From NCBI GenBank assembly GCA_016208165.1, contig JACQYL010000015.1:1-51812 (forward strand): DNA of 51,812 nucleotides. The letters are read 5' to 3'. The notes under the pieces are model-generated. The model did not search any database, was not told the origin of the DNA, and saw nothing but the letters and a program-made list of their open reading frames with translations. Made by a program: the position numbers and the translations under genes. Every line of letters begins with the position of its first letter. Position 1 is the stretch's first letter. The DNA is from Deltaproteobacteria bacterium (lineage in GTDB: Bacteria; Desulfobacterota; Desulfarculia; JACQYL01). Positions 1 through 51,812 of this stretch are shown piece after piece.

Positions 1-1
1 C

Positions 2-1108
2 ACCACGGGGAGCCTCCAGGTGACCAGCGATCCTTCCGGAGCCCGGTGGTACCTGGACGGGGCCTACGTGGGCGCCACCCCCGGTGACATGAGCAACGTG
101 GCCGCCGGGAGCCACAAGGTGACGGTCAAAATCGATCGATACCGGGATTGGGAGAAGACGGTCACCGTGAATGCGGGCGGCCGGGAGACGGTGGCGGCGG
201 AATTGACTCCCGTCCGGAAAGAGGCCGCATCCGGTGAGACCTGGACGGAACCCGCTACGGGCATGGAGTTTGTCCGGGTGTCCGGCGACTGCTACCGGAT
301 GGGGCAGACGGACGCTGAAAAACGGTATTTGATCAAAGAAGTGGGCGAAGAGAAATACAAGGAGTGGTATAGCCACGAGTTGCCGCGACACGAGGTATGC
401 GTGGACGGGTTCTGGATGGCCAAACACGAAGTGACGGTGGACCAGTTTGGGAAGTTCGTGGATGCCGCGGGTTATAAGACGGAAGCCGAGCGAGACGGCG
501 GGTGCTATGCGTACGAAGGCGAATGGAAGAAGAAAGAGGGGACGAGTTGGCGGAATCCACCGACCGTGCAGCAGCAGACGAACCATGCCGTTGTGTGTGT
601 TTCCTGGAACGACGCCAAGGCGTTCGCCAAATGGTTGAGCAGGGAGTCGGGCAAGGACATCCGGCTGCCCGGCGAGGCCGAGTGGGAGTACGCGGCGAGG
701 GCGGGAACGAGCACGATTTGGTTCTGGGGGGATGATCCGGATAGGGCCTGCCGGTATGTGAACGCCGTGGACACGGCTTTCAAGAAGACCTGGGATTCCT
801 CATACTACTTTGATTGCGATGACCGATACGTCACAACCGCCCCGGTCGGGACATATAAGTCCAACCCCTTCGGCCTATACGATATGCTTGGGAATGTCTG
901 GGAATGGTGCGAGGACTGGTATTCGAGCGATGCCTATTCCAAGTACACGCGCGACAATCCCATAGTTGACACGGGCGGCTCCGACCGCGTGATCCGAGGG
1001 GCCGGCTGGTCCGACGACCCGAGGCACGTTCGGTGCGCCGTTCGCTCCTACAGCACGCCGGGCTTCGGGAGCAACTACCTCGGGTTCCGCCTCCTAAGGA
1101 CGGATTAG
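2..1108 (+). CDS. PEGA-domain / SUMF1 (FGE-sulfatase fold) protein, 5' partial
   Basis: The reading frame is open to the left edge, so the true start lies outside the window; a GTG at 20 is only an internal codon. The first ~65 visible residues form a PEGA domain (DPSGA..YLDG..VG.TP pattern, then GSHKVTV), a surface-associated beta module. The rest is an FGE-sulfatase (SUMF1) domain with the family landmarks HEVCVDGFWMAKHEVTVDQF, RLPGEAEWEYAARAG, GLYDMLGNVWEWCEDWY and a C-terminal NYLGFRLL. In true formylglycine-generating enzymes two catalytic cysteines lie just after the R-GGS motif. Here that stretch reads RGAGWSDDPRHVRC, which removes both of them. I infer a non-catalytic, lectin-like or binding SUMF1 protein, as often found in signalling or surface proteins. 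Family assignment is secure; function is not. Confidence 0.88.
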   Translation, partial: TTGSLQVTSDPSGARWYLDGAYVGATPGDMSNVAAGSHKVTVKIDRYRDWEKTVTVNAGGRETVAAELTPVRKEAASGETWTEPATGMEFVRVSGDCYRMGQTDAEKRYLIKEVGEEKYKEWYSHELPRHEVCVDGFWMAKHEVTVDQFGKFVDAAGYKTEAERDGGCYAYEGEWKKKEGTSWRNPPTVQQQTNHAVVCVSWNDAKAFAKWLSRESGKDIRLPGEAEWEYAARAGTSTIWFWGDDPDRACRYVNAVDTAFKKTWDSSYYFDCDDRYVTTAPVGTYKSNPFGLYDMLGNVWEWCEDWYSSDAYSKYTRDNPIVDTGGSDRVIRGAGWSDDPRHVRCAVRSYSTPGFGSNYLGFRLLRTD

Positions 1109-1179
1109 GTTTTGGGTCTGACGGTCTTTGCTTGTATCCGTTCGCGGGATATCAGGAGAGACCTTGTGAACGGGCGGGT

Positions 1180-1746
1180 TTATATACTATCCCAACCGGG
1201 AGCGCCCTTAAACAAGGTTCTAATGAGACTCGCCTCGACTTCCTTCTCTTCAACGACCGCCAGGCCGGATCGATCCGCGATGAGGTGCACGGCCTCGGCA
1301 AGGCGCGGAATGGTCCTGCCTCCAACCACGATTCGTCTCCCTTCGGTCTCGATGGCGTACACGTCGACTGGAAAAGGCGCAATAGAAGGAGATGCGAGGA
1401 AGATGTGGTATATCTCCTTTCGATGCCTGACCGCGCGAACTTCATCCCAACCGAGGTGAAAACGGTGGAACGGAGGCAGTGGGCAGGCCCGCCATCTTGG
1501 GATAATGGCGTTCAGGCCGGTAGGCATGATGTCTATTCTGGTCCCTATTGCCGCGATCCCGTTCAGAAGGGCCGTTAGACCTACCAGAGCGAGGGGCAGG
1601 CTCATCAATAAGAAAGCCGGCCAGGGAGATTTTGCCACAAATAGCACCAGAGTCGCCAGGATTACCGAAAAAAGCCCAAGAACGAACAAAATCAGCCCGG
1701 ACGCCATGGCCTTATAGATGAATATCTCGTCTCTGACGTTGTTCAT
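1180..1746 (-). CDS. Hypothetical two-helix membrane protein
   Basis: A protein of about 188 aa. The start is set at the ATG at 1746 because a GAGG ribosome-binding site lies 6 bases upstream; the longer frame to 1782 has no such site. Two hydrophobic segments lie near the N-terminus (ASGLILFVLGLFSVILATLV and a second beginning PAFLLMSLPLALVGLTALL). A soluble beta-rich region follows, containing GWDEVRAVRHRKEIYHIF and GRRIVVGG. Two helices followed by a PH-like beta domain recall bacterial PH-domain membrane proteins, but this is a resemblance of layout only. It is convergent with the SUMF1 gene and ends about 70 bp from it. No function can be given. Confidence 0.6.
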   Translation of the reverse strand: MNNVRDEIFIYKAMASGLILFVLGLFSVILATLVLFVAKSPWPAFLLMSLPLALVGLTALLNGIAAIGTRIDIMPTGLNAIIPRWRACPLPPFHRFHLGWDEVRAVRHRKEIYHIFLASPSIAPFPVDVYAIETEGRRIVVGGRTIPRLAEAVHLIADRSGLAVVEEKEVEASLIRTLFKGAPGWDSI

Positions 1747-1785
1747 CACTTGCCTCAAAAAGTGACACGCCCGGAGAAGCAAGCC

Positions 1786-1812
1786 AAAAAGAAGAGGGCT
1801 CGATAGCCCTCT
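1786..1812 (-). terminator. Intrinsic terminator of the tRNA-Arg remnant
   Basis: A perfect 8-bp stem (AGAGGGCT / AGCCCTCT, loop CGAT) at 1793-1812 is followed on the minus strand by a T-rich tract (TTCTTTTT) down to 1786. It begins 17 bases downstream of the CCA end of the tRNA fragment and points the same way, so it is probably the native terminator of that tRNA gene. Confidence 0.75.
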
Positions 1813-1828
1813 GAGTAGTTGATTCTAT

Positions 1829-1872
1829 TGGTGCGCCCAGCAGGATTTGAACCTGCGGCCTACGGATTCGTA
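1829..1872 (-). pseudogene. tRNA-Arg(ACG) 3' fragment, candidate attachment site
   Basis: Read on the minus strand this is the 3' part of a tRNA: T33, anticodon ACG (1871-1869), A37, A38, anticodon-stem 3' strand TCCGT, variable loop AGGCC, T stem GCAGG/CCTGC around loop TTCAAAT, acceptor strand TGGGCGC, discriminator A and encoded CCA. The matching 5' half is absent. The bases beyond T33 do not pair with TCCGT, and no copy of the 5' acceptor strand occurs in the next several hundred bases. Identity therefore stops exactly in the anticodon loop, a usual crossover point for tyrosine recombinases that use tRNA genes. It is most simply an attL/attR remnant. A tRNA split by an intron is less likely because no 5' half is visible nearby. 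Confidence 0.75.
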
Positions 1873-2560
1873 TACAGTAAACTTGAGCTTACGAACCCCC
1901 TCATCTTGTTCTAAGTTATTGACTTTAGGTAATTTTATCATTCACAACCTTTGCTGATTTTAGGCAGTTTTGACCGATTTTATAAAAAAACCGCACACCA
2001 ATCAAGGGGAAGTGAAGTATCGAACCTCGTCCCCCGGACGCCTGTCGCTTCCTTTGGGTCATCCTTTTTTTGCGATTCAATATTTCCAAGCCGGCCTCCA
2101 ACACCGGCCGGACCGACCTTGGAATCCGGAAGTCGGCCCTTGCTGGACTTGTCCGGCCCCCTCGTGTTATAAAGTAATTATCGTTCGGCACTCAATAGCC
2201 AATGCCTGGTTTTGTACCCTATGACCCATGTCTATTAATACACTTGTCGTAGTTTTTATACTCATTTTCCCTTTCTCTTCAGGGTGAATTGATTCATCCC
2301 GATTATCTAAGATCCGTCAAATAGTTGCATTAAGATCTGGACATAAGCCGCCGGATGAGGTATAGAGGGGGTATTTTCCTACTACATCCGGCGGTATTTG
2401 TCATGAATCTTTCGGACAGGAGTTTCAGAGATAAGCCTTCGCGATACGGAAATTAATAATAGTTTCAATCGGTTACATAATATGTACCCGTAGAACCTAC
2501 CTTGTTACCCCTCTCTACATGACCTAACTGCCTTATTTTTGTTATCATAATCGATTTTTA
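1873..2560. other. AT-richer gap between tRNA remnant and IS, no gene seen
   Basis: No convincing coding frame lies here: the short frames have no ribosome-binding site and no recognisable protein. The base composition is clearly lower in GC than the flanking genes. The stretch contains one 10-bp inverted repeat (described separately). It is probably residual mobile DNA between the tRNA scar and the transposase; no integrase gene is recognisable in it. Confidence 0.55.
2348..2394. repeat. 10-bp perfect inverted repeat
   Basis: CCGCCGGATG (2348-2357) and CATCCGGCGG (2385-2394) are exact reverse complements separated by 27 bases, in an otherwise AT-rich setting. No T tract follows on either strand, so it is not a standard terminator. 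It could be a small mobile-element end or a regulatory hairpin. Confidence 0.5.
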
Positions 2561-4200
2561 GCTTGACATGTAGAACCTATGTTTTATAATCCAATCATGC
2601 CCCATTTGTACAAGAAGACCTTCAAGGGTAGAACCTACTGGTACCTTCGGGAGGTCCATCGCGTCGGCGGTAAGGTCCGACTGAAGTGGCAGAAGTATCT
2701 CGGAACGCCGGAAACCATCCTCGCCAAATTCGAAGAAGCCGAGAGTCTCGGCAGGCCTTGCAGGCTCAAAACCGAATCCTTTGGAGCCCTCTTCGTAGCC
2801 CAGGCCCTTGAACAAGAACTGGATACCATAGGCATCGTCGACAGTATCGTCCCAAGGGGGCGCAAGGAAAATTTGACTCAACTGACCTCCGAGCGCTACT
2901 GGGAGAAGTGGGATCGCGTTTCCAAGGAGCAGGTCGAGAAAGCCGGTCGGCTCTTCCTCGAAAGGCTCTGGGCCGGCCGCCGACCGAGCCCCGACACCGT
3001 GCTGTTCGACACCACCAACTATTTCACCTACATGGCCACCAAGACCGGTTCCCATCTGGCGGTAAGGGGTTACAGCAAGAGCGGAAAACACCACCTGCGG
3101 CAAGTCGGTCTCGGATTATTGGCGGATCGAGCCACCTCGCTGCCCATCCATTACAAGGTCTACCCCGGCAACCTCCATGATTCCAAGCTGTTCGAGCAGA
3201 TTCTCGACGAGCTGTTCGGCGTGATCCTGGGCTTTACGGAAGGAGACAAAACCCTTACCGTGGTCTTCGACAAGGGCATGAACTCAAAAGAAAACCTCGC
3301 CCTCATCGACGCCCAAAGCCGGATCTATTTCGTCACAACCTATTCCACCTATTTTGCCGACCATCTGGCCGCGCTGAATCCCGAGCACTTCCTCGTTCTC
3401 GATATCCCCAAAAACCATGGGCTCGAGGACCAAGAACGCCCCGACGACAGACTCACCGCTTACCGGACCAAGCTGACCCTTTGGGGCCGGGAGCGCACCG
3501 TGGTCGTCACCTTCAACCCGGTTACCAAGCGCAAAAAACTTCACGACATGACCAGGAAACTGGACCAACTGAAAACGGAACTCGTCCAATTCCGGCAAAA
3601 GTTCCGGGACCAGGAGCCTCAATGGCGAAGCCCCAAGACCATCGCCACCCGTTATCACAAGGTCTGTGAACAGCTCCATATCAGTCACAAATTCTATCGC
3701 CTGGCTTTCACGGAAAACACCATGAGCTTCCGTAGGGATTATGCGGAGATCGAGGCGGCAAAGGCCGTCATGGGGAAAAACCTCATCGTTACCGACCATC
3801 ACGATTGGATTACCGAGGCCATCGTCCTGGCCTCCCTCGATAGATATCGCATCGAGCAGCAGTTTCGGGTGAGCAAGGCTCCATGCCACGTCAGAATCAA
3901 CCCGATGTTTCACTGGACCGACAGCAAAATCCGCTGCCATCTTCTGACGTGTATCATCGCCCTCTCTTGCCTGAGACTTCTCGAACTCAAGGTAGGCGGG
4001 CCCGAAACCGCCAAAACGCTCATGGAGGAAATGACCGGCCTGAACTCCGCCTTGAGCTGGTACAAGGGCGCCGCCCTCCCCATCGTTCAAATCGAGGAAC
4101 CCAACGAGATCCAGACCAAGGTATTGACCGCCCTTGGATATACAATAAAAGACGGTTCGGTTCTACAACTACGGCATGTGCTCAGTTTCATTGGAGGTTA
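2490..4200 (+). mobile_element. IS1634-like insertion sequence (ends approximate)
   Basis: The element is defined by the transposase at 2597-4213. The motif GTAGAACCTA occurs three times at its left side (from 2490, 2570 and 2628), and its inverse GGTTCTAC lies at 4159-4166 near the right side; these are the best candidates for terminal repeats. The exact ends and any target-site duplication cannot be fixed by eye. The right end must lie close to the 3' end of mrp, because the transposase frame overlaps mrp by 16 bases. Confidence 0.55.
2563..2590 (+). promoter_or_regulatory. Consensus sigma-70 promoter of the transposase
   Basis: A perfect TTGACA (2563-2568) and a perfect TATAAT (2585-2590) are separated by 16 bases. 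A start point 7 bases downstream would fall at about 2597, which is the first base of the best ATG for the transposase. The transcript would then have little or no leader. Confidence 0.75.
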
Positions 4201-4213
4201 TTCGGAACTTTGA
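2597..4213 (+). CDS. IS1634-family DDE transposase
   Basis: A protein of 538 aa from the ATG at 2597. An upstream ATG at 2579 lies inside the promoter and is unlikely to be used. The N-terminus (GRTYWYLREVHRVGGKVRLKWQKYLG) is typical of IS1634/IS1549-type transposases. The catalytic triad is visible as D138 (VLFDTTNYF), D225 (VVFDKGMNS) and E419 (RYRIEQQFRVSK), followed by the usual helical C-terminus. Length is normal for the family and no frameshift is seen, so the enzyme could be active. The last residues run into the 3' end of mrp, on the other strand, so the stop codon may come from the target DNA. There is no Shine-Dalgarno sequence before 2597, which fits leaderless translation. Confidence 0.9.
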   Translation: MPHLYKKTFKGRTYWYLREVHRVGGKVRLKWQKYLGTPETILAKFEEAESLGRPCRLKTESFGALFVAQALEQELDTIGIVDSIVPRGRKENLTQLTSERYWEKWDRVSKEQVEKAGRLFLERLWAGRRPSPDTVLFDTTNYFTYMATKTGSHLAVRGYSKSGKHHLRQVGLGLLADRATSLPIHYKVYPGNLHDSKLFEQILDELFGVILGFTEGDKTLTVVFDKGMNSKENLALIDAQSRIYFVTTYSTYFADHLAALNPEHFLVLDIPKNHGLEDQERPDDRLTAYRTKLTLWGRERTVVVTFNPVTKRKKLHDMTRKLDQLKTELVQFRQKFRDQEPQWRSPKTIATRYHKVCEQLHISHKFYRLAFTENTMSFRRDYAEIEAAKAVMGKNLIVTDHHDWITEAIVLASLDRYRIEQQFRVSKAPCHVRINPMFHWTDSKIRCHLLTCIIALSCLRLLELKVGGPETAKTLMEEMTGLNSALSWYKGAALPIVQIEEPNEIQTKVLTALGYTIKDGSVLQLRHVLSFIGGYSEL

Positions 4214-5079
4214 ACTGGGGCCGGCGCTTGCCCTGCTTCAAAAGCGTGCACCACCTGCTCGACCATATCCACGAGCTTCGTGAACTCCTTCGAAAAAACA
4301 AGGTCCGGGTCTTTCAGAAATCCGGTAATTCCCGAATCCCCGGCGTCCACCAGGCGTGGCTCAAGAGGCAGTCTTCCCAGAAAGCGCAGGCCGGTCTCCC
4401 GGGCCGTACGTTCTCCGCCGCCTTTGCTGAACAGAGGGATTTCCCGACCGCAGTGAGGGCAGATGAGTCCGCTCATGTTTTCCACAACCCCGAGCACGGT
4501 CATATTCACCTGCTTACAGAAATTGATGGATTTACGAACGTCCGCAAGGGACACTTCCTGAGGCGTCGTCACTATGATGGCCATGGCATCGGGTATGGTC
4601 TGAGCGACGGTCAGGGGTTCGTCGCCCGTGCCCGGCGGTGAATCGATGATCAAATAGTCCAGCGGGTTCCATTCGATGTCGCTAATGAACTGTTTGATGA
4701 CTCCGATCTTCAACGGTCCGCGCCAGATGACCGCCGAGTCACGATCCGCCAGCAGGCTGTCAATGGAAACAACCTGAAGATTTTTGTCAAATTCCATGGG
4801 TATGCCCTTCTGTGAATCTCCGACCCCGATGAGGCCCGTTATGCCAAGCAATCGGGGAATACTCGGACCGTGAAGATCCACATCCATAAGGCCTACCTGA
4901 TACCCGTGCTGGGCCAGCGAGACGGCCAAATACGCGGCGACACTGCTCTTGCCCACGCCTCCTTTTCCGCTCATGACGATGATCTTATGCTTGATTTTCG
5001 ATAATCTATCTTTGAGAGCCTCGTCCTGCTCCGTTTGTTTTTGCTGCGCTTTCGTTGATGCGCACTGTTGGGCTGACAT
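4198..5079 (-). CDS. mrp: Mrp/NBP35-family iron-sulfur carrier ATPase
   Basis: A protein of 293 aa. The start at 5079 (MSAQQCAST) has AGGAGG nine bases upstream; a longer frame to 5265 lacks one. It carries the deviant Walker A motif GKGGVGKSS, a switch region GLMDVDLHGPSIPRLLG, LIIDSPPGTGDEP, and near the C-terminus CPHCGREIPLF, the CxxC pair that binds a bridging Fe-S cluster between monomers. These are hallmarks of cytoplasmic ApbC/Mrp scaffolds, which hand Fe-S clusters to apoproteins. The NifX-like gene lies just upstream on the same strand, a pairing known from the orange-protein clusters of sulfate reducers. An IS abuts the 3' end but the reading frame ends normally. Confidence 0.92.
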   Translation of the reverse strand: MSAQQCASTKAQQKQTEQDEALKDRLSKIKHKIIVMSGKGGVGKSSVAAYLAVSLAQHGYQVGLMDVDLHGPSIPRLLGITGLIGVGDSQKGIPMEFDKNLQVVSIDSLLADRDSAVIWRGPLKIGVIKQFISDIEWNPLDYLIIDSPPGTGDEPLTVAQTIPDAMAIIVTTPQEVSLADVRKSINFCKQVNMTVLGVVENMSGLICPHCGREIPLFSKGGGERTARETGLRFLGRLPLEPRLVDAGDSGITGFLKDPDLVFSKEFTKLVDMVEQVVHAFEAGQAPAPVQSSE

Positions 5080-5427
5080 TCGATGATTCCTCCTTCTAGA
5101 TAATGGGATAATATGGATCGAAAAGAGGTTCTTTTCAAGGGGTCCTCGAACGGGAAACCCTATCGTTCCGTCTTTTTCGAGAAGAGACGGAACTGTTGGA
5201 ATATTCCGCTGCTCGTTCGCGTATAAATGCGGGCCGGGGCTTACCGGGTTAGGGGGTGTTTGCATGGGGAGATCTCGTGTAAGGGGTCCTTCCCCCGACC
5301 CGCGTAATATTCAACTTTCAACGGATGTATTCGGCGCTTGGAGCTCCGATGCTTTCCGACATTGGTCAGTGTGTCGCCTCTCCATCCCGGACACAGGATA
5401 GATTCAGCCGATTTTCGCTACATACGT
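5080..5427 (-). other. Intergenic leader of mrp with a 9-bp hairpin
   Basis: No gene is seen. A perfect stem GTTCCGTCT / AGACGGAAC at 5165-5193 (11-base loop) lies about 90 bases ahead of the mrp start. No T tract follows it on the minus strand, so an mRNA processing or stability element between the NifX-like gene and mrp is as likely as a terminator. Confidence 0.45.
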
Positions 5428-5850
5428 TCAACTCGTCCCCTCTTCCGCGTCATCATGGCCGCAGGGGCTCCATATGTAACTCGAAAGATGGTTCCCGTAT
5501 CCCAGGCGCCTCCGAAATCGAGAACAACCGGGCATGCTGAACCGCGCCTGCATGATTTCGCCATCGTGGTATGCTCGGACGATTTCGAGTATTTCTCCGG
5601 AACGCCACGGGATGACGTCAATACTCTGCGACTCCACCTGATGCGCCATCCAACGGCTGATCCCGCCGCAAATCAAGACACCGACGCCGAGCGATTTCAA
5701 TTCCCTGGGACGCCTGTCGCAAGGAACGTTCTTCCAGCACATGCGCAGACACGCTCGATCTGCTTGCGTGGAGGCGTCAAAGATGAGCACTGTCCGGCAG
5801 GTATCAAATACCGGAGAAATACGCCCCCGGTGTTCGGGCACGGCCAGCAT
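5428..5850 (-). CDS. NifX / dinitrogenase Fe-Mo cofactor biosynthesis-like protein (orange-protein type)
   Basis: A protein of 140 aa with a good start: AGGAGG eight bases before ATG 5850. The N-terminus LAVPEHRGRISPVFDTCRTV and the later LGVGVLICGGISRWM match the NifX/NafY-like ribonuclease-H fold of cofactor carriers such as the Mo-Cu orange protein. The C-terminal ~40 residues are basic and contain two further cysteines (MPGCS and SPCGH), an extension not needed for the fold. It stands upstream of mrp on the same strand. I infer a cofactor or metal-cluster carrier working with the Mrp ATPase, not nitrogenase, since no other nif gene is present. Confidence 0.82.
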   Translation of the reverse strand: MLAVPEHRGRISPVFDTCRTVLIFDASTQADRACLRMCWKNVPCDRRPRELKSLGVGVLICGGISRWMAHQVESQSIDVIPWRSGEILEIVRAYHDGEIMQARFSMPGCSRFRRRLGYGNHLSSYIWSPCGHDDAEEGTS

Positions 5851-6132
5851 AAGCGAAACCTCCTGACTTCCCTGAAAGCAACTTGCATGCCTAAAATGGG
5901 GTGCGAAGGTTTCTTTGTTTTTTCAATGGGTTCAGTCTATGATCCATTGACAGGATCGATCGAGCACGGGAGGGGCGTTGCAAAAAACAATGTTTGGACG
6001 GGCTCTCTAAGATGCAGAATACAGCCGTCACGGGGGGCGTATCCGTTCACACGGTCAAATAGACCCCCCACAGGCGCTCGTTATGGAAGTCGCCTGACAT
6101 GAAGCACACCCTTGTCTGAGAGGAACAAAGAG
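5851..6132. other. Intergenic region upstream of the NifX-like gene
   Basis: About 280 bases without a supported gene. It should hold the minus-strand promoter of the NifX-mrp pair, but I see no clear -35/-10 pair. Short open frames here lack ribosome-binding sites. Confidence 0.4.
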
Positions 6133-6167
6133 AAAAAATACGGGGAGAATCCTTACAAGGTCTCCCC
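6133..6167 (-). terminator. Intrinsic terminator downstream of the small secreted protein gene
   Basis: GGGGAGA (6142-6148) pairs perfectly with TCTCCCC (6161-6167), and an inner CCTT/AAGG pair extends the stem. On the minus strand the hairpin is followed by a T6 tract (complement of 6133-6138). It lies 26 bases beyond the stop of the gene ending at 6193. Confidence 0.82.
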
Positions 6168-6192
6168 CTGCCCTGTACTGAAAATGAAAGAT

Positions 6193-6474
6193 CTACCGAT
6201 CTATGGCTTTTTCCCGGATTGTCTGTCCGGTCTCGGGGTCCCTCCACTCCCCATTGGTTTCGTGTGTCTTCACCTCTTCATGGGTGACCTCGACACCGGT
6301 CTGCGGGTCCTTCAGAGTCTTGACGGAAGATTTACGTGGGAACGGTCTGTGATGAATCACCTGCCCCGTATAAAAATCAACAACGTCCGTCCCCTGTCCG
6401 CCGTTCTCCGCCCAGGACACCGTGCCCGACAATGCAAAGAGTAACCCTATTATCACCAACAACGTCTTTCGCAT
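6193..6474 (-). CDS. Small secreted protein, unknown function
   Basis: A protein of 93 aa with a clear Sec signal peptide (MRKTLLVIIGLLFALSGTVSWAE, probable cleavage after SWA). GGAGAGG lies 10 bases before the start. The mature part is short, charged and hydrophilic, with two related stretches: DFYTGQVIHHRPFPRK and, further on, DPQTGVEVTHEEVKTHET / DPETGQTIREKA. The D-P-x-T-G-x repeats suggest two copies of a small beta-hairpin unit. It has its own strong terminator, so it is probably transcribed as a unit. No family is recognised. Confidence 0.7.
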   Translation of the reverse strand: MRKTLLVIIGLLFALSGTVSWAENGGQGTDVVDFYTGQVIHHRPFPRKSSVKTLKDPQTGVEVTHEEVKTHETNGEWRDPETGQTIREKAIDR

Positions 6475-6671
6475 ACCGCGTTTACCTCTCCAGGAATATC
6501 CTGACCTTATTATCCGTTTTTGCCTTCAGGTGTACTCCCACGACGATCGAACCCCCCGCCTCTTTTCGCCTTGGAAGTCAATATTTATCCCTAATACGAT
6601 TACATTAATCATCATCCTTACTTCTTAAACCCCTCGTTTCCGGTGTACGTCCTTCCTCCTGCCTATGGCGT

Positions 6672-8690
6672 TTACTGCATCACCGGATTCCAGGTCGGTT
6701 CAAGAGAAGCCCCGTCGTGCGTAATCTGCGTAAAGCCGGAACCGGCTACGCCCATGGTGCAGATGTCCACGGTAAACTTGTATGTTCCGATGTCCAGAAC
6801 GTTGAGACCTTGCGGGCCTCCCGTCAACAGGGCGAAGGCCAATTTGGACCCGTCCGGACTGAAGCTGGGATGCGACGCCAACTGATCGTAATTCACCTGA
6901 GTAACCTGAACGGGCGTGGAGGAGCCGTCCGCGGGAATCACAAAAACATCTCCAGTAATGTTCAAGTTCCAATCGGTGTAGGATGCCACATATGCGATCT
7001 TCTTTCCGTCGGGACTCCAGGCGGGTGACGCGCAGCCGTAATAAGCCCCGATCGCCTGAGTTCCGGCAACCAGCAGTTCCTCCGGCGCTTGAAGTCCTTT
7101 AGCCGTGTCCGTCGGTATGATGACGATGCTGTCGGCTAGGTACGGTCCCAAGACAAAGGCCATCCGGTTGCCCGTGGGCGCGAACCGGCCCGTGGAACAG
7201 TAGGTGTGATAGATGTCGCTTCGCACGTCGGGGAAAGCGCCGTCCGCATTCGACCACGAGAGACTCAGAAAATCGAGGAGCTTATCCTGCTTCTGTCCGT
7301 CCTTATCCTCGATCGTGAAGCTTGAAATGAGCGAATCGTAGGCCACCTTGGCCATCTCCGGCGCAGCGGAAGGCGACGAACAAGACAGGACCGTGCCGTT
7401 CACCAAGTGAAAGGAGACGGAGCCCGACCCTCCGTCAGGCACGTCCACACTCAGGTTCACGTCCCCTCTGTGCCCGTCCTTATTGCATTTGACCCAGATT
7501 TTGCCGGACGGAACTTTCGGAAACGTGATGGAAAAGTTTTGGCCCGATATCTGGCTGGTTACCCCGGGAGAATCCACGGTCCAGGGCTGGTCGGAACCCT
7601 GGAAGGAAACCACCACCTGAGAGGGATGAAGGGTCTGCTCCTGGGTGTCCACGTTCACGGTCAAAGAACCGTAGCCCACCGGGGTGATCCGTTCACTTCC
7701 CGTGATTCTCCGCAGCCGGCTCCCATCCGGGTTGATCTCGAATACATCGCGGTAATTAAAGCTCTTCCACATCTGATAGTTGGAAGAGAACAGGACCTTG
7801 GCGCCGTCCCACGTCCACATGGGCGTTCCCGCTTGATAGACCGCGTCGACGGCGTTGAGGTTCGTCAGATTTCGTACATCGCTCCCGTCCGCATTCATGA
7901 TGTATATGTCCGAAATGGAAATCATTTGACTTGTGGACGCGCGTGTGAATGCGATCTTTCCATATGCCGGAGGCGGAGCCTGATGTGGATACCAGCGATT
8001 CAACTGGTAGTTATGGACGGCTTGAGGAGCAAGTGAGGTCGCTTCGTCCTCGGTCAATACGGCTGTTGCAGTGGAAGGACCGGTGAAGTGGATTTGAAGC
8101 TGATGACGGCCTGTAAGATCCCCCAGATCCAGATCTTCAGCAAACGGAGATGCCAGAAAGACCAGGAAACGGTTCAAGTCCTCCGTAATGACGAAGATCC
8201 CGTCCCCACTGGCATAACTCTGCAAATACAAGTTGGTGGTGGCCGCTCCGGCGAAAGGCGCGTCTTTCCAGATTCCATCGTACACGTTCGCGAAGTCGCC
8301 GGGCGCTTCATGCAGCCGATAAAACGTCAGGGATCGCTCCGCCTGGCCGCTCAGCGTCAGCGTCGTCTGCGCCGTACCATCCGCCTGAAAAGTCATGCGA
8401 AGCCGGTGGTTTTCCCCGGCCAGATCAGGGGCGTCGATTTCCGACTCGAAGTCGGATTCCTGAAACACGTATACGCTCTGGAGATCCGGAGTGACGATGG
8501 CAATGGCGGACCCTTCGGCGTAAGTCTGTATGTACGCGCTCAGGGTGGCCGTCTGTCCGCCCGGGGCGTCTTTCCAGATCCCGTCCACCCCGGCGATGGC
8601 GGCTGGACTCATGCAACTCCAGGCCCAAAGAGCAAAGCAAGCGACGGCCCACCCTCGAAGGCAATTCCTTCTGCTTATACTCGGACACAT
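6672..8690 (-). CDS. Secreted TolB-like PD40 beta-propeller protein with duplicated N-terminal domain
   Basis: A protein of 672 aa with an N-terminal signal peptide ending near AAIAG. Residues ~36-118 and ~138-218 are a tandem duplication: each begins with a D-GIWKDAP motif and continues with Y-x-QSYA(S/E)G-type and AG/TG-R-L-x-hydrophobic stretches. The C-terminal two thirds contain PD40/TolB-like blades (KIAFTRAS, DIYIMNADGSDVRNLT, PAWSPDGKKIAYVAS, DVFVIPADGSS, PSFSPDGSKLAFALL, QITHDGASLEPTWNP). Blades are interrupted by an Ig-like insert around residues 340-430. TolB-type propellers are periplasmic or extracellular binding scaffolds. It lies 240 bp downstream of the envelope ABC/barrel operon on the same strand, so a link is possible but unproven. 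Confidence 0.82.
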   Translation of the reverse strand: MCPSISRRNCLRGWAVACFALWAWSCMSPAAIAGVDGIWKDAPGGQTATLSAYIQTYAEGSAIAIVTPDLQSVYVFQESDFESEIDAPDLAGENHRLRMTFQADGTAQTTLTLSGQAERSLTFYRLHEAPGDFANVYDGIWKDAPFAGAATTNLYLQSYASGDGIFVITEDLNRFLVFLASPFAEDLDLGDLTGRHQLQIHFTGPSTATAVLTEDEATSLAPQAVHNYQLNRWYPHQAPPPAYGKIAFTRASTSQMISISDIYIMNADGSDVRNLTNLNAVDAVYQAGTPMWTWDGAKVLFSSNYQMWKSFNYRDVFEINPDGSRLRRITGSERITPVGYGSLTVNVDTQEQTLHPSQVVVSFQGSDQPWTVDSPGVTSQISGQNFSITFPKVPSGKIWVKCNKDGHRGDVNLSVDVPDGGSGSVSFHLVNGTVLSCSSPSAAPEMAKVAYDSLISSFTIEDKDGQKQDKLLDFLSLSWSNADGAFPDVRSDIYHTYCSTGRFAPTGNRMAFVLGPYLADSIVIIPTDTAKGLQAPEELLVAGTQAIGAYYGCASPAWSPDGKKIAYVASYTDWNLNITGDVFVIPADGSSTPVQVTQVNYDQLASHPSFSPDGSKLAFALLTGGPQGLNVLDIGTYKFTVDICTMGVAGSGFTQITHDGASLEPTWNPVMQ

Positions 8691-8930
8691 GCTGATTCTC
8701 CCGGTTCGTCGTTCCCGTTGGACTCGAACGTCTATCCAGATAACCGTTTACGCCAAAAGCACGTTTTCAACGCGCCTTTGTTATAATTCTATCCGCATTC
8801 CCGCGAGCGATCAACACGAGCGTTTCGAGTCCATCGTAGGACAGGAAACCGGAACAGTGGAGTTGAACGGCGGAAAATTCCGAGAAGATAGGAAACGGGC
8901 CGGAGGGAAACAGGAGTCCAAGCCCCGGTT

Positions 8931-10310
8931 TCAAAAATACCAGGTCAGCCAGGAGAAAACCCGGTTGGGCTGCTGGTCCGTGACTCCGAGCGGGGGGATT
9001 TCAACGCCTCCGTATTCGGTGTTGTTCCCCCCCCAGAAGACGGTGGAAGCCAGAGTGAACTGAAGGTTCGTACTCACGTCCCACACCAGATACGGTTGGA
9101 GAATGCCACTCGGGTCCACCACGTTGGTGATGGTGTTGAAATACACGTTTACCAGAGGATGCAATTCGATACGGATCTGGGTGTCCACATAATGACGACC
9201 GACCACGAACAGTTCACCCCGTTCCAGGCGATCCAAAAGGGCTTCGTTAAAAAACGCATCGACATACTTCTTGCGCTCCTCGCCCAGCCCATTAAAATAG
9301 TATTCGACCCAGCCATACATGTTGTATCCCCACCAGTTCCAGGCGTAGTCCAGATTGGCCACAAAGCTGAAAAACGACGTGTTCTCCTCGTCCAGGTACG
9401 TCCAGGTGGTGTCCATTCTACATGCCGCCCCGCCAAGGTACCCGACGGCTCCGAGGCCGGAAACCAAGTCCTCATAGTGCTTCCCCAGAATGAAAGTCAG
9501 TTCGGTCTGCGAACCGGGAACGAACCAATGATATTTTCCGGCCAGAGAAGATGCTTCCCATGCCGGATTACCCGTTTCGAAATCCTTCCTGGCCACGTAG
9601 AGCAATGTCATATCCCCGTATCGTTCGTCGAGAGGGACATTTAACAGGGCCGCATCGTCCCCTTGTTTGTATTCACGGTCCAGCGTGGTGGGAGCAAAAG
9701 GGCTGAATACGTCCATGGGGTTAAAAATGAGCCCGTGTCCCCAGGTCACAGCCTGACGTCCGAGCTTAAATACCGTGTCTTCATAAAAAACCGTGAAAAA
9801 AAGCCGGTCGAAGCGATTGACGAGCAGATGCCCATCGCCTTCGTCCAGGGTCCAGGTGAGATCCATCAAGCGTCTGTCGTCATCGAGACCGGCTCCGATG
9901 CCGAGAAACTGGGGGAACTCCACCCCCAGGATCTCCTCCAGTCGGCGGGTGGCGCGCCGGGTATCACTGACCAGATAGAACGTTTCGTTGTGCGCCTCGA
10001 ACTGGGCCCAATCCGCAAATCTGTATTGTCCCTTCAGCCGCAGTACGGACTGATAGTCCCATAGGGTTTCCAGGCCGACGAGCCGGAAAAGGCTGTCTGA
10101 ATCCGGCCACGAGGCGGCGACACGGTTTTTGAAATGTCCGCCGAAGGAGAACTTCTCCGGATCAAGTATCCGATTCAGGAGTCCGGTATTCGAGGGGGGG
10201 TTCTCTTTGGAAGGCGCTTCGACGCCTCGGATTTCAGGCGCCAGGCACAAGAACGCGAACAGGCAGGTCCAGAGAAACAGGAACACGCGCAGTATCGGGA
10301 CGTTGCCCAT
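8931..10310 (-). CDS. Outer-membrane beta-barrel protein of the LolA/ABC operon
   Basis: A protein of 459 aa with a signal peptide (MGNVPILRVFLFLWTCLFAF, cleavage near IRGVEA). The mature part consists of alternating hydrophobic strands rich in Tyr/Trp at strand ends and closes with WLTWYF, the terminal phenylalanine recognised by the BAM machinery. Length fits a 14-18 strand barrel; the general pattern recalls DUF1302-like porins but I do not claim the family. It starts 4 bases after the stop of the LolD-like ATPase gene, so the two are almost certainly co-translated. Context suggests it is the outer-membrane exit or acceptor for cargo moved by the neighbouring ABC transporter and LolA-like carrier. 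Confidence 0.8.
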   Translation of the reverse strand: MGNVPILRVFLFLWTCLFAFLCLAPEIRGVEAPSKENPPSNTGLLNRILDPEKFSFGGHFKNRVAASWPDSDSLFRLVGLETLWDYQSVLRLKGQYRFADWAQFEAHNETFYLVSDTRRATRRLEEILGVEFPQFLGIGAGLDDDRRLMDLTWTLDEGDGHLLVNRFDRLFFTVFYEDTVFKLGRQAVTWGHGLIFNPMDVFSPFAPTTLDREYKQGDDAALLNVPLDERYGDMTLLYVARKDFETGNPAWEASSLAGKYHWFVPGSQTELTFILGKHYEDLVSGLGAVGYLGGAACRMDTTWTYLDEENTSFFSFVANLDYAWNWWGYNMYGWVEYYFNGLGEERKKYVDAFFNEALLDRLERGELFVVGRHYVDTQIRIELHPLVNVYFNTITNVVDPSGILQPYLVWDVSTNLQFTLASTVFWGGNNTEYGGVEIPPLGVTDQQPNRVFSWLTWYF

Positions 10311-10313
10311 GAC

Positions 10314-11003
10314 TTAATGGCTCTTCAAGACATCGTCGGATACCGCGCCGTCCCTGAGGCGGACAACTCGGCGGGCCCGTTCCATGACCATCTTATCATG
10401 GGTTGAAAACACGAAGGTGACTTTGTGTCGATCGTTGAGCGCTTCCATGATGTCCAGCAATCGTTCCCCGTTTTTCGAGTCCAGGTTGGCGGTGGGTTCA
10501 TCCGCCAGTACCACGGCCGGTCGGGAGACGATCGCTCTTGCGACGGCGACCCGTTGCTGCTGTCCGCCGGACAGCTCAGCCGGCCTTCGATGCAGTTCCT
10601 CCTCCAATCCGACCTCTTTGAGCATTTGCTCCGCCCTCTCGACGCGTTCGTTCCGCCCCATCCCTTGCAGCATGAGCACAAATTCGACATTCTCGATGGC
10701 CGTCAGAACGGGGATCAGGTTGTACGCCTGGAACACGAAGCCGATCTTACGCAAGCGCATTTCGCTCAATTCCGTCTGGCTCATAGAGGTGATTTCGTTT
10801 CCGTTCATACGGATAGTGCCCGATGTCACCCGGTCCAGGCCGCCGATCATGTTCAGCAGAGTGGTTTTGCCCGATCCCGAAGGACCTGCCAACGCCATAA
10901 ACTCGGCCGCTTCCACGTCCAGGTCAACGCCCCTTAACGCCTTCACTTCCACTTCGCCTTGACGGTATACCTTGGTAACCTCTCTGCACTGAACCATCGG
11001 CAT
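10314..11003 (-). CDS. LolD/MacB-type ABC transporter ATPase
   Basis: About 229 aa. A GAGGGA site precedes both a GTG at 11006 and the ATG at 11003; the ATG has the better spacing. Motifs are complete: Walker A GPSGSGKTT, signature LSGGQQQR, Walker B VVLADEPTANLD and the H-loop FVFSTHDKM. The sequence belongs to the LolD/MacB/FtsE branch, which powers FtsX-type permeases acting as mechanotransmitters on periplasmic substrates and not as ordinary importers or exporters. It follows the two permease genes and immediately precedes the barrel gene, so a transporter of two permeases plus this ATPase is the natural assembly. Confidence 0.93.
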   Translation of the reverse strand: MPMVQCREVTKVYRQGEVEVKALRGVDLDVEAAEFMALAGPSGSGKTTLLNMIGGLDRVTSGTIRMNGNEITSMSQTELSEMRLRKIGFVFQAYNLIPVLTAIENVEFVLMLQGMGRNERVERAEQMLKEVGLEEELHRRPAELSGGQQQRVAVARAIVSRPAVVLADEPTANLDSKNGERLLDIMEALNDRHKVTFVFSTHDKMVMERARRVVRLRDGAVSDDVLKSH

Positions 11004-11030
11004 CACGGAATCCCTCTGTTCAACAGGCCG

Positions 11031-12254
11031 TTATATATGAGCCAACGCCTTTACCGGAGATATACGCGCCCCCTTCAAAGCCGGATACAGGCACACGATC
11101 AGTCCTAGAATGATCACCGTCGCGTTGGCGCCTATATAGTCCTGAGAATGAAGCACGGGTATGATAATGTGCGGTATTCCGAGTTCCTCCAGGCCTTCGG
11201 AGAACGCGCTCAAATCGATGCCCACGTGAGAAAGCCATCCCACTGTGACCCAACTCAGGACGTTTCCAATCAGAATTCCAAGCAGAAGAAGACACAAGGA
11301 CTCGAACATGATTCCCGTCACGATGAGTCGCGGTTTCATTCCGATGGCCCTGAGCATTCCAAACTCCCGGATTCGATCGAAAACAGCCATCAACATGGTA
11401 TTGACCAATCCGAAGCCGACCGCCACAAACACCACTACGAACCACAGATACATGAAACGCTCCCAGAGATCCAACTGGGCCTTGATCAGCGGCGCCAATT
11501 GCCACCAGGCCTTTGCTTCAAATTCCGGCGGCAGCTCGGACGAAATCTTCCGGTATAGAGGCTCTACCAGATCGCGGTTCTCGGCCATGATACAAATTTC
11601 GGAGATCCCATCGCCGATTCTCAGCATACGTTGGGCTTCGGACAGCAGGATGAAAGCAAATTGCTCCTCGATAAGTTCGATTTCCGCCGCGTATACGCCC
11701 ACAATGCGAAAGCCCGCGGACGCCACTTGATTCTGGGTGTCCTGGGACATCAATACGAGCTTCTTGCCAAGTCCGGTATCGAACTTCTCCGCCAACCCAC
11801 GGCCGACAATGATCCCGTGTTCGTCCCCGGAGTTCAGATAGCGTCCTTCGACCACAGCGGAGCCAATAAATGAAACCTTCGCCTCCTTCTCCGGATCAAT
11901 ACCTACAATCACAATGCCCGTTGAATTTCTGGCATTACTCACCACTCCGGGAACCCGAACGCGCGGAGCCCAACGGAAGGGTTCCGAAAAACCTTCAACC
12001 TGTTTATACAAGGTTTCAGGATTCCGGACGGTGTGCTCGATCACGGGGTCCTCGAAATACCCTTTGGCCGTGATCTGGATATGGCCAGTCAGCGTCTTGA
12101 TGGAATTGTTCACCATCTGATCCAGCATGCCCCGATTGAGGGATCCCAGACTCAGCATGGCAAAAACGCCGATCGATACGGCTAGGAGTATAACGATCGT
12201 GCGGCGCGGAACGCGCCAGATGTTCTTCCAGGCCATGCTCAACAAGGTCAACAT
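11031..12254 (-). CDS. LolC/E-MacB-like FtsX-type permease (second of pair)
   Basis: A protein of 407 aa. One N-terminal membrane helix follows the motif MAWKNIWRVPRRTIVILLA. A large periplasmic domain spans residues ~45-270, then three C-terminal helices follow with the FtsX signature around NTMLMAVFDRIREFGMLRAIG. The C-terminus contains LYPALKGARISPVKALAHI, usual for LolC/LolE/MacB permeases. It is clearly paralogous to the gene just upstream (12308-13468), sharing the N-terminal WRNIWR/WKNIWR block, the GHIQ-x-x-A-x-GY segment and the C-terminal layout. The two probably form a heterodimer. Substrate is unknown; lipoproteins or other lipids are the usual clients of such complexes. Confidence 0.9.
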   Translation of the reverse strand: MLTLLSMAWKNIWRVPRRTIVILLAVSIGVFAMLSLGSLNRGMLDQMVNNSIKTLTGHIQITAKGYFEDPVIEHTVRNPETLYKQVEGFSEPFRWAPRVRVPGVVSNARNSTGIVIVGIDPEKEAKVSFIGSAVVEGRYLNSGDEHGIIVGRGLAEKFDTGLGKKLVLMSQDTQNQVASAGFRIVGVYAAEIELIEEQFAFILLSEAQRMLRIGDGISEICIMAENRDLVEPLYRKISSELPPEFEAKAWWQLAPLIKAQLDLWERFMYLWFVVVFVAVGFGLVNTMLMAVFDRIREFGMLRAIGMKPRLIVTGIMFESLCLLLLGILIGNVLSWVTVGWLSHVGIDLSAFSEGLEELGIPHIIIPVLHSQDYIGANATVIILGLIVCLYPALKGARISPVKALAHI

Positions 12255-12307
12255 ACACGATTCCGATCTGTTGAAGGAGACACGTCAGAATACAGGTTCG
12301 GGGTTTT

Positions 12308-13468
12308 CTAATCCCGCATGGCGCGGACCAACTTCAACTTGAGTATTCGAAATGTCGGGAACGCCGCCGTAAGCAGGGTCACGGCGAAAATGATCAAAGG
12401 CCCGGACAGAACGGAGCCGACGGTTAGCTTCGGTCTCAGTACGGAAGGGAGTCCGTATTGGGCGAACAGGTCTTCAGTGCCGGAAATGTCAATGCCGTGG
12501 ATCTGGAAGTAGTAGGTCACCGCCACTCCCACGAGAATGCCCAAAATGACACCCCAGATGGTAAGGTAGGCCGATTCCAGCAAGACCATGCCGATCAAGC
12601 GAATCCGTTTCATGCCTATGGCAATCAACACCCCGAACTCATGTGTGCGCTCGAAGACCGCCATAACAAACGTGTTCATAATACTGAAGGCCACGACCAC
12701 GATCAGAATACCGTAAAATATCCATGCGCTCATCATATCCACCTGGATCGCCTGTTCCAGTCCGGGCATCAATTCGTTCCACGTCAACACCGCCAGGTTC
12801 TGTGATGTCCGGCGCCTCCCCAGCTCGGCGCGAATGGACTCCGCCAGAGAGCCCACTTCCTCCAGATCCTTTCCCATCACTACGATCTTATGAACAGCGT
12901 CGTCCATATCGTATGTGCTTTGAAAGGTCGCCAGGGGTATCTGCAGAGCGCTTCTGTCGAAATCCGGTTGCCCTGTCCGGAAAACGCCTTTGACGGTAAG
13001 CGCATTCGCCGCTACGGAGCCGTCGTAGCCCTGGCCGAGGATCACCAACTCGTCACCCACGTCGACGGATAGATTCTTGGCCAACAAATTTCCGACTACG
13101 GTCGCGTTCCCGTCTTTTTCAGTCAGGTACTCAGCCCGTTGCATCGTGGAGGAAACCAGTGAGAACGCATTGGCCCGAAAGGCAATGGCTTCGATCCGAG
13201 GATTCTTGTCGATTAGTTCGGCGACGGCGCGTGGTTGCCGGACCACCTTGCGAATTTCCGGCTTGTCGTTGTACCCTTCGGCTTGTACCTGGATATGGCC
13301 GGCTTGAAGGCGCACGGCGGTATTGATGATCGCATCGTAGGACCCGGCCTGGAGAGAGACCATGAAAATCAGCAGCACGCACGCGAAAACCACCGCTGAG
13401 GTGGTTAGCAAGGATCGACGCGGATTACGCCAGATGTTCCTCCAAGCGACTTTATTGCTTACACCCAT
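12308..13468 (-). CDS. LolC/E-MacB-like FtsX-type permease (first of pair)
   Basis: A protein of 386 aa with the same plan as its downstream paralogue: motif VAWRNIWRNPRRSLLTTSAV, one helix, a periplasmic core, then three helices with NTFVMAVFERTHEFGVLIAIGMKRIRLIG. The C-terminus ends AAFPTFRILKLKLVRAMRD. No strong Shine-Dalgarno sequence is seen at ATG 13468. It follows the LolA-like gene by 78 bp and precedes the second permease by 53 bp, consistent with one operon. Two distinct permeases encoded side by side mirror the LolC/LolE arrangement of E. coli, but this set is coupled to its own carrier and outer-membrane barrel. Confidence 0.9.
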   Translation of the reverse strand: MGVSNKVAWRNIWRNPRRSLLTTSAVVFACVLLIFMVSLQAGSYDAIINTAVRLQAGHIQVQAEGYNDKPEIRKVVRQPRAVAELIDKNPRIEAIAFRANAFSLVSSTMQRAEYLTEKDGNATVVGNLLAKNLSVDVGDELVILGQGYDGSVAANALTVKGVFRTGQPDFDRSALQIPLATFQSTYDMDDAVHKIVVMGKDLEEVGSLAESIRAELGRRRTSQNLAVLTWNELMPGLEQAIQVDMMSAWIFYGILIVVVAFSIMNTFVMAVFERTHEFGVLIAIGMKRIRLIGMVLLESAYLTIWGVILGILVGVAVTYYFQIHGIDISGTEDLFAQYGLPSVLRPKLTVGSVLSGPLIIFAVTLLTAAFPTFRILKLKLVRAMRD

Positions 13469-13546
13469 ACATGGCTCATTCCGCTTCGGCCGGGGATCTC
13501 GTTTCCGAAACCACCCCAGAGGTTGTCACCTTAACGACTTGTCGTG

Positions 13547-14311
13547 CTAAAATTCTCTGGCGCTTCTCAAATAGGAAACCGTGAAATAGCTGTCCGGCAC
13601 CGGCACGTCGAATTCCGCCTTCAGGTAATGGAGCCGGGTGTATTCGCCTTTCGCCTCTGCTTTGCGCATGTACCAGATGCTCGGAAACAGCCTTCCCCCC
13701 ACCGGCTCGATGTTCTCCGAAGTCATCTCCTTTACCAGCACACCGTTTTCATCGAGGAAACTCTGCTGAAGTATGATGTGGTCGTCGCGAATCTTGAGCA
13801 TCTGCATCCCCCAGACCACGGGCGCATCCGTTTTCGCAACAGCCTTGATCACATAGACTTCGTGTCCTTCATTCTTTTCGGTGCCAACGATCTCATGGGT
13901 ATAATCTTTGAGTATACTGTTCGCCTTTGACAGATCGTTATTGGAAAAGTCGGACCCCATCCAGGACTGTGACATGAGTGACGGAGGCAATTTGATGATC
14001 CGGTCGACTTTCGGATTGTAGGTCCACATCTCCGTGCCTTTCTTCAACGTGCCGTTACCCTGGTCTTTTGGGGGGGCTACAATCCTGAAGATGCTTTCTT
14101 CCATTCCACGGGTCCAGGCAAGGATGGTCATCGTCCGTTCCCAATCAGGTCTGTGGATGGTCATCTCCACTTCGACTCGAGACGTGTCACCGCGGTAGTA
14201 CTGCCAAGCCGAGTCCAGGATTTCCATGGCAGTGGGCTCCGGACCTTCGCCGAGGGCCTGAGTCGATAACGTCACGATAACGAGAATGCACAATAGCAGG
14301 TGTTTCTGCAT
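13547..14311 (-). CDS. LolA-like periplasmic outer-membrane lipoprotein-sorting protein
   Basis: A protein of 254 aa with a Sec signal peptide (MQKHLLLCILVIVTLSTQALG) and AAGGA seven bases before the start. The mature protein shows the LolA-like (outer membrane lipoprotein-sorting) pattern: VEVEMTIHRPDWERTMTILA, TEMWTYNPKVDRIIKLPPS, SWMGSDFSNNDL, and a C-terminal YMRKAEAKGEYTRLHY. These half-barrel proteins carry acyl chains in a hydrophobic cleft. It is the first gene of the operon with two permeases, an ATPase and a barrel, so it probably ferries a lipidated or hydrophobic cargo across the periplasm. Members of this family are often found with RND or ABC exporters, not with general lipoprotein sorting. 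Confidence 0.88.
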   Translation of the reverse strand: MQKHLLLCILVIVTLSTQALGEGPEPTAMEILDSAWQYYRGDTSRVEVEMTIHRPDWERTMTILAWTRGMEESIFRIVAPPKDQGNGTLKKGTEMWTYNPKVDRIIKLPPSLMSQSWMGSDFSNNDLSKANSILKDYTHEIVGTEKNEGHEVYVIKAVAKTDAPVVWGMQMLKIRDDHIILQQSFLDENGVLVKEMTSENIEPVGGRLFPSIWYMRKAEAKGEYTRLHYLKAEFDVPVPDSYFTVSYLRSAREF

Positions 14312-14409
14312 GCGTTGATCCTTATACGGGCAAACGGATTCGAACTCCGGCTCCGCCGCGGAGGTCTCTTCCCGGAATCGCGACGCCTTACGGCCTGTGA
14401 CACCGACGT

Positions 14410-15294
14410 TTAAAAATCCGGCGGGATGATGGGCTGCTCCTCCACATATTGGCTGACGAACAGATTCACCCGACAGAGCCTGAGTTCTTCCACATAGTGG
14501 TCAATACCTCTCATAATCATGTTCCTGTCGGCTTTCTGGTGGTAAATCATCAGCTTAAATGAAGCTGAAGCCTGGCGGGGTATATGGGACGGGAATCGCA
14601 TCTCTTTCAAATCGGCGCCTCTAGACTGAAGAAAAGCACCCAGCATGGCTGCCGCGGTCTCCCAAACTTCGTTAATGATCGTATCCGGAGATCCTATACT
14701 TTCCAGCGCCTGAGTGCAATATCTGGCAACGGTCGATAGGGGATCCTGGCAGTACCCGCAGCTCGACGCACAGTCACTGGCGACATACTTGTTTGGAACC
14801 ATGTATGCAGTAAGCGTCTCCTCCAACAACCCCATGGCCATGGTTCGAAGGGGCTCCGCCAGTCCGGAAGGGTCGTCTTTAAAAGACGTGTCGGCGTCAG
14901 CAATGTAATCCACGGCAAAAGCCGTGCTCATGGCCGCTTCCCAAAATTTTTCGTCGCGAACCATATAGAGCGCACGTTTGTAGGCAATCTTGGCCGCCAC
15001 CGAGTTCCGATCCAGCAGTTCATGGAAAGGGACGCCTTTTGCCTCTTCCCCACCTAAAGCCAAGCTGTCCAAAATGTCCTTGAGTTCGTCGATGAGTCTC
15101 CTGAGTAACCCCTGCTTCTCCTCGGTAGCTTCATATTCGGATTCGGACACGCAAATCTCGGAAAAGGCCTTGAATCGAAAGCTGTCATATCCTAGAATCT
15201 CATCGTCACGAAAAGAGTCGAAAGAGAGTTTTTTCAACCTTTCTTTGATTTCGGGAATGGAACAGCTTTTCCTGGCAGCCTTCATACGATACAT
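14410..15294 (-). CDS. Unknown mostly helical protein with a CX3CX2C cluster
   Basis: A protein of 294 aa (or 291 from the second ATG; GAGG lies just before the first). It is predicted to be soluble and largely helical, with no signal peptide. A compact cysteine cluster CASSCGYC around residue 175 has the CX3CX2C spacing also used by radical-SAM enzymes, but no radical-SAM barrel is recognisable and the cluster is mid-protein. A metal or Fe-S site is possible. It is the first gene upstream of the LolA-like operon on the same strand, separated by 98 bp, so it could be part of the transcript. Function not recognised. Confidence 0.65.
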   Translation of the reverse strand: MYRMKAARKSCSIPEIKERLKKLSFDSFRDDEILGYDSFRFKAFSEICVSESEYEATEEKQGLLRRLIDELKDILDSLALGGEEAKGVPFHELLDRNSVAAKIAYKRALYMVRDEKFWEAAMSTAFAVDYIADADTSFKDDPSGLAEPLRTMAMGLLEETLTAYMVPNKYVASDCASSCGYCQDPLSTVARYCTQALESIGSPDTIINEVWETAAAMLGAFLQSRGADLKEMRFPSHIPRQASASFKLMIYHQKADRNMIMRGIDHYVEELRLCRVNLFVSQYVEEQPIIPPDF

Positions 15295-15591
15295 TACCTC
15301 ATCCGCGGCGGATCATACTTAAAACAGCCCCTGAATTCAACGGAAACCGAACCAGCCCCACGAAGACGAAGCTCCGTCCGGACTAAGTTGCGCCGGTTCG
15401 GCGCTGCCTGCGATTTCCTCTCCGCCGGCCCGGAACTTCCTCCGCGCCACCCCGGCAGGCCGGGAAAAGGGATCGGGGGAATCCTTCCGCAAAAGGACGC
15501 CCCCGTATATCGCACCGTGTCCCGGCGAGCGTGCATCGGATCTCCGCCATTGCTTTGCCGGGCGAATTCCTCCGAATCCGCGAATCCGTTT
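15295..15591. other. Gap between two unknown genes, nothing recognised
   Basis: GC-rich stretch of about 300 bases with open frames on both strands, none with a ribosome-binding site or a recognisable product. It may carry the promoter of the gene ending at 14410. Confidence 0.4.
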
Positions 15592-15987
15592 CTATAGCCC
15601 CCCGGCGTATAGATCGATGTGATCGATACCCGGCTTGAGAAAGAAGGCGCTCTGCTTTACTTTGGCTCCGGCGCGCGAAAATGTGATAATGCATTTGTAT
15701 TCCGCGTCTACCCGCTCGAGGCTTTTCACGTCACTTAACTCCACCAGGGGATTGGCGCAAAAGGCCATTTTCACGGCGTCGTCCACGGGATCCACTCCGG
15801 CCAAGTCCACGGGGCCTTCCGGGAAACGGGGATTCCTGAACGCCGGAACGGCGACCAAGCCTTCCTCCCGAAGAAGCTGGAAAACCACACAACGAATCGT
15901 TTCCTTGATGGACAGGTCACTCCTGTACCCCTTCGGAATGAGTTCTATCGTCTCAACGGATCGTTTTTGGATCAAATCATTCAGCAT
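15592..15987 (-). CDS. Hypothetical protein
   Basis: A protein of 131 aa with a good start: GGAGAGGAC precedes ATG 15987. It appears to be a single soluble alpha/beta domain (ETIRCVVFQLLREEGLVAVPAF, then YKCIITFSRAGAKVKQSAFFLKPGIDHIDLY), with no signal peptide or membrane segment. It is divergent from the hisD homologue, with 128 bp between the starts. I do not recognise the family. Confidence 0.65.
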   Translation of the reverse strand: MLNDLIQKRSVETIELIPKGYRSDLSIKETIRCVVFQLLREEGLVAVPAFRNPRFPEGPVDLAGVDPVDDAVKMAFCANPLVELSDVKSLERVDAEYKCIITFSRAGAKVKQSAFFLKPGIDHIDLYAGGL

Positions 15988-16115
15988 GATGCACTGTCCT
16001 CTCCAAAAGTCCTGAATTCACTTGAACGATAAGATTGAATTTGGTAGGTTCACCTCCTTCTGGTAGAATGTAGCCAAGTCAGTCCATACTTTCAAACCCC
16101 TGGAAGATCGGAATC

Positions 16116-17420
16116 ATGCTGGAACCTGAATTTCTTCGCCGGATAACACCTGAGAGAAAGGCCGAGATCCTGCACCGCTCCATGGAAGACGTGTCCGGAG
16201 TGTTAGAAGACATGCGTCGCGTCACGCTGGACATTGCCGGGAACGGCGACCAGGTCACCCTCGAACACTATAAGAAACTGAAAACGGATATTTCGAAACA
16301 GGACCTGAAGGTCACTTCGGAAGAAACCGAACGGGCCTATGCCGCGTTGGACCCGGCGATCGTTAAGGCCCTGAAGCATGCGCTCGAAAACCTCGAACGT
16401 TTCCATCGCGCACAGTTGGAGCGGGAGATGTGGTCCATCGAGGTAGCTCCGGGCATCCTGGCGGGCAGAAAAACCACACCCATGGACATTGTGGGTGCGT
16501 ATGTGCCCGGAGGCCGGGCGGACTATCCTTCCAGCGTCCTGATGAACATCGTTCCTGCTAAAATCGCCGGAGTGAAACGGATCGTGGCTTGTACGCCTCC
16601 CCGTTCGGGAATGTCGGTCAACCCGGCCACGATCGTGGCGGCGCATCTGGCCGGCGCCGAAGCACTCTTCAAGATGGGAGGACCGTGGGCCGTGGGGAGC
16701 ATGGCCTATGGCACGGAGACCGTTCCTAAAGTTGACAAGATTGTCGGACCGGGCAACAAGTACGTCACTGCGGCCAAGATGGCAGTTTTCGGCCTGGTGG
16801 ACATCGACTCGCCGGCCGGTCCCAGCGAAGGATTGATTCTCGCCGACGATACGGCAAGGCCGGACTGGGTCGCCATAGACTTCCTGAGCCAGGTGGAACA
16901 CGATCCCGACGCTGCGGCAGTGATCATAACCGATTCCGAGGAACTGGCCCGAAACACCGCCGATCACATCGAGAAAATACTGGAATCGGCCTCCCGCAAG
17001 GACATTATCAAGGAAGCTTTGAAGCACAACTCAGCAATCCTCATAGCCGGGAGCATGGAGGAGGCCATCGACTTTACCAACGAGTACGCGGCGGAGCACC
17101 TGCAGATCTGGACGCGAGACGTTTGGCAGACATTAATGCGAGTTCGGCACGCAGGGTCCATTTTCATGGGCCCTTATGCCCCGATTCCGGCGGGAGATTA
17201 TGCTTCCGGAACCAACCACGTCCTTCCAACGGGCCGCTGCGCGCGCATGTTCAGCGGGCTCAGCGTGGACGATTTCATCAAGAAGCCGACGTTCCAGTAC
17301 TTGTCCAAACAAGGGCTCAAAGGACTCAAAGACAGCATTATTCCCCTGGCTGAATACGAAGGTCTGCCCATGCACGCGCAGACCATCCGCGTCCGCTTCG
17401 AGGAAGACGAAAAAGAATAG
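16116..17420 (+). CDS. hisD: Histidinol dehydrogenase family protein
   Basis: A protein of 434 aa, full length for HisD. All residues needed by the E. coli enzyme are in place: Zn ligands Q259 and H262 (LSQVEHDPD), D362 ([10 protein letters not shown]) and H421 ([11 protein letters not shown]), and the catalytic pair E328-H329 ([11 protein letters not shown]). The NAD-binding region includes [14 protein letters not shown] and GPGNKYV. HisD oxidises histidinol to histidine in two NAD-dependent steps. No other his gene is in the window. Paralogues of this fold act on other alcohols (for example sulfopropanediol dehydrogenase), so a non-histidine role cannot be excluded. The ribosome-binding site is weak (GGAAG). 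Confidence 0.85.
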
Positions 17421-17524
17421 GGCCGGCGCCAAAGCCTGGTCGGAATACGAACGCGAGGTTGGGTCGAGGAACTAAATCCAAAAGGAACTGTTTAGATAAT
17501 CCGGTATATGCGGGTGGTTATTTT

Positions 17525-17547
17525 GGGGCGGGTTTCAGACCCGCCCC
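17525..17547 (+). terminator. GC-rich hairpin downstream of hisD
   Basis: A perfect 9-bp stem GGGGCGGGT / ACCCGCCCC with a 5-base loop, about 105 bp after hisD, followed by ACTGTTTTGG. The T tract is short, so termination is plausible but not certain. The rest of the 17421-17804 gap holds no gene; it does contain two copies of CGTGACTCCGA near 17730 and 17773. Confidence 0.6.
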
Positions 17548-17804
17548 ACTGTTTTGGGGGAGAGAACAGATCAGGATCGAAAACTCCCAAGAGCCGCAAA
17601 GCCTTACTCCTGCGGGATGACCCTAATTGACCCAAACTTCAACTCGCCCGGCTCACCCGCTCAGAGTTTGAGTGCGGCGGTTGTCTGCTTTTCAAGGTGC
17701 TTCTGACATAAGCAGTGATGTTAACGAGTCCGTGACTCCGAGGCGGGGCGTCGCCCTGAATCGGGCGGGCATTCGTGACTCCGAAAAGGTCCGGCCTGTG
17801 ACAT

Positions 17805-18221
17805 TTAAGCGTCAAACCGGGGCATAGGCACTTTCAAATATTCTACACCCTCGTCCTTGAGCGTTTTTTCCTCCGCTTCCGTAGTGACGCCTCGAATTTT
17901 CTTCTTATCCGAGACCCCGTAGTGGATTTTCAAGGCTTCTTTGGCAAAATCCCCGCCAACGTCCTCGTAATCTTTCGAGAGATGTTCATAAAAATGCCGA
18001 ATCATCTGTTCGGGAGTCGGACCGTCCATCTCTCCGGCAGGCTTCTCCGTCCGCGCCCCGTTCTTTATGGTGAAAGGGGAAAACAGCTTCTCGATTTCTT
18101 TGCTGCCGCAAAAAGGACATTCAATCAATGCCTGCGCCCTTTGCCTCTCGAAATCGTCGCCATTGTCGAACCAGCCTTCAAACTTGTGTCCGGCGTCGCA
18201 CTGCAAATCGAAAGCGATCAT
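17805..18221 (-). CDS. DUF1178 family protein
   Basis: A protein of 138 aa. The N-terminus MIAFDLQCDAGHKFEGWF and the following CPFCGS form a CxxxH...CxxC zinc-ribbon-like unit typical of DUF1178. The C-terminal part has the family YGVSDKKKIRGVTTEAEEKTLKDEGVEYLKVPMPRF. Function of the family is unknown. Its start codon overlaps the stop of the upstream 85-aa gene by 4 bases, implying translational coupling. Confidence 0.85.
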   Translation of the reverse strand: MIAFDLQCDAGHKFEGWFDNGDDFERQRAQALIECPFCGSKEIEKLFSPFTIKNGARTEKPAGEMDGPTPEQMIRHFYEHLSKDYEDVGGDFAKEALKIHYGVSDKKKIRGVTTEAEEKTLKDEGVEYLKVPMPRFDA

Positions 18222-18475
18222 AAGTCCCTGGTCCTAAAGACGTGTTTCTCGTAAATTTCCATCAACTCCTCGGTAGCGTGCGGAATGAAAATCTTCCCTC
18301 TCATTTCCTCCAACCATTCGTACCGGAAAGGATACCCACTCTCCCGGAACGTCAAGCTCTTGTAAGTCAAAGAAATCTTATCATTATGAATCCGTAAAAG
18401 TAAAGTACACCCGAACGGCCCACGGTTCTTCTCCAGGTACGCCGTTTCCATGGGCGGACCCTCTTTTAAAGACAT
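18218..18475 (-). CDS. Small hypothetical protein coupled to the DUF1178 gene
   Basis: A protein of 85 aa, acidic to neutral, with no signal peptide or membrane helix. It is probably a single alpha/beta domain (FGCTLLLRIHNDKISLTYKS and YEWLEEMRGKIFIPHATEEL). The 4-bp ATGA overlap with the DUF1178 gene is the best evidence that it is real. It starts only about 50 bp from the divergent murJ start. No family recognised. Confidence 0.65.
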   Translation of the reverse strand: MSLKEGPPMETAYLEKNRGPFGCTLLLRIHNDKISLTYKSLTFRESGYPFRYEWLEEMRGKIFIPHATEELMEIYEKHVFRTRDL

Positions 18476-18526
18476 AACAGCCTCTTGAAAAGGAACACAT
18501 TATAGGTATAAGTTCAGGCCACGACT

Positions 18527-20128
18527 ATGAATCGACCCGATGAAAAAGCAAAGCTCGACTCGATCGAAGAAGCGAGGAGCGTCACTCGCGCCGCGGGTAT
18601 TGTGGGCGGAGCCACCCTGTTGAGCCGGATCCTGGGCTTTGCCCGCGACATGGTGATCGCTTACTTCTTCGGTACCGCTTCCACTGCGGATGCCTTTTTC
18701 GTTGCCTTTCGCCTGCCGAATCTGCTGCGTCGCCTTTTCGCGGAGGGTTCATTTACGGTGGCGTTCATACCGGTGTTCACCGAATCGCTCACCCACCAGG
18801 GTAGAGAAGCCGCTCTGGAAATTGCACGATCCGTCCTTACGGCTCTTGGCCTGGTCCTGGTGTTGATATCCTTCCTCGGCATCCTGTTTGCACCGGCGGT
18901 GATTCACGTAATCGCACCCGGATTCACCCAGGACCCCGGAAAACTGAGCCTCACCGTGAGTCTCACCCGAATCACCTTCCCCTATATCTTCTTTATCGGA
19001 CTGGTCGCCGGCTGTATGGGAGTACTGAACTCCCTCCGTCATTTTGCAGCTCCCGCTCTGGCTCCCACGCTGCTCAACCTTTCGATGATCGGCTCGGTGG
19101 CTCTGCTTCATTCGTGGTTGGAAGAACCGGTTTACGCACTTGCCTGGGGTGTTCTGATCGGAGGGCTGCTTCAGCTCCTGTTGCAGATTCCGTTCATGGT
19201 CAAACTGGGATTTTCCCTCGTCCCGCTGTTCCGCTTCGATAATCCTGCATTGAAGCGTATCCTATATCTCATGCTTCCCTCGGCTTTGGGAGCGGCCGTC
19301 TATCAAGTCAGCATTCTGCTGTCAACACTTCTGGCATCCTTACTGCCTTCGGGAAGCGTATCTTATCTGTATTATGCGGACCGGGTGGTCCAGTTTCCCC
19401 TGGGCGTATTCGCCATTGCTTTGGGTACGGCCAGTCTTCCCAGCATGTCGCGGTTTGCAGCCAAGGGCGACATAGAGGGACTTATCAATACGTTTTCGCA
19501 CTCGTTGCGACTTGTCCTGTTTATTGCCGTACCATCCATGGCCGGCCTGGTTGTGCTTCGCGACCCGATTGTGTCAGTGCTGTTCCAGCGCGGGGCCTTC
19601 GATGCGGACGCTTCCGTCCAAACGTCATCCGCGCTCTTATATTACGCGGTCGGATTATGGGCCTTTTCAGGAATTCGTATTGTTCTCTCCGCGTTTTTCT
19701 CCCTTCAGGATACAAGTACTCCGGTCAAAGTGGCTATCCTATCTCTCGTCGCCGGCATTCTGTTCAGTTTGGTGCTTATGGGTCCCATGCGACACAACGG
19801 TCTGGCCTTGGCCACCTCCCTGTCTTCGGCTCTAAATCTGGGTCTCCTGATGTTCCTTCTGAGGAAGAAAACCGGACGGATGGATGGCCGCAGGATCCTG
19901 GCGTCTCTTGTCAAAACCACGGCAGCCACCTGCTGCATGGCGCTTTCCGTGGTCGTGGCGAGTCTCGCGCCCCTGCCCGGCGGTATCGCGGTTCGTTTGA
20001 CGAGCCGGCTGGCTATCGGTTTTATCGTTTATTTGGGGGTGGCCTTCCTTCTACGCTCGGACGAAGTTCAGACGCTTTTCTCCCCGATTTACAGCAGGAT
20101 AACCCGCGCCATAACTAGAAAAACCTGA
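18527..20128 (+). CDS. murJ: Lipid II flippase MurJ (MviN)
   Basis: A protein of 533 aa, standard length for MurJ. It opens with the family block GGATLLSRILGFARDMVIAYFFG, then ADAFFVAFRLPNLLRRLFAEGSF, and continues with about 14 membrane helices. The charged residues of the cavity (R in GFARD, R in FRLPN, R in LLRRLF) are present. MurJ flips the peptidoglycan precursor lipid II across the inner membrane and belongs to the MOP superfamily. The ribosome-binding site is weak. The next gene, 55 bp downstream, is a CDP-alcohol phosphatidyltransferase, so the pair may be an envelope-lipid operon. Confidence 0.95.
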   Translation: MNRPDEKAKLDSIEEARSVTRAAGIVGGATLLSRILGFARDMVIAYFFGTASTADAFFVAFRLPNLLRRLFAEGSFTVAFIPVFTESLTHQGREAALEIARSVLTALGLVLVLISFLGILFAPAVIHVIAPGFTQDPGKLSLTVSLTRITFPYIFFIGLVAGCMGVLNSLRHFAAPALAPTLLNLSMIGSVALLHSWLEEPVYALAWGVLIGGLLQLLLQIPFMVKLGFSLVPLFRFDNPALKRILYLMLPSALGAAVYQVSILLSTLLASLLPSGSVSYLYYADRVVQFPLGVFAIALGTASLPSMSRFAAKGDIEGLINTFSHSLRLVLFIAVPSMAGLVVLRDPIVSVLFQRGAFDADASVQTSSALLYYAVGLWAFSGIRIVLSAFFSLQDTSTPVKVAILSLVAGILFSLVLMGPMRHNGLALATSLSSALNLGLLMFLLRKKTGRMDGRRILASLVKTTAATCCMALSVVVASLAPLPGGIAVRLTSRLAIGFIVYLGVAFLLRSDEVQTLFSPIYSRITRAITRKT

Positions 20129-20182
20129 ACCATACCAGGGCAGAAGCACGAAACCGTATGTTTAGGAATTGGAGAGATACGG

Positions 20183-20851
20183 ATGGACACATGGCAAACC
20201 AAACCCACCGACCGGTTTGTGCTTAAGTGGATCAAGATCCATCTGTCGGCCCGGGTAACGCCTAATCTCGTCCATTTTGAGTGGCTGAGGCCCTGGATGA
20301 TCACCCTGTTTTCAGCGATCCTGGGCTTTTTTGCGGGGGTGGTTTTCGCCCTGGGCCTGGGGTGGCTCGCCGGTTGCATGGCCGCCGCCGCCCAGGTGTT
20401 GGACGGAGTAGACGGACAGCTCGCCAGGCTCACCGGCAGGCAGAGCAGAGGGGGGGCGTTCTGGGACTCCGTACTCGATCGGTACGCGGACGGTTCCATG
20501 GTCATCGGAATGGCGATCTACCTCGCACGCATTCCAAATCTCATGCCCATCTGGCTGCTGGCGCTATTGGCCGCCTTGGCCCTTATTGGAAGCAATCTGA
20601 TCAGCTACTCGAGCGCACGGGCGGAAACCCTCGGACTGGATTTGGGAAAGCCGACTTTGGCGAGTAAAGGCACAAGAACGTCGGTAATGATCCTGTGCGC
20701 GTGGGGAAGCCTCTTCTGGCGCTACTTCCCCGTGGCGGCCCTTGTCTACCTCGTCGTTCATCCCAATCTGGCCGTTATCGCGCGACTCATCCGAACCGCG
20801 CCGGATGATGGGCTAATGGAGAGGGACCCGGAATCAAGAAAAATTCAGTGA
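20183..20851 (+). CDS. CDP-alcohol phosphatidyltransferase family membrane enzyme
   Basis: A protein of 222 aa with GGAGAG six bases before the start. The complete CDP-alcohol phosphotransferase motif is visible: D74, D77-G78, A81-R82, G91, D95, D99, giving D-x2-DG-x2-AR-x8-G-x3-D-x3-D. About six membrane helices are seen. Such enzymes join a CDP-activated lipid or alcohol to an acceptor with release of CMP, using a di-metal site. Acceptor cannot be told from sequence; phosphatidylglycerophosphate or inositol-phosphate synthases are possibilities. It follows murJ and is convergent with the DsbA-like gene. Confidence 0.88.
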   Translation: MDTWQTKPTDRFVLKWIKIHLSARVTPNLVHFEWLRPWMITLFSAILGFFAGVVFALGLGWLAGCMAAAAQVLDGVDGQLARLTGRQSRGGAFWDSVLDRYADGSMVIGMAIYLARIPNLMPIWLLALLAALALIGSNLISYSSARAETLGLDLGKPTLASKGTRTSVMILCAWGSLFWRYFPVAALVYLVVHPNLAVIARLIRTAPDDGLMERDPESRKIQ

Positions 20852-20953
20852 ACGTAAAGGATTCCGGATCCCCACCGGCTTTGGAGAGAAACGCCGAATT
20901 TTGACACACCGTCAAAGGCTGGAAATCCGACAGGAAATCACGTTGTACCGGCT

Positions 20954-21808
20954 TTATTGCTTTCGCCGGAGTTCCTCCTCGATCATTGCCTGGAAGCCTT
21001 CCAAGCTTCGATTTTTCAAAAACTTACCGTTAATGTAAATGCTCGGGGTACCCCGAACTCCGGCGCGCTGGGCGTCCACCATGTCTCTGGTGACGAGGTT
21101 CCCAATGGCCGGATCCGCCATGTCCTTCTCCCACTGTTCGATATTGACTCCTAGTTCAACAGCGATCTGCCGGATCTTTTCGTCGCCCAGTGCGTTCATG
21201 TTCTCGTAAAGCTTATGATGGATCTCCCAGAACTTGTCCTGTCTGGCGGCTGCAAGGGCGGCAATAGCCGCGTTCCGCGCGAATTTGTGGTTGGAAAGCG
21301 GGAAGTTCTTGTTTACGTACTTGACCTGGTTTGGATACTTTGCCAGCACCTGGCTGATCAGCGGTTCCAGACGAGCGCAATACGGGCACTGATAATCAGT
21401 GAAAATCGTGATGACCACCGGAGCGTTTTCCGGGCCTTTGAAGGGTAGCCCTGAGACGTCTATATCGTGGACCTCCTGAAGTTCAATGATCTCGACCTTC
21501 TTCCCCGTACGACTCAAAATGACGATACAATTGTCTTGCTGGGAGAACGAGAGCCTGTCCATTGCGGGATCAACGGGTATCTTGGCTATGGAGTCGCCCC
21601 CCGTTAAGGGATAGACCAGGATTTCGCCCGGAGCCAGCACGAACAGCCATTTACCATCCGCGGACGAGGCAATATCCAGCGGCTCTTTGTCCAGTTTCAG
21701 TTCCTGCCTGATCTGCCAGTCCAGACCGACACTTCCCGCCGGCGCGGCGGAAAAACCCATCGCGCAAACCGTCGCAATGGCCACGACCAGCCCGAGTACT
21801 TTCTTCAC
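20954..21808 (-). CDS. DsbA-family thioredoxin-fold protein with extra N-terminal domain
   Basis: A protein of 284 aa from the GTG at 21808, which has GAGAGGAG seven bases upstream and opens directly into a signal peptide (VKKVLGLVVAIATVCAMG); an ATG at 21841 has no such site. Residues ~28-115 form a small beta-rich domain with propeller-blade-like strands (LDIASSADGKWLFVLAPGEILVYPL). From ~125 on it is a DsbA/thioredoxin domain with active site CPYC (141-144) and the cis-proline segment GTPSIYINGKFL. It should act on disulfides in the periplasm, as oxidase, reductase or isomerase. The fused N-terminal domain is unusual and may recruit substrate. Confidence 0.88.
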   Translation of the reverse strand: MKKVLGLVVAIATVCAMGFSAAPAGSVGLDWQIRQELKLDKEPLDIASSADGKWLFVLAPGEILVYPLTGGDSIAKIPVDPAMDRLSFSQQDNCIVILSRTGKKVEIIELQEVHDIDVSGLPFKGPENAPVVITIFTDYQCPYCARLEPLISQVLAKYPNQVKYVNKNFPLSNHKFARNAAIAALAAARQDKFWEIHHKLYENMNALGDEKIRQIAVELGVNIEQWEKDMADPAIGNLVTRDMVDAQRAGVRGTPSIYINGKFLKNRSLEGFQAMIEEELRRKQ

Positions 21809-22052
21809 AGAGTGTCTCCTCTCGTGTTTGTCGCCTGTCATCCCTTTAAGGGGCGCTGCGTTTGATTTAATTGAATTATGGAAAAAGGTGTTATTTGTGG
21901 GACCTGCTGTTTATGCGAAAAGGAAGCGGTAATGATCGGGTACGGGAGAACGGTGATCGGACGCTTCCAGCGGTTTCTTTGACCCTGCTCGACTCGGCGT
22001 CTTCATGGAGGGACAGGGTGCTGGATGCTCGAGACGAACCCCGAACGATGCA

Positions 22053-22790
22053 CTATGCGTTCCAAACAAAGAAACCCAGCGCGCTTCGGGATTCCGTATC
22101 GAGCGAGAGGAATCGAACACGCATCGATATATCGTCCGCCCGAGCCGACAAGACCTCCGCCTTTACACGAATCTGCGGTCGGTCCTGACTCAGTTTGAAC
22201 CGCATGAAAAACTCATCCCCCAGTTCAAATACGGTCAAGCAGCGGAGCCAGCATTCATCCATGCCGATTCGATCGATCATGCACTCCTCGAGTTGGTCGC
22301 CGATCTCGATGGATCCCGTCAGGCTCGTTTCGATGATGCGGGGCGAGTGAGGGGCCCTGTCGGGCGCCAGTTGAATCTGGACGCGTTTCAATGTCAGTGT
22401 CAAACGGGTCTGCGCTTTCCGATCCGCCCTGGACTCTTGTTGCTCTCCAACGTCACTGATGCGGGCCGCCTCCATCAGTAGATATTCCCAGCCTTTTTGT
22501 ATGGAGGGTTCGTTGCGGTGGGGACCCTCCTGGAATTCAAAGTCGCCGCTGCTGCTGTTCACCAATCGGTAGAATGCCTTTTCTCCCGACAGACTGCCAA
22601 ACACGGCATGCACGATCTGTCCCTCGGTAAGGTACACCCATCCTGTTTTGGACGGCTCCCGAATTTCTGCTGTCCCGGTCAATCCGTTTATACAGCACAA
22701 TTGCAGGATGTCCGAAATTTGTATTCCTTGTGCTTCCTTCATTTCACATGAATCCATCCGGATGATGCCGGTATTGTATGACCTCTTCAC
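22053..22790 (-). CDS. DUF4388 (PATAN) protein with PilZ-like C-terminus
   Basis: A protein of 245 aa from a GTG at 22790; later ATGs at codons 12 and 17 are alternative starts and none has a strong ribosome-binding site. Residues ~22-100 match DUF4388: SDILQLCCINGLTGTAEI, GWVYLTEGQIVHAVFGSLSGEKAFYRLV, DFEF. DUF4388 modules occur in signalling proteins, often joined to response-regulator or PilZ domains. The C-terminal half is beta-rich with a PilZ-like arrangement (VKAEVLSARADDISMRVRFLSLD), but the RxxxR and D-x-S-x-x-G residues that bind cyclic di-GMP are not evident. It is divergent from the FtsZ-like gene. Confidence 0.75.
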   Translation of the reverse strand: MKRSYNTGIIRMDSCEMKEAQGIQISDILQLCCINGLTGTAEIREPSKTGWVYLTEGQIVHAVFGSLSGEKAFYRLVNSSSGDFEFQEGPHRNEPSIQKGWEYLLMEAARISDVGEQQESRADRKAQTRLTLTLKRVQIQLAPDRAPHSPRIIETSLTGSIEIGDQLEECMIDRIGMDECWLRCLTVFELGDEFFMRFKLSQDRPQIRVKAEVLSARADDISMRVRFLSLDTESRSALGFFVWNA

Positions 22791-23106
22791 CAGCGGGCTT
22801 TTCTTAACATATCAAAGTCCGGGCTGGATGATCAAGCACCCCCTCCGGTACGCTCGATTCTTCCCGGCGCGATCCAACACCTTTTCAGATTGAAGCCTTC
22901 CGAGAAAAGATGGAAGATGCCGTGGTTTGACCTGAGACGGACGGACTCATTTCGGACCGGTTGGGTTGACGTCTTACGCTCTTTCTCCGTTGCTTTCTCC
23001 CGTGTGATGGTTAAGTATATGTTCATCTCTGTCCCGCGCCGACGGATTGGCGGCGCAGCCGGCCCGGCCTTGATGACGGCGTTAAATAAGACTCTTGGAG
23101 GAAGTT
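22791..23106. other. Divergent intergenic region before the FtsZ-like gene
   Basis: About 315 bases without a supported gene. It must hold the promoters for the DUF4388 gene (minus) and the FtsZ-like gene (plus). No clear consensus promoter was found. Confidence 0.4.
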
Positions 23107-24063
23107 GTGAAACCATACATTATCGGAGTTGGCAGACGAGGTGCGGAAATTGTACAAAAACAGCTGAGGACCGGCCTAGCGGATACGGTCGTTCTGTTTG
23201 CGGATACGGACGCGGACGATCTGGAATTGAGGCCCGAGGAAAGCCGCTTACGACTGGGGGCGAGCATTCCGCCGGGGGAAGTGATCCGTAATACTATTTC
23301 GTTCTCCTACGATGCGGCCATGCAGGATCGGGACGCCATCAAGTCCCGGCTGAGCGGCGCCGGAATCGTAATCCTCGTAGCCGGCTTAGGCGGTGGAACA
23401 GGGCCGGGAGGATCGGAAGCCATAGCCCGCATGTGTGAAGAGCTCGGGATTCCTGTGGTAGCGTTCGTTACCAAACCGTTCAGGATCGAAGGAGAAAGCA
23501 GGCTTAACCGAGGGCGAATCGGATTTCGTAAAGTGTACAATGCTGCAAGCCTGATCGTATCTTTCCCACAGGACGTGATCATACCTTATTCCCAGAGAAT
23601 CACCCGCGTGCGCGAACTCATCGATATCGTAGATGAGTTTGTGGTCGCGGGAATTCAAGCGTGCGTGGAAACCGCAGCGGATGAAAGCGCCGAAACCGCC
23701 TTGAGGTCCTTGATTGCCGCTTCTCCGGAAGGCGTTTTCGGTTACGGGCTTTCGGATAATCCCGATGGTATGGACGAGGCTCTCACCTTCGCCCTGGAAT
23801 CTCCCTTCATAAAAAGTATATCCCTCAGCCGCGCCAAAGGTTTGGCGGTGACCGTACGAGGGTCGAAGTCTCCGGATGGTCAGTCGCTGCGCTCCGATGT
23901 GGGAAGAATCGTGGACCAGAAATGCCCCGAAGCCAAGGTGATCATCCGTCAGACAACAGACCATCGCATCGACGGCCTTCAGATATCCCTGCTGCTTACA
24001 GGCGAGTTCGGCGAATCCATCCCTTTACCCATGGATTCTTTCACTCCTGTCTACGAAGGCTGA
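23107..24063 (+). CDS. Divergent FtsZ/tubulin-like protein lacking the T7-loop acid residues
   Basis: A protein of 318 aa from the GTG at 23107, with a strong GGAGG five bases upstream. The FtsZ plan is plain: IGVGRRGAEIV at the N-terminus, ADTDADDL (34-39 region) like the FtsZ NTD motif, and the tubulin signature GLGGGTGPG at 93-101. Later come PVVAFVTKPF, a C-terminal ESPFIKSISLSRAKGLAVTVRG block, and VIIRQTTDH. The activating T7 loop, NxDxxD in FtsZ, is replaced around residues 201-210 by SLIAASPEGV with no acidic pair. Nucleotide binding is therefore likely but hydrolysis upon polymerisation is doubtful. The C-terminal FtsA/ZipA-binding tail is also absent. It resembles the non-division FtsZ-like families thought to act in membrane remodelling. 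Confidence 0.88.
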   Translation: MKPYIIGVGRRGAEIVQKQLRTGLADTVVLFADTDADDLELRPEESRLRLGASIPPGEVIRNTISFSYDAAMQDRDAIKSRLSGAGIVILVAGLGGGTGPGGSEAIARMCEELGIPVVAFVTKPFRIEGESRLNRGRIGFRKVYNAASLIVSFPQDVIIPYSQRITRVRELIDIVDEFVVAGIQACVETAADESAETALRSLIAASPEGVFGYGLSDNPDGMDEALTFALESPFIKSISLSRAKGLAVTVRGSKSPDGQSLRSDVGRIVDQKCPEAKVIIRQTTDHRIDGLQISLLLTGEFGESIPLPMDSFTPVYEG

Positions 24064-24572
24064 CCGGTAAACGAGTCTCCTTCTACGTTCGATCGACACG
24101 CTGGTCCATCCAATAGGTGGAACGGCGGACCCGTCGAGTAAGGCTTTGGGCGGGATGCAAGGCTAATTGAACTACCCAACTCCGCTCTTAACGCAGTAAA
24201 GTCAATAGCTTCCTGTGCGTTGGACCAGTTTGCATAGAAAACCCGATGCCTGGAGCATGAGCCTTGATCAAGCATCGGTATGGGTCATCCGGAAATCCTG
24301 GATACGCGCCCGCCCCTTTCCTCGCCGGAAGATGTCCGCGGACGGATGGTAATCAAGTTGAATCCTGACTTCGGTTTGGTATTCAACGCCGCAGCGGCGA
24401 TGGCTGCCGGACGGGGTTATCTTTCTCCCATTACAACGGCTCCGGCGCTCCACATCGGATTCCGTGTGGGTCGCTGCCGCGTCTTTACGGCTGGGTCCCT
24501 ATCCGGAATAACCGGCATTAGAGACGTCATGTAGCAAGCCCATGGCCCCCGGATCGTGGGCTTCGACCCGGC
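24064..24572. other. Gap with one inverted repeat, no supported gene
   Basis: About 500 bases. CCGATGC (24243-24249) and GCATCGG (24272-24278) can form a 7-bp stem; the loop contains the palindrome TTGATCAA. An 84-codon frame on the plus strand (24280-24534) and a 61-codon frame on the minus strand overlap each other and have no ribosome-binding site or recognisable product. Confidence 0.4.
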
Positions 24573-24761
24573 CTAGTCGTTATTGGCCGTACCCGGTCCC
24601 ACCAGTCCGAGGTCGATCTCCATCACGCGCAGGCCGGCCAGCAACCTGGCCATGTTACACGCGAGGGCGGGAAAACCGTCCACCTCCCCGGCAAGCGCCT
24701 CGGCTTCACGACGAAGGTTCGCAAGGCGGTCCAACAGCTTGTCCAAATTCATATTGTACAC
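24573..24761 (-). CDS. Small hypothetical helical protein downstream of the CoA ligase
   Basis: A protein of about 62 aa (GTG start at 24761, or 59 aa from the ATG three codons later; GGGGGAG precedes both). Heptad-like pattern NLDKLLDRLANLRREAEALAGEV suggests a short coiled coil, then a mildly hydrophobic helix. It starts 14 bases after the CoA-ligase stop, so it is probably the last gene of that transcript. Function unknown. Confidence 0.55.
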   Translation of the reverse strand: MYNMNLDKLLDRLANLRREAEALAGEVDGFPALACNMARLLAGLRVMEIDLGLVGPGTANND

Positions 24762-24775
24762 ATTCTCCCCCGGCT

Positions 24776-26107
24776 TTAATGAGGTTTACGCAGGTCCTTG
24801 AAACGGCGAGCCTTGACTTCGTATCGCGTCAGGCTTCCCCAGGGGTGCACTTCGAGTGCGTAGCCCAGGTTTGTTTTCAACCGGAGTTCGTCTTTCAACC
24901 GATTCAGCAGTTCCTCCCGGTTGCGTTCGCCTTCCGCCGTCATCTCGATTTTGAGGGTTATCTTTTCCATGTCATCCACGCGTTCGACAACCACCTCGTA
25001 CTCGTTGCCGATCCCTTCGAAGCCACGGACAATCTCCTCGATGGCCGACGGAGAAAGCAGCACCCCCTTCACTTTGGTGATGTCGTCGGCGCGACCCTGA
25101 ACCCCGCCCGTAATCATCCGATAGGTGCGGCCACACGCGCAAGGCTCCGGATGCCACTCGATGATGTCTTTTGAATCGAAGCGGATGCATGGTTGGGCCA
25201 GGCGGTCAAAAGCGGTGATGATCATTTTGCCTCTGACGCCGGGCTCGGTGATCGGCTCGCCGGTATCGAGATCTTCGATCTCGACCAGAAACAGGCCGTC
25301 ATTCACATGCAACGCTCCCGGCTGCTCGACACATTCGTAGCACCAGGCCCCGATCTCGGTCGCACCGGCGTGATCGTACACTTTGGCTCCCCAGGCCTCC
25401 TCCAGGCGTTTCTTTGTGCTGCGGATCGACGCCCCCGGCTCGCCGGCGCACGTGATCTTGTTCACCGTCAGCTTTTCCGGGTCAATTCCGACACGCGTGC
25501 GCGCCAGATCGGCCATATTCAGCATGTAGGTGGGCGTGCCCATCATGGCCGTGGCTCCGAGTTCCTTCACCTTGAGGATACGGGCAGCTGTGTCCAATAC
25601 GCCGCCCGGCACCACCTCGCACCCTATCTTTTCACACCCGTAGTGAGCGGACCAGAAAGCCACGAAGATGTTATAGCCGAAGGGAATGAAAACCCGGTCC
25701 AGGGGCCGGTAGCCTTGCGCCCAGAGAATGTACGCCCAGGATTCCGACCACCATTCCCAGTCTTCCCACGAATCGGCCTGATATACCGGTACGCCCGTAG
25801 TACCCGAAGTCTGATGAAATTCCGTGACGCGCTCCAGCGGAACGCACAGACGGCTGCCGTAGGGAACGGGCTCCTCACCTTGGGCCACTTTCAGATGCGA
25901 TTTGTCCAATTGGGGGACTTGCCGGACGTTTTCCCACGTCCTGATATCACCGGGTTCCAGACCCGCTTCCCGGTATATTCTGCGGTAATAAGGCGAGCGC
26001 TCGTAAGCCCAGGCCACGATACGCCTGAACTTTTTGAGCTGAAGTTCCCTGAGCAGTTCCGGTGAAAGGGTCTCCATGAACGGATTCCAATACGGATTCT
26101 CAATCAT
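24776..26107 (-). CDS. Phenylacetate-CoA ligase (PaaK)-family adenylate-forming enzyme
   Basis: A protein of 443 aa. The start at 26107 (MIENPYWNPFMETL) has AAGGAG nine bases upstream; the frame to 26149 has none. Characteristic motifs: KKFRRIVAWAYERSPYYRRIY, the ATP-binding loop TSGTTGVPVY, YDHAGATEIGAWCYE, and DxxKVKGVLLSPSAIEE before the C-terminal domain. A CACG motif after WHPEP (residues in the 320s) is the usual cysteine pair. PaaK-type enzymes make aryl- or acyl-CoA from carboxylic acids with ATP; anaerobes often hold several paralogues with different acids as substrate. No degradation pathway genes are adjacent, so the acid cannot be named. Confidence 0.9.
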   Translation of the reverse strand: MIENPYWNPFMETLSPELLRELQLKKFRRIVAWAYERSPYYRRIYREAGLEPGDIRTWENVRQVPQLDKSHLKVAQGEEPVPYGSRLCVPLERVTEFHQTSGTTGVPVYQADSWEDWEWWSESWAYILWAQGYRPLDRVFIPFGYNIFVAFWSAHYGCEKIGCEVVPGGVLDTAARILKVKELGATAMMGTPTYMLNMADLARTRVGIDPEKLTVNKITCAGEPGASIRSTKKRLEEAWGAKVYDHAGATEIGAWCYECVEQPGALHVNDGLFLVEIEDLDTGEPITEPGVRGKMIITAFDRLAQPCIRFDSKDIIEWHPEPCACGRTYRMITGGVQGRADDITKVKGVLLSPSAIEEIVRGFEGIGNEYEVVVERVDDMEKITLKIEMTAEGERNREELLNRLKDELRLKTNLGYALEVHPWGSLTRYEVKARRFKDLRKPH

Positions 26108-26300
26108 TAATGAAAGCTCCTTCCGATTCGTCTTCGGGTCGAACCACATTCACTCGAAGCCACGCACATGCGGTCGCTCCTCCCCGCATAGACCAAACGG
26201 GGCGAAGATTGTCAAGAGAAAGCATCCGGATGCATGTAGGCTCTATGACAACGGTTTCGCTGTCAGGCAATGTCTACCACGTTTTACCCCGGTAAGTCAG

Positions 26301-26329
26301 CGGGGGAATCCGAATTTCGAATTCCCCCG
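26301..26329 (-). terminator. Hairpin downstream of clpB
   Basis: CGGGGGAAT / ATTCCCCCG form a perfect 9-bp stem with an 11-base loop, 66 bases beyond the clpB stop. There is no long T tract on the minus strand, so it may act as a processing barrier as well as a terminator. Confidence 0.5.
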
Positions 26330-26394
26330 TCTGAAATCCGCCTTTCACGTCACCAATCGACTCGGCGCCGTTATGGCCGGCTCCACTCAGCCCG

Positions 26395-28986
26395 TCAGGC
26401 CGCGTGCCTGAACTCGACCTGCCCGGATCCATCAATATCCATTACAATCTCGTCGCCTTCCTTGAAATTGCCTTCCAGCAGCTTCAGGGCCAGCTCGTCC
26501 AGAATGTATTTCTGAATGGCGCGTTTGAGCGGTCTGGCCCCGTAAACCGGATCGTAGCCCTTTTCCGCGAGGAACTCCTTGGACCGATCCGTCAACTTCA
26601 ACGAAAGCCTCTGATCCTGAAGACGTTTTCGAAGGAGGCCGAGCTGAATTTCGATGATGCTGTTCAGGTTTTCCTTTTTGAGTTTATGGAAGATCACGAT
26701 ATCGTCCACCCGGTTCAGAAACTCGGGCTTAAACTGTGCATTCAACGCATCCATGACACGGCGGCGCATTTCCTCTTCATCCGTCTCTCTCAATTCGGTG
26801 ATCCACTGGCTGCCGATATTGGAGGTCATGATGATGATGGTGTTTTTGAAGTCCACGGTACGTCCCTTGCCATCGGTCATGCGACCGTCATCCAGGATCT
26901 GCAGCAACGCGTTGAACACCTCGGGGTGCGCCTTTTCGATTTCGTCAAACAGCACCACCGTATAGGGCCTGCGGCGAACAGCTTCCGTCAGGTAACCGCC
27001 CTCTTCATAACCCACGTACCCCGGAGGCGCACCGATCAGACGGGCCACGGAATGTTTTTCCATGAACTCGCTCATATCCAGACGCACCATTGCCTGCTCG
27101 TCATCGAACATGAATTCCGCCAGGGCGCGAGCCAGTTCGGTTTTTCCCACGCCGGTAGGCCCCATAAAGATAAACGACCCGATGGGGCGATTGGGGTCCT
27201 GAATACCGGCCCGGGCTCGCCGCACGGCATTGGAGACGGCCTGAATGGCTTCGTCTTGGGCCACTACCCGTTTTTTGAGGTTGCTTTCCATGTGAATCAT
27301 TTTTTCCCGGTCCCCTTCGAGCATTTTGGACACGGGAATTCCCGTCCATTTGGACACCAATTCGGCGATGTCGTCGGAGTCCACTTCCTCCTTGAAAAAG
27401 GAACAACCTTCCTGCACTTCGCCCAGCCGTTGTTGCTCGGCTTTCAGTTGGGCCTCGAGTTCCCGTTTCCGCCCGTAAAGCAGTTCCGAGGCTCGGGTCA
27501 GATCGCCGGACCGTTGAGCCGCCGCTGCCTCCTTCTGAATCTGATCCAACTGTTCTTTAATGGTCTGAACTTTCTGGTAGGCCGCCTTCTCGTTCTGCCA
27601 ACGCATTTTCAGGTCACGGCTCTTCTCCTGGATCTCGGCCAGTTCCTGTTCCAGCTTCTCGAGACGCTTTTTGGACGCAGGATCCGATTCCTTTTTCAAG
27701 GCTTCGCGCTCGATTTCCATCTGAACGGCTTTCCGTTCCATCTGGTCCAGCTCTTCCGGCATGGAATCGATTTCGATGCGAAGCCGGCTGGAGGCTTCGT
27801 CTATCAGATCCACAGCCTTGTCCGGCAGAAAACGGTCCGTGATATAACGGTTGGATAACACGGCCGCTGCAACGATGGCCGAATTCTGAATCCGCACGCC
27901 ATGGTGCAGCTCGTAGCGCTCTTTAAGACCACGCAGGATGGCAATGGTGTCTTCGAGAGAAGGCTCGTTCACCATGATGGGCTGAAAACGCCGCTCCAGA
28001 GCCGGATCCTTTTCCACGCGCTTGCGATATTCGTCAATTGTCGTGGCGCCGACGCAGCGCAGTTCTCCGCGCGCCAGGGCCGGTTTCAGCATGTTGGAGG
28101 CGTCCATGGCGCCTTCCGCGGCGCCGGCTCCAACCATGGTATGGATTTCATCGATGAAAAGCACAATGGACCCGTGCGCTTCAGAAATCTCTTTCAACAC
28201 CGCCTTCAACCGATCCTCGAACTCTCCACGGTACTTCGAGCCGGCCACCAGAGAACCCATATCCAGCGCCAGCACCCGTTTGTCTCGAAGGCTTTCCGGA
28301 ATATCCCCTCCCACAATGCGCTGCGCCAAACCTTCCACTATGGCGGTCTTTCCGACGCCGGGTTCGCCTATGAGAACCGGGTTGTTCTTTGTCCGTCGGC
28401 TCAACACCTGAATGATTCGTCGGATCTCGTCGTCGCGGCCGATCACCGGGTCCAGCTTTCCGAGCCGCGCCAGTTCGGTCAAGTCGCGGCAAAAACGTTC
28501 CAGAGCCTGATACTTGTCTTCCGGATTCTGATCGGTCACACGATGGCTTCCCCTTACGTCCTGCAGAGCCTGGAGCAATCTTTCCCGCGTAACCCCCAGT
28601 CGGGCGAACAGCCTGCCAATGGGAGCATCCGTACTCACAGCGGCCAGGAGAATATGCTCGGCGCTCACGTATTCATCGTGGAGCTGCGACGCCTCTTTGA
28701 ACGCGTCATCCAACATTTTCTTCAGGTTCTGGGAGATGTACGTCTGCCCGGCTCCGGCTCCTCCGATTTTAGGCAACTTGCCCAAGTTGTCGTTCAATCC
28801 GTCCATCACCTGTTGAGGCTGGACACCCAGTTTTTGGAATATCGGTATGAGAATCGCATCGGACTCGCTCATCAGGCTTTTGATCGCATGCTCGGCTTCG
28901 ATCTGTTGGTGGCCGAGATCTTCCGCCATCTGCTGAGCCGCCCGGATGCTCTCCTGAACTTTCAAAGTCATCTTTTCGAATCGCAT
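26395..28986 (-). CDS. clpB: ATP-dependent disaggregase ClpB
   Basis: A protein of 863 aa from ATG 28986 ([14 protein letters not shown]), which matches the normal ClpB N-terminus; the frame open to 29061 is too long. Order of parts: N domain (to ~150), first AAA module (Walker [10 protein letters not shown], Walker [11 protein letters not shown]), long coiled-coil middle domain (~400-525), second AAA module (Walker [23 protein letters not shown]) and a small C-terminal domain. ClpB works with DnaK to extract proteins from aggregates. A sigma-70-like promoter lies just upstream (29034-29061). It follows metG on the same strand but appears to have its own promoter. Confidence 0.97.
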
Positions 28987-29033
28987 TCTCTTTTCATCCC
29001 TCCCTTGGGAAAAAATACGCGCAACATGAAAAA

Positions 29034-29061
29034 AGAGTAGCCATCTCAAGGGGATTGTCAA
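29034..29061 (-). promoter_or_regulatory. Sigma-70-like promoter of clpB
   Basis: On the minus strand TTGACA (29061-29056) is followed after 16 bases by TACTCT (29039-29034), about 48 bases upstream of the clpB ATG. A CCCCTTGAG stretch lies in the spacer, but a full sigma-32 (CTTGAA / CCCCAT) pair is not evident. Confidence 0.5.
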
Positions 29062-29093
29062 GGAAGTATCCGAGGAGGAAAAGGCACGGAAGA

Positions 29094-29122
29094 GGCATGG
29101 CTCGGGGGAAACGGGCCATGCC
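29094..29122 (-). terminator. Hairpin downstream of metG
   Basis: GGCATGGC / GCCATGCC form an 8-bp perfect stem 23 bases after the metG stop. A short pyrimidine-rich stretch (TCTTCC) follows on the minus strand. Likely separates metG from clpB transcription. Confidence 0.55.
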
Positions 29123-29144
29123 GAAAGAAAGATGAAACTGCGTG

Positions 29145-31052
29145 TTAAAGCACGGGATCTCCCGGAGAGATCTTGCCGTCCACGGTGGTTAAAAACAGAT
29201 CTTTTCCGTGTTCACAAGCCAGAATCATCCCTTGGGACTCGATGCCCATGAGCTTGACGGGATCGAGGTTTACAACAAGGACCACCTGTTTACCGACGAG
29301 ATCCGTGGGAGCGTAATGCTTGGCTATACCGGACACAACCGTCCGCGGCTCACCGATATCCACGACGAGCTTCAACAGCTTGTCCGAATTGGGCACCGGT
29401 TCGGCATGCCGGATCACCCCTGTACGCAAGTCGATCTTCATGAATTCCTTGATCGATATGGGAGACTTGGTCTTGATCGACGGTTTGGCCTGCTCGACCG
29501 CAGGAGTGGTATCCTCCGTTTTCTCGATACGCGGAAACAAAGCGCCGGCTTTCTTGACCGAATTCTCTACGGGAATCAGGGATTCGAAATCCAACTCTCC
29601 AGACGTTACAGGAACGGTAGAATCCGAATCGAGCCCCATGCGACTGCGCATCTCTTGGGACGTATCGGGCATGAACGGGGCGATCAGCAGGGACACGAGA
29701 TGAATGGCCCCGAACGTGGCGGCCATAACCGTGGAAAGCCGCTCTAAACGCTCTTCCTTGTGCAAAACCCAAGGTGCTTCGTGATCGATGTAGCGGTTAA
29801 CGTGGTTGATGAGTTCCCACACGGCCATGAGTGCTTTATGAAACGCAAACTGGTTCATACTTTCAACGTATTCCAGCCGGACCTTTCGAGCCTCCGCAGC
29901 CAGGTCGTCATCGGGCGCATCAAATTGGGATGGACGTGGGACTACTGCTTTGAAATATTTTTTCAGCATACCGGCGCTACGGCTGAACAGATTGCCCAGG
30001 TCGTTGGCCAGGTCCGAATTGATACGCTGGATCAGTGCGTCCTCGCTGAAGTTGGAATCCAGTCCAAAAACCATTTCGCGCATGAGGAAATACCGGAACG
30101 CGTCCAATCCGTAAACGTCTTTCAGTTTCAGCGGCTCAGTCACGTTGCCGACCGACTTGCTCATTTTACTCTCGTTGACGTTCCAGTAGCCGTGTACATG
30201 CAGACTTTGGTAGGGCTCTATTCCGGCCGCCTTCAACATGCAGGGCCAGTAAATACCATGCGGCTTAAGGATGTCCTTTGCAATCAAGTGATGGCTCTCT
30301 CTCCAGTACTTCTCGAAGTTTTCGCCATCCGGATATCCAAGAGCGCTGATATAGTTGATCAGCGCATCGAACCAGACATACGTCACGTACCGGTCGTCGA
30401 ACGGGAGCGAGATGCCCCACTGGAGCCTGGACTTGGGCCTGGATATGCAAAGGTCTTCCAATGGCTCTTTAAGAAATGAAAGCACTTCGTTTCTGTAACG
30501 CTCAGGCTGTATGAACTCTGGATTTCCTTGGATCTTGTCGATGAGCCATTCCTGATATCGGCTCATGCGAAAAAAGTAGTTTTCTTCACGGATGGGCTGA
30601 AGCGGGGCTTTGTGGTCCGGGCACATACCGTCCACCGTTTCACGCTCCGTATAGAAGCGTTCGCAGCCGAAACAGTACATGCCTCCGTACTCGCCGAAAT
30701 AGATGTCTCCCTTGTCGTAGACGTTTTGAAGGATCTGTTGCACCACGGCCTGGTGCTCGGGGTCGGTAGTGCGGATGAACTTGGAGTATTGGACGTTCAG
30801 CGCAGGCCAGGTCTTGCGAAAAATGTTGCTGATGCGATCCACATAGGTCTTCGGGTCCTCGCCGGCCCTTTGGGCGGCCTGCATGATCTTATCCCCGTGC
30901 TCGTCCGTACCGGTCAGAAAAAACGCGTCTTCTCCAATGAGCCGATGGTATCTAGTCACCACATCTGCAACGATCGTCGTATATGCATGTCCCAAGTGGG
31001 GTTCAGCATTTACGTAATAGATGGGTGTAGTAACGTAAAAGGTCTTTGGCAT
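29145..31052 (-). CDS. metG: Methionyl-tRNA synthetase
   Basis: A protein of 635 aa. Class I signatures are clear: the HIGH-type motif HLGHAYT near residue 20 and KMSKSVGN in the middle. A zinc knuckle (CFGCERF ... CPDH) is in the connective peptide, an anticodon-binding helical region follows, and a C-terminal OB-fold tRNA-binding domain starts about residue 530 ([20 protein letters not shown] ... [13 protein letters not shown]). It charges tRNA-Met for initiation and elongation. It lies in the order tmk-holB-ricT-metG, 11 bases after ricT, an arrangement common in this group of bacteria. Confidence 0.97.
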
Positions 31053-31063
31053 GGCCTGACTTC

Positions 31064-31894
31064 CTATGGTTGCTTTTTCTTGTTCTTGCCGGGCGGTGTT
31101 TCCAAGGTGAGGTCTGCAACCGGGACTTCAACTTCCTTCCCATCCTCCGTTTCAACGTATATGGTCTCTTTCACAACGTTTTGTCGGACCACACGCCCTT
31201 TGCAGCAGGGACATTCCACATTCTCTCCACATCCGGGCATGCGTTCCCTCGCTTGCACGTACTGCGGATATTCGAAGGCCAGGCAGCACATGAGACGGCC
31301 GCACAGCCCGGAAATTTTCGATGGATTCAAGGAAAGCTGCTGCTCTTTGGCCATCTTGACGGAAACCGGCTCAAATTTTTCGATAAATAGTGTGCAGCAC
31401 AACTCACGACCGCAACCTCCGAGACCGCCAACCATTTTGGTCTGATTGCGAACTCCGATCTGGCGCATCTCAATCCGGGTGCGGAACTTTTGAACCAGAT
31501 CTTTGACGAGTTCTCGGAAGTCGATGCGGCCATCGGCGGTGAAATAGAAAATAATCTTCGAGTTGTCGAACAGCATCTCGACCATAACCAGATTCATATC
31601 CAGCTTGCGATTGCGAATGCATTCCTGGCAGAAAGCATGAGCGTCTTTTTCGGTCTGAAGATTCTGTTCATACTGTTCGATGTCTTCCGCGGTCGCCAGC
31701 CTGAAAACAGGCTTTAGATTCTGGGGGGTCTTGTCATCCTCGACTTTGCGAGGGGCCGCGACCACGGTTCCAAGACTCATTCCCAAGTCCGTCTTGACGA
31801 TTACGCGGTCTTCCGGCTTGAGCACAAAATGCCCGCAGTCGAAATCGTATGTTTTCCCATAGGGGCGAAAACGCACCCCTGCAATTTTCGGCAT
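31064..31894 (-). CDS. ricT: PSP1-domain protein RicT (YaaT)
   Basis: A protein of 276 aa. The PSP1 core includes the diagnostic FYFTADGRIDFRELVKDL, GVRNQTKMVGGLGGCGRELCC and LNPSKISGLCGRLMCCLAFE. Many cysteines (GGCGREL CC, SGLCGRLMCC, CGENVECPCC) are the ones that in RicT hold Fe-S clusters within the RicAFT complex, which affects RNase Y and phosphorelay in Bacillus. Position between holB and metG is conserved across bacteria. In this non-spore-forming lineage its client is uncertain. The C-terminal tail after KETIYVETEDG is a beta-rich extension ending in a basic stretch. Confidence 0.92.
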   Translation of the reverse strand: MPKIAGVRFRPYGKTYDFDCGHFVLKPEDRVIVKTDLGMSLGTVVAAPRKVEDDKTPQNLKPVFRLATAEDIEQYEQNLQTEKDAHAFCQECIRNRKLDMNLVMVEMLFDNSKIIFYFTADGRIDFRELVKDLVQKFRTRIEMRQIGVRNQTKMVGGLGGCGRELCCTLFIEKFEPVSVKMAKEQQLSLNPSKISGLCGRLMCCLAFEYPQYVQARERMPGCGENVECPCCKGRVVRQNVVKETIYVETEDGKEVEVPVADLTLETPPGKNKKKQP

Positions 31895-31915
31895 TCCAAT
31901 CGTCCTCGATACTCG

Positions 31916-32914
31916 TTACGCTTCGGCCAGCCGGAGCAGCAGCACTTCAAAGACCAGCCTTTTGTTGGCATTTTGCCGCAGGGCTTTCGAAGCAAGCTCC
32001 ACTTCATCCATCATCCTGTAGATCCGATCCGGACGGAGCGGTTCCTGTCCTTTAGATCCAACGGAAGTGTGATGTGGGCCACCAGTTTGAACCCGGTAGC
32101 CCCGATATTGAGACACTAACTGGTCTCGAAGCCAAAATCGGAAGATATCGAACAATTCATCCGCTTCGCTCTGCTCATTGCTCCAAGTCTTTGCCAAAAG
32201 CAAGTTGGTTCTAATACCATTATTTTTCAACTGCTGCAACTGCAGGATCACCTCGTTACGCCGATGGGAAAAGGAGGTTGCGGGGTCCTTTTCAGCGGCG
32301 TTGGCTTCCATGGCTCTCCCCAGGCTGCCTCCGCAGAGTTTTGCCATTTCGGCTGCCTCCGATTTCCTGACGTCCGTTCTTGCTGCCAGGAAGTCCTCCA
32401 CCGTTCGATCCGGTAGCGGACTCAAGTCGATCCTTTGACACCGTGAAACAATGGTGGGCAGGAGAGCTCGGTCGTCCGGGGACGTCAGGATCAGGTAGTT
32501 TCCGGGAGGAGGTTCCTCGAGGCTTTTGAGCAGCGCGTTGGCGGCGTCCCGATTCATATGTTGAGCTTCGAACACGAGAAAGACCCGGTGTTCCCCGAGC
32601 ACGGGATGGAACAGGAGTTTGCGTTTGATCTCACGAATCTGCTCGATCTTCATAAACTTGCCGTCCGGAAGGACCTCGTACACGTCCGGATGAACCCCGC
32701 GGTCGAATTTCCGGCAGGCCGGGCATTGCCCGCACGCATCCCCTGTGGCCGGATCCTGACACACGAGGCCACGGGCCAGAGCCCTGGCCATCGTCTTCTT
32801 CCCTACCCCGCGTATTCCGGTGATCAATAGTGCGTGGTGTAGAGATCCGTTTCGTATGGCCCGGCGAAGAAGTTCGATCTGGCGAGCGTGCCCTACTATG
32901 CCTTGAAAAGACAT
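31916..32914 (-). CDS. holB: DNA polymerase III delta' subunit
   Basis: A protein of 332 aa from ATG 32914 (AGGGG five bases upstream; a GTG two codons earlier is less well placed). AAA+ clamp-loader features: GHARQIELLRRAI, the P-loop GIRGVGKKTMARAL, a four-cysteine zinc module (CQDPATGDACGQCPAC), the segment NRDAANALLKSLEEPP and SRCQRIDL sensor region. The delta' subunit is part of the clamp loader that places the sliding clamp on DNA. It is in the tmk-holB-ricT-metG cluster but separated from tmk by a palindromic repeat. Confidence 0.93.
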   Translation of the reverse strand: MSFQGIVGHARQIELLRRAIRNGSLHHALLITGIRGVGKKTMARALARGLVCQDPATGDACGQCPACRKFDRGVHPDVYEVLPDGKFMKIEQIREIKRKLLFHPVLGEHRVFLVFEAQHMNRDAANALLKSLEEPPPGNYLILTSPDDRALLPTIVSRCQRIDLSPLPDRTVEDFLAARTDVRKSEAAEMAKLCGGSLGRAMEANAAEKDPATSFSHRRNEVILQLQQLKNNGIRTNLLLAKTWSNEQSEADELFDIFRFWLRDQLVSQYRGYRVQTGGPHHTSVGSKGQEPLRPDRIYRMMDEVELASKALRQNANKRLVFEVLLLRLAEA

Positions 32915-32956
32915 GAACACCCCTAACAGCCCGTTGAAGAAGCCGGGTTGTTAAAG

Positions 32957-33086
32957 GCCGTTGAAAAACGATGAGATGCAAGGCGCGCAAATCCCTAGGA
33001 ATGAGGCGTACATAGAGTACGTCGCAGTGACGAGGGATGAAGCGTCACGCCGTTGGCGTGACCGCAGATCGCGTTTTTCAACAGCC
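32957..33086. repeat. MITE-like palindromic repeat between tmk and holB
   Basis: Ends form an inverted repeat: GTTGAAAAACG (32960-32970) and CGTTTTTCAAC (33072-33082), extending to 14 of 15 bases with flanking GGC/GCC. Inside are a perfect hairpin GTCACGCC-GTT-GGCGTGAC (33044-33062) and a CGTAC/GTACG pair. No coding capacity. From memory, elements of this type (GTTGAAAAAC ends, about 120-130 bp) are scattered through many Desulfobacterota genomes. The right end is about 10 bases from the tmk stop, so it sits inside the operon. Confidence 0.75.
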
Positions 33087-33094
33087 TGCTAACC

Positions 33095-33748
33095 TTAATT
33101 TCGCTCGTACACTCGCAACCTGTCCAAAACCTCCAGAAGAAGGACCCGATGTATGGCTTCGGCGGATCGTGAGGCATCAACGACTCGGTAACGCGCTTTC
33201 CCGTTCGAGGAGCCGGCCAACGCCAGATACCCTTCCCTTACCTTTCTATGGAACTCGATCCGTTCCATATCGAACCGTTTCTCGGACAGCCGCCCGGAGG
33301 CGGCGTTATTTCGATGGCGGATGCGTCCCAGAGCGACCTCCACCGGGCAATCCAGCAGGAATGTCAAATCGGGAGAAAGCGATCCGGTGGCGCGTGCATT
33401 CAACTCTGAGATCCATCCGATATCCCCGCCTCTGGCATAACCCTGATACGCGATGGTGGCGTCGACGAACCTGTCGCACAACACCCATTTGCCGCTTTTC
33501 AGAGCCGGAAGAATCACTTCGGCAAGATGTTGAGACCTGTCCGCGAGGTACAGAAACAGTTCGGCCGTGGGTGTAAGATCCGAATTCCGTTCATCGAGCA
33601 ACAAAGACCGAATCCGTGCACCGATGCGAGTGCCCCCCGGTTCGCGGGTAACCAGAACGTTATGCTGCAACCCGATTAACGCCTGCTGCAACATCCGGAC
33701 TTGGGTGGTTTTTCCAACACCGTCCAGACCTTCGAAGGTAATGAACAC
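33095..33748 (-). CDS. tmk: Thymidylate kinase
   Basis: A protein of 217 aa, normal for the family. P-loop FEGLDGVGKTT, the dTMP-binding TREPGGTRIG, and the DR motif CDRFVDATIAYQG are all present, followed by the lid region (RNNAASGRLSEKRF). It phosphorylates dTMP to dTDP for DNA synthesis. The start at 33748 gives MFITFEGLDG, the usual N-terminus. It leads the cluster with holB, ricT and metG. Confidence 0.96.
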   Translation of the reverse strand: MFITFEGLDGVGKTTQVRMLQQALIGLQHNVLVTREPGGTRIGARIRSLLLDERNSDLTPTAELFLYLADRSQHLAEVILPALKSGKWVLCDRFVDATIAYQGYARGGDIGWISELNARATGSLSPDLTFLLDCPVEVALGRIRHRNNAASGRLSEKRFDMERIEFHRKVREGYLALAGSSNGKARYRVVDASRSAEAIHRVLLLEVLDRLRVYERN

Positions 33749-33964
33749 CTGTCTTGTCTCCGGCTCATGGGCGCATATGCGCTACGCCCCCACGTTTTCT
33801 TCTCTTTCATTCAGCCGTATACATCGAACTGTATCACAAACGGGATGTCTGAAAAACACATCCTGAAATAGAAGGCTTCTCGCGGCAGCGCCGCTCATCC
33901 TCCGCTAAATTTCTCAACGCTCCCCTACGTGAATACCAATGATGCAGGGACAACGTCAGGTTTT

Positions 33965-34657
33965 TCAGGCTTTTCTAAAAACCTGACATCGGATCACCGA
34001 GTTCACGTATGTATCCATTATCAAGAGGAGGTTTTCGTCGCGACACAACATCGGGTAGGTATTGTTCCAATGATCTCCGGATGTTTTGAACATGAGCAGC
34101 GGAAAGAGGATCAGCGCCATCAAGCCGAACCTGGGCTTGCTCCAGTCGATAAGAGCAAAAACGCCCTTCGGCTTTAACACCCTGCCCGTTTCGTTGAGGG
34201 CCCTTCTCCGAAGGGCCGGGGAGGCTTGGTGAAAAGACGGGCCGGCCACCACCATGTCCATGGAAGCCGATTCAAACGGCAGCGTCCTCATCGAGCGGCG
34301 GTATGGTTCAAAAGAAACCCGCGCCTCTCGGGCTTTTAACTGGGCAAAGGATAGTTTCCACGGGCGGAGGTCCATCCCATGAAACCACCCTTTGCCCCCG
34401 TGCTTATCGGCAATGGCCAGGGTCAGCGAGGCTGTGCCGCAACCCAGTTCCAGGATACGACTATACGGATTGGTTGGAATCAGATCAGCGGCGGTTCGGT
34501 AAAACGAACGTCCGAACCCCAATAATTCGGCCGTTCGGTCATAGTTGGCGCCGGTCAAGATGTCGGATAGGCTTCGAACGAACGTGTTCATCCTTTCCAT
34601 GTTTCCGTTTCCAGTCGACTCCCCGAATAACAAAATGCTCGGTTCGTTTTCATGCAT
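33965..34657 (-). CDS. Class I SAM-dependent methyltransferase
   Basis: A protein of 230 aa in the frame from 34657; starts at codon 20 or 23 (MERMNTFVRSL) are equally possible, with a GGAAAGG just ahead. Motif I is RILELGCGTASLTLAIAD, motif II is MDLRPWKLSFAQLKAREARV, a motif-IV-like DMVVAGPSFHQ and motif LKPKGVFALIDW follow: a Rossmann methyltransferase of the UbiE/methyltransferase-11 type. A hydrophobic stretch (LMALILFPLLMF) near residue 190 suggests contact with membrane or a lipid-like substrate. It is alone between tmk and the cytochrome gene; substrate unknown. Confidence 0.85.
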   Translation of the reverse strand: MHENEPSILLFGESTGNGNMERMNTFVRSLSDILTGANYDRTAELLGFGRSFYRTAADLIPTNPYSRILELGCGTASLTLAIADKHGGKGWFHGMDLRPWKLSFAQLKAREARVSFEPYRRSMRTLPFESASMDMVVAGPSFHQASPALRRRALNETGRVLKPKGVFALIDWSKPRFGLMALILFPLLMFKTSGDHWNNTYPMLCRDENLLLIMDTYVNSVIRCQVFRKA

Positions 34658-35114
34658 ACGGGTCCAAGGTCTCCGAACGGACCTCTCGAAGACCCCCGAA
34701 GAGAAGAGCCCGCTGACGGGGTGCGCCGGAGCTCACCCGCTTATGTGAAACGCCGTACGCATTGCCCGAAAGAAAGAGATAGGAAAACCAAGTTCGTTTT
34801 TGCCTTTCTCGAGACTTTTGTCAATCTTCCATTGAAACACTTAATGTTTTTTTTACCATGGGATCCGGTTGGAAGAGTTCATTTCCGGAGGGGGCCATGC
34901 AGGCATGGCGAATCTGATCAGGGGGCCGGAAACAGAGTACCCGCTGCAGGCGGGGAGTGACAGAGACGGATGGCGGTTCGCAGGCCGGCGTTTTCCGTGA
35001 GGAAAGCGGCCCCCTTTCTCGGGATCTCAACCTCGCTTGTCCGTTATCTGGGTTTCCGTAAGACGTCCCTCGAGAACGGGCGTTACAAAACACGGTCTTC
35101 TTGAATCCAATGTT
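34658..35114. other. Intergenic region between cytochrome and methyltransferase genes
   Basis: About 450 bases without a supported gene. A palindrome GCCATGC-AG-GCATGGC lies at 34894-34909 and could be a hairpin following the cytochrome gene or a protein-binding site. No clear promoter was found for the methyltransferase. Confidence 0.4.
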
Positions 35115-36866
35115 CTAGGGAAGCCTCCCCATCGACGCCGATGAAACCGCCTGGTACCCGGCGGTGAATCCGGAATATTGCTCCTCCGCAACCCCTATGA
35201 CGATCGGGAAGGCGTCGGCTTTTTCATACAGTCTTCCGAAGCGGCGGATCAGACCGCTCTTTCCCTGCAGAGAATTGAGGTCCTTTAAGAAGGCATGGGA
35301 GATAGACGAGTAGAGAATCTCCGCCCTTACGCTGAAAGGGCCCGGCAGCCCCGCTGTGCTCGCTCTGAAAGTGACGCGGTCCGAGCCGCCGACAAAATTC
35401 CAGTCCTCCGAAGCCTCGCCGTGCACCTGGATTTCCGGGCTGGCGCCGGCCTTGTCGAAGCCTCGCGGCAGCAGCCTGTTGTCCTTTATATGCTCCTTCC
35501 CTCTCAGGAAGGTGTAGGTGACATTATTTTCGGTGTCCATCGTAATCGCTTCGTATATCTGCACCTTTTCCGGACTGTCGATCAGATCATAATGCGGCTC
35601 GTGCATGGATAGATCGCTGTCTGCATCGTTGCCGTCGATCGAGCCGTCAAGGCGGGGCCTCCCGGACTCGAAAACCACCTTTCCGGATCCGTCCTTAACG
35701 GTCAGATGGATCCAAGCCCTTCTCAAGGGCACCCCGGTGGGGAACTTATGCCCGGTCTCGTTGGTGACCCTCAACCGGACTTCGAGAGTCCCGTCACCGG
35801 CACTGAGGCCCTCTATGGCGATGTCCGCGGTTCGGCGCCTCAATTGCTCCAAAGTTCTCCACGTAGCCCTCTCGAGGGCGTCCCACGAGGCGTTCACCTC
35901 CATTTCGACCGGGTTGTCTCTCAAAATGGAGAGAAGGAGCGCGTTCCCGCCGTTCATGTGATGTCGGCCCACATTCATTCTCGGCAAGAGGCGACGCGGC
36001 ATGAGCGAGATGAAAGCCCCGGCTCCATTCTTCGGCAAATGGCATCTCTGACATGACTTGTACTCCTTGCCCCCCCGGAGGCTGAACGCACTGTTCCGCC
36101 ATTCCAGATAGGGTGTCTGCTCCGGCGACTCGCCCACCACGGCGCCGGTCGCGTCGATCACGGGCACGTAAACCGTGTGGCAAGTGCCGCATAGCGCCGA
36201 TTCCTCCATATGAACTTCGTAGCCAGGCAAGAAACCCGATCGGCCCATCATCCCGGCGGCAACCGGATTCGGAAACGGACCGAAGAGGAGACGGTACGGT
36301 TTTCCGGCGAAACGGTCTATGCTGAAACTGCCGGAAAAGCTCGATTTGGTTCCAAGGTTGCCCGGCTGAATCTGATGGCACAGGGCGCAGGACACGCCGT
36401 CAACGGCCAGAGCGTGGAATTGGTTTCCGGGACTGAAAAGACCGCCGCCCACGAGGGTTATTCCGCCGCCGTCGATCTCCGCTTGCACATTCGCCATAGG
36501 CATATGGCACCGAGAGCACCGTTCTTCGATGACCGTCTTCAGGTGCGGACTCCTCAGGATCTCGGAATGCACTTTGGCCTGCCAGAGAGGGTCCCTCCCC
36601 GCATTTGCCATCATGGTGCCGCTCCAGTCGGTAAAGAATGAGACATCATAGCCTCTGCCGTCCATCAGCCGGTCGTGGCAAAAAGCGCAATTGCTCGAGT
36701 GGGCAAATAGGGCGGTCTCAGAAACGTAAGTCGTCGCCCCCGACCAACTTAGGGGGAAGGGACCCCCTGCGCCCTGCATGGACACGCACCCCTGTGCAAA
36801 AGAAAGGGAGGCAGGAAGGCAAAGGCATACGAAAGCGCAGAAAAAGATGATCAACCTATCATTCAT
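35115..36866 (-). CDS. Periplasmic pentahaem c-type cytochrome
   Basis: A protein of 583 aa from ATG 36866 (MNDRLIIFF), the point where a proper signal peptide begins (to about FAQG); an upstream frame to 36938 is unlikely. Five CxxCH haem motifs are visible: CAFCH (60-64), CSRCH (117-121), CALCH (160-164), CGTCH (226-230) and CQRCH (272-276). The C-terminal half has no haem site and includes LRVTNETGHKFPTGVPLRRAW, a block seen in other multihaem proteins, with beta-sandwich character. Five haems in the N-terminal half plus a binding domain suggest periplasmic electron transfer or a reductase subunit. It is divergent from the multicopper oxidase across a 757-bp gap. Confidence 0.9.
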   Translation of the reverse strand: MNDRLIIFFCAFVCLCLPASLSFAQGCVSMQGAGGPFPLSWSGATTYVSETALFAHSSNCAFCHDRLMDGRGYDVSFFTDWSGTMMANAGRDPLWQAKVHSEILRSPHLKTVIEERCSRCHMPMANVQAEIDGGGITLVGGGLFSPGNQFHALAVDGVSCALCHQIQPGNLGTKSSFSGSFSIDRFAGKPYRLLFGPFPNPVAAGMMGRSGFLPGYEVHMEESALCGTCHTVYVPVIDATGAVVGESPEQTPYLEWRNSAFSLRGGKEYKSCQRCHLPKNGAGAFISLMPRRLLPRMNVGRHHMNGGNALLLSILRDNPVEMEVNASWDALERATWRTLEQLRRRTADIAIEGLSAGDGTLEVRLRVTNETGHKFPTGVPLRRAWIHLTVKDGSGKVVFESGRPRLDGSIDGNDADSDLSMHEPHYDLIDSPEKVQIYEAITMDTENNVTYTFLRGKEHIKDNRLLPRGFDKAGASPEIQVHGEASEDWNFVGGSDRVTFRASTAGLPGPFSVRAEILYSSISHAFLKDLNSLQGKSGLIRRFGRLYEKADAFPIVIGVAEEQYSGFTAGYQAVSSASMGRLP

Positions 36867-37399
36867 ACATAGGCTCCTCGCGAGAAAGAGGGATAGGGGA
36901 GGGGAAAAACAGGAAGGAAAACGTTGGAAGGAAGACACCCCTTTAGTCTATTATCCACCAGATCCTTGGGAAAAATCAAGGTTAGATCGTGCGTACGGGC
37001 AAAACAAGCCCCTCGGTGGGCTCGATCCGGCTCGGCCGACCGTCGGTTTTTATCCCAATCGGCGAGCTAATCGGACACCCGAGCATGCCCGCGCCCTTGG
37101 CCGCTCGAGGCGGAGCCTCACTTTTTTCGGAAAACAGCAGGGCGCTCCGGGCCGGAGCCTCCTGCTTGCTCGGCTCGATTGGTTTCAGTTCTGACATTCG
37201 GGTGTGGACGAAGACCCGCCCGGATCTCCGATGCGTGGCAGGCCACGTCGGGCGGGAAAAGCATGTTTTTCCTCACCCACAGCGTCCGCCGGATCAGGCC
37301 TTGTACAAAGAACGGCCAAACCGATTCGCGGGTTGGTAACGGTGCGACCAGAAAGATTGCCCAAATCGTATAAAATATCCGTTGGTTATATGTTTGACT

Positions 37400-37414
37400 C
37401 CAACAAATTGTTGG
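37400..37414. promoter_or_regulatory. 15-base perfect palindrome, candidate operator
   Basis: CCAACAA-A-TTGTTGG is a perfect inverted repeat about 210 bp before the multicopper oxidase start. Its size and symmetry fit a dimeric repressor or activator site. No regulator gene is in the window, and the match to any known metal-responsive operator is not established. Confidence 0.45.
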
Positions 37415-37530
37415 TCTTCGCGATAAGAGTTCGTGTATAATTTCGATAGAAAAGCCTGTTGCGGAAAATCCTACTCTGGTAACACCCTTATCTTCTATAC
37501 TTAATTCTGACAACTGGTGATTAGTAACTC

Positions 37531-37554
37531 TGATCCATGACGTGATCCATTGAC
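37531..37554. promoter_or_regulatory. Tandem 11/12-bp direct repeat upstream of multicopper oxidase
   Basis: TGATCCATGAC (37531-37541) is followed by TGATCCATTGAC (37543-37554), one base-insertion different and one helical turn apart. The second copy overlaps a TTGACA element. Such an arrangement suits an activator bound next to the promoter. Confidence 0.4.
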
Positions 37555-37623
37555 AAACACCACAACGGGATCAGAAACATTATTTTGTGCAGAACCAGAA
37601 AGGCTCTTTCTTAGGGGAACTAT

Positions 37624-39132
37624 ATGCCTATCTCTCGTCGAGCGTTCTTGAAGGCCGCATTAGGTGCAGCAGCGGCGAGTGGTCTGCCTTCGCTTCCGGT
37701 TCAGCGAGCATTCGCAGCAGCGGACAGGAAGGTGCATGAATTCGAATTTGTCGCTTCCATCGAGAAAGTCAAAGTCGGCGGCGGCCCCGAATTCAAGGCT
37801 TGGACTTACAACGGACAAGCGCCCGGCCCATTGATCCGGGTGCCCGAAGGAGACGTCATTCGGGTCAAATTGATCAATCGGTTGCCCATGGAAACCACCG
37901 TGCACTGGCACGGTCTTCCGGTGCCGAATGGAATGGACGGCGTTCCTAACGTCACCCAGGACCCGGTGCCTCCGGGAGGCGAGTTTTTATACGAATTCAC
38001 GGCGGAACCGGCCGGAACGTTCATGTACCATTCCCACGTCATGTATCAATTGGACCAGGGATTGATCGGCGGACTGATCATCGATCCCCGGAAGGAGAAG
38101 CGAGGTTACGACCAGGAAGAAATTGTGGTTCTGGATGACGTGGTGATGAGGGACGATGGAGCTACGGCCCCGGTTCCCCGCCGCCCGCCGATGGGTATGG
38201 GTATGGGCATGGGCATGGGCGGAGGAATGATGGGCATGGGTGACATGATGGGCATGGGCTGCGATATGATGGGCATGGGAGGCACGATGGCCATGGGCGG
38301 CACGATGGGCATGGGCGGCATGATGCCTCTGCTGGAACCCATATACGACGGCTACGCGGTGAACGGGAACATCGGGGCGGCGATCAAGCCCATCGTTGTC
38401 AATAAAGGGGATCGTATCAAACTCCGCATCCTGAACCCTTCCTCAGCTACGATCTACTACCTGCAGTTGTCGGGACACCCGATGGTCATCACCCACACGG
38501 ACAGCCGTCCGGTGCAACCCATCGCGACGGATATCCTGCGGATCGCCATGGGGGAGCGGTACGACGTGGAGGTGATCGCCAACAATCCCGGCCATTGGGT
38601 GCTGGCCGCTATGGAAAGGGGCTACGGCGAAAGCCGGGTCCGGATCCCCTTCATCTACAAGGGCATTCGAGATAGAGGACCGATGCCGCCCGATTTCGGT
38701 CCCGGCCGCCGCATGATCACGGTCTGGGATATGCAGGCGCCTTATCCCTTAGGCCCGCGGCCGGGTCCGGTACACCGTCTTTATCCCCAGATGCTTTCCG
38801 GCGGCATGCATTCGCCGTACTGGACCATCAATGGTATGATGTATCCCAACAGCGAGAAATTATCGGCCCGTCTCGGCGAAAGGGTGCGTTTCGGTTACCG
38901 AAATCATAGCATGATGCCGCACCCCATGCATCTGCATGGGCACTTTTTCAAGATCGTCAACCCGGCGCTTCCACCGGAACTCTGGATCATGAAGGATACA
39001 GTCATCGTCGACCCGATGCAGTATATCGAAATCGAGTACGTGGCGGACAATCCGGGCAATTGGATACATCATTGCCACAACCTGTATCACATGGAGGCCG
39101 GGATGGCGAACCTGGCGCTGGTTCTGGGATAG
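37624..39132 (+). CDS. Tat-exported multicopper oxidase with methionine-rich insert (CopA/CueO type)
   Basis: A protein of 502 aa with a twin-arginine signal (SRRAFLK, then a long hydrophobic Ala-rich stretch). Copper ligands are complete: HWHG (94-97), HSH (136-138), HPMHLHGH and, at the end, the type-1 segment HCHNLYHMEAGM with C484, H489 and axial M494. Residues 190-234 hold about 20 methionines in 45 residues, mostly as MG pairs, encoded by an imperfect DNA repeat at 38191-38325. CueO and CopA have comparable Met-rich insertions that bind Cu(I). It probably oxidises periplasmic Cu(I); this usually needs oxygen, which is notable in a likely anaerobe. First gene of the metal locus. Confidence 0.94.
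   Translation: MPISRRAFLKAALGAAAASGLPSLPVQRAFAAADRKVHEFEFVASIEKVKVGGGPEFKAWTYNGQAPGPLIRVPEGDVIRVKLINRLPMETTVHWHGLPVPNGMDGVPNVTQDPVPPGGEFLYEFTAEPAGTFMYHSHVMYQLDQGLIGGLIIDPRKEKRGYDQEEIVVLDDVVMRDDGATAPVPRRPPMGMGMGMGMGGGMMGMGDMMGMGCDMMGMGGTMAMGGTMGMGGMMPLLEPIYDGYAVNGNIGAAIKPIVVNKGDRIKLRILNPSSATIYYLQLSGHPMVITHTDSRPVQPIATDILRIAMGERYDVEVIANNPGHWVLAAMERGYGESRVRIPFIYKGIRDRGPMPPDFGPGRRMITVWDMQAPYPLGPRPGPVHRLYPQMLSGGMHSPYWTINGMMYPNSEKLSARLGERVRFGYRNHSMMPHPMHLHGHFFKIVNPALPPELWIMKDTVIVDPMQYIEIEYVADNPGNWIHHCHNLYHMEAGMANLALVLG
38191..38325 (+). repeat. Imperfect tandem repeat coding for Met-Gly-rich loop
   Basis: ATGGGC/ATGGGT hexamers and variants repeat through 135 bases inside the multicopper oxidase gene, giving Met-Gly runs. 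The repeat remains in frame; slippage in units of six bases would change the number of copper-binding methionines without breaking the gene. Confidence 0.7.
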
Positions 39133-39273
39133 TAGGGACTGAGGAATCTGCCGTCATGTTGCATATGTAACGTTGGTAACGGAGACGTTGCCGGCCGTCA
39201 CCCGTCTCGAGTTCATTGGAATTGGAAACGGCCGGTACAACCATAAAATCTCACCTTCTTCGAGGAGACAACC

Positions 39274-40098
39274 ATGAGGCTTGGTACACGTATGATAATT
39301 GGGTTGGCTGCAATTATGGGCTTGATACTCGTTGGGACCCTGGCCGATGCCCAGATGATGATGGGCCGCGGAATGATGGGCATGGGCGGCATGATGGGTC
39401 CTGCGTGGGGCTCGGGCGGTATGATGGGACCCGGATATTGGGGGTCCGGCGGGTATATGTACGGCCCATACGGTCAAGGCTATGGATATCCATCCATGGA
39501 GGGGTATGAGTCTGAGGACATGGACAAGGAAACCCTTGGGATGGTGAAGGAACTGGATGAACAGGCCCGGAAGCTGGAGGAACTTCTGGCTGTTGAAAAG
39601 CCGGATAAAGACAAGGTCATGGCTCAGCAGAAGAAGCTTTCCGAGCTTCGAGCCAAGCTGGAGGAAAAGGAACTCGAAGAACGCCTTAAACCTCGGCCCG
39701 GCGGAAGCGCTTCCGCCTATGGCCCCCCTGGCTACGGCTACGGCTATGGGGCCCCCGGATGGGGTCGTTGGGGGGGATGGGGCGGCGGGTTCGGCCGCGG
39801 ATCGATGGCGGGCCCCGGCTCGTCGCGTTGGGGCTACGACCCGCGTATGTACGGCGGTTACGGGATGGGTCCCGGATATGGCATGGAATCCATGCCGCGC
39901 GATTACTACCAGAACTATCCGCAGACTTCTCCCGACATAGAGGGGAAGAAGGCTGAACTGCGCAAAACGCTCGAACAGAAGCAAAAAGAAATGACCGATC
40001 TTTTGGGCCAGCAAAATCTCGACCGCAAGGCGCTTCAAGAAAAGAGCAAAGAGATCGAGAAACTCCAGGCTGACCTGGATATGATGCCCCGTCAATAA
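39274..40098 (+). CDS. Met/Gly/Tyr-rich periplasmic protein, Spy/ZraP-like
   Basis: A protein of 274 aa with GAGGAG eight bases upstream and a signal peptide (MRLGTRMIIGLAAIMGLILV, cleavage near ADA). The mature N-terminus is a Met-Gly tract (QMMMGRGMMGMGGMM). Two helical hairpin segments follow, roughly residues 80-135 and 220-272. Each has the pattern L-L-x(4-6)-D-x3-hydrophobic-x3-K-x3-L-x2-L-x2-L, like the helical repeats of Spy/CpxP/ZraP proteins. A Gly-Tyr-Pro rich linker separates them. Spy/ZraP proteins are periplasmic chaperones or metal buffers induced by envelope and copper or zinc stress. It lies 141 bp after the multicopper oxidase; both share the Met-Gly signature, suggesting a copper-binding pair. 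Confidence 0.8.
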   Translation: MRLGTRMIIGLAAIMGLILVGTLADAQMMMGRGMMGMGGMMGPAWGSGGMMGPGYWGSGGYMYGPYGQGYGYPSMEGYESEDMDKETLGMVKELDEQARKLEELLAVEKPDKDKVMAQQKKLSELRAKLEEKELEERLKPRPGGSASAYGPPGYGYGYGAPGWGRWGGWGGGFGRGSMAGPGSSRWGYDPRMYGGYGMGPGYGMESMPRDYYQNYPQTSPDIEGKKAELRKTLEQKQKEMTDLLGQQNLDRKALQEKSKEIEKLQADLDMMPRQ

Positions 40099-40165
40099 TT
40101 CGGTGTAAGATGGAAATGCAGCTAGACCGAAAATAAACCGATTAGGCCCGGCAGCGACGACAAGG

Positions 40166-40185
40166 GGTCCGGCATACGCCGGACC
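40166..40185 (+). terminator. Hairpin after the Met-rich protein gene
   Basis: GGTCCGGC / GCCGGACC form a perfect 8-bp stem with an ATAC loop 67 bases after the stop codon. It is followed by ATGTGTTTC, only weakly T-rich. It may end the oxidase/Met-rich transcript or attenuate read-through into the transporter genes. Confidence 0.5.
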
Positions 40186-40677
40186 ATGTGTTTCAAAGCG
40201 GTAGCAAGCTACCTTGGGAACAGCGAACAGGCGTTTCTCTATCGCCTTCATCGTCTGTCCCGCTCCGGACTTCAAGGCTTTCCCGTTTCCCGGATCGCCG
40301 GTTTCTCTCGGGATATCGGGCACGGCGCACGCGGGATGTCTGTTTGGAAGGGTCCCAACCGGCGAGTGAAGCGCGGTTTTAGAGCAAGGCCCCTTATTTT
40401 GATGAGGGGAAGGTCCCGTGACTACAGAACGGAACGCATTCGCTTGGCCGGCGGAAGGGACGGCAAGACCGTCGGAAAAGAAGATGGAAGCCAAACCGTT
40501 TTAGACGTCGATCGCATGTGGAGTATCGAAACCGTTCATCGAAGGCAATGAAATGAAGGAACAACTGGCAATTGAGGCCATCGAGCACACCACGATTCTT
40601 ATCCACGGTTCTTTTCCCACTTCCAGCCCGTCGGATCCCGTCGAAAACGTCGGCCGTTGATTCAGGACGCTGCCTTC
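40186..40677. other. Intergenic region before the transporter genes
   Basis: About 490 bases. A 121-codon Arg-rich frame (40186-40551) has no ribosome-binding site and unlikely composition. A 35-codon frame at 40553-40660 (MKEQLAIEAIEHTTILIHGS...) ends just before the next gene with a weak GAAGG ahead; it could be a leader peptide but support is thin. Confidence 0.35.
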
Positions 40678-41100
40678 ATGCGTAAAGCGGACGTATTTCT
40701 GATGGTCACGAGCGGCCTTATCCTGACGTTTGTCGGATTGGTGTTCGTTCACCCGCTATTCCAAACCGGCCACGAGGCAGTAACGACCGCGGCCCGGCGT
40801 TTGGTGCGGGAATTGAAACTGACCGACCTATGCCTTTTCACTGAAGCGCGGTACACGAGAAACATCACTCAGGCGGATCTGCACGCCCCTTTTCAGGATC
40901 ATCCCTTTTCGTTCGAGCACTTCCCGTCGGGTTCGATCCTTCCGCCTCCGGCACACCTGACCCGCACCCTCCCGGAATCGGAGGTTTCTGTTCGTGTTCA
41001 AAGCGCCGGTGAGATCGAGACGCCGAGCATGCACCCTTCGCCCGGGCATGTTAAGCAAACCGAGCCGCGCGGCATTTTGGACGAAAGGCCATTTCCATGA
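40678..41100 (+). CDS. Small membrane-anchored periplasmic protein of the ABC/RND locus
   Basis: A protein of about 140 aa from ATG 40678 (AGGA ten bases upstream; a TTG at 40657 is the alternative). One N-terminal membrane helix (VFLMVTSGLILTFVGLVFV) anchors a hydrophilic domain. The motif LTDLCLFTEARYTRNITQADLH, then APFQDHPFSFEHFPSGS, is compact and conserved-looking with a single Cys. The C-terminal ~60 residues are Pro-rich and probably disordered. It is the first gene ahead of the permease/ATPase/adaptor/pump series on the same strand. I recognise no named family; an accessory or sensor subunit is a guess from context. Confidence 0.65.
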   Translation: MRKADVFLMVTSGLILTFVGLVFVHPLFQTGHEAVTTAARRLVRELKLTDLCLFTEARYTRNITQADLHAPFQDHPFSFEHFPSGSILPPPAHLTRTLPESEVSVRVQSAGEIETPSMHPSPGHVKQTEPRGILDERPFP

Positions 41101-41137
41101 GGGCGCTAACCTGTAACACTCCGTAGCGGCGAAAACC

Positions 41138-42274
41138 ATGCACTGGGTCGAGCGAAATCGCAACTATATTAATTTCACCTTGTCTTCGTTATTGAGGCGA
41201 AAGGGCAAGAACTTCTCCCTGTTTCTGGTCTACACCCTTGTCGTATTCGTCCTTTCTTCGGTCATCTTTTTCAGCCAGGCCATACGCATGGAAGCTGAAA
41301 CGATCTTGCAGGACGCGCCGCAGATGGTGGTCCAGCGCATGGCGGCCGGTCGGCATGAGATGATCCCCGTGTCCTACATGGATGCCATCGATCACATCCT
41401 TGGGGTACGCAATGTGGAGAGCCGTCTATGGGGTTACTATTACCATCAGGCCGCAGGGGCGAATTACACGATCATCGCCAAGCCTGACTTCCAATACGCG
41501 GACGATGAAGTGATTGTGGGAGCCGGCGTCAAGCGCACTTGGGAATCCATGAGCCCGGAGGGGCTCTTTTTCAAGGCGTATAACGGAGATGTTCTGGTCA
41601 TGAAAATTGCCGATGCCATCGACCCGGAATCCGAGTTGGTGTCTTCGGATCTGATTGTAATGTCCGAAGCAACGTTTCGGAAGCTGTTTGGGACACCGGA
41701 CGGCGTGGCCACCGATCTGGCCCTGACCATCCGGAACGAGACCGAGTCACCGATCATCGCGGAAAAGATCGCTCAGATACTTCCGGACACCCGAACCATA
41801 TCCCGCAGCGAGATCGTCCGGACGTACGCCGCGTTGTTCGACCTGCGAAGCGGATACATCATTGTCATTCTGAGCATGTCCATTCTGGCGTTCTTCATTT
41901 TCGCCTGGGACAAAGCCACCGGTCTTTCCGCGCAGGAGAAGGCCGAGATCGGGATTCTCAAGGCCCTGGGCTGGGATACTTCGGACGTATTGATCATGAA
42001 ATTCTGGGAAGGGACGGTGATTTCCCTGACCTCGTTCCTCGTGGGAGTCATCCTGGCCTATTTGCATGTCTTCTTCGCCGACGCAACGCTGTTCGAGCAC
42101 GCTCTGAAGGGATGGGGAGCCCTGTACCCTAAATTCACCCTGAAACCGACAGTGAATGCGTTTCAGATCGCCACCCTATTCTTTTTGACGGTAGTTCCCT
42201 ATTCGCTGATCACGATCTTCCCGACATGGAGTGCAGCTTCGGGGGATCCGGACGCCGTTATGAGGCAGGCATGA
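41138..42274 (+). CDS. FtsX-type ABC permease of the metal locus
   Basis: A protein of 378 aa: N-terminal cytoplasmic part (NYINFTLSSLLRRKGKNFSLFL), one helix, a periplasmic domain of about 170 residues, then three helices in the FtsX/MacB layout (GYIIVILSMSILAFFIFAWDKATGLS, the AEIGILKALGWDTSDV coupling helix, and a last helix before FPTWSAASGDPDAVMRQA). MacB-class permeases convert ATP hydrolysis into movements of the periplasmic domain. Its stop overlaps the start of the ATPase gene by 4 bases. Only one permease is encoded, so a homodimer is expected. Cargo is not known. Confidence 0.88.
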   Translation: MHWVERNRNYINFTLSSLLRRKGKNFSLFLVYTLVVFVLSSVIFFSQAIRMEAETILQDAPQMVVQRMAAGRHEMIPVSYMDAIDHILGVRNVESRLWGYYYHQAAGANYTIIAKPDFQYADDEVIVGAGVKRTWESMSPEGLFFKAYNGDVLVMKIADAIDPESELVSSDLIVMSEATFRKLFGTPDGVATDLALTIRNETESPIIAEKIAQILPDTRTISRSEIVRTYAALFDLRSGYIIVILSMSILAFFIFAWDKATGLSAQEKAEIGILKALGWDTSDVLIMKFWEGTVISLTSFLVGVILAYLHVFFADATLFEHALKGWGALYPKFTLKPTVNAFQIATLFFLTVVPYSLITIFPTWSAASGDPDAVMRQA

Positions 42275-42966
42275 ATCCCCTTGTCGAAGTCAACGATGTC
42301 ACCAAGACGTTCAACGCGGGCCGTCAGAACGAGTTCACGGCCCTCAGGAACATCACCCTGACCATTCCGGGCGACATGATCACGGTGTTGAAAGGTCCCA
42401 GCGGTTCGGGCAAAACCACCCTTCTTTCCCTCATCGGCTGTATGGCCCGTCCTACTTCCGGACGAATCCGGCTGAAGGATCGTGAGACCACCAGCCTGCC
42501 CGAACGGTTTCTATCCGCGATCCGAAGGCAAACGTACGGCTTCATTTTTCAGAATTTCAATTTGATCAAGGGAATGACCGTTCTGGACAATGTGATGATA
42601 CCGGCTTACCCCACGGGACGGCCCTATAAGGAAGTGAAAGAAGCAGCGATTAGGAATCTCGAGCGATTGAAGATCGCGGGCAAGGCCAATCAGAAAGTGG
42701 AGCACCTGTCAGGAGGAGAGCAGCAGAGGGTGGCCATTGCGAGGGCTCTGATCAACGACCCGGAAATCATCATCGCTGACGAGCCTACGGCTCATCTGGA
42801 TTCAGAGTTGGCCCGGAACATTCTGGAAATCCTTTGGGCCCTGAAAACCGAAGGTAAGCCCGCCATCATCACCAGCCACGACCCCATCGTGTGCGAATCG
42901 GATGTGGTGGATCACCTGGTGGAGATGAGGGACGGCCGGCTCGTCGACCGGAAATTTCTGAAATGA
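42271..42966 (+). CDS. MacB/LolD-type ABC ATPase of the metal locus
   Basis: A protein of 231 aa from ATG 42271, which overlaps the permease stop as ATGA; a frame from 42226 is longer but improbable. Walker A GPSGSGKTT, Q-loop FIFQNFNLIKG, signature LSGGEQQR, Walker B IIIADEPTAHLD and switch His IITSHDP are all present. It energises the adjacent FtsX-type permease. Its own stop overlaps the next gene by 4 bases, so permease, ATPase and the CPFC membrane protein are translationally coupled. It differs from the LolD-like ATPase at 10314-11003 and serves a separate complex. Confidence 0.93.
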   Translation: MNPLVEVNDVTKTFNAGRQNEFTALRNITLTIPGDMITVLKGPSGSGKTTLLSLIGCMARPTSGRIRLKDRETTSLPERFLSAIRRQTYGFIFQNFNLIKGMTVLDNVMIPAYPTGRPYKEVKEAAIRNLERLKIAGKANQKVEHLSGGEQQRVAIARALINDPEIIIADEPTAHLDSELARNILEILWALKTEGKPAIITSHDPIVCESDVVDHLVEMRDGRLVDRKFLK

Positions 42967-43967
42967 TTCTCAACCCGGCCATCATCGCTTTGATTCTGGG
43001 ATCGCTGCTGCTAAGCCTTTTCGCCGTGTATTCGTCCGCCATCGGCTGGCGTATCATCCGGCGCTGGGACATCCGATCCGGAAGCGAGCTGCAAGTGTCC
43101 CTGGAGCGCAAGACGTACCTGATTTCCACGGTGCTGGCTTACCTGATGGGCTTCCAGCTCTTTTCCTTCTTCCTCTTCATCTATACCTCGGATGTCCTCC
43201 ACGAGATATTCATCGGGGCCATGTGCGCGGCCGGAACACTCAACGTTGACCCCCACGGGTATCCAGCGCTGCTGGTCAAGATCGCCAACGTGGTGTCGTG
43301 CGGGGTCTGGTTGTCCATGAATCACATAGATAACCAGGCGGAAGACTATCCGCTCATACGGCCGAAATACAAGTTCTTGATGTTCCTGACGGGGATGCTG
43401 TTGCTCGAAACGTATTTACAGTTACGGTATTTCAGCGGTATGAGGGCGGACGTGATCACCTCCTGCTGCGGAACCCTGTTCAGCGAAAGCAGTGAGACCA
43501 TAACCGGCGAACTGGCCGGCATTCCCAGCATAGCATCCCAGATCATCCTTTTTGCCAGTTTTCTTCTAACCATCCGGGTGGGAGGGTACTACCTCTGGAC
43601 GGGTAAAGGGGCCAAGGCCTTCTCGAGAATGAGCGTTTGGTTCTTCGTATTCGCCCTGGTGGCCCTGATTTCATTTATATCTCTTTATTATTACGAACTG
43701 CCGACCCATCATTGCCCTTTCTGCGTGCTGCAGAAGGAGTACCACTATATCGGATATCCCATGTATATCACCTTGCTCACCGGAAGCATTTTCGGGATCA
43801 GCGTCGGCCTGATGAACCGCTATCGGGACATCGATTCGCTCAAATCGATTATTGCCAAGATCCAAGTCCGATGGTGCTGGGCGGCCATGTTGAGTTATCT
43901 GGCATTCATGCTGATCGCCCTATACCCGATGATCTTTTCCGATTTTCACCTGGAAGGGTCTTTATGA
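42963..43967 (+). CDS. Eight-helix membrane protein with DsbB-like CPFC motif
   Basis: A protein of 334 aa; the start ATG at 42963 overlaps the ATPase stop (ATGA), and a longer frame from 42891 would run inside that gene. About eight membrane helices. Cysteines stand at 88, 113, 168-169 (TSCCG), 251 and 254 (HHCPFCVLQKEYHYIGYP), and 305. The segment CPFCVLQK-x3-Y resembles the CPxC-x-LQR-x3-Y block of DsbB, but it lies in the C-terminal part, not near the N-terminus as in DsbB. A quinone-linked thiol oxidoreductase or a Cu(I) relay through cysteine pairs are both possible. I do not know the family. Its stop overlaps the adaptor gene start by 4 bases. Confidence 0.75.
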   Translation: MILNPAIIALILGSLLLSLFAVYSSAIGWRIIRRWDIRSGSELQVSLERKTYLISTVLAYLMGFQLFSFFLFIYTSDVLHEIFIGAMCAAGTLNVDPHGYPALLVKIANVVSCGVWLSMNHIDNQAEDYPLIRPKYKFLMFLTGMLLLETYLQLRYFSGMRADVITSCCGTLFSESSETITGELAGIPSIASQIILFASFLLTIRVGGYYLWTGKGAKAFSRMSVWFFVFALVALISFISLYYYELPTHHCPFCVLQKEYHYIGYPMYITLLTGSIFGISVGLMNRYRDIDSLKSIIAKIQVRWCWAAMLSYLAFMLIALYPMIFSDFHLEGSL

Positions 43968-44992
43968 TGGACCAGCAAAAAACAGCAAGATCCGACACGT
44001 GGAATACGATCCGTCCTTTTTTTAAGAGGCACGTCAAGGCGGCGGGCGCTCTCTGCTTGGTCCTGACATTCCTGGGAGGGTATTGGATTCGTGGGGATAC
44101 GAGGCCCGAGCTGACCGCCCCCACGCCGGAGGAACTGGCGAAAATGTCCGGACTGCAACCAGGTAACGAGAACGTCCTCTATGCCTGTCCCATGATGTGC
44201 ATTCCACCGCGGGAAAGTCCGGGCTTATGCCCGGTGTGCGGAATGGAGCTTTTTGCAGTGCCCAAGGGCGACCATGATCACGACGGCGAGCCGCCCAGGA
44301 TCGAACTGACCGAAGCGGCAGACGTGATGGCCGAAGTGGAACTGGCGCCGGTGGAAAAGAAGTTCGTATCCGTCAGGGTGAAAACGTTCGGTCAGGTCGT
44401 GGCCAGCCCGGACAGCTTCGTGGCTGGAGACCCCAAGGGGCTGATGGCGCGGCTGTTCGTTTATGAATCGGATTTCCCCAAGATCCGGCTCGGCCAAGAG
44501 GTGACGTTCGTGACGGACGCCTATCCCGGCGTCACCTTTAAAGGCTCGATCGCTTTTATTGGTCTGGTGAACGATGCCTATACCAGGACCTTCAACGTGG
44601 GCGCCATCTTCGAAGATACGCAAAACCTTCTCATTCCCGGCATGATCGTCCGCGCCGACATCAAAACCGTGGTGACCGGTCGAGGCGGTGTAGCGGACGT
44701 AAACGCTCCCCTCAGCCTGGCGCCCACGGTGATCCCGTCTTCCGCCCCCCTGATTACCGGCGAGCGGGCGGTGGTCTATGTGGCCGTGCCGGGCCTCGAT
44801 CGGACGTACGAAGGCCGGGAAGTCGTACTCGGACCCCGTGCCGAAGATTATTACATCGTTTTCTCCGGCCTGGAGCCTGGAGAGATGGTGGTGGCGAAGG
44901 GCGCGTTCAAGATCGACAGCGCTCTTCAGATTCAGGCCCGTCCCAGTATGATGAACCCGGCTGCGGCACAAAAGAGGCCTTTCGGAGAATAG
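43964..44992 (+). CDS. Short CusB-type membrane fusion protein with heavy-metal-binding domain
   Basis: A protein of 342 aa from ATG 43964, overlapping the previous stop as ATGA, with GGAAGGG upstream. One N-terminal helix (~26-42) anchors it. A heavy-metal-binding module follows with C75 (YACPMM), C89 and C92 (GLCPVCGMEL), then a His-Asp patch (GDHDHDGE). The beta-barrel and membrane-proximal domains are those of CusB (FVYESDFPKIRLGQEVTF, DAYPGVTFKGSIAFIG, TRTFNVGAIF, LIPGMIVRADI). Between residues ~145 and 160, where CusB carries both lipoyl halves and the alpha-hairpin (about 110 residues), there is almost nothing. The reading frame is clean, so this looks like an evolved form, not a broken gene. 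Partner pump is next, 9 bases on. Confidence 0.88.
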   Translation: MMDQQKTARSDTWNTIRPFFKRHVKAAGALCLVLTFLGGYWIRGDTRPELTAPTPEELAKMSGLQPGNENVLYACPMMCIPPRESPGLCPVCGMELFAVPKGDHDHDGEPPRIELTEAADVMAEVELAPVEKKFVSVRVKTFGQVVASPDSFVAGDPKGLMARLFVYESDFPKIRLGQEVTFVTDAYPGVTFKGSIAFIGLVNDAYTRTFNVGAIFEDTQNLLIPGMIVRADIKTVVTGRGGVADVNAPLSLAPTVIPSSAPLITGERAVVYVAVPGLDRTYEGREVVLGPRAEDYYIVFSGLEPGEMVVAKGAFKIDSALQIQARPSMMNPAAAQKRPFGE

Positions 44993-45001
44993 CAGACTTC
45001 C

Positions 45002-48000
45002 ATGTCCAGACCACCCGGCCAAGAATCCGAGAGCCCGGAACAAACAGAACTGGTTGCCCGCAACTGGATCGACAGGATCATTCGGTTTTGTCTGACCCGG
45101 CCGGTGATCATTCTGCTGCTTGCGATCCTTGCCGTGGTGTGGGGACTTATGGTGGCGCCCTTCAACTGGAGCCTGGGCGGTTTTCCAAGGTCGCCCATAC
45201 CGTCCGACGCCATTCCGGATATTGGGGAAAACCAGCAGATCGTGTTCACCGAATGGATGGGACGCTCGCCCCGGGATGTGGAAGACCAGGTGACCTATCC
45301 CCTGGCCGTGGCCTTGATGGGTGTTCCGAACGCGAAGACGGTGCGCTGTTTTTCGATGTTCGGCTTCTCGACCGTCTACATTATTTTCGACGAGAATGTC
45401 GATTTCTATTGGAGCCGTTCCCGTGTCCTCGAGAAATTGAACAGCCTTCCACCGAACGCTCTGCCGGCCGGAGTGAAACCGACCTTGGGCCCCGACGCCA
45501 CCGAACTGGGACAAGTGTTCTGGTATACCTTGGAGGGGCGGGATGAACAGGGCCGTCCGACGGGAGGCTGGGATCTGCAGGAGTTGCGCAGCTTACAGGA
45601 CTGGTACGTCCGGTATGCTCTTCTCTCCGCCGACGGTGTCAGTGAAGTGGGGTCGATCGGCGGGTACGTCCAGGAATACCAGGTGGACGTGGACCCCGAC
45701 TTGATGAGGGCATATGACATCGGCCTCATGGACGTGGTTCAGGCCGTGCAGAAGTCCAATCAAGACGTCAGCGCCAACACGGTCGAAATGAACCAAGTCG
45801 AGTATATGATCAGGGGCGTGGCCTTCGTCAAGTCGCTCCAGGATCTGAACGAGACCGTCATCACCCTGAACAATGGAGTACCTGTCCTGCTCAGCAACGT
45901 GGCCCAGGTAACACTCGGACCTGCGGTGCGGAGAGGCGCCCTGGATAAGGGCGGGGCCGAGGTGGTCGGCGGGGTGGTCGTGGCCCGATACGGACAGAAC
46001 CCTCTACAGACGATCAAGAACATACGGGCCAAAATCGATGAAATTTCACCCGGATTGCCGCAGAAGACACTGGCCGACGGACGGATCAGCAAGCTGCAGA
46101 TCGTTCCGTTCTATGACCGCTCAGGCCTGATCGTCGAAACACTGAACACCCTGCAGGATGCGATCGGTCTGGAAATACTGGTGACGATTCTGGTCGTGAT
46201 CGTCATGCTGCTCCACCTGTCCAGCTCACTGCTGATTGCCGGCCTGCTTCCTCTGGCGGTCCTGACGGCTTTCGTGGCCATGAAGGTATTTGGTGTCGAC
46301 GCAAACATTGTGGCCCTGTCCGGCATCGCCATCGCCATCGGCACCATGGTGGACATGGGCATCATCATTATAGAGAACGTTACACGGCATCTGGAACATG
46401 CAACGCCGAACAGGAATCTATTGTCGGTCATTTTCGGGGCTGCAAGCGAAGTGGGCAGCTCGGTGGTCACCGCAGCGGCCACGACCATCGTCAGTTTTCT
46501 GCCCGTATTCACCATGGAAGCGGCCGAGGGGAAGCTCTTCCGCCCTCTTGCCTTCACCAAAACCTTCGCACTCGTCGCTTCCATATTGGTGGCGTTGACG
46601 ATCATCCCGCCGCTGGCCTATCTCCTTCGCAGCAATCTCATGAACAGGTGGAAGAAGGCCTGGTTGTTCTACGAGGGAATCATGTACCTGGGCCTGGTGC
46701 TGGCCATCTGGGTGAGCACGACCCTGGGCGTGATCGTGGCGGCGGTCGGGGCTTTTTACCTGATCAAGCCCAAGCTTCCTCCGGGATTTGGCCCATGGGT
46801 CCCTCTCGTCACCTCGATCCTCGCCACAGCCGCAGTGGTTTTGCTGCTGGGTAAAGCCTGGATGCCCCTCGGCCTGGGCGAAGGCTTCCGGCGGAATCTG
46901 ATTTTCATCGTATTGCTTCTGGGCGCCATCCTGACCTTGTTTCAACTCTTTCACTATTTCTACACGCGCATACTCGGATGGTGCCTGAACCATAAGAAGG
47001 CCTTTCTGTCGGCTCCAGTGGCGATGCTCCTGTTAGGCGCGTTGATTTGGCTTGGCTTTAACGGTCTTTTCGGCTGGCTTCCCAATTCGATCCGGAGCAA
47101 TCCATACGTCTCCAAGGTCTCACATGCCTTGCCGGGATTGAAAAAAGAGTTCATGCCCCCGCTCGACGAGGGTTCGTACCTGTATATGCCTGTCACCTTG
47201 CCGCACGCATCCATCGGCGAGGTGATGGACGTCCTGAGAAAGCAGGACATACGGATTCAAGCTATACCGGAAGTGGAGTGCGTGGTGGGAAAGTTGGGAC
47301 GAGCGGACAGTCCTTTGGATCCGGCGCCGGTGTCCATGATAGAGACCGTGGTCAATTTCGTCCCGGAATACTTACGGGACGATGCCGGCCGAATCGGCAC
47401 CTACCAGTACGATCCGGAGCAAGTTGATCTTTTCCGCAAACCGGACGGCGCCTTGGCTTACGCGGCGGATGGATTTCCGTACGTAGTCCCCGGCCGTTTC
47501 ATCCGCGATAAGGAGGCGCGCTTGATTCCGGATCCCTCGGGACGTCCCTTCCGCCTCTGGCGTCCGGCATTACTGCCCGACCTCAACCCGGGCCGGGCGG
47601 CCTGGACGGGCATCCGCCGACCCGACGACATTTGGATCGCCGTCTCCGAAGCCGGCCGCCTGCCCGGTGTAACAGCAGCACCGAGGCTCCAGCCGATATC
47701 CGCTCGCATCGTCATGCTGCAAAGCGGCATCAGCGCCAGCATGGGCGTCAAGGTGAGCGGCCCCGACTTGGAAACCATCCAGGAAGTGGGATTCCAGATC
47801 GAGAAGCTTCTCCGCCAGGTTCCGGCGATCGATCCTCAGACGGTGATCGCGGAACGAATCATCGGAAAGCCCTACCTGGAAATCCACATCGACCGGAAAG
47901 CCGCGGCCCAGTACGGTGTTTCAATCCAGGACATTCAGGACGTGATCGAAACCGCCATCGGCGGCAAGAAGGCCACGACCACCGTGGAAGGCCGGGAACG

Positions 48001-48940
48001 CTACCCGGTGCGGATCCGATATCTGAGAGAGCTTCGCGATCGAATCGACCTGTTGGGCGAGGTTGTGGTCCCGACGCCGATCGGCGCCCAGATCCCGCTC
48101 AAGCAGCTGACGAAAATCGAGTACGTGCGCGGCCCCCAGATGATCAAGAACGAGGATACGTTTCTGACGGGATATGTATTGTTCGAAAAGAAACCGGAAT
48201 ACTCTGAAGTGGAGGCGGTGGATCAAGCTCGAACCTACCTGACTTATGAGATAGAGAGGGGAGAGTTCGTCATTCCGGCCGGCGTCAGCCACACTTTCGT
48301 GGGATCCTTCGAGAACCAGGTGCGGGCACAGAAAAAGCTAATGGTGATTCTGCCCTTGTCCCTGTTCGTCATCCTCATCATCCTTTACCTGCATTTCAAC
48401 AATCTGATCACCGCCTCCCTGGTGTTTACAAGCATCGGAGTGGCTTGGGCCAGTGGTTTCATCATGCTCTGGCTCTACGGACAGAGTTGGTTCCTGGATT
48501 TCACGATTCTAGGGAACAACATGCGGGATCTTTTCCAGGTTCATCCCATCAACCTGAGCGTGGCCGTATGGGTGGGGTTCCTCGCCCTCTTCGGAATTGC
48601 GTCGGACGACGGCGTGATCATGGCCACCTATCTGGACGACACCTTCGCCGCGAAGCGGCCGGACACCGTTCAGGCTGTTCGCGAAGCAACCATCGAGGCC
48701 GGGGGCAGACGCGTGCGACCGTGCCTTATGACCACGGCAACCACCGTACTGGCCTTGTTGCCCGTGCTGACATCCACTGGGCGCGGGTCGGACATTATGG
48801 TGCCAATGGCCATCCCATCCTTCGGGGGAATGGTATTCGGGGTGATCACGATTCTGGTTGTGCCCGTGCTGTATTGCGCCCTGCAGGAACGAAAGATCCT
48901 CAAGAAAGAAGCGGAAAAGCATCTGATGAGCAGCGTTTGA
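45002..48940 (+). CDS. CusA/CzcA-family RND heavy-metal efflux pump, enlarged
   Basis: A protein of 1312 aa, about 265 longer than typical CusA. N-terminal RFCLTRPVIILLL and IPDIGENQQIVFTEW are family hallmarks. TM4 holds the proton-relay GTMVDMGIIIIEN (D451), TM10 has GIASDDGVIMATYLDD, and a substrate-site methionine lies in ARIVMLQSGISASMGVKVSG. Two insertions explain the length: residues ~550-655 add three or four extra membrane helices before TM7, and ~795-890 enlarge the periplasmic pore region with a Pro/Arg-rich loop. Such pumps use the proton gradient to expel Cu(I), Ag(I) or divalent metals from periplasm or cytoplasm through an adaptor and outer-membrane channel. No channel gene is in the window. 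Confidence 0.93.
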   Translation: MSRPPGQESESPEQTELVARNWIDRIIRFCLTRPVIILLLAILAVVWGLMVAPFNWSLGGFPRSPIPSDAIPDIGENQQIVFTEWMGRSPRDVEDQVTYPLAVALMGVPNAKTVRCFSMFGFSTVYIIFDENVDFYWSRSRVLEKLNSLPPNALPAGVKPTLGPDATELGQVFWYTLEGRDEQGRPTGGWDLQELRSLQDWYVRYALLSADGVSEVGSIGGYVQEYQVDVDPDLMRAYDIGLMDVVQAVQKSNQDVSANTVEMNQVEYMIRGVAFVKSLQDLNETVITLNNGVPVLLSNVAQVTLGPAVRRGALDKGGAEVVGGVVVARYGQNPLQTIKNIRAKIDEISPGLPQKTLADGRISKLQIVPFYDRSGLIVETLNTLQDAIGLEILVTILVVIVMLLHLSSSLLIAGLLPLAVLTAFVAMKVFGVDANIVALSGIAIAIGTMVDMGIIIIENVTRHLEHATPNRNLLSVIFGAASEVGSSVVTAAATTIVSFLPVFTMEAAEGKLFRPLAFTKTFALVASILVALTIIPPLAYLLRSNLMNRWKKAWLFYEGIMYLGLVLAIWVSTTLGVIVAAVGAFYLIKPKLPPGFGPWVPLVTSILATAAVVLLLGKAWMPLGLGEGFRRNLIFIVLLLGAILTLFQLFHYFYTRILGWCLNHKKAFLSAPVAMLLLGALIWLGFNGLFGWLPNSIRSNPYVSKVSHALPGLKKEFMPPLDEGSYLYMPVTLPHASIGEVMDVLRKQDIRIQAIPEVECVVGKLGRADSPLDPAPVSMIETVVNFVPEYLRDDAGRIGTYQYDPEQVDLFRKPDGALAYAADGFPYVVPGRFIRDKEARLIPDPSGRPFRLWRPALLPDLNPGRAAWTGIRRPDDIWIAVSEAGRLPGVTAAPRLQPISARIVMLQSGISASMGVKVSGPDLETIQEVGFQIEKLLRQVPAIDPQTVIAERIIGKPYLEIHIDRKAAAQYGVSIQDIQDVIETAIGGKKATTTVEGRERYPVRIRYLRELRDRIDLLGEVVVPTPIGAQIPLKQLTKIEYVRGPQMIKNEDTFLTGYVLFEKKPEYSEVEAVDQARTYLTYEIERGEFVIPAGVSHTFVGSFENQVRAQKKLMVILPLSLFVILIILYLHFNNLITASLVFTSIGVAWASGFIMLWLYGQSWFLDFTILGNNMRDLFQVHPINLSVAVWVGFLALFGIASDDGVIMATYLDDTFAAKRPDTVQAVREATIEAGGRRVRPCLMTTATTVLALLPVLTSTGRGSDIMVPMAIPSFGGMVFGVITILVVPVLYCALQERKILKKEAEKHLMSSV

Positions 48941-49181
48941 TACGCCCTGTGCGTACGTTTGCTGCTGCGAAAACAGATGAACCTGCGGTCCGAAGCCCGG
49001 AAAGGCCTTCCCGATAAAGCTCTTGCAATGTTGGATGGCTGCGCCTATTTTAATTTCCGTCAGGTGGTGACCGGAGCCCCCCTTTCCAGCGCCATTCCAA
49101 ACAGTGGGCTCAGCGGTCCGATTGCTTCGGCTTCGAATCCCGGATCATTGGAAAACCCTTCAACAACAGGGGAACCGCGCA

Positions 49182-49802
49182 ATGCGGCTTACGTATCTAC
49201 ACGATTTTGAAGAAACGGTTCTAAGCGGACTAACGCTCTCAGAGGCTTTGGATAAGATCGAAGGTTTTCACGGAAGTGTGGCTCCCGGCATTCTCATCGG
49301 AGGCCTGATGATCGATTTGGCCCAGGAGTTGGTCGGTGACTCGATACTATATAACGCGGTTGTGGAAACGCCCTACTGCCTGCCGGACGCCGTGCAGATT
49401 TTCACTCCGTGCACAATGGGAAACAACTGGCTTAAGGTGGTGGACTACGGACGGTTTGCAGTAACCCTATACAACAAAGACAGCGGCAAGGGTATTCGCG
49501 TTTGGGTCGATTTGAACAAGCTCGAAGGCTTTCGGGATGTGTTCAATTGGTTTCTGAAGCGGGCGCCCAAAAAGGAGCTGCCTCTCGATGTGTTGTTGCC
49601 TGCCATACTGCACGCAGGAAGAGAGATGCTCTCCTATCGAAACGTGCGGGTATTCGACCAGGCCTGGGGCGTCAAGAAAGGAGCTGTCGGTGTGTGCCCG
49701 GCATGCGGAGAATCCTACCCGGTGAACCACGGAACGGTCTGTCGTGCCTGCGCGGAAGGCCCCTACTACTGCGCATCAGAGGAACAGGAGCCTTTACAGT
49801 GA
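49182..49802 (+). CDS. FmdE-family protein with C-terminal zinc ribbon
   Basis: A protein of 206 aa from ATG 49182 (AGGGGA upstream); an upstream frame to 49104 is less likely. FmdE core: FHGSVAPGILIGGLMIDLA, then CLPDAVQIFTPCTMGNNWLKVVDYGRFAVTLYNKDSGKGIRVWVD. The C-terminus carries CxxC...CxxC (C172, C175, C187, C190), a zinc ribbon or rubredoxin-like knuckle, as in FmdE. FmdE is named for association with molybdenum formylmethanofuran dehydrogenase, but stand-alone homologues are widespread in sulfate reducers where their role is unclear. 241 bp after the RND pump and 9 bp before the hydrolase gene. Confidence 0.88.
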   Translation: MRLTYLHDFEETVLSGLTLSEALDKIEGFHGSVAPGILIGGLMIDLAQELVGDSILYNAVVETPYCLPDAVQIFTPCTMGNNWLKVVDYGRFAVTLYNKDSGKGIRVWVDLNKLEGFRDVFNWFLKRAPKKELPLDVLLPAILHAGREMLSYRNVRVFDQAWGVKKGAVGVCPACGESYPVNHGTVCRACAEGPYYCASEEQEPLQ

Positions 49803-49811
49803 GTCGGCTCT

Positions 49812-50687
49812 ATGGCCTTGAAGAGGTTCCATAAGTATATCAAACGGACAGCATGGATCCTGGCGTTGGTGTTTCCATTGACCTTGTTGGCCTTGCTGAC
49901 TCTCGCCGCGTGCTTCAAGCTGGACGAAGTGCTCATCTATCCCAGGTATGCCGCCCGTCGGGAACTCCGGCCCTTGCCGCCCTATCCTCACTTGGAGGAA
50001 GTGAGCTTCCGCACTCGGGATCACGTGCCGCTGGCGGGTTGGTTCATGGAACATCCCGCTCCCCTGGCTCGCATGGTGTATTTCAAAGGCGGCGGGGGAA
50101 ACGTATCCCTTCTGGGAGATGCTTTCGAACGCTTCTACAAGGGAGTTCCCGCTCATATCCTGTTTTTCGATTACCGCGGATACGGGCGGAATCCGGGGAA
50201 TCCCACGGAGCAGGGATTCTACTTGGATGGGGAAGCGGCGGTCCGTTATCTGTTGGATCGCGCTAAGGAAGATGACCTGCCATTGGTATTTTGGGGATAT
50301 TCCCTCGGTGGCCCCGTCAGCGCCCATGCTTCGCAAGTCTTTTCGCCGGACGGACTGATACTCGAATCAACGCTTCCCTCCGTGGAAGACCTGTTACCTA
50401 GCTTTTTGAAAGGGCGAAGAAGATGGTTTTTCCATGGTAACTTCAATACAGCCGGATTCCTCGAGAACGCCTCGTTTCCCATACTGATCATGCATTCAAG
50501 GGGTGATCGGGTGGTGCCGTTCGTTGCGGAAGAAATACTCTACGACAAGTTGGATGGCAGGGCGGAGTTCTTTGAACTGCCCGGGACCGTATCCCACGGA
50601 GGAATGGTGCGTGTGGATCATCCTGAATATTGGAGGCGGATTCGTTCGTTTATTGTTTCCCTGAGAAGCAATCGATCAACGAGATGA
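49812..50687 (+). CDS. Membrane-anchored alpha/beta hydrolase
   Basis: A protein of 291 aa. An N-terminal hydrophobic helix (AWILALVFPLTLLALLTLAA) anchors an alpha/beta-hydrolase fold. Its nucleophile elbow is GYSLGG (Ser164), the acid is probably Asp in MHSRGDRVVPF, and the base is His in GTVSHGGM. The oxyanion region YFKGGGGNVS and FFDYRGYGRNPG are typical of the ABHD13/17-like group. A cysteine in LTLAACFK could be a lipobox, but the helix is long and a true lipoprotein signal is uncertain. Substrate, probably an ester or thioester, is unknown. Likely co-transcribed with the FmdE-family gene 9 bases upstream. Confidence 0.85.
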   Translation: MALKRFHKYIKRTAWILALVFPLTLLALLTLAACFKLDEVLIYPRYAARRELRPLPPYPHLEEVSFRTRDHVPLAGWFMEHPAPLARMVYFKGGGGNVSLLGDAFERFYKGVPAHILFFDYRGYGRNPGNPTEQGFYLDGEAAVRYLLDRAKEDDLPLVFWGYSLGGPVSAHASQVFSPDGLILESTLPSVEDLLPSFLKGRRRWFFHGNFNTAGFLENASFPILIMHSRGDRVVPFVAEEILYDKLDGRAEFFELPGTVSHGGMVRVDHPEYWRRIRSFIVSLRSNRSTR

Positions 50688-51143
50688 AGCGAGTGCGGAC
50701 AAATATGGTTGCTTTTGAGCGACTCCGTTTATTTTTTTCTTGCCTTCCTAAAGGTTATTATTTATAAATTTATGATCCTTAGCGGAGCTTCAGCCCATAT
50801 AGGGGGCCCCCAAAGGGGATAGCGGGGTGCCGCATTCTGCAGTAAGGAAATGACACGCTTCAACTGAAATTAAATGAACGTGGAGAAGAAAAACGCGGCC
50901 AGGCCCGTTTCTATCGCGGGAAAAGTGTTGATTGTGAGGCTCTAGACAGTTAAGGCGTCTGGTATTGTCTGACCTGGAGAATCCATAGACCAAAGGGTGG
51001 TTCAGGCGAGACAAAGGATGCCTTTTTAATTTGGCTCGGAAACGTCAAGCGCCCCGTATCGCGTTTCTTGATTTCGGGCCGGGAGCAAACCTCTCCTCTC
51101 CCGTTATTTTGTTCTCCATAAGCATATTTCGAGGTTCGAACCT
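50688..51143 (+). other. Long leader/intergenic region upstream of thrS
   Basis: About 455 bases without a gene. The first part is AT-rich with a T-run (TTTATTTTTTT near 50730-50745) that could end the hydrolase transcript. A GC-rich patch with a GGGGGCCCCC palindrome follows near 50801-50812. The last 180 bases can fold into alternative hairpins listed separately. Confidence 0.45.
50967..51027 (+). promoter_or_regulatory. Candidate transcription attenuator ahead of thrS
   Basis: GTCT-GA-CCTG (50967-50976) can pair with CAGG-CG-AGAC (51003-51012). The AGGC of the latter (51004-51007) can instead pair with GCCT (51020-51023), which runs straight into T5 (51023-51027). AAAGG/CCTTT (51013-51025) is a further option. 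Two mutually exclusive hairpins, one ending in T residues, fit an attenuator; the loop holds AGGGTGG, the first half of the T-box antiterminator motif, but the second half does not match. Confidence 0.35.
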
Positions 51144-51812
51144 GTGGACAAAATTACGGTAACCGTTGGCGAGACTACACGGAAAGTGGATCCGGGGGTT
51201 TCAGCCGAAGAAGTGCTGCGGAACCTCGATGCCGATATGCTCTCCACAGTGGTGGCCGTGAAGGAAAACGGCGGTCGGCCGGTCGACTTGACGCGGCGCC
51301 TCGAACAGGATACCAGACTGACTCCCGTTTTGATCGATTCGGACGAAGGGCTGGGCATACTGCGCCATAGCGCCGCCCATGTAATGGCTGAGGCGGTTCA
51401 GGCGCTTTTCCCCGGTGTAAAGGTCACCATAGGTCCTTCTATCGAGAACGGGTTTTACTACGACTTCGATTACGAGCAGTCCTTCACACCCGAAGACCTT
51501 CCGCGGATCGAGGCGCGGATGAAGAAGATCATCAAAAAAGGGGCCCGTTTTGAACGCACGGAGATGAAACGGGAGGACGCTATTCGACTTTTCGAGGAAC
51601 GTGGCGAGCCCTACAAAGTCGAACTGCTGAAGGATTTGGATCAAGACGACGTGTCCGTGTATCGGCAGGGCGATTTCGTAGACCTGTGTCGCGGACCGCA
51701 TATTCCCAATGCCCGCATGATCCGGGCGTTCAAAATTATGAGTGTGGCCGGGGCTTACTGGCGAGGGGACGAAAACCGTCAACGGCTTCAGCGAATCTAT
51801 GGAACCGCATTC
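51144..51812 (+). CDS. thrS: Threonyl-tRNA synthetase, 3' partial
   Basis: The frame is open to the right edge; 223 codons are visible. Start is GTG 51144 (MDKITVTVGE) with GAGG nine bases upstream. The N-terminal TGS domain covers about residues 1-62. The editing domain follows with its HxxxH site in LRHSAAHVMAEA and GPSIENGFYYDFDYE, plus the later C-x3-H pair VDLCRGPHIPN, as in class IIa ThrRS. The catalytic domain lies beyond the window. ThrRS charges tRNA-Thr and removes mis-attached serine. The long structured leader upstream suggests regulation by attenuation. Confidence 0.96.
   Translation, partial: MDKITVTVGETTRKVDPGVSAEEVLRNLDADMLSTVVAVKENGGRPVDLTRRLEQDTRLTPVLIDSDEGLGILRHSAAHVMAEAVQALFPGVKVTIGPSIENGFYYDFDYEQSFTPEDLPRIEARMKKIIKKGARFERTEMKREDAIRLFEERGEPYKVELLKDLDQDDVSVYRQGDFVDLCRGPHIPNARMIRAFKIMSVAGAYWRGDENRQRLQRIYGTAF

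Follow-up and report, generated by a model that had tools for sequence, protein, structure and literature searches.

Beside its canonical division gene, this Desulfarculia genome encodes a diverged second FtsZ of 318 residues (positions 23107-24063, plus strand), which has kept the fold and the T4 and T5 loops of FtsZ but no longer has its T7 loop, T3 motif or C-terminal tail. We believe that this protein is probably a non-dividing or regulatory FtsZ instead of a ring builder. In the tubulin family the active site is shared between two subunits, and we propose, with a probability of about 0.4, that the paralogue is a soluble regulatory FtsZ: it would bind guanine nucleotide through its retained T4 and T5, would neither hydrolyze GTP nor complete the active site of another subunit, and would not form normal treadmilling homofilaments. 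If this is true, the protein is a natural FtsZ from which one half of the active site was removed while the other remained constrained, and it would provide a test case for the passage of an FtsZ paralogue to a regulator. Its effect on the canonical FtsZ is directly measurable. Pseudokinases are likewise enzyme paralogues turned regulators.

The window, a stretch of 51,812 nucleotides, is one whole contig (C15) of a 5.69 Mb assembly in 142 contigs. The paralogue's reading frame starts with a GTG at 23107 and runs uninterrupted through 318 codons to a stop at 24061-24063, with a Shine-Dalgarno-like GGAGG (23097-23101, plus strand) 5 nt ahead of the start. Its codon-position GC is gene-like, GC3 being slightly lower than in the neighbouring genes (0.60 versus 0.63-0.74). 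The contig also carries the single-copy metG, which is 54-64% identical to its counterparts in class relatives, and is therefore no obvious contaminant. A promoter and terminator scan returned nothing exceeding chance. A transposase gene (DDE_Tnp_1, window positions 2579-4213) lies about 19 kb upstream.

The earlier note on this DNA had aligned the protein through the GTPase and C-terminal domains of FtsZ, and the predicted structure bears this out. The AF2 model (pLDDT 82.9, pTM 0.86) shows the complete two-domain fold, while at the level of Pfam profiles the Tubulin domain PF00091 scores above its cut-off (60.4 bits, cut-off 33) and FtsZ_C below (17.7 bits, cut-off 27). The top Foldseek matches of the model are FtsZ chains (TM 0.86), and the matches listed by VIA-align are all FtsZ chains, although this listing does not speak against other families; the match to 1ofu, which spans 299 residues, reaches Z 37.5. 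The canonical bacterial comparators are 6ll6, 1ofu and 6unx; the engineered delta-T7 FtsZ of S. aureus is also found, with Z 36.6 to the model for 3wgk/3wgl and with 3wgm among the Foldseek matches. By sequence, the paralogue is nearer to FtsZ than to CetZ or TubZ: a PDB search returns FtsZ chains (best E 5.4e-26, about 95 bits), as against 21 bits for 4b46, which we take to be CetZ, and 11.5 bits for the TubZ 4xcq. It is nonetheless far from canonical FtsZ, with which it shares the two-domain fold, the T4 GGGTG and T5 but only about 24% mean identity, when FtsZs are about 51% identical among themselves; against the curated TIGR00065 ftsZ equivalog it reaches 104.1 bits, far below the cut-off of 295.

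A catalytic T7 loop is absent, as the earlier note had claimed, but the residues that it had named are not those of T7. The stretch SLIAASPEGV (residues 201-210; 23707-23736, plus strand), described there as the replacement of the loop, is helix H8 and its end in the model and pairs in the alignment with the H8 stretch TVMSEMGYAM of E. coli. The T7 equivalent lies just upstream, in the contracted region ETAADESAETA (residues 188-198; 23668-23700, plus strand), where both alignments and model place a deletion of NxDxxD. In fact, ITRPGLMNVDFADVRTVMSEMGYAM of E. coli aligns to VETAADESAETA-LRSLIAASPEGV of the paralogue with about 4 residues missing at NVDFAD, a picture that is the same whether the FtsZs aligned come from the class, the phylum, E. 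coli, archaea or viruses, and in the AF2 model H7 (168-190) and H8 (193-205) are joined by a turn of two residues. A single-sequence AF2 control is of too low quality for a judgement of the loop (pLDDT 42), but its helix limits are roughly the same (H7 166-189, H8 195-205). Thus, the loop had been misplaced and the conclusion that it is lost still holds. We considered and rejected an acidic T7 loop elsewhere in the protein, since E193 and E196 sit in H8 of the shortened connection in the model. The FtsA-binding tail is missing as well: the protein stops about 18 residues past the last strand, in a short end FGESIPLPMDSFTPVYEG (residues 301-318; 24007-24060, plus strand; pLDDT below 50 at 306-318) with no linker and no FtsA/ZipA-binding peptide.

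What remains of the active site is concentrated around the phosphates. Across 52 canonical FtsZ sequences, 91 alignment columns reach at least 90% conservation, and the paralogue retains 39 of them. The T4 signature AGLGGGTGPGG (residues 92-102; 23380-23412, plus strand) is intact in 8/8 columns, in keeping with the GGGTG that had been read from the sequence, and so is the T5 segment VTKPFRIEGESR (residues 121-132; 23467-23502, plus strand; 6/6), which includes E128 and R132, the equivalents of E. coli E138 and R142. Elsewhere, T1 keeps 3/6, T2 1/3, T3 1/6, T6/H7 2/6 and T7/H8 0/7. In T1 (residues 7-14; 23125-23148, plus strand), GVGRRGAE stands for GVGGGGGN, so that GGxxN has become RRxxE; in the T3 region (residues 52-67; 23260-23307, plus strand) the GLGAGANPEVG motif is lost. 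The equivalents of E. coli D45 and R142 are retained and those of Q47 (T2), N207, D209 and D212 are gone. Under random loss, with columns treated as independent, the retention of 14/14 T4 and T5 columns against 39/91 overall has a hypergeometric p of 1.4e-6, which indicates that the phosphate site is constrained. We read this as selection for binding of nucleotide phosphates, with catalysis and the T3/T7 assembly contacts released. It had been proposed that the protein should bind GTP; the fully kept T4 and T5 make binding plausible, and the divergence of T1, of Q47 in T2 and of T3 makes it less secure.

A canonical ftsZ is present in the genome. It is the sole other match to the paralogue in a search of its own genome, and it lies on another contig (C26) directly 3' of ftsA, in a dcw run annotated from open reading frames as FtsW-MurG-MurC-MurB-FtsQ-FtsA-FtsZ; it has a full T7 loop and the tail DEPTFLRKQAD. 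Together with the loss of T7, this copy supports the view of the paralogue as a presumptively non-catalytic FtsZ beside a canonical one.

We found no orthologue of the paralogue among the 62 other genomes of the class and 395 genomes of the phylum (E<=1e-33), where only ordinary FtsZ was returned; the thresholds were tuned to sequences closer than canonical FtsZ, and an equally diverged orthologue could be missed. Outside the phylum the search was by peptide and DNA patterns. Peptide scans of GTDB and IMG/VR contigs gave no orthologue, the GGGTGPG DNA pattern in the same contigs gave FtsZ-type matches in Methylobacterium, Bathyarchaeota, Nanohalarchaeota and haloarchaea and none closer, and plasmid and phage searches gave ordinary FtsZ. 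In the phylogeny, the paralogue stands at the end of a branch of about 10 changes per column, with no firm placement and no recent duplication evident. A similar protein has arisen elsewhere in the class, in a genome (G032) with three tandem ftsZ genes after ftsA. The middle copy (L227:2717-3730, on G032:C26) has, like the paralogue, both FtsZ domains but neither T7 loop nor tail; unlike it, this copy adjoins ftsZ in the dcw cluster, retains T3 and has an altered T4 (LAGGTGS). It is no closer to the paralogue than canonical FtsZ and groups with its own neighbour, so T7 and tail were lost independently, with at least two origins in the class. Such joint losses recur, and we count this in favour of the regulatory reading.

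The gene divergent from the paralogue (22053-22790, minus strand) had been called DUF4388/PilZ-like, and Pfam indeed finds both domains, a PatA-N-like DUF4388 and a PilZ, in its 245-residue product. The case for a signal-controlled system of the two genes is one of adjacency and is weakened by several observations. The neighbour has no match in genomes of the class at 1e-12. DUF4388 is common: of 297 phylum genomes 90 have matches, most of which span this domain alone, and there are three such places in the paralogue's own genome. No clean RxxxR ... [DN]xSxxG motif is seen in the PilZ domain, which has ETSLTG at the [DN]xSxxG position. DUF4388 is presumably the same as the PATAN domain. PatA of Anabaena, a PATAN protein, binds the divisome proteins ZipN and SepF (PMC7380572). 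A functional link between neighbour and paralogue is possible.

Several known FtsZ variants resemble the paralogue in part. The engineered delta-T7 FtsZ of S. aureus (3wgk, 3wgl, 3wgm) also has a shortened T7 in an otherwise FtsZ-like nucleotide site. It is a laboratory construct with the intact T1 and T3 of its wild type, whereas the paralogue is natural and has further losses. Another natural T7-less homologue, Nmar_1262 of Nitrosopumilus maritimus, does not form polymers when expressed in yeast; in contrast to the paralogue it is archaeal, has also lost GGGTGTG (AGKAGSA) and has no working FtsZ alongside, its host being thought to divide by Cdv proteins (PMC3684127). FtsZl1 and FtsZl2, like the paralogue, are FtsZ-superfamily proteins that accompany a normal FtsZ. 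FtsZl1 has a coiled coil and a helical C-terminal domain after its FtsZ-like domain and vWA/OmpA/GTPase neighbours, and FtsZl2 has complete T1-T7 motifs and its own C-terminal region of about 300 residues (PMC2875224). The paralogue is neither: with 318 residues, an FtsZ C-terminal domain and no vWA/OmpA/GTPase neighbours among the proteins scanned it is not an FtsZl1, and without T7 or an additional C-terminal region it is not an FtsZl2. Judged from its sequence, it is best seen as a variant in its own right: a presumed pseudoenzyme with both FtsZ domains, in a genome that also has a functional FtsZ.

How might such a protein act? In S. aureus FtsZ, the catalytic water is held by D210 and D213 (top T7 loop) and G72 (bottom T3 loop); the mutations D46A, R143Q, N208L, D210N and D213N each stop assembly, and bottom-face mutants are toxic and block division (PMC8936486). 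The paralogue has the equivalents of D46 and R143 and lacks those of N208, D210 and D213. Incoming subunits are proposed to join the T7 end by their nucleotide (top) face (PMC8936486). The most economical mode, although speculative, would be that the paralogue uses its top face to dock where a canonical FtsZ filament grows, at the exposed T7 end, and, because its bottom face is missing, blocks further growth. Alternatively, and equally speculatively, it could titrate FtsZ partners. However, the poor conservation of the top face (T3 1/6, T1 3/6, T6/H7 2/6) counts against docking on canonical FtsZ, which is therefore not assured, and at 24% identity the two proteins may no longer interact. Nothing in the gene context of the paralogue links it to division, and as no orthologues were found there are no conserved surfaces to compare. 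We hold it decidedly unlikely that the protein is a pseudo-FtsZ that caps the cell's FtsZ filaments at their growing end, a counterpart of MciZ from within the FtsZ family, and of a type that evolved at least twice in the class through joint loss of T7 and tail.

Three rival readings can be set against this one. The earlier note envisioned stable, non-hydrolysing filaments, and an independent cytoskeletal FtsZ of this kind, serving positioning or membrane shaping under the control of the DUF4388/PilZ neighbour, would draw on the crystal filaments formed by T7-truncated GTP-bound S. aureus FtsZ (PMC8936486), on the similarity of 3wgk/3wgl to the model and, if our equation of DUF4388 with PATAN is correct, on the divisome partners of PatA. 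The same work weakens it, as T7 point mutations block assembly in solution (PMC8936486), which makes stable homofilaments of the paralogue less likely; both assembly faces are diverged, there is no membrane tether and the common DUF4388 neighbour has no conserved linkage, so we regard this reading as unlikely. Somewhat unlikely, too, is a nucleotide-bound FtsZ-fold protein with a function unrelated to FtsZ or filaments, such as a GTP/GDP sensor or a scaffold: a constrained T4/T5 with neither assembly interface kept and the long orphan branch speak for it, yet the whole two-domain fold is maintained (TM 0.86) when the N-terminal domain would suffice for the nucleotide. Finally, the gene might have no function, being a duplicate in decay or an artefact of the assembly, which could account for the failure of the class, phylum, GTDB, IMG/VR, plasmid and phage searches to return an orthologue, for the many active-site residues lost and for the lower GC3. 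This we find highly doubtful, because the 318-codon frame is intact and preceded by a Shine-Dalgarno sequence, the chance of zero stops after about 230 replaced codons being about 1e-4, because T4 and T5 are kept in full and because metG on the same contig resembles that of class relatives. Selection on the phosphate loops appears to fit better than decay.

FtsZ genes vary in other ways in the genomes searched. Tandem duplications of ftsZ occur in several genomes of one family of the class (f2; L228-L233), with NxDxxD in most copies. One genome (G327:C674) has an FtsZ apparently split over two genes (L235:466-1071 and L235:1579-2484), one encoding the N-terminal GTPase part and the second a protein that has a TAT-like signal RRDFLKGLG and contains the FtsZ C-terminal half with NLDLADFEAVL. 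Two short FtsZ-like proteins (L234:1587-2291 on G308:C99 and L236:1428-2018 on G202:C264) consist of the GTPase domain only, with T4 altered to GGGIGTG and GGTTGTF, respectively, and adjoin apparent aroA and mutL. The IMG/VR contigs that match the FtsZ T4 pattern (L128-L207) mostly encode tail-less FtsZs of about 310 residues in which T7 is intact.
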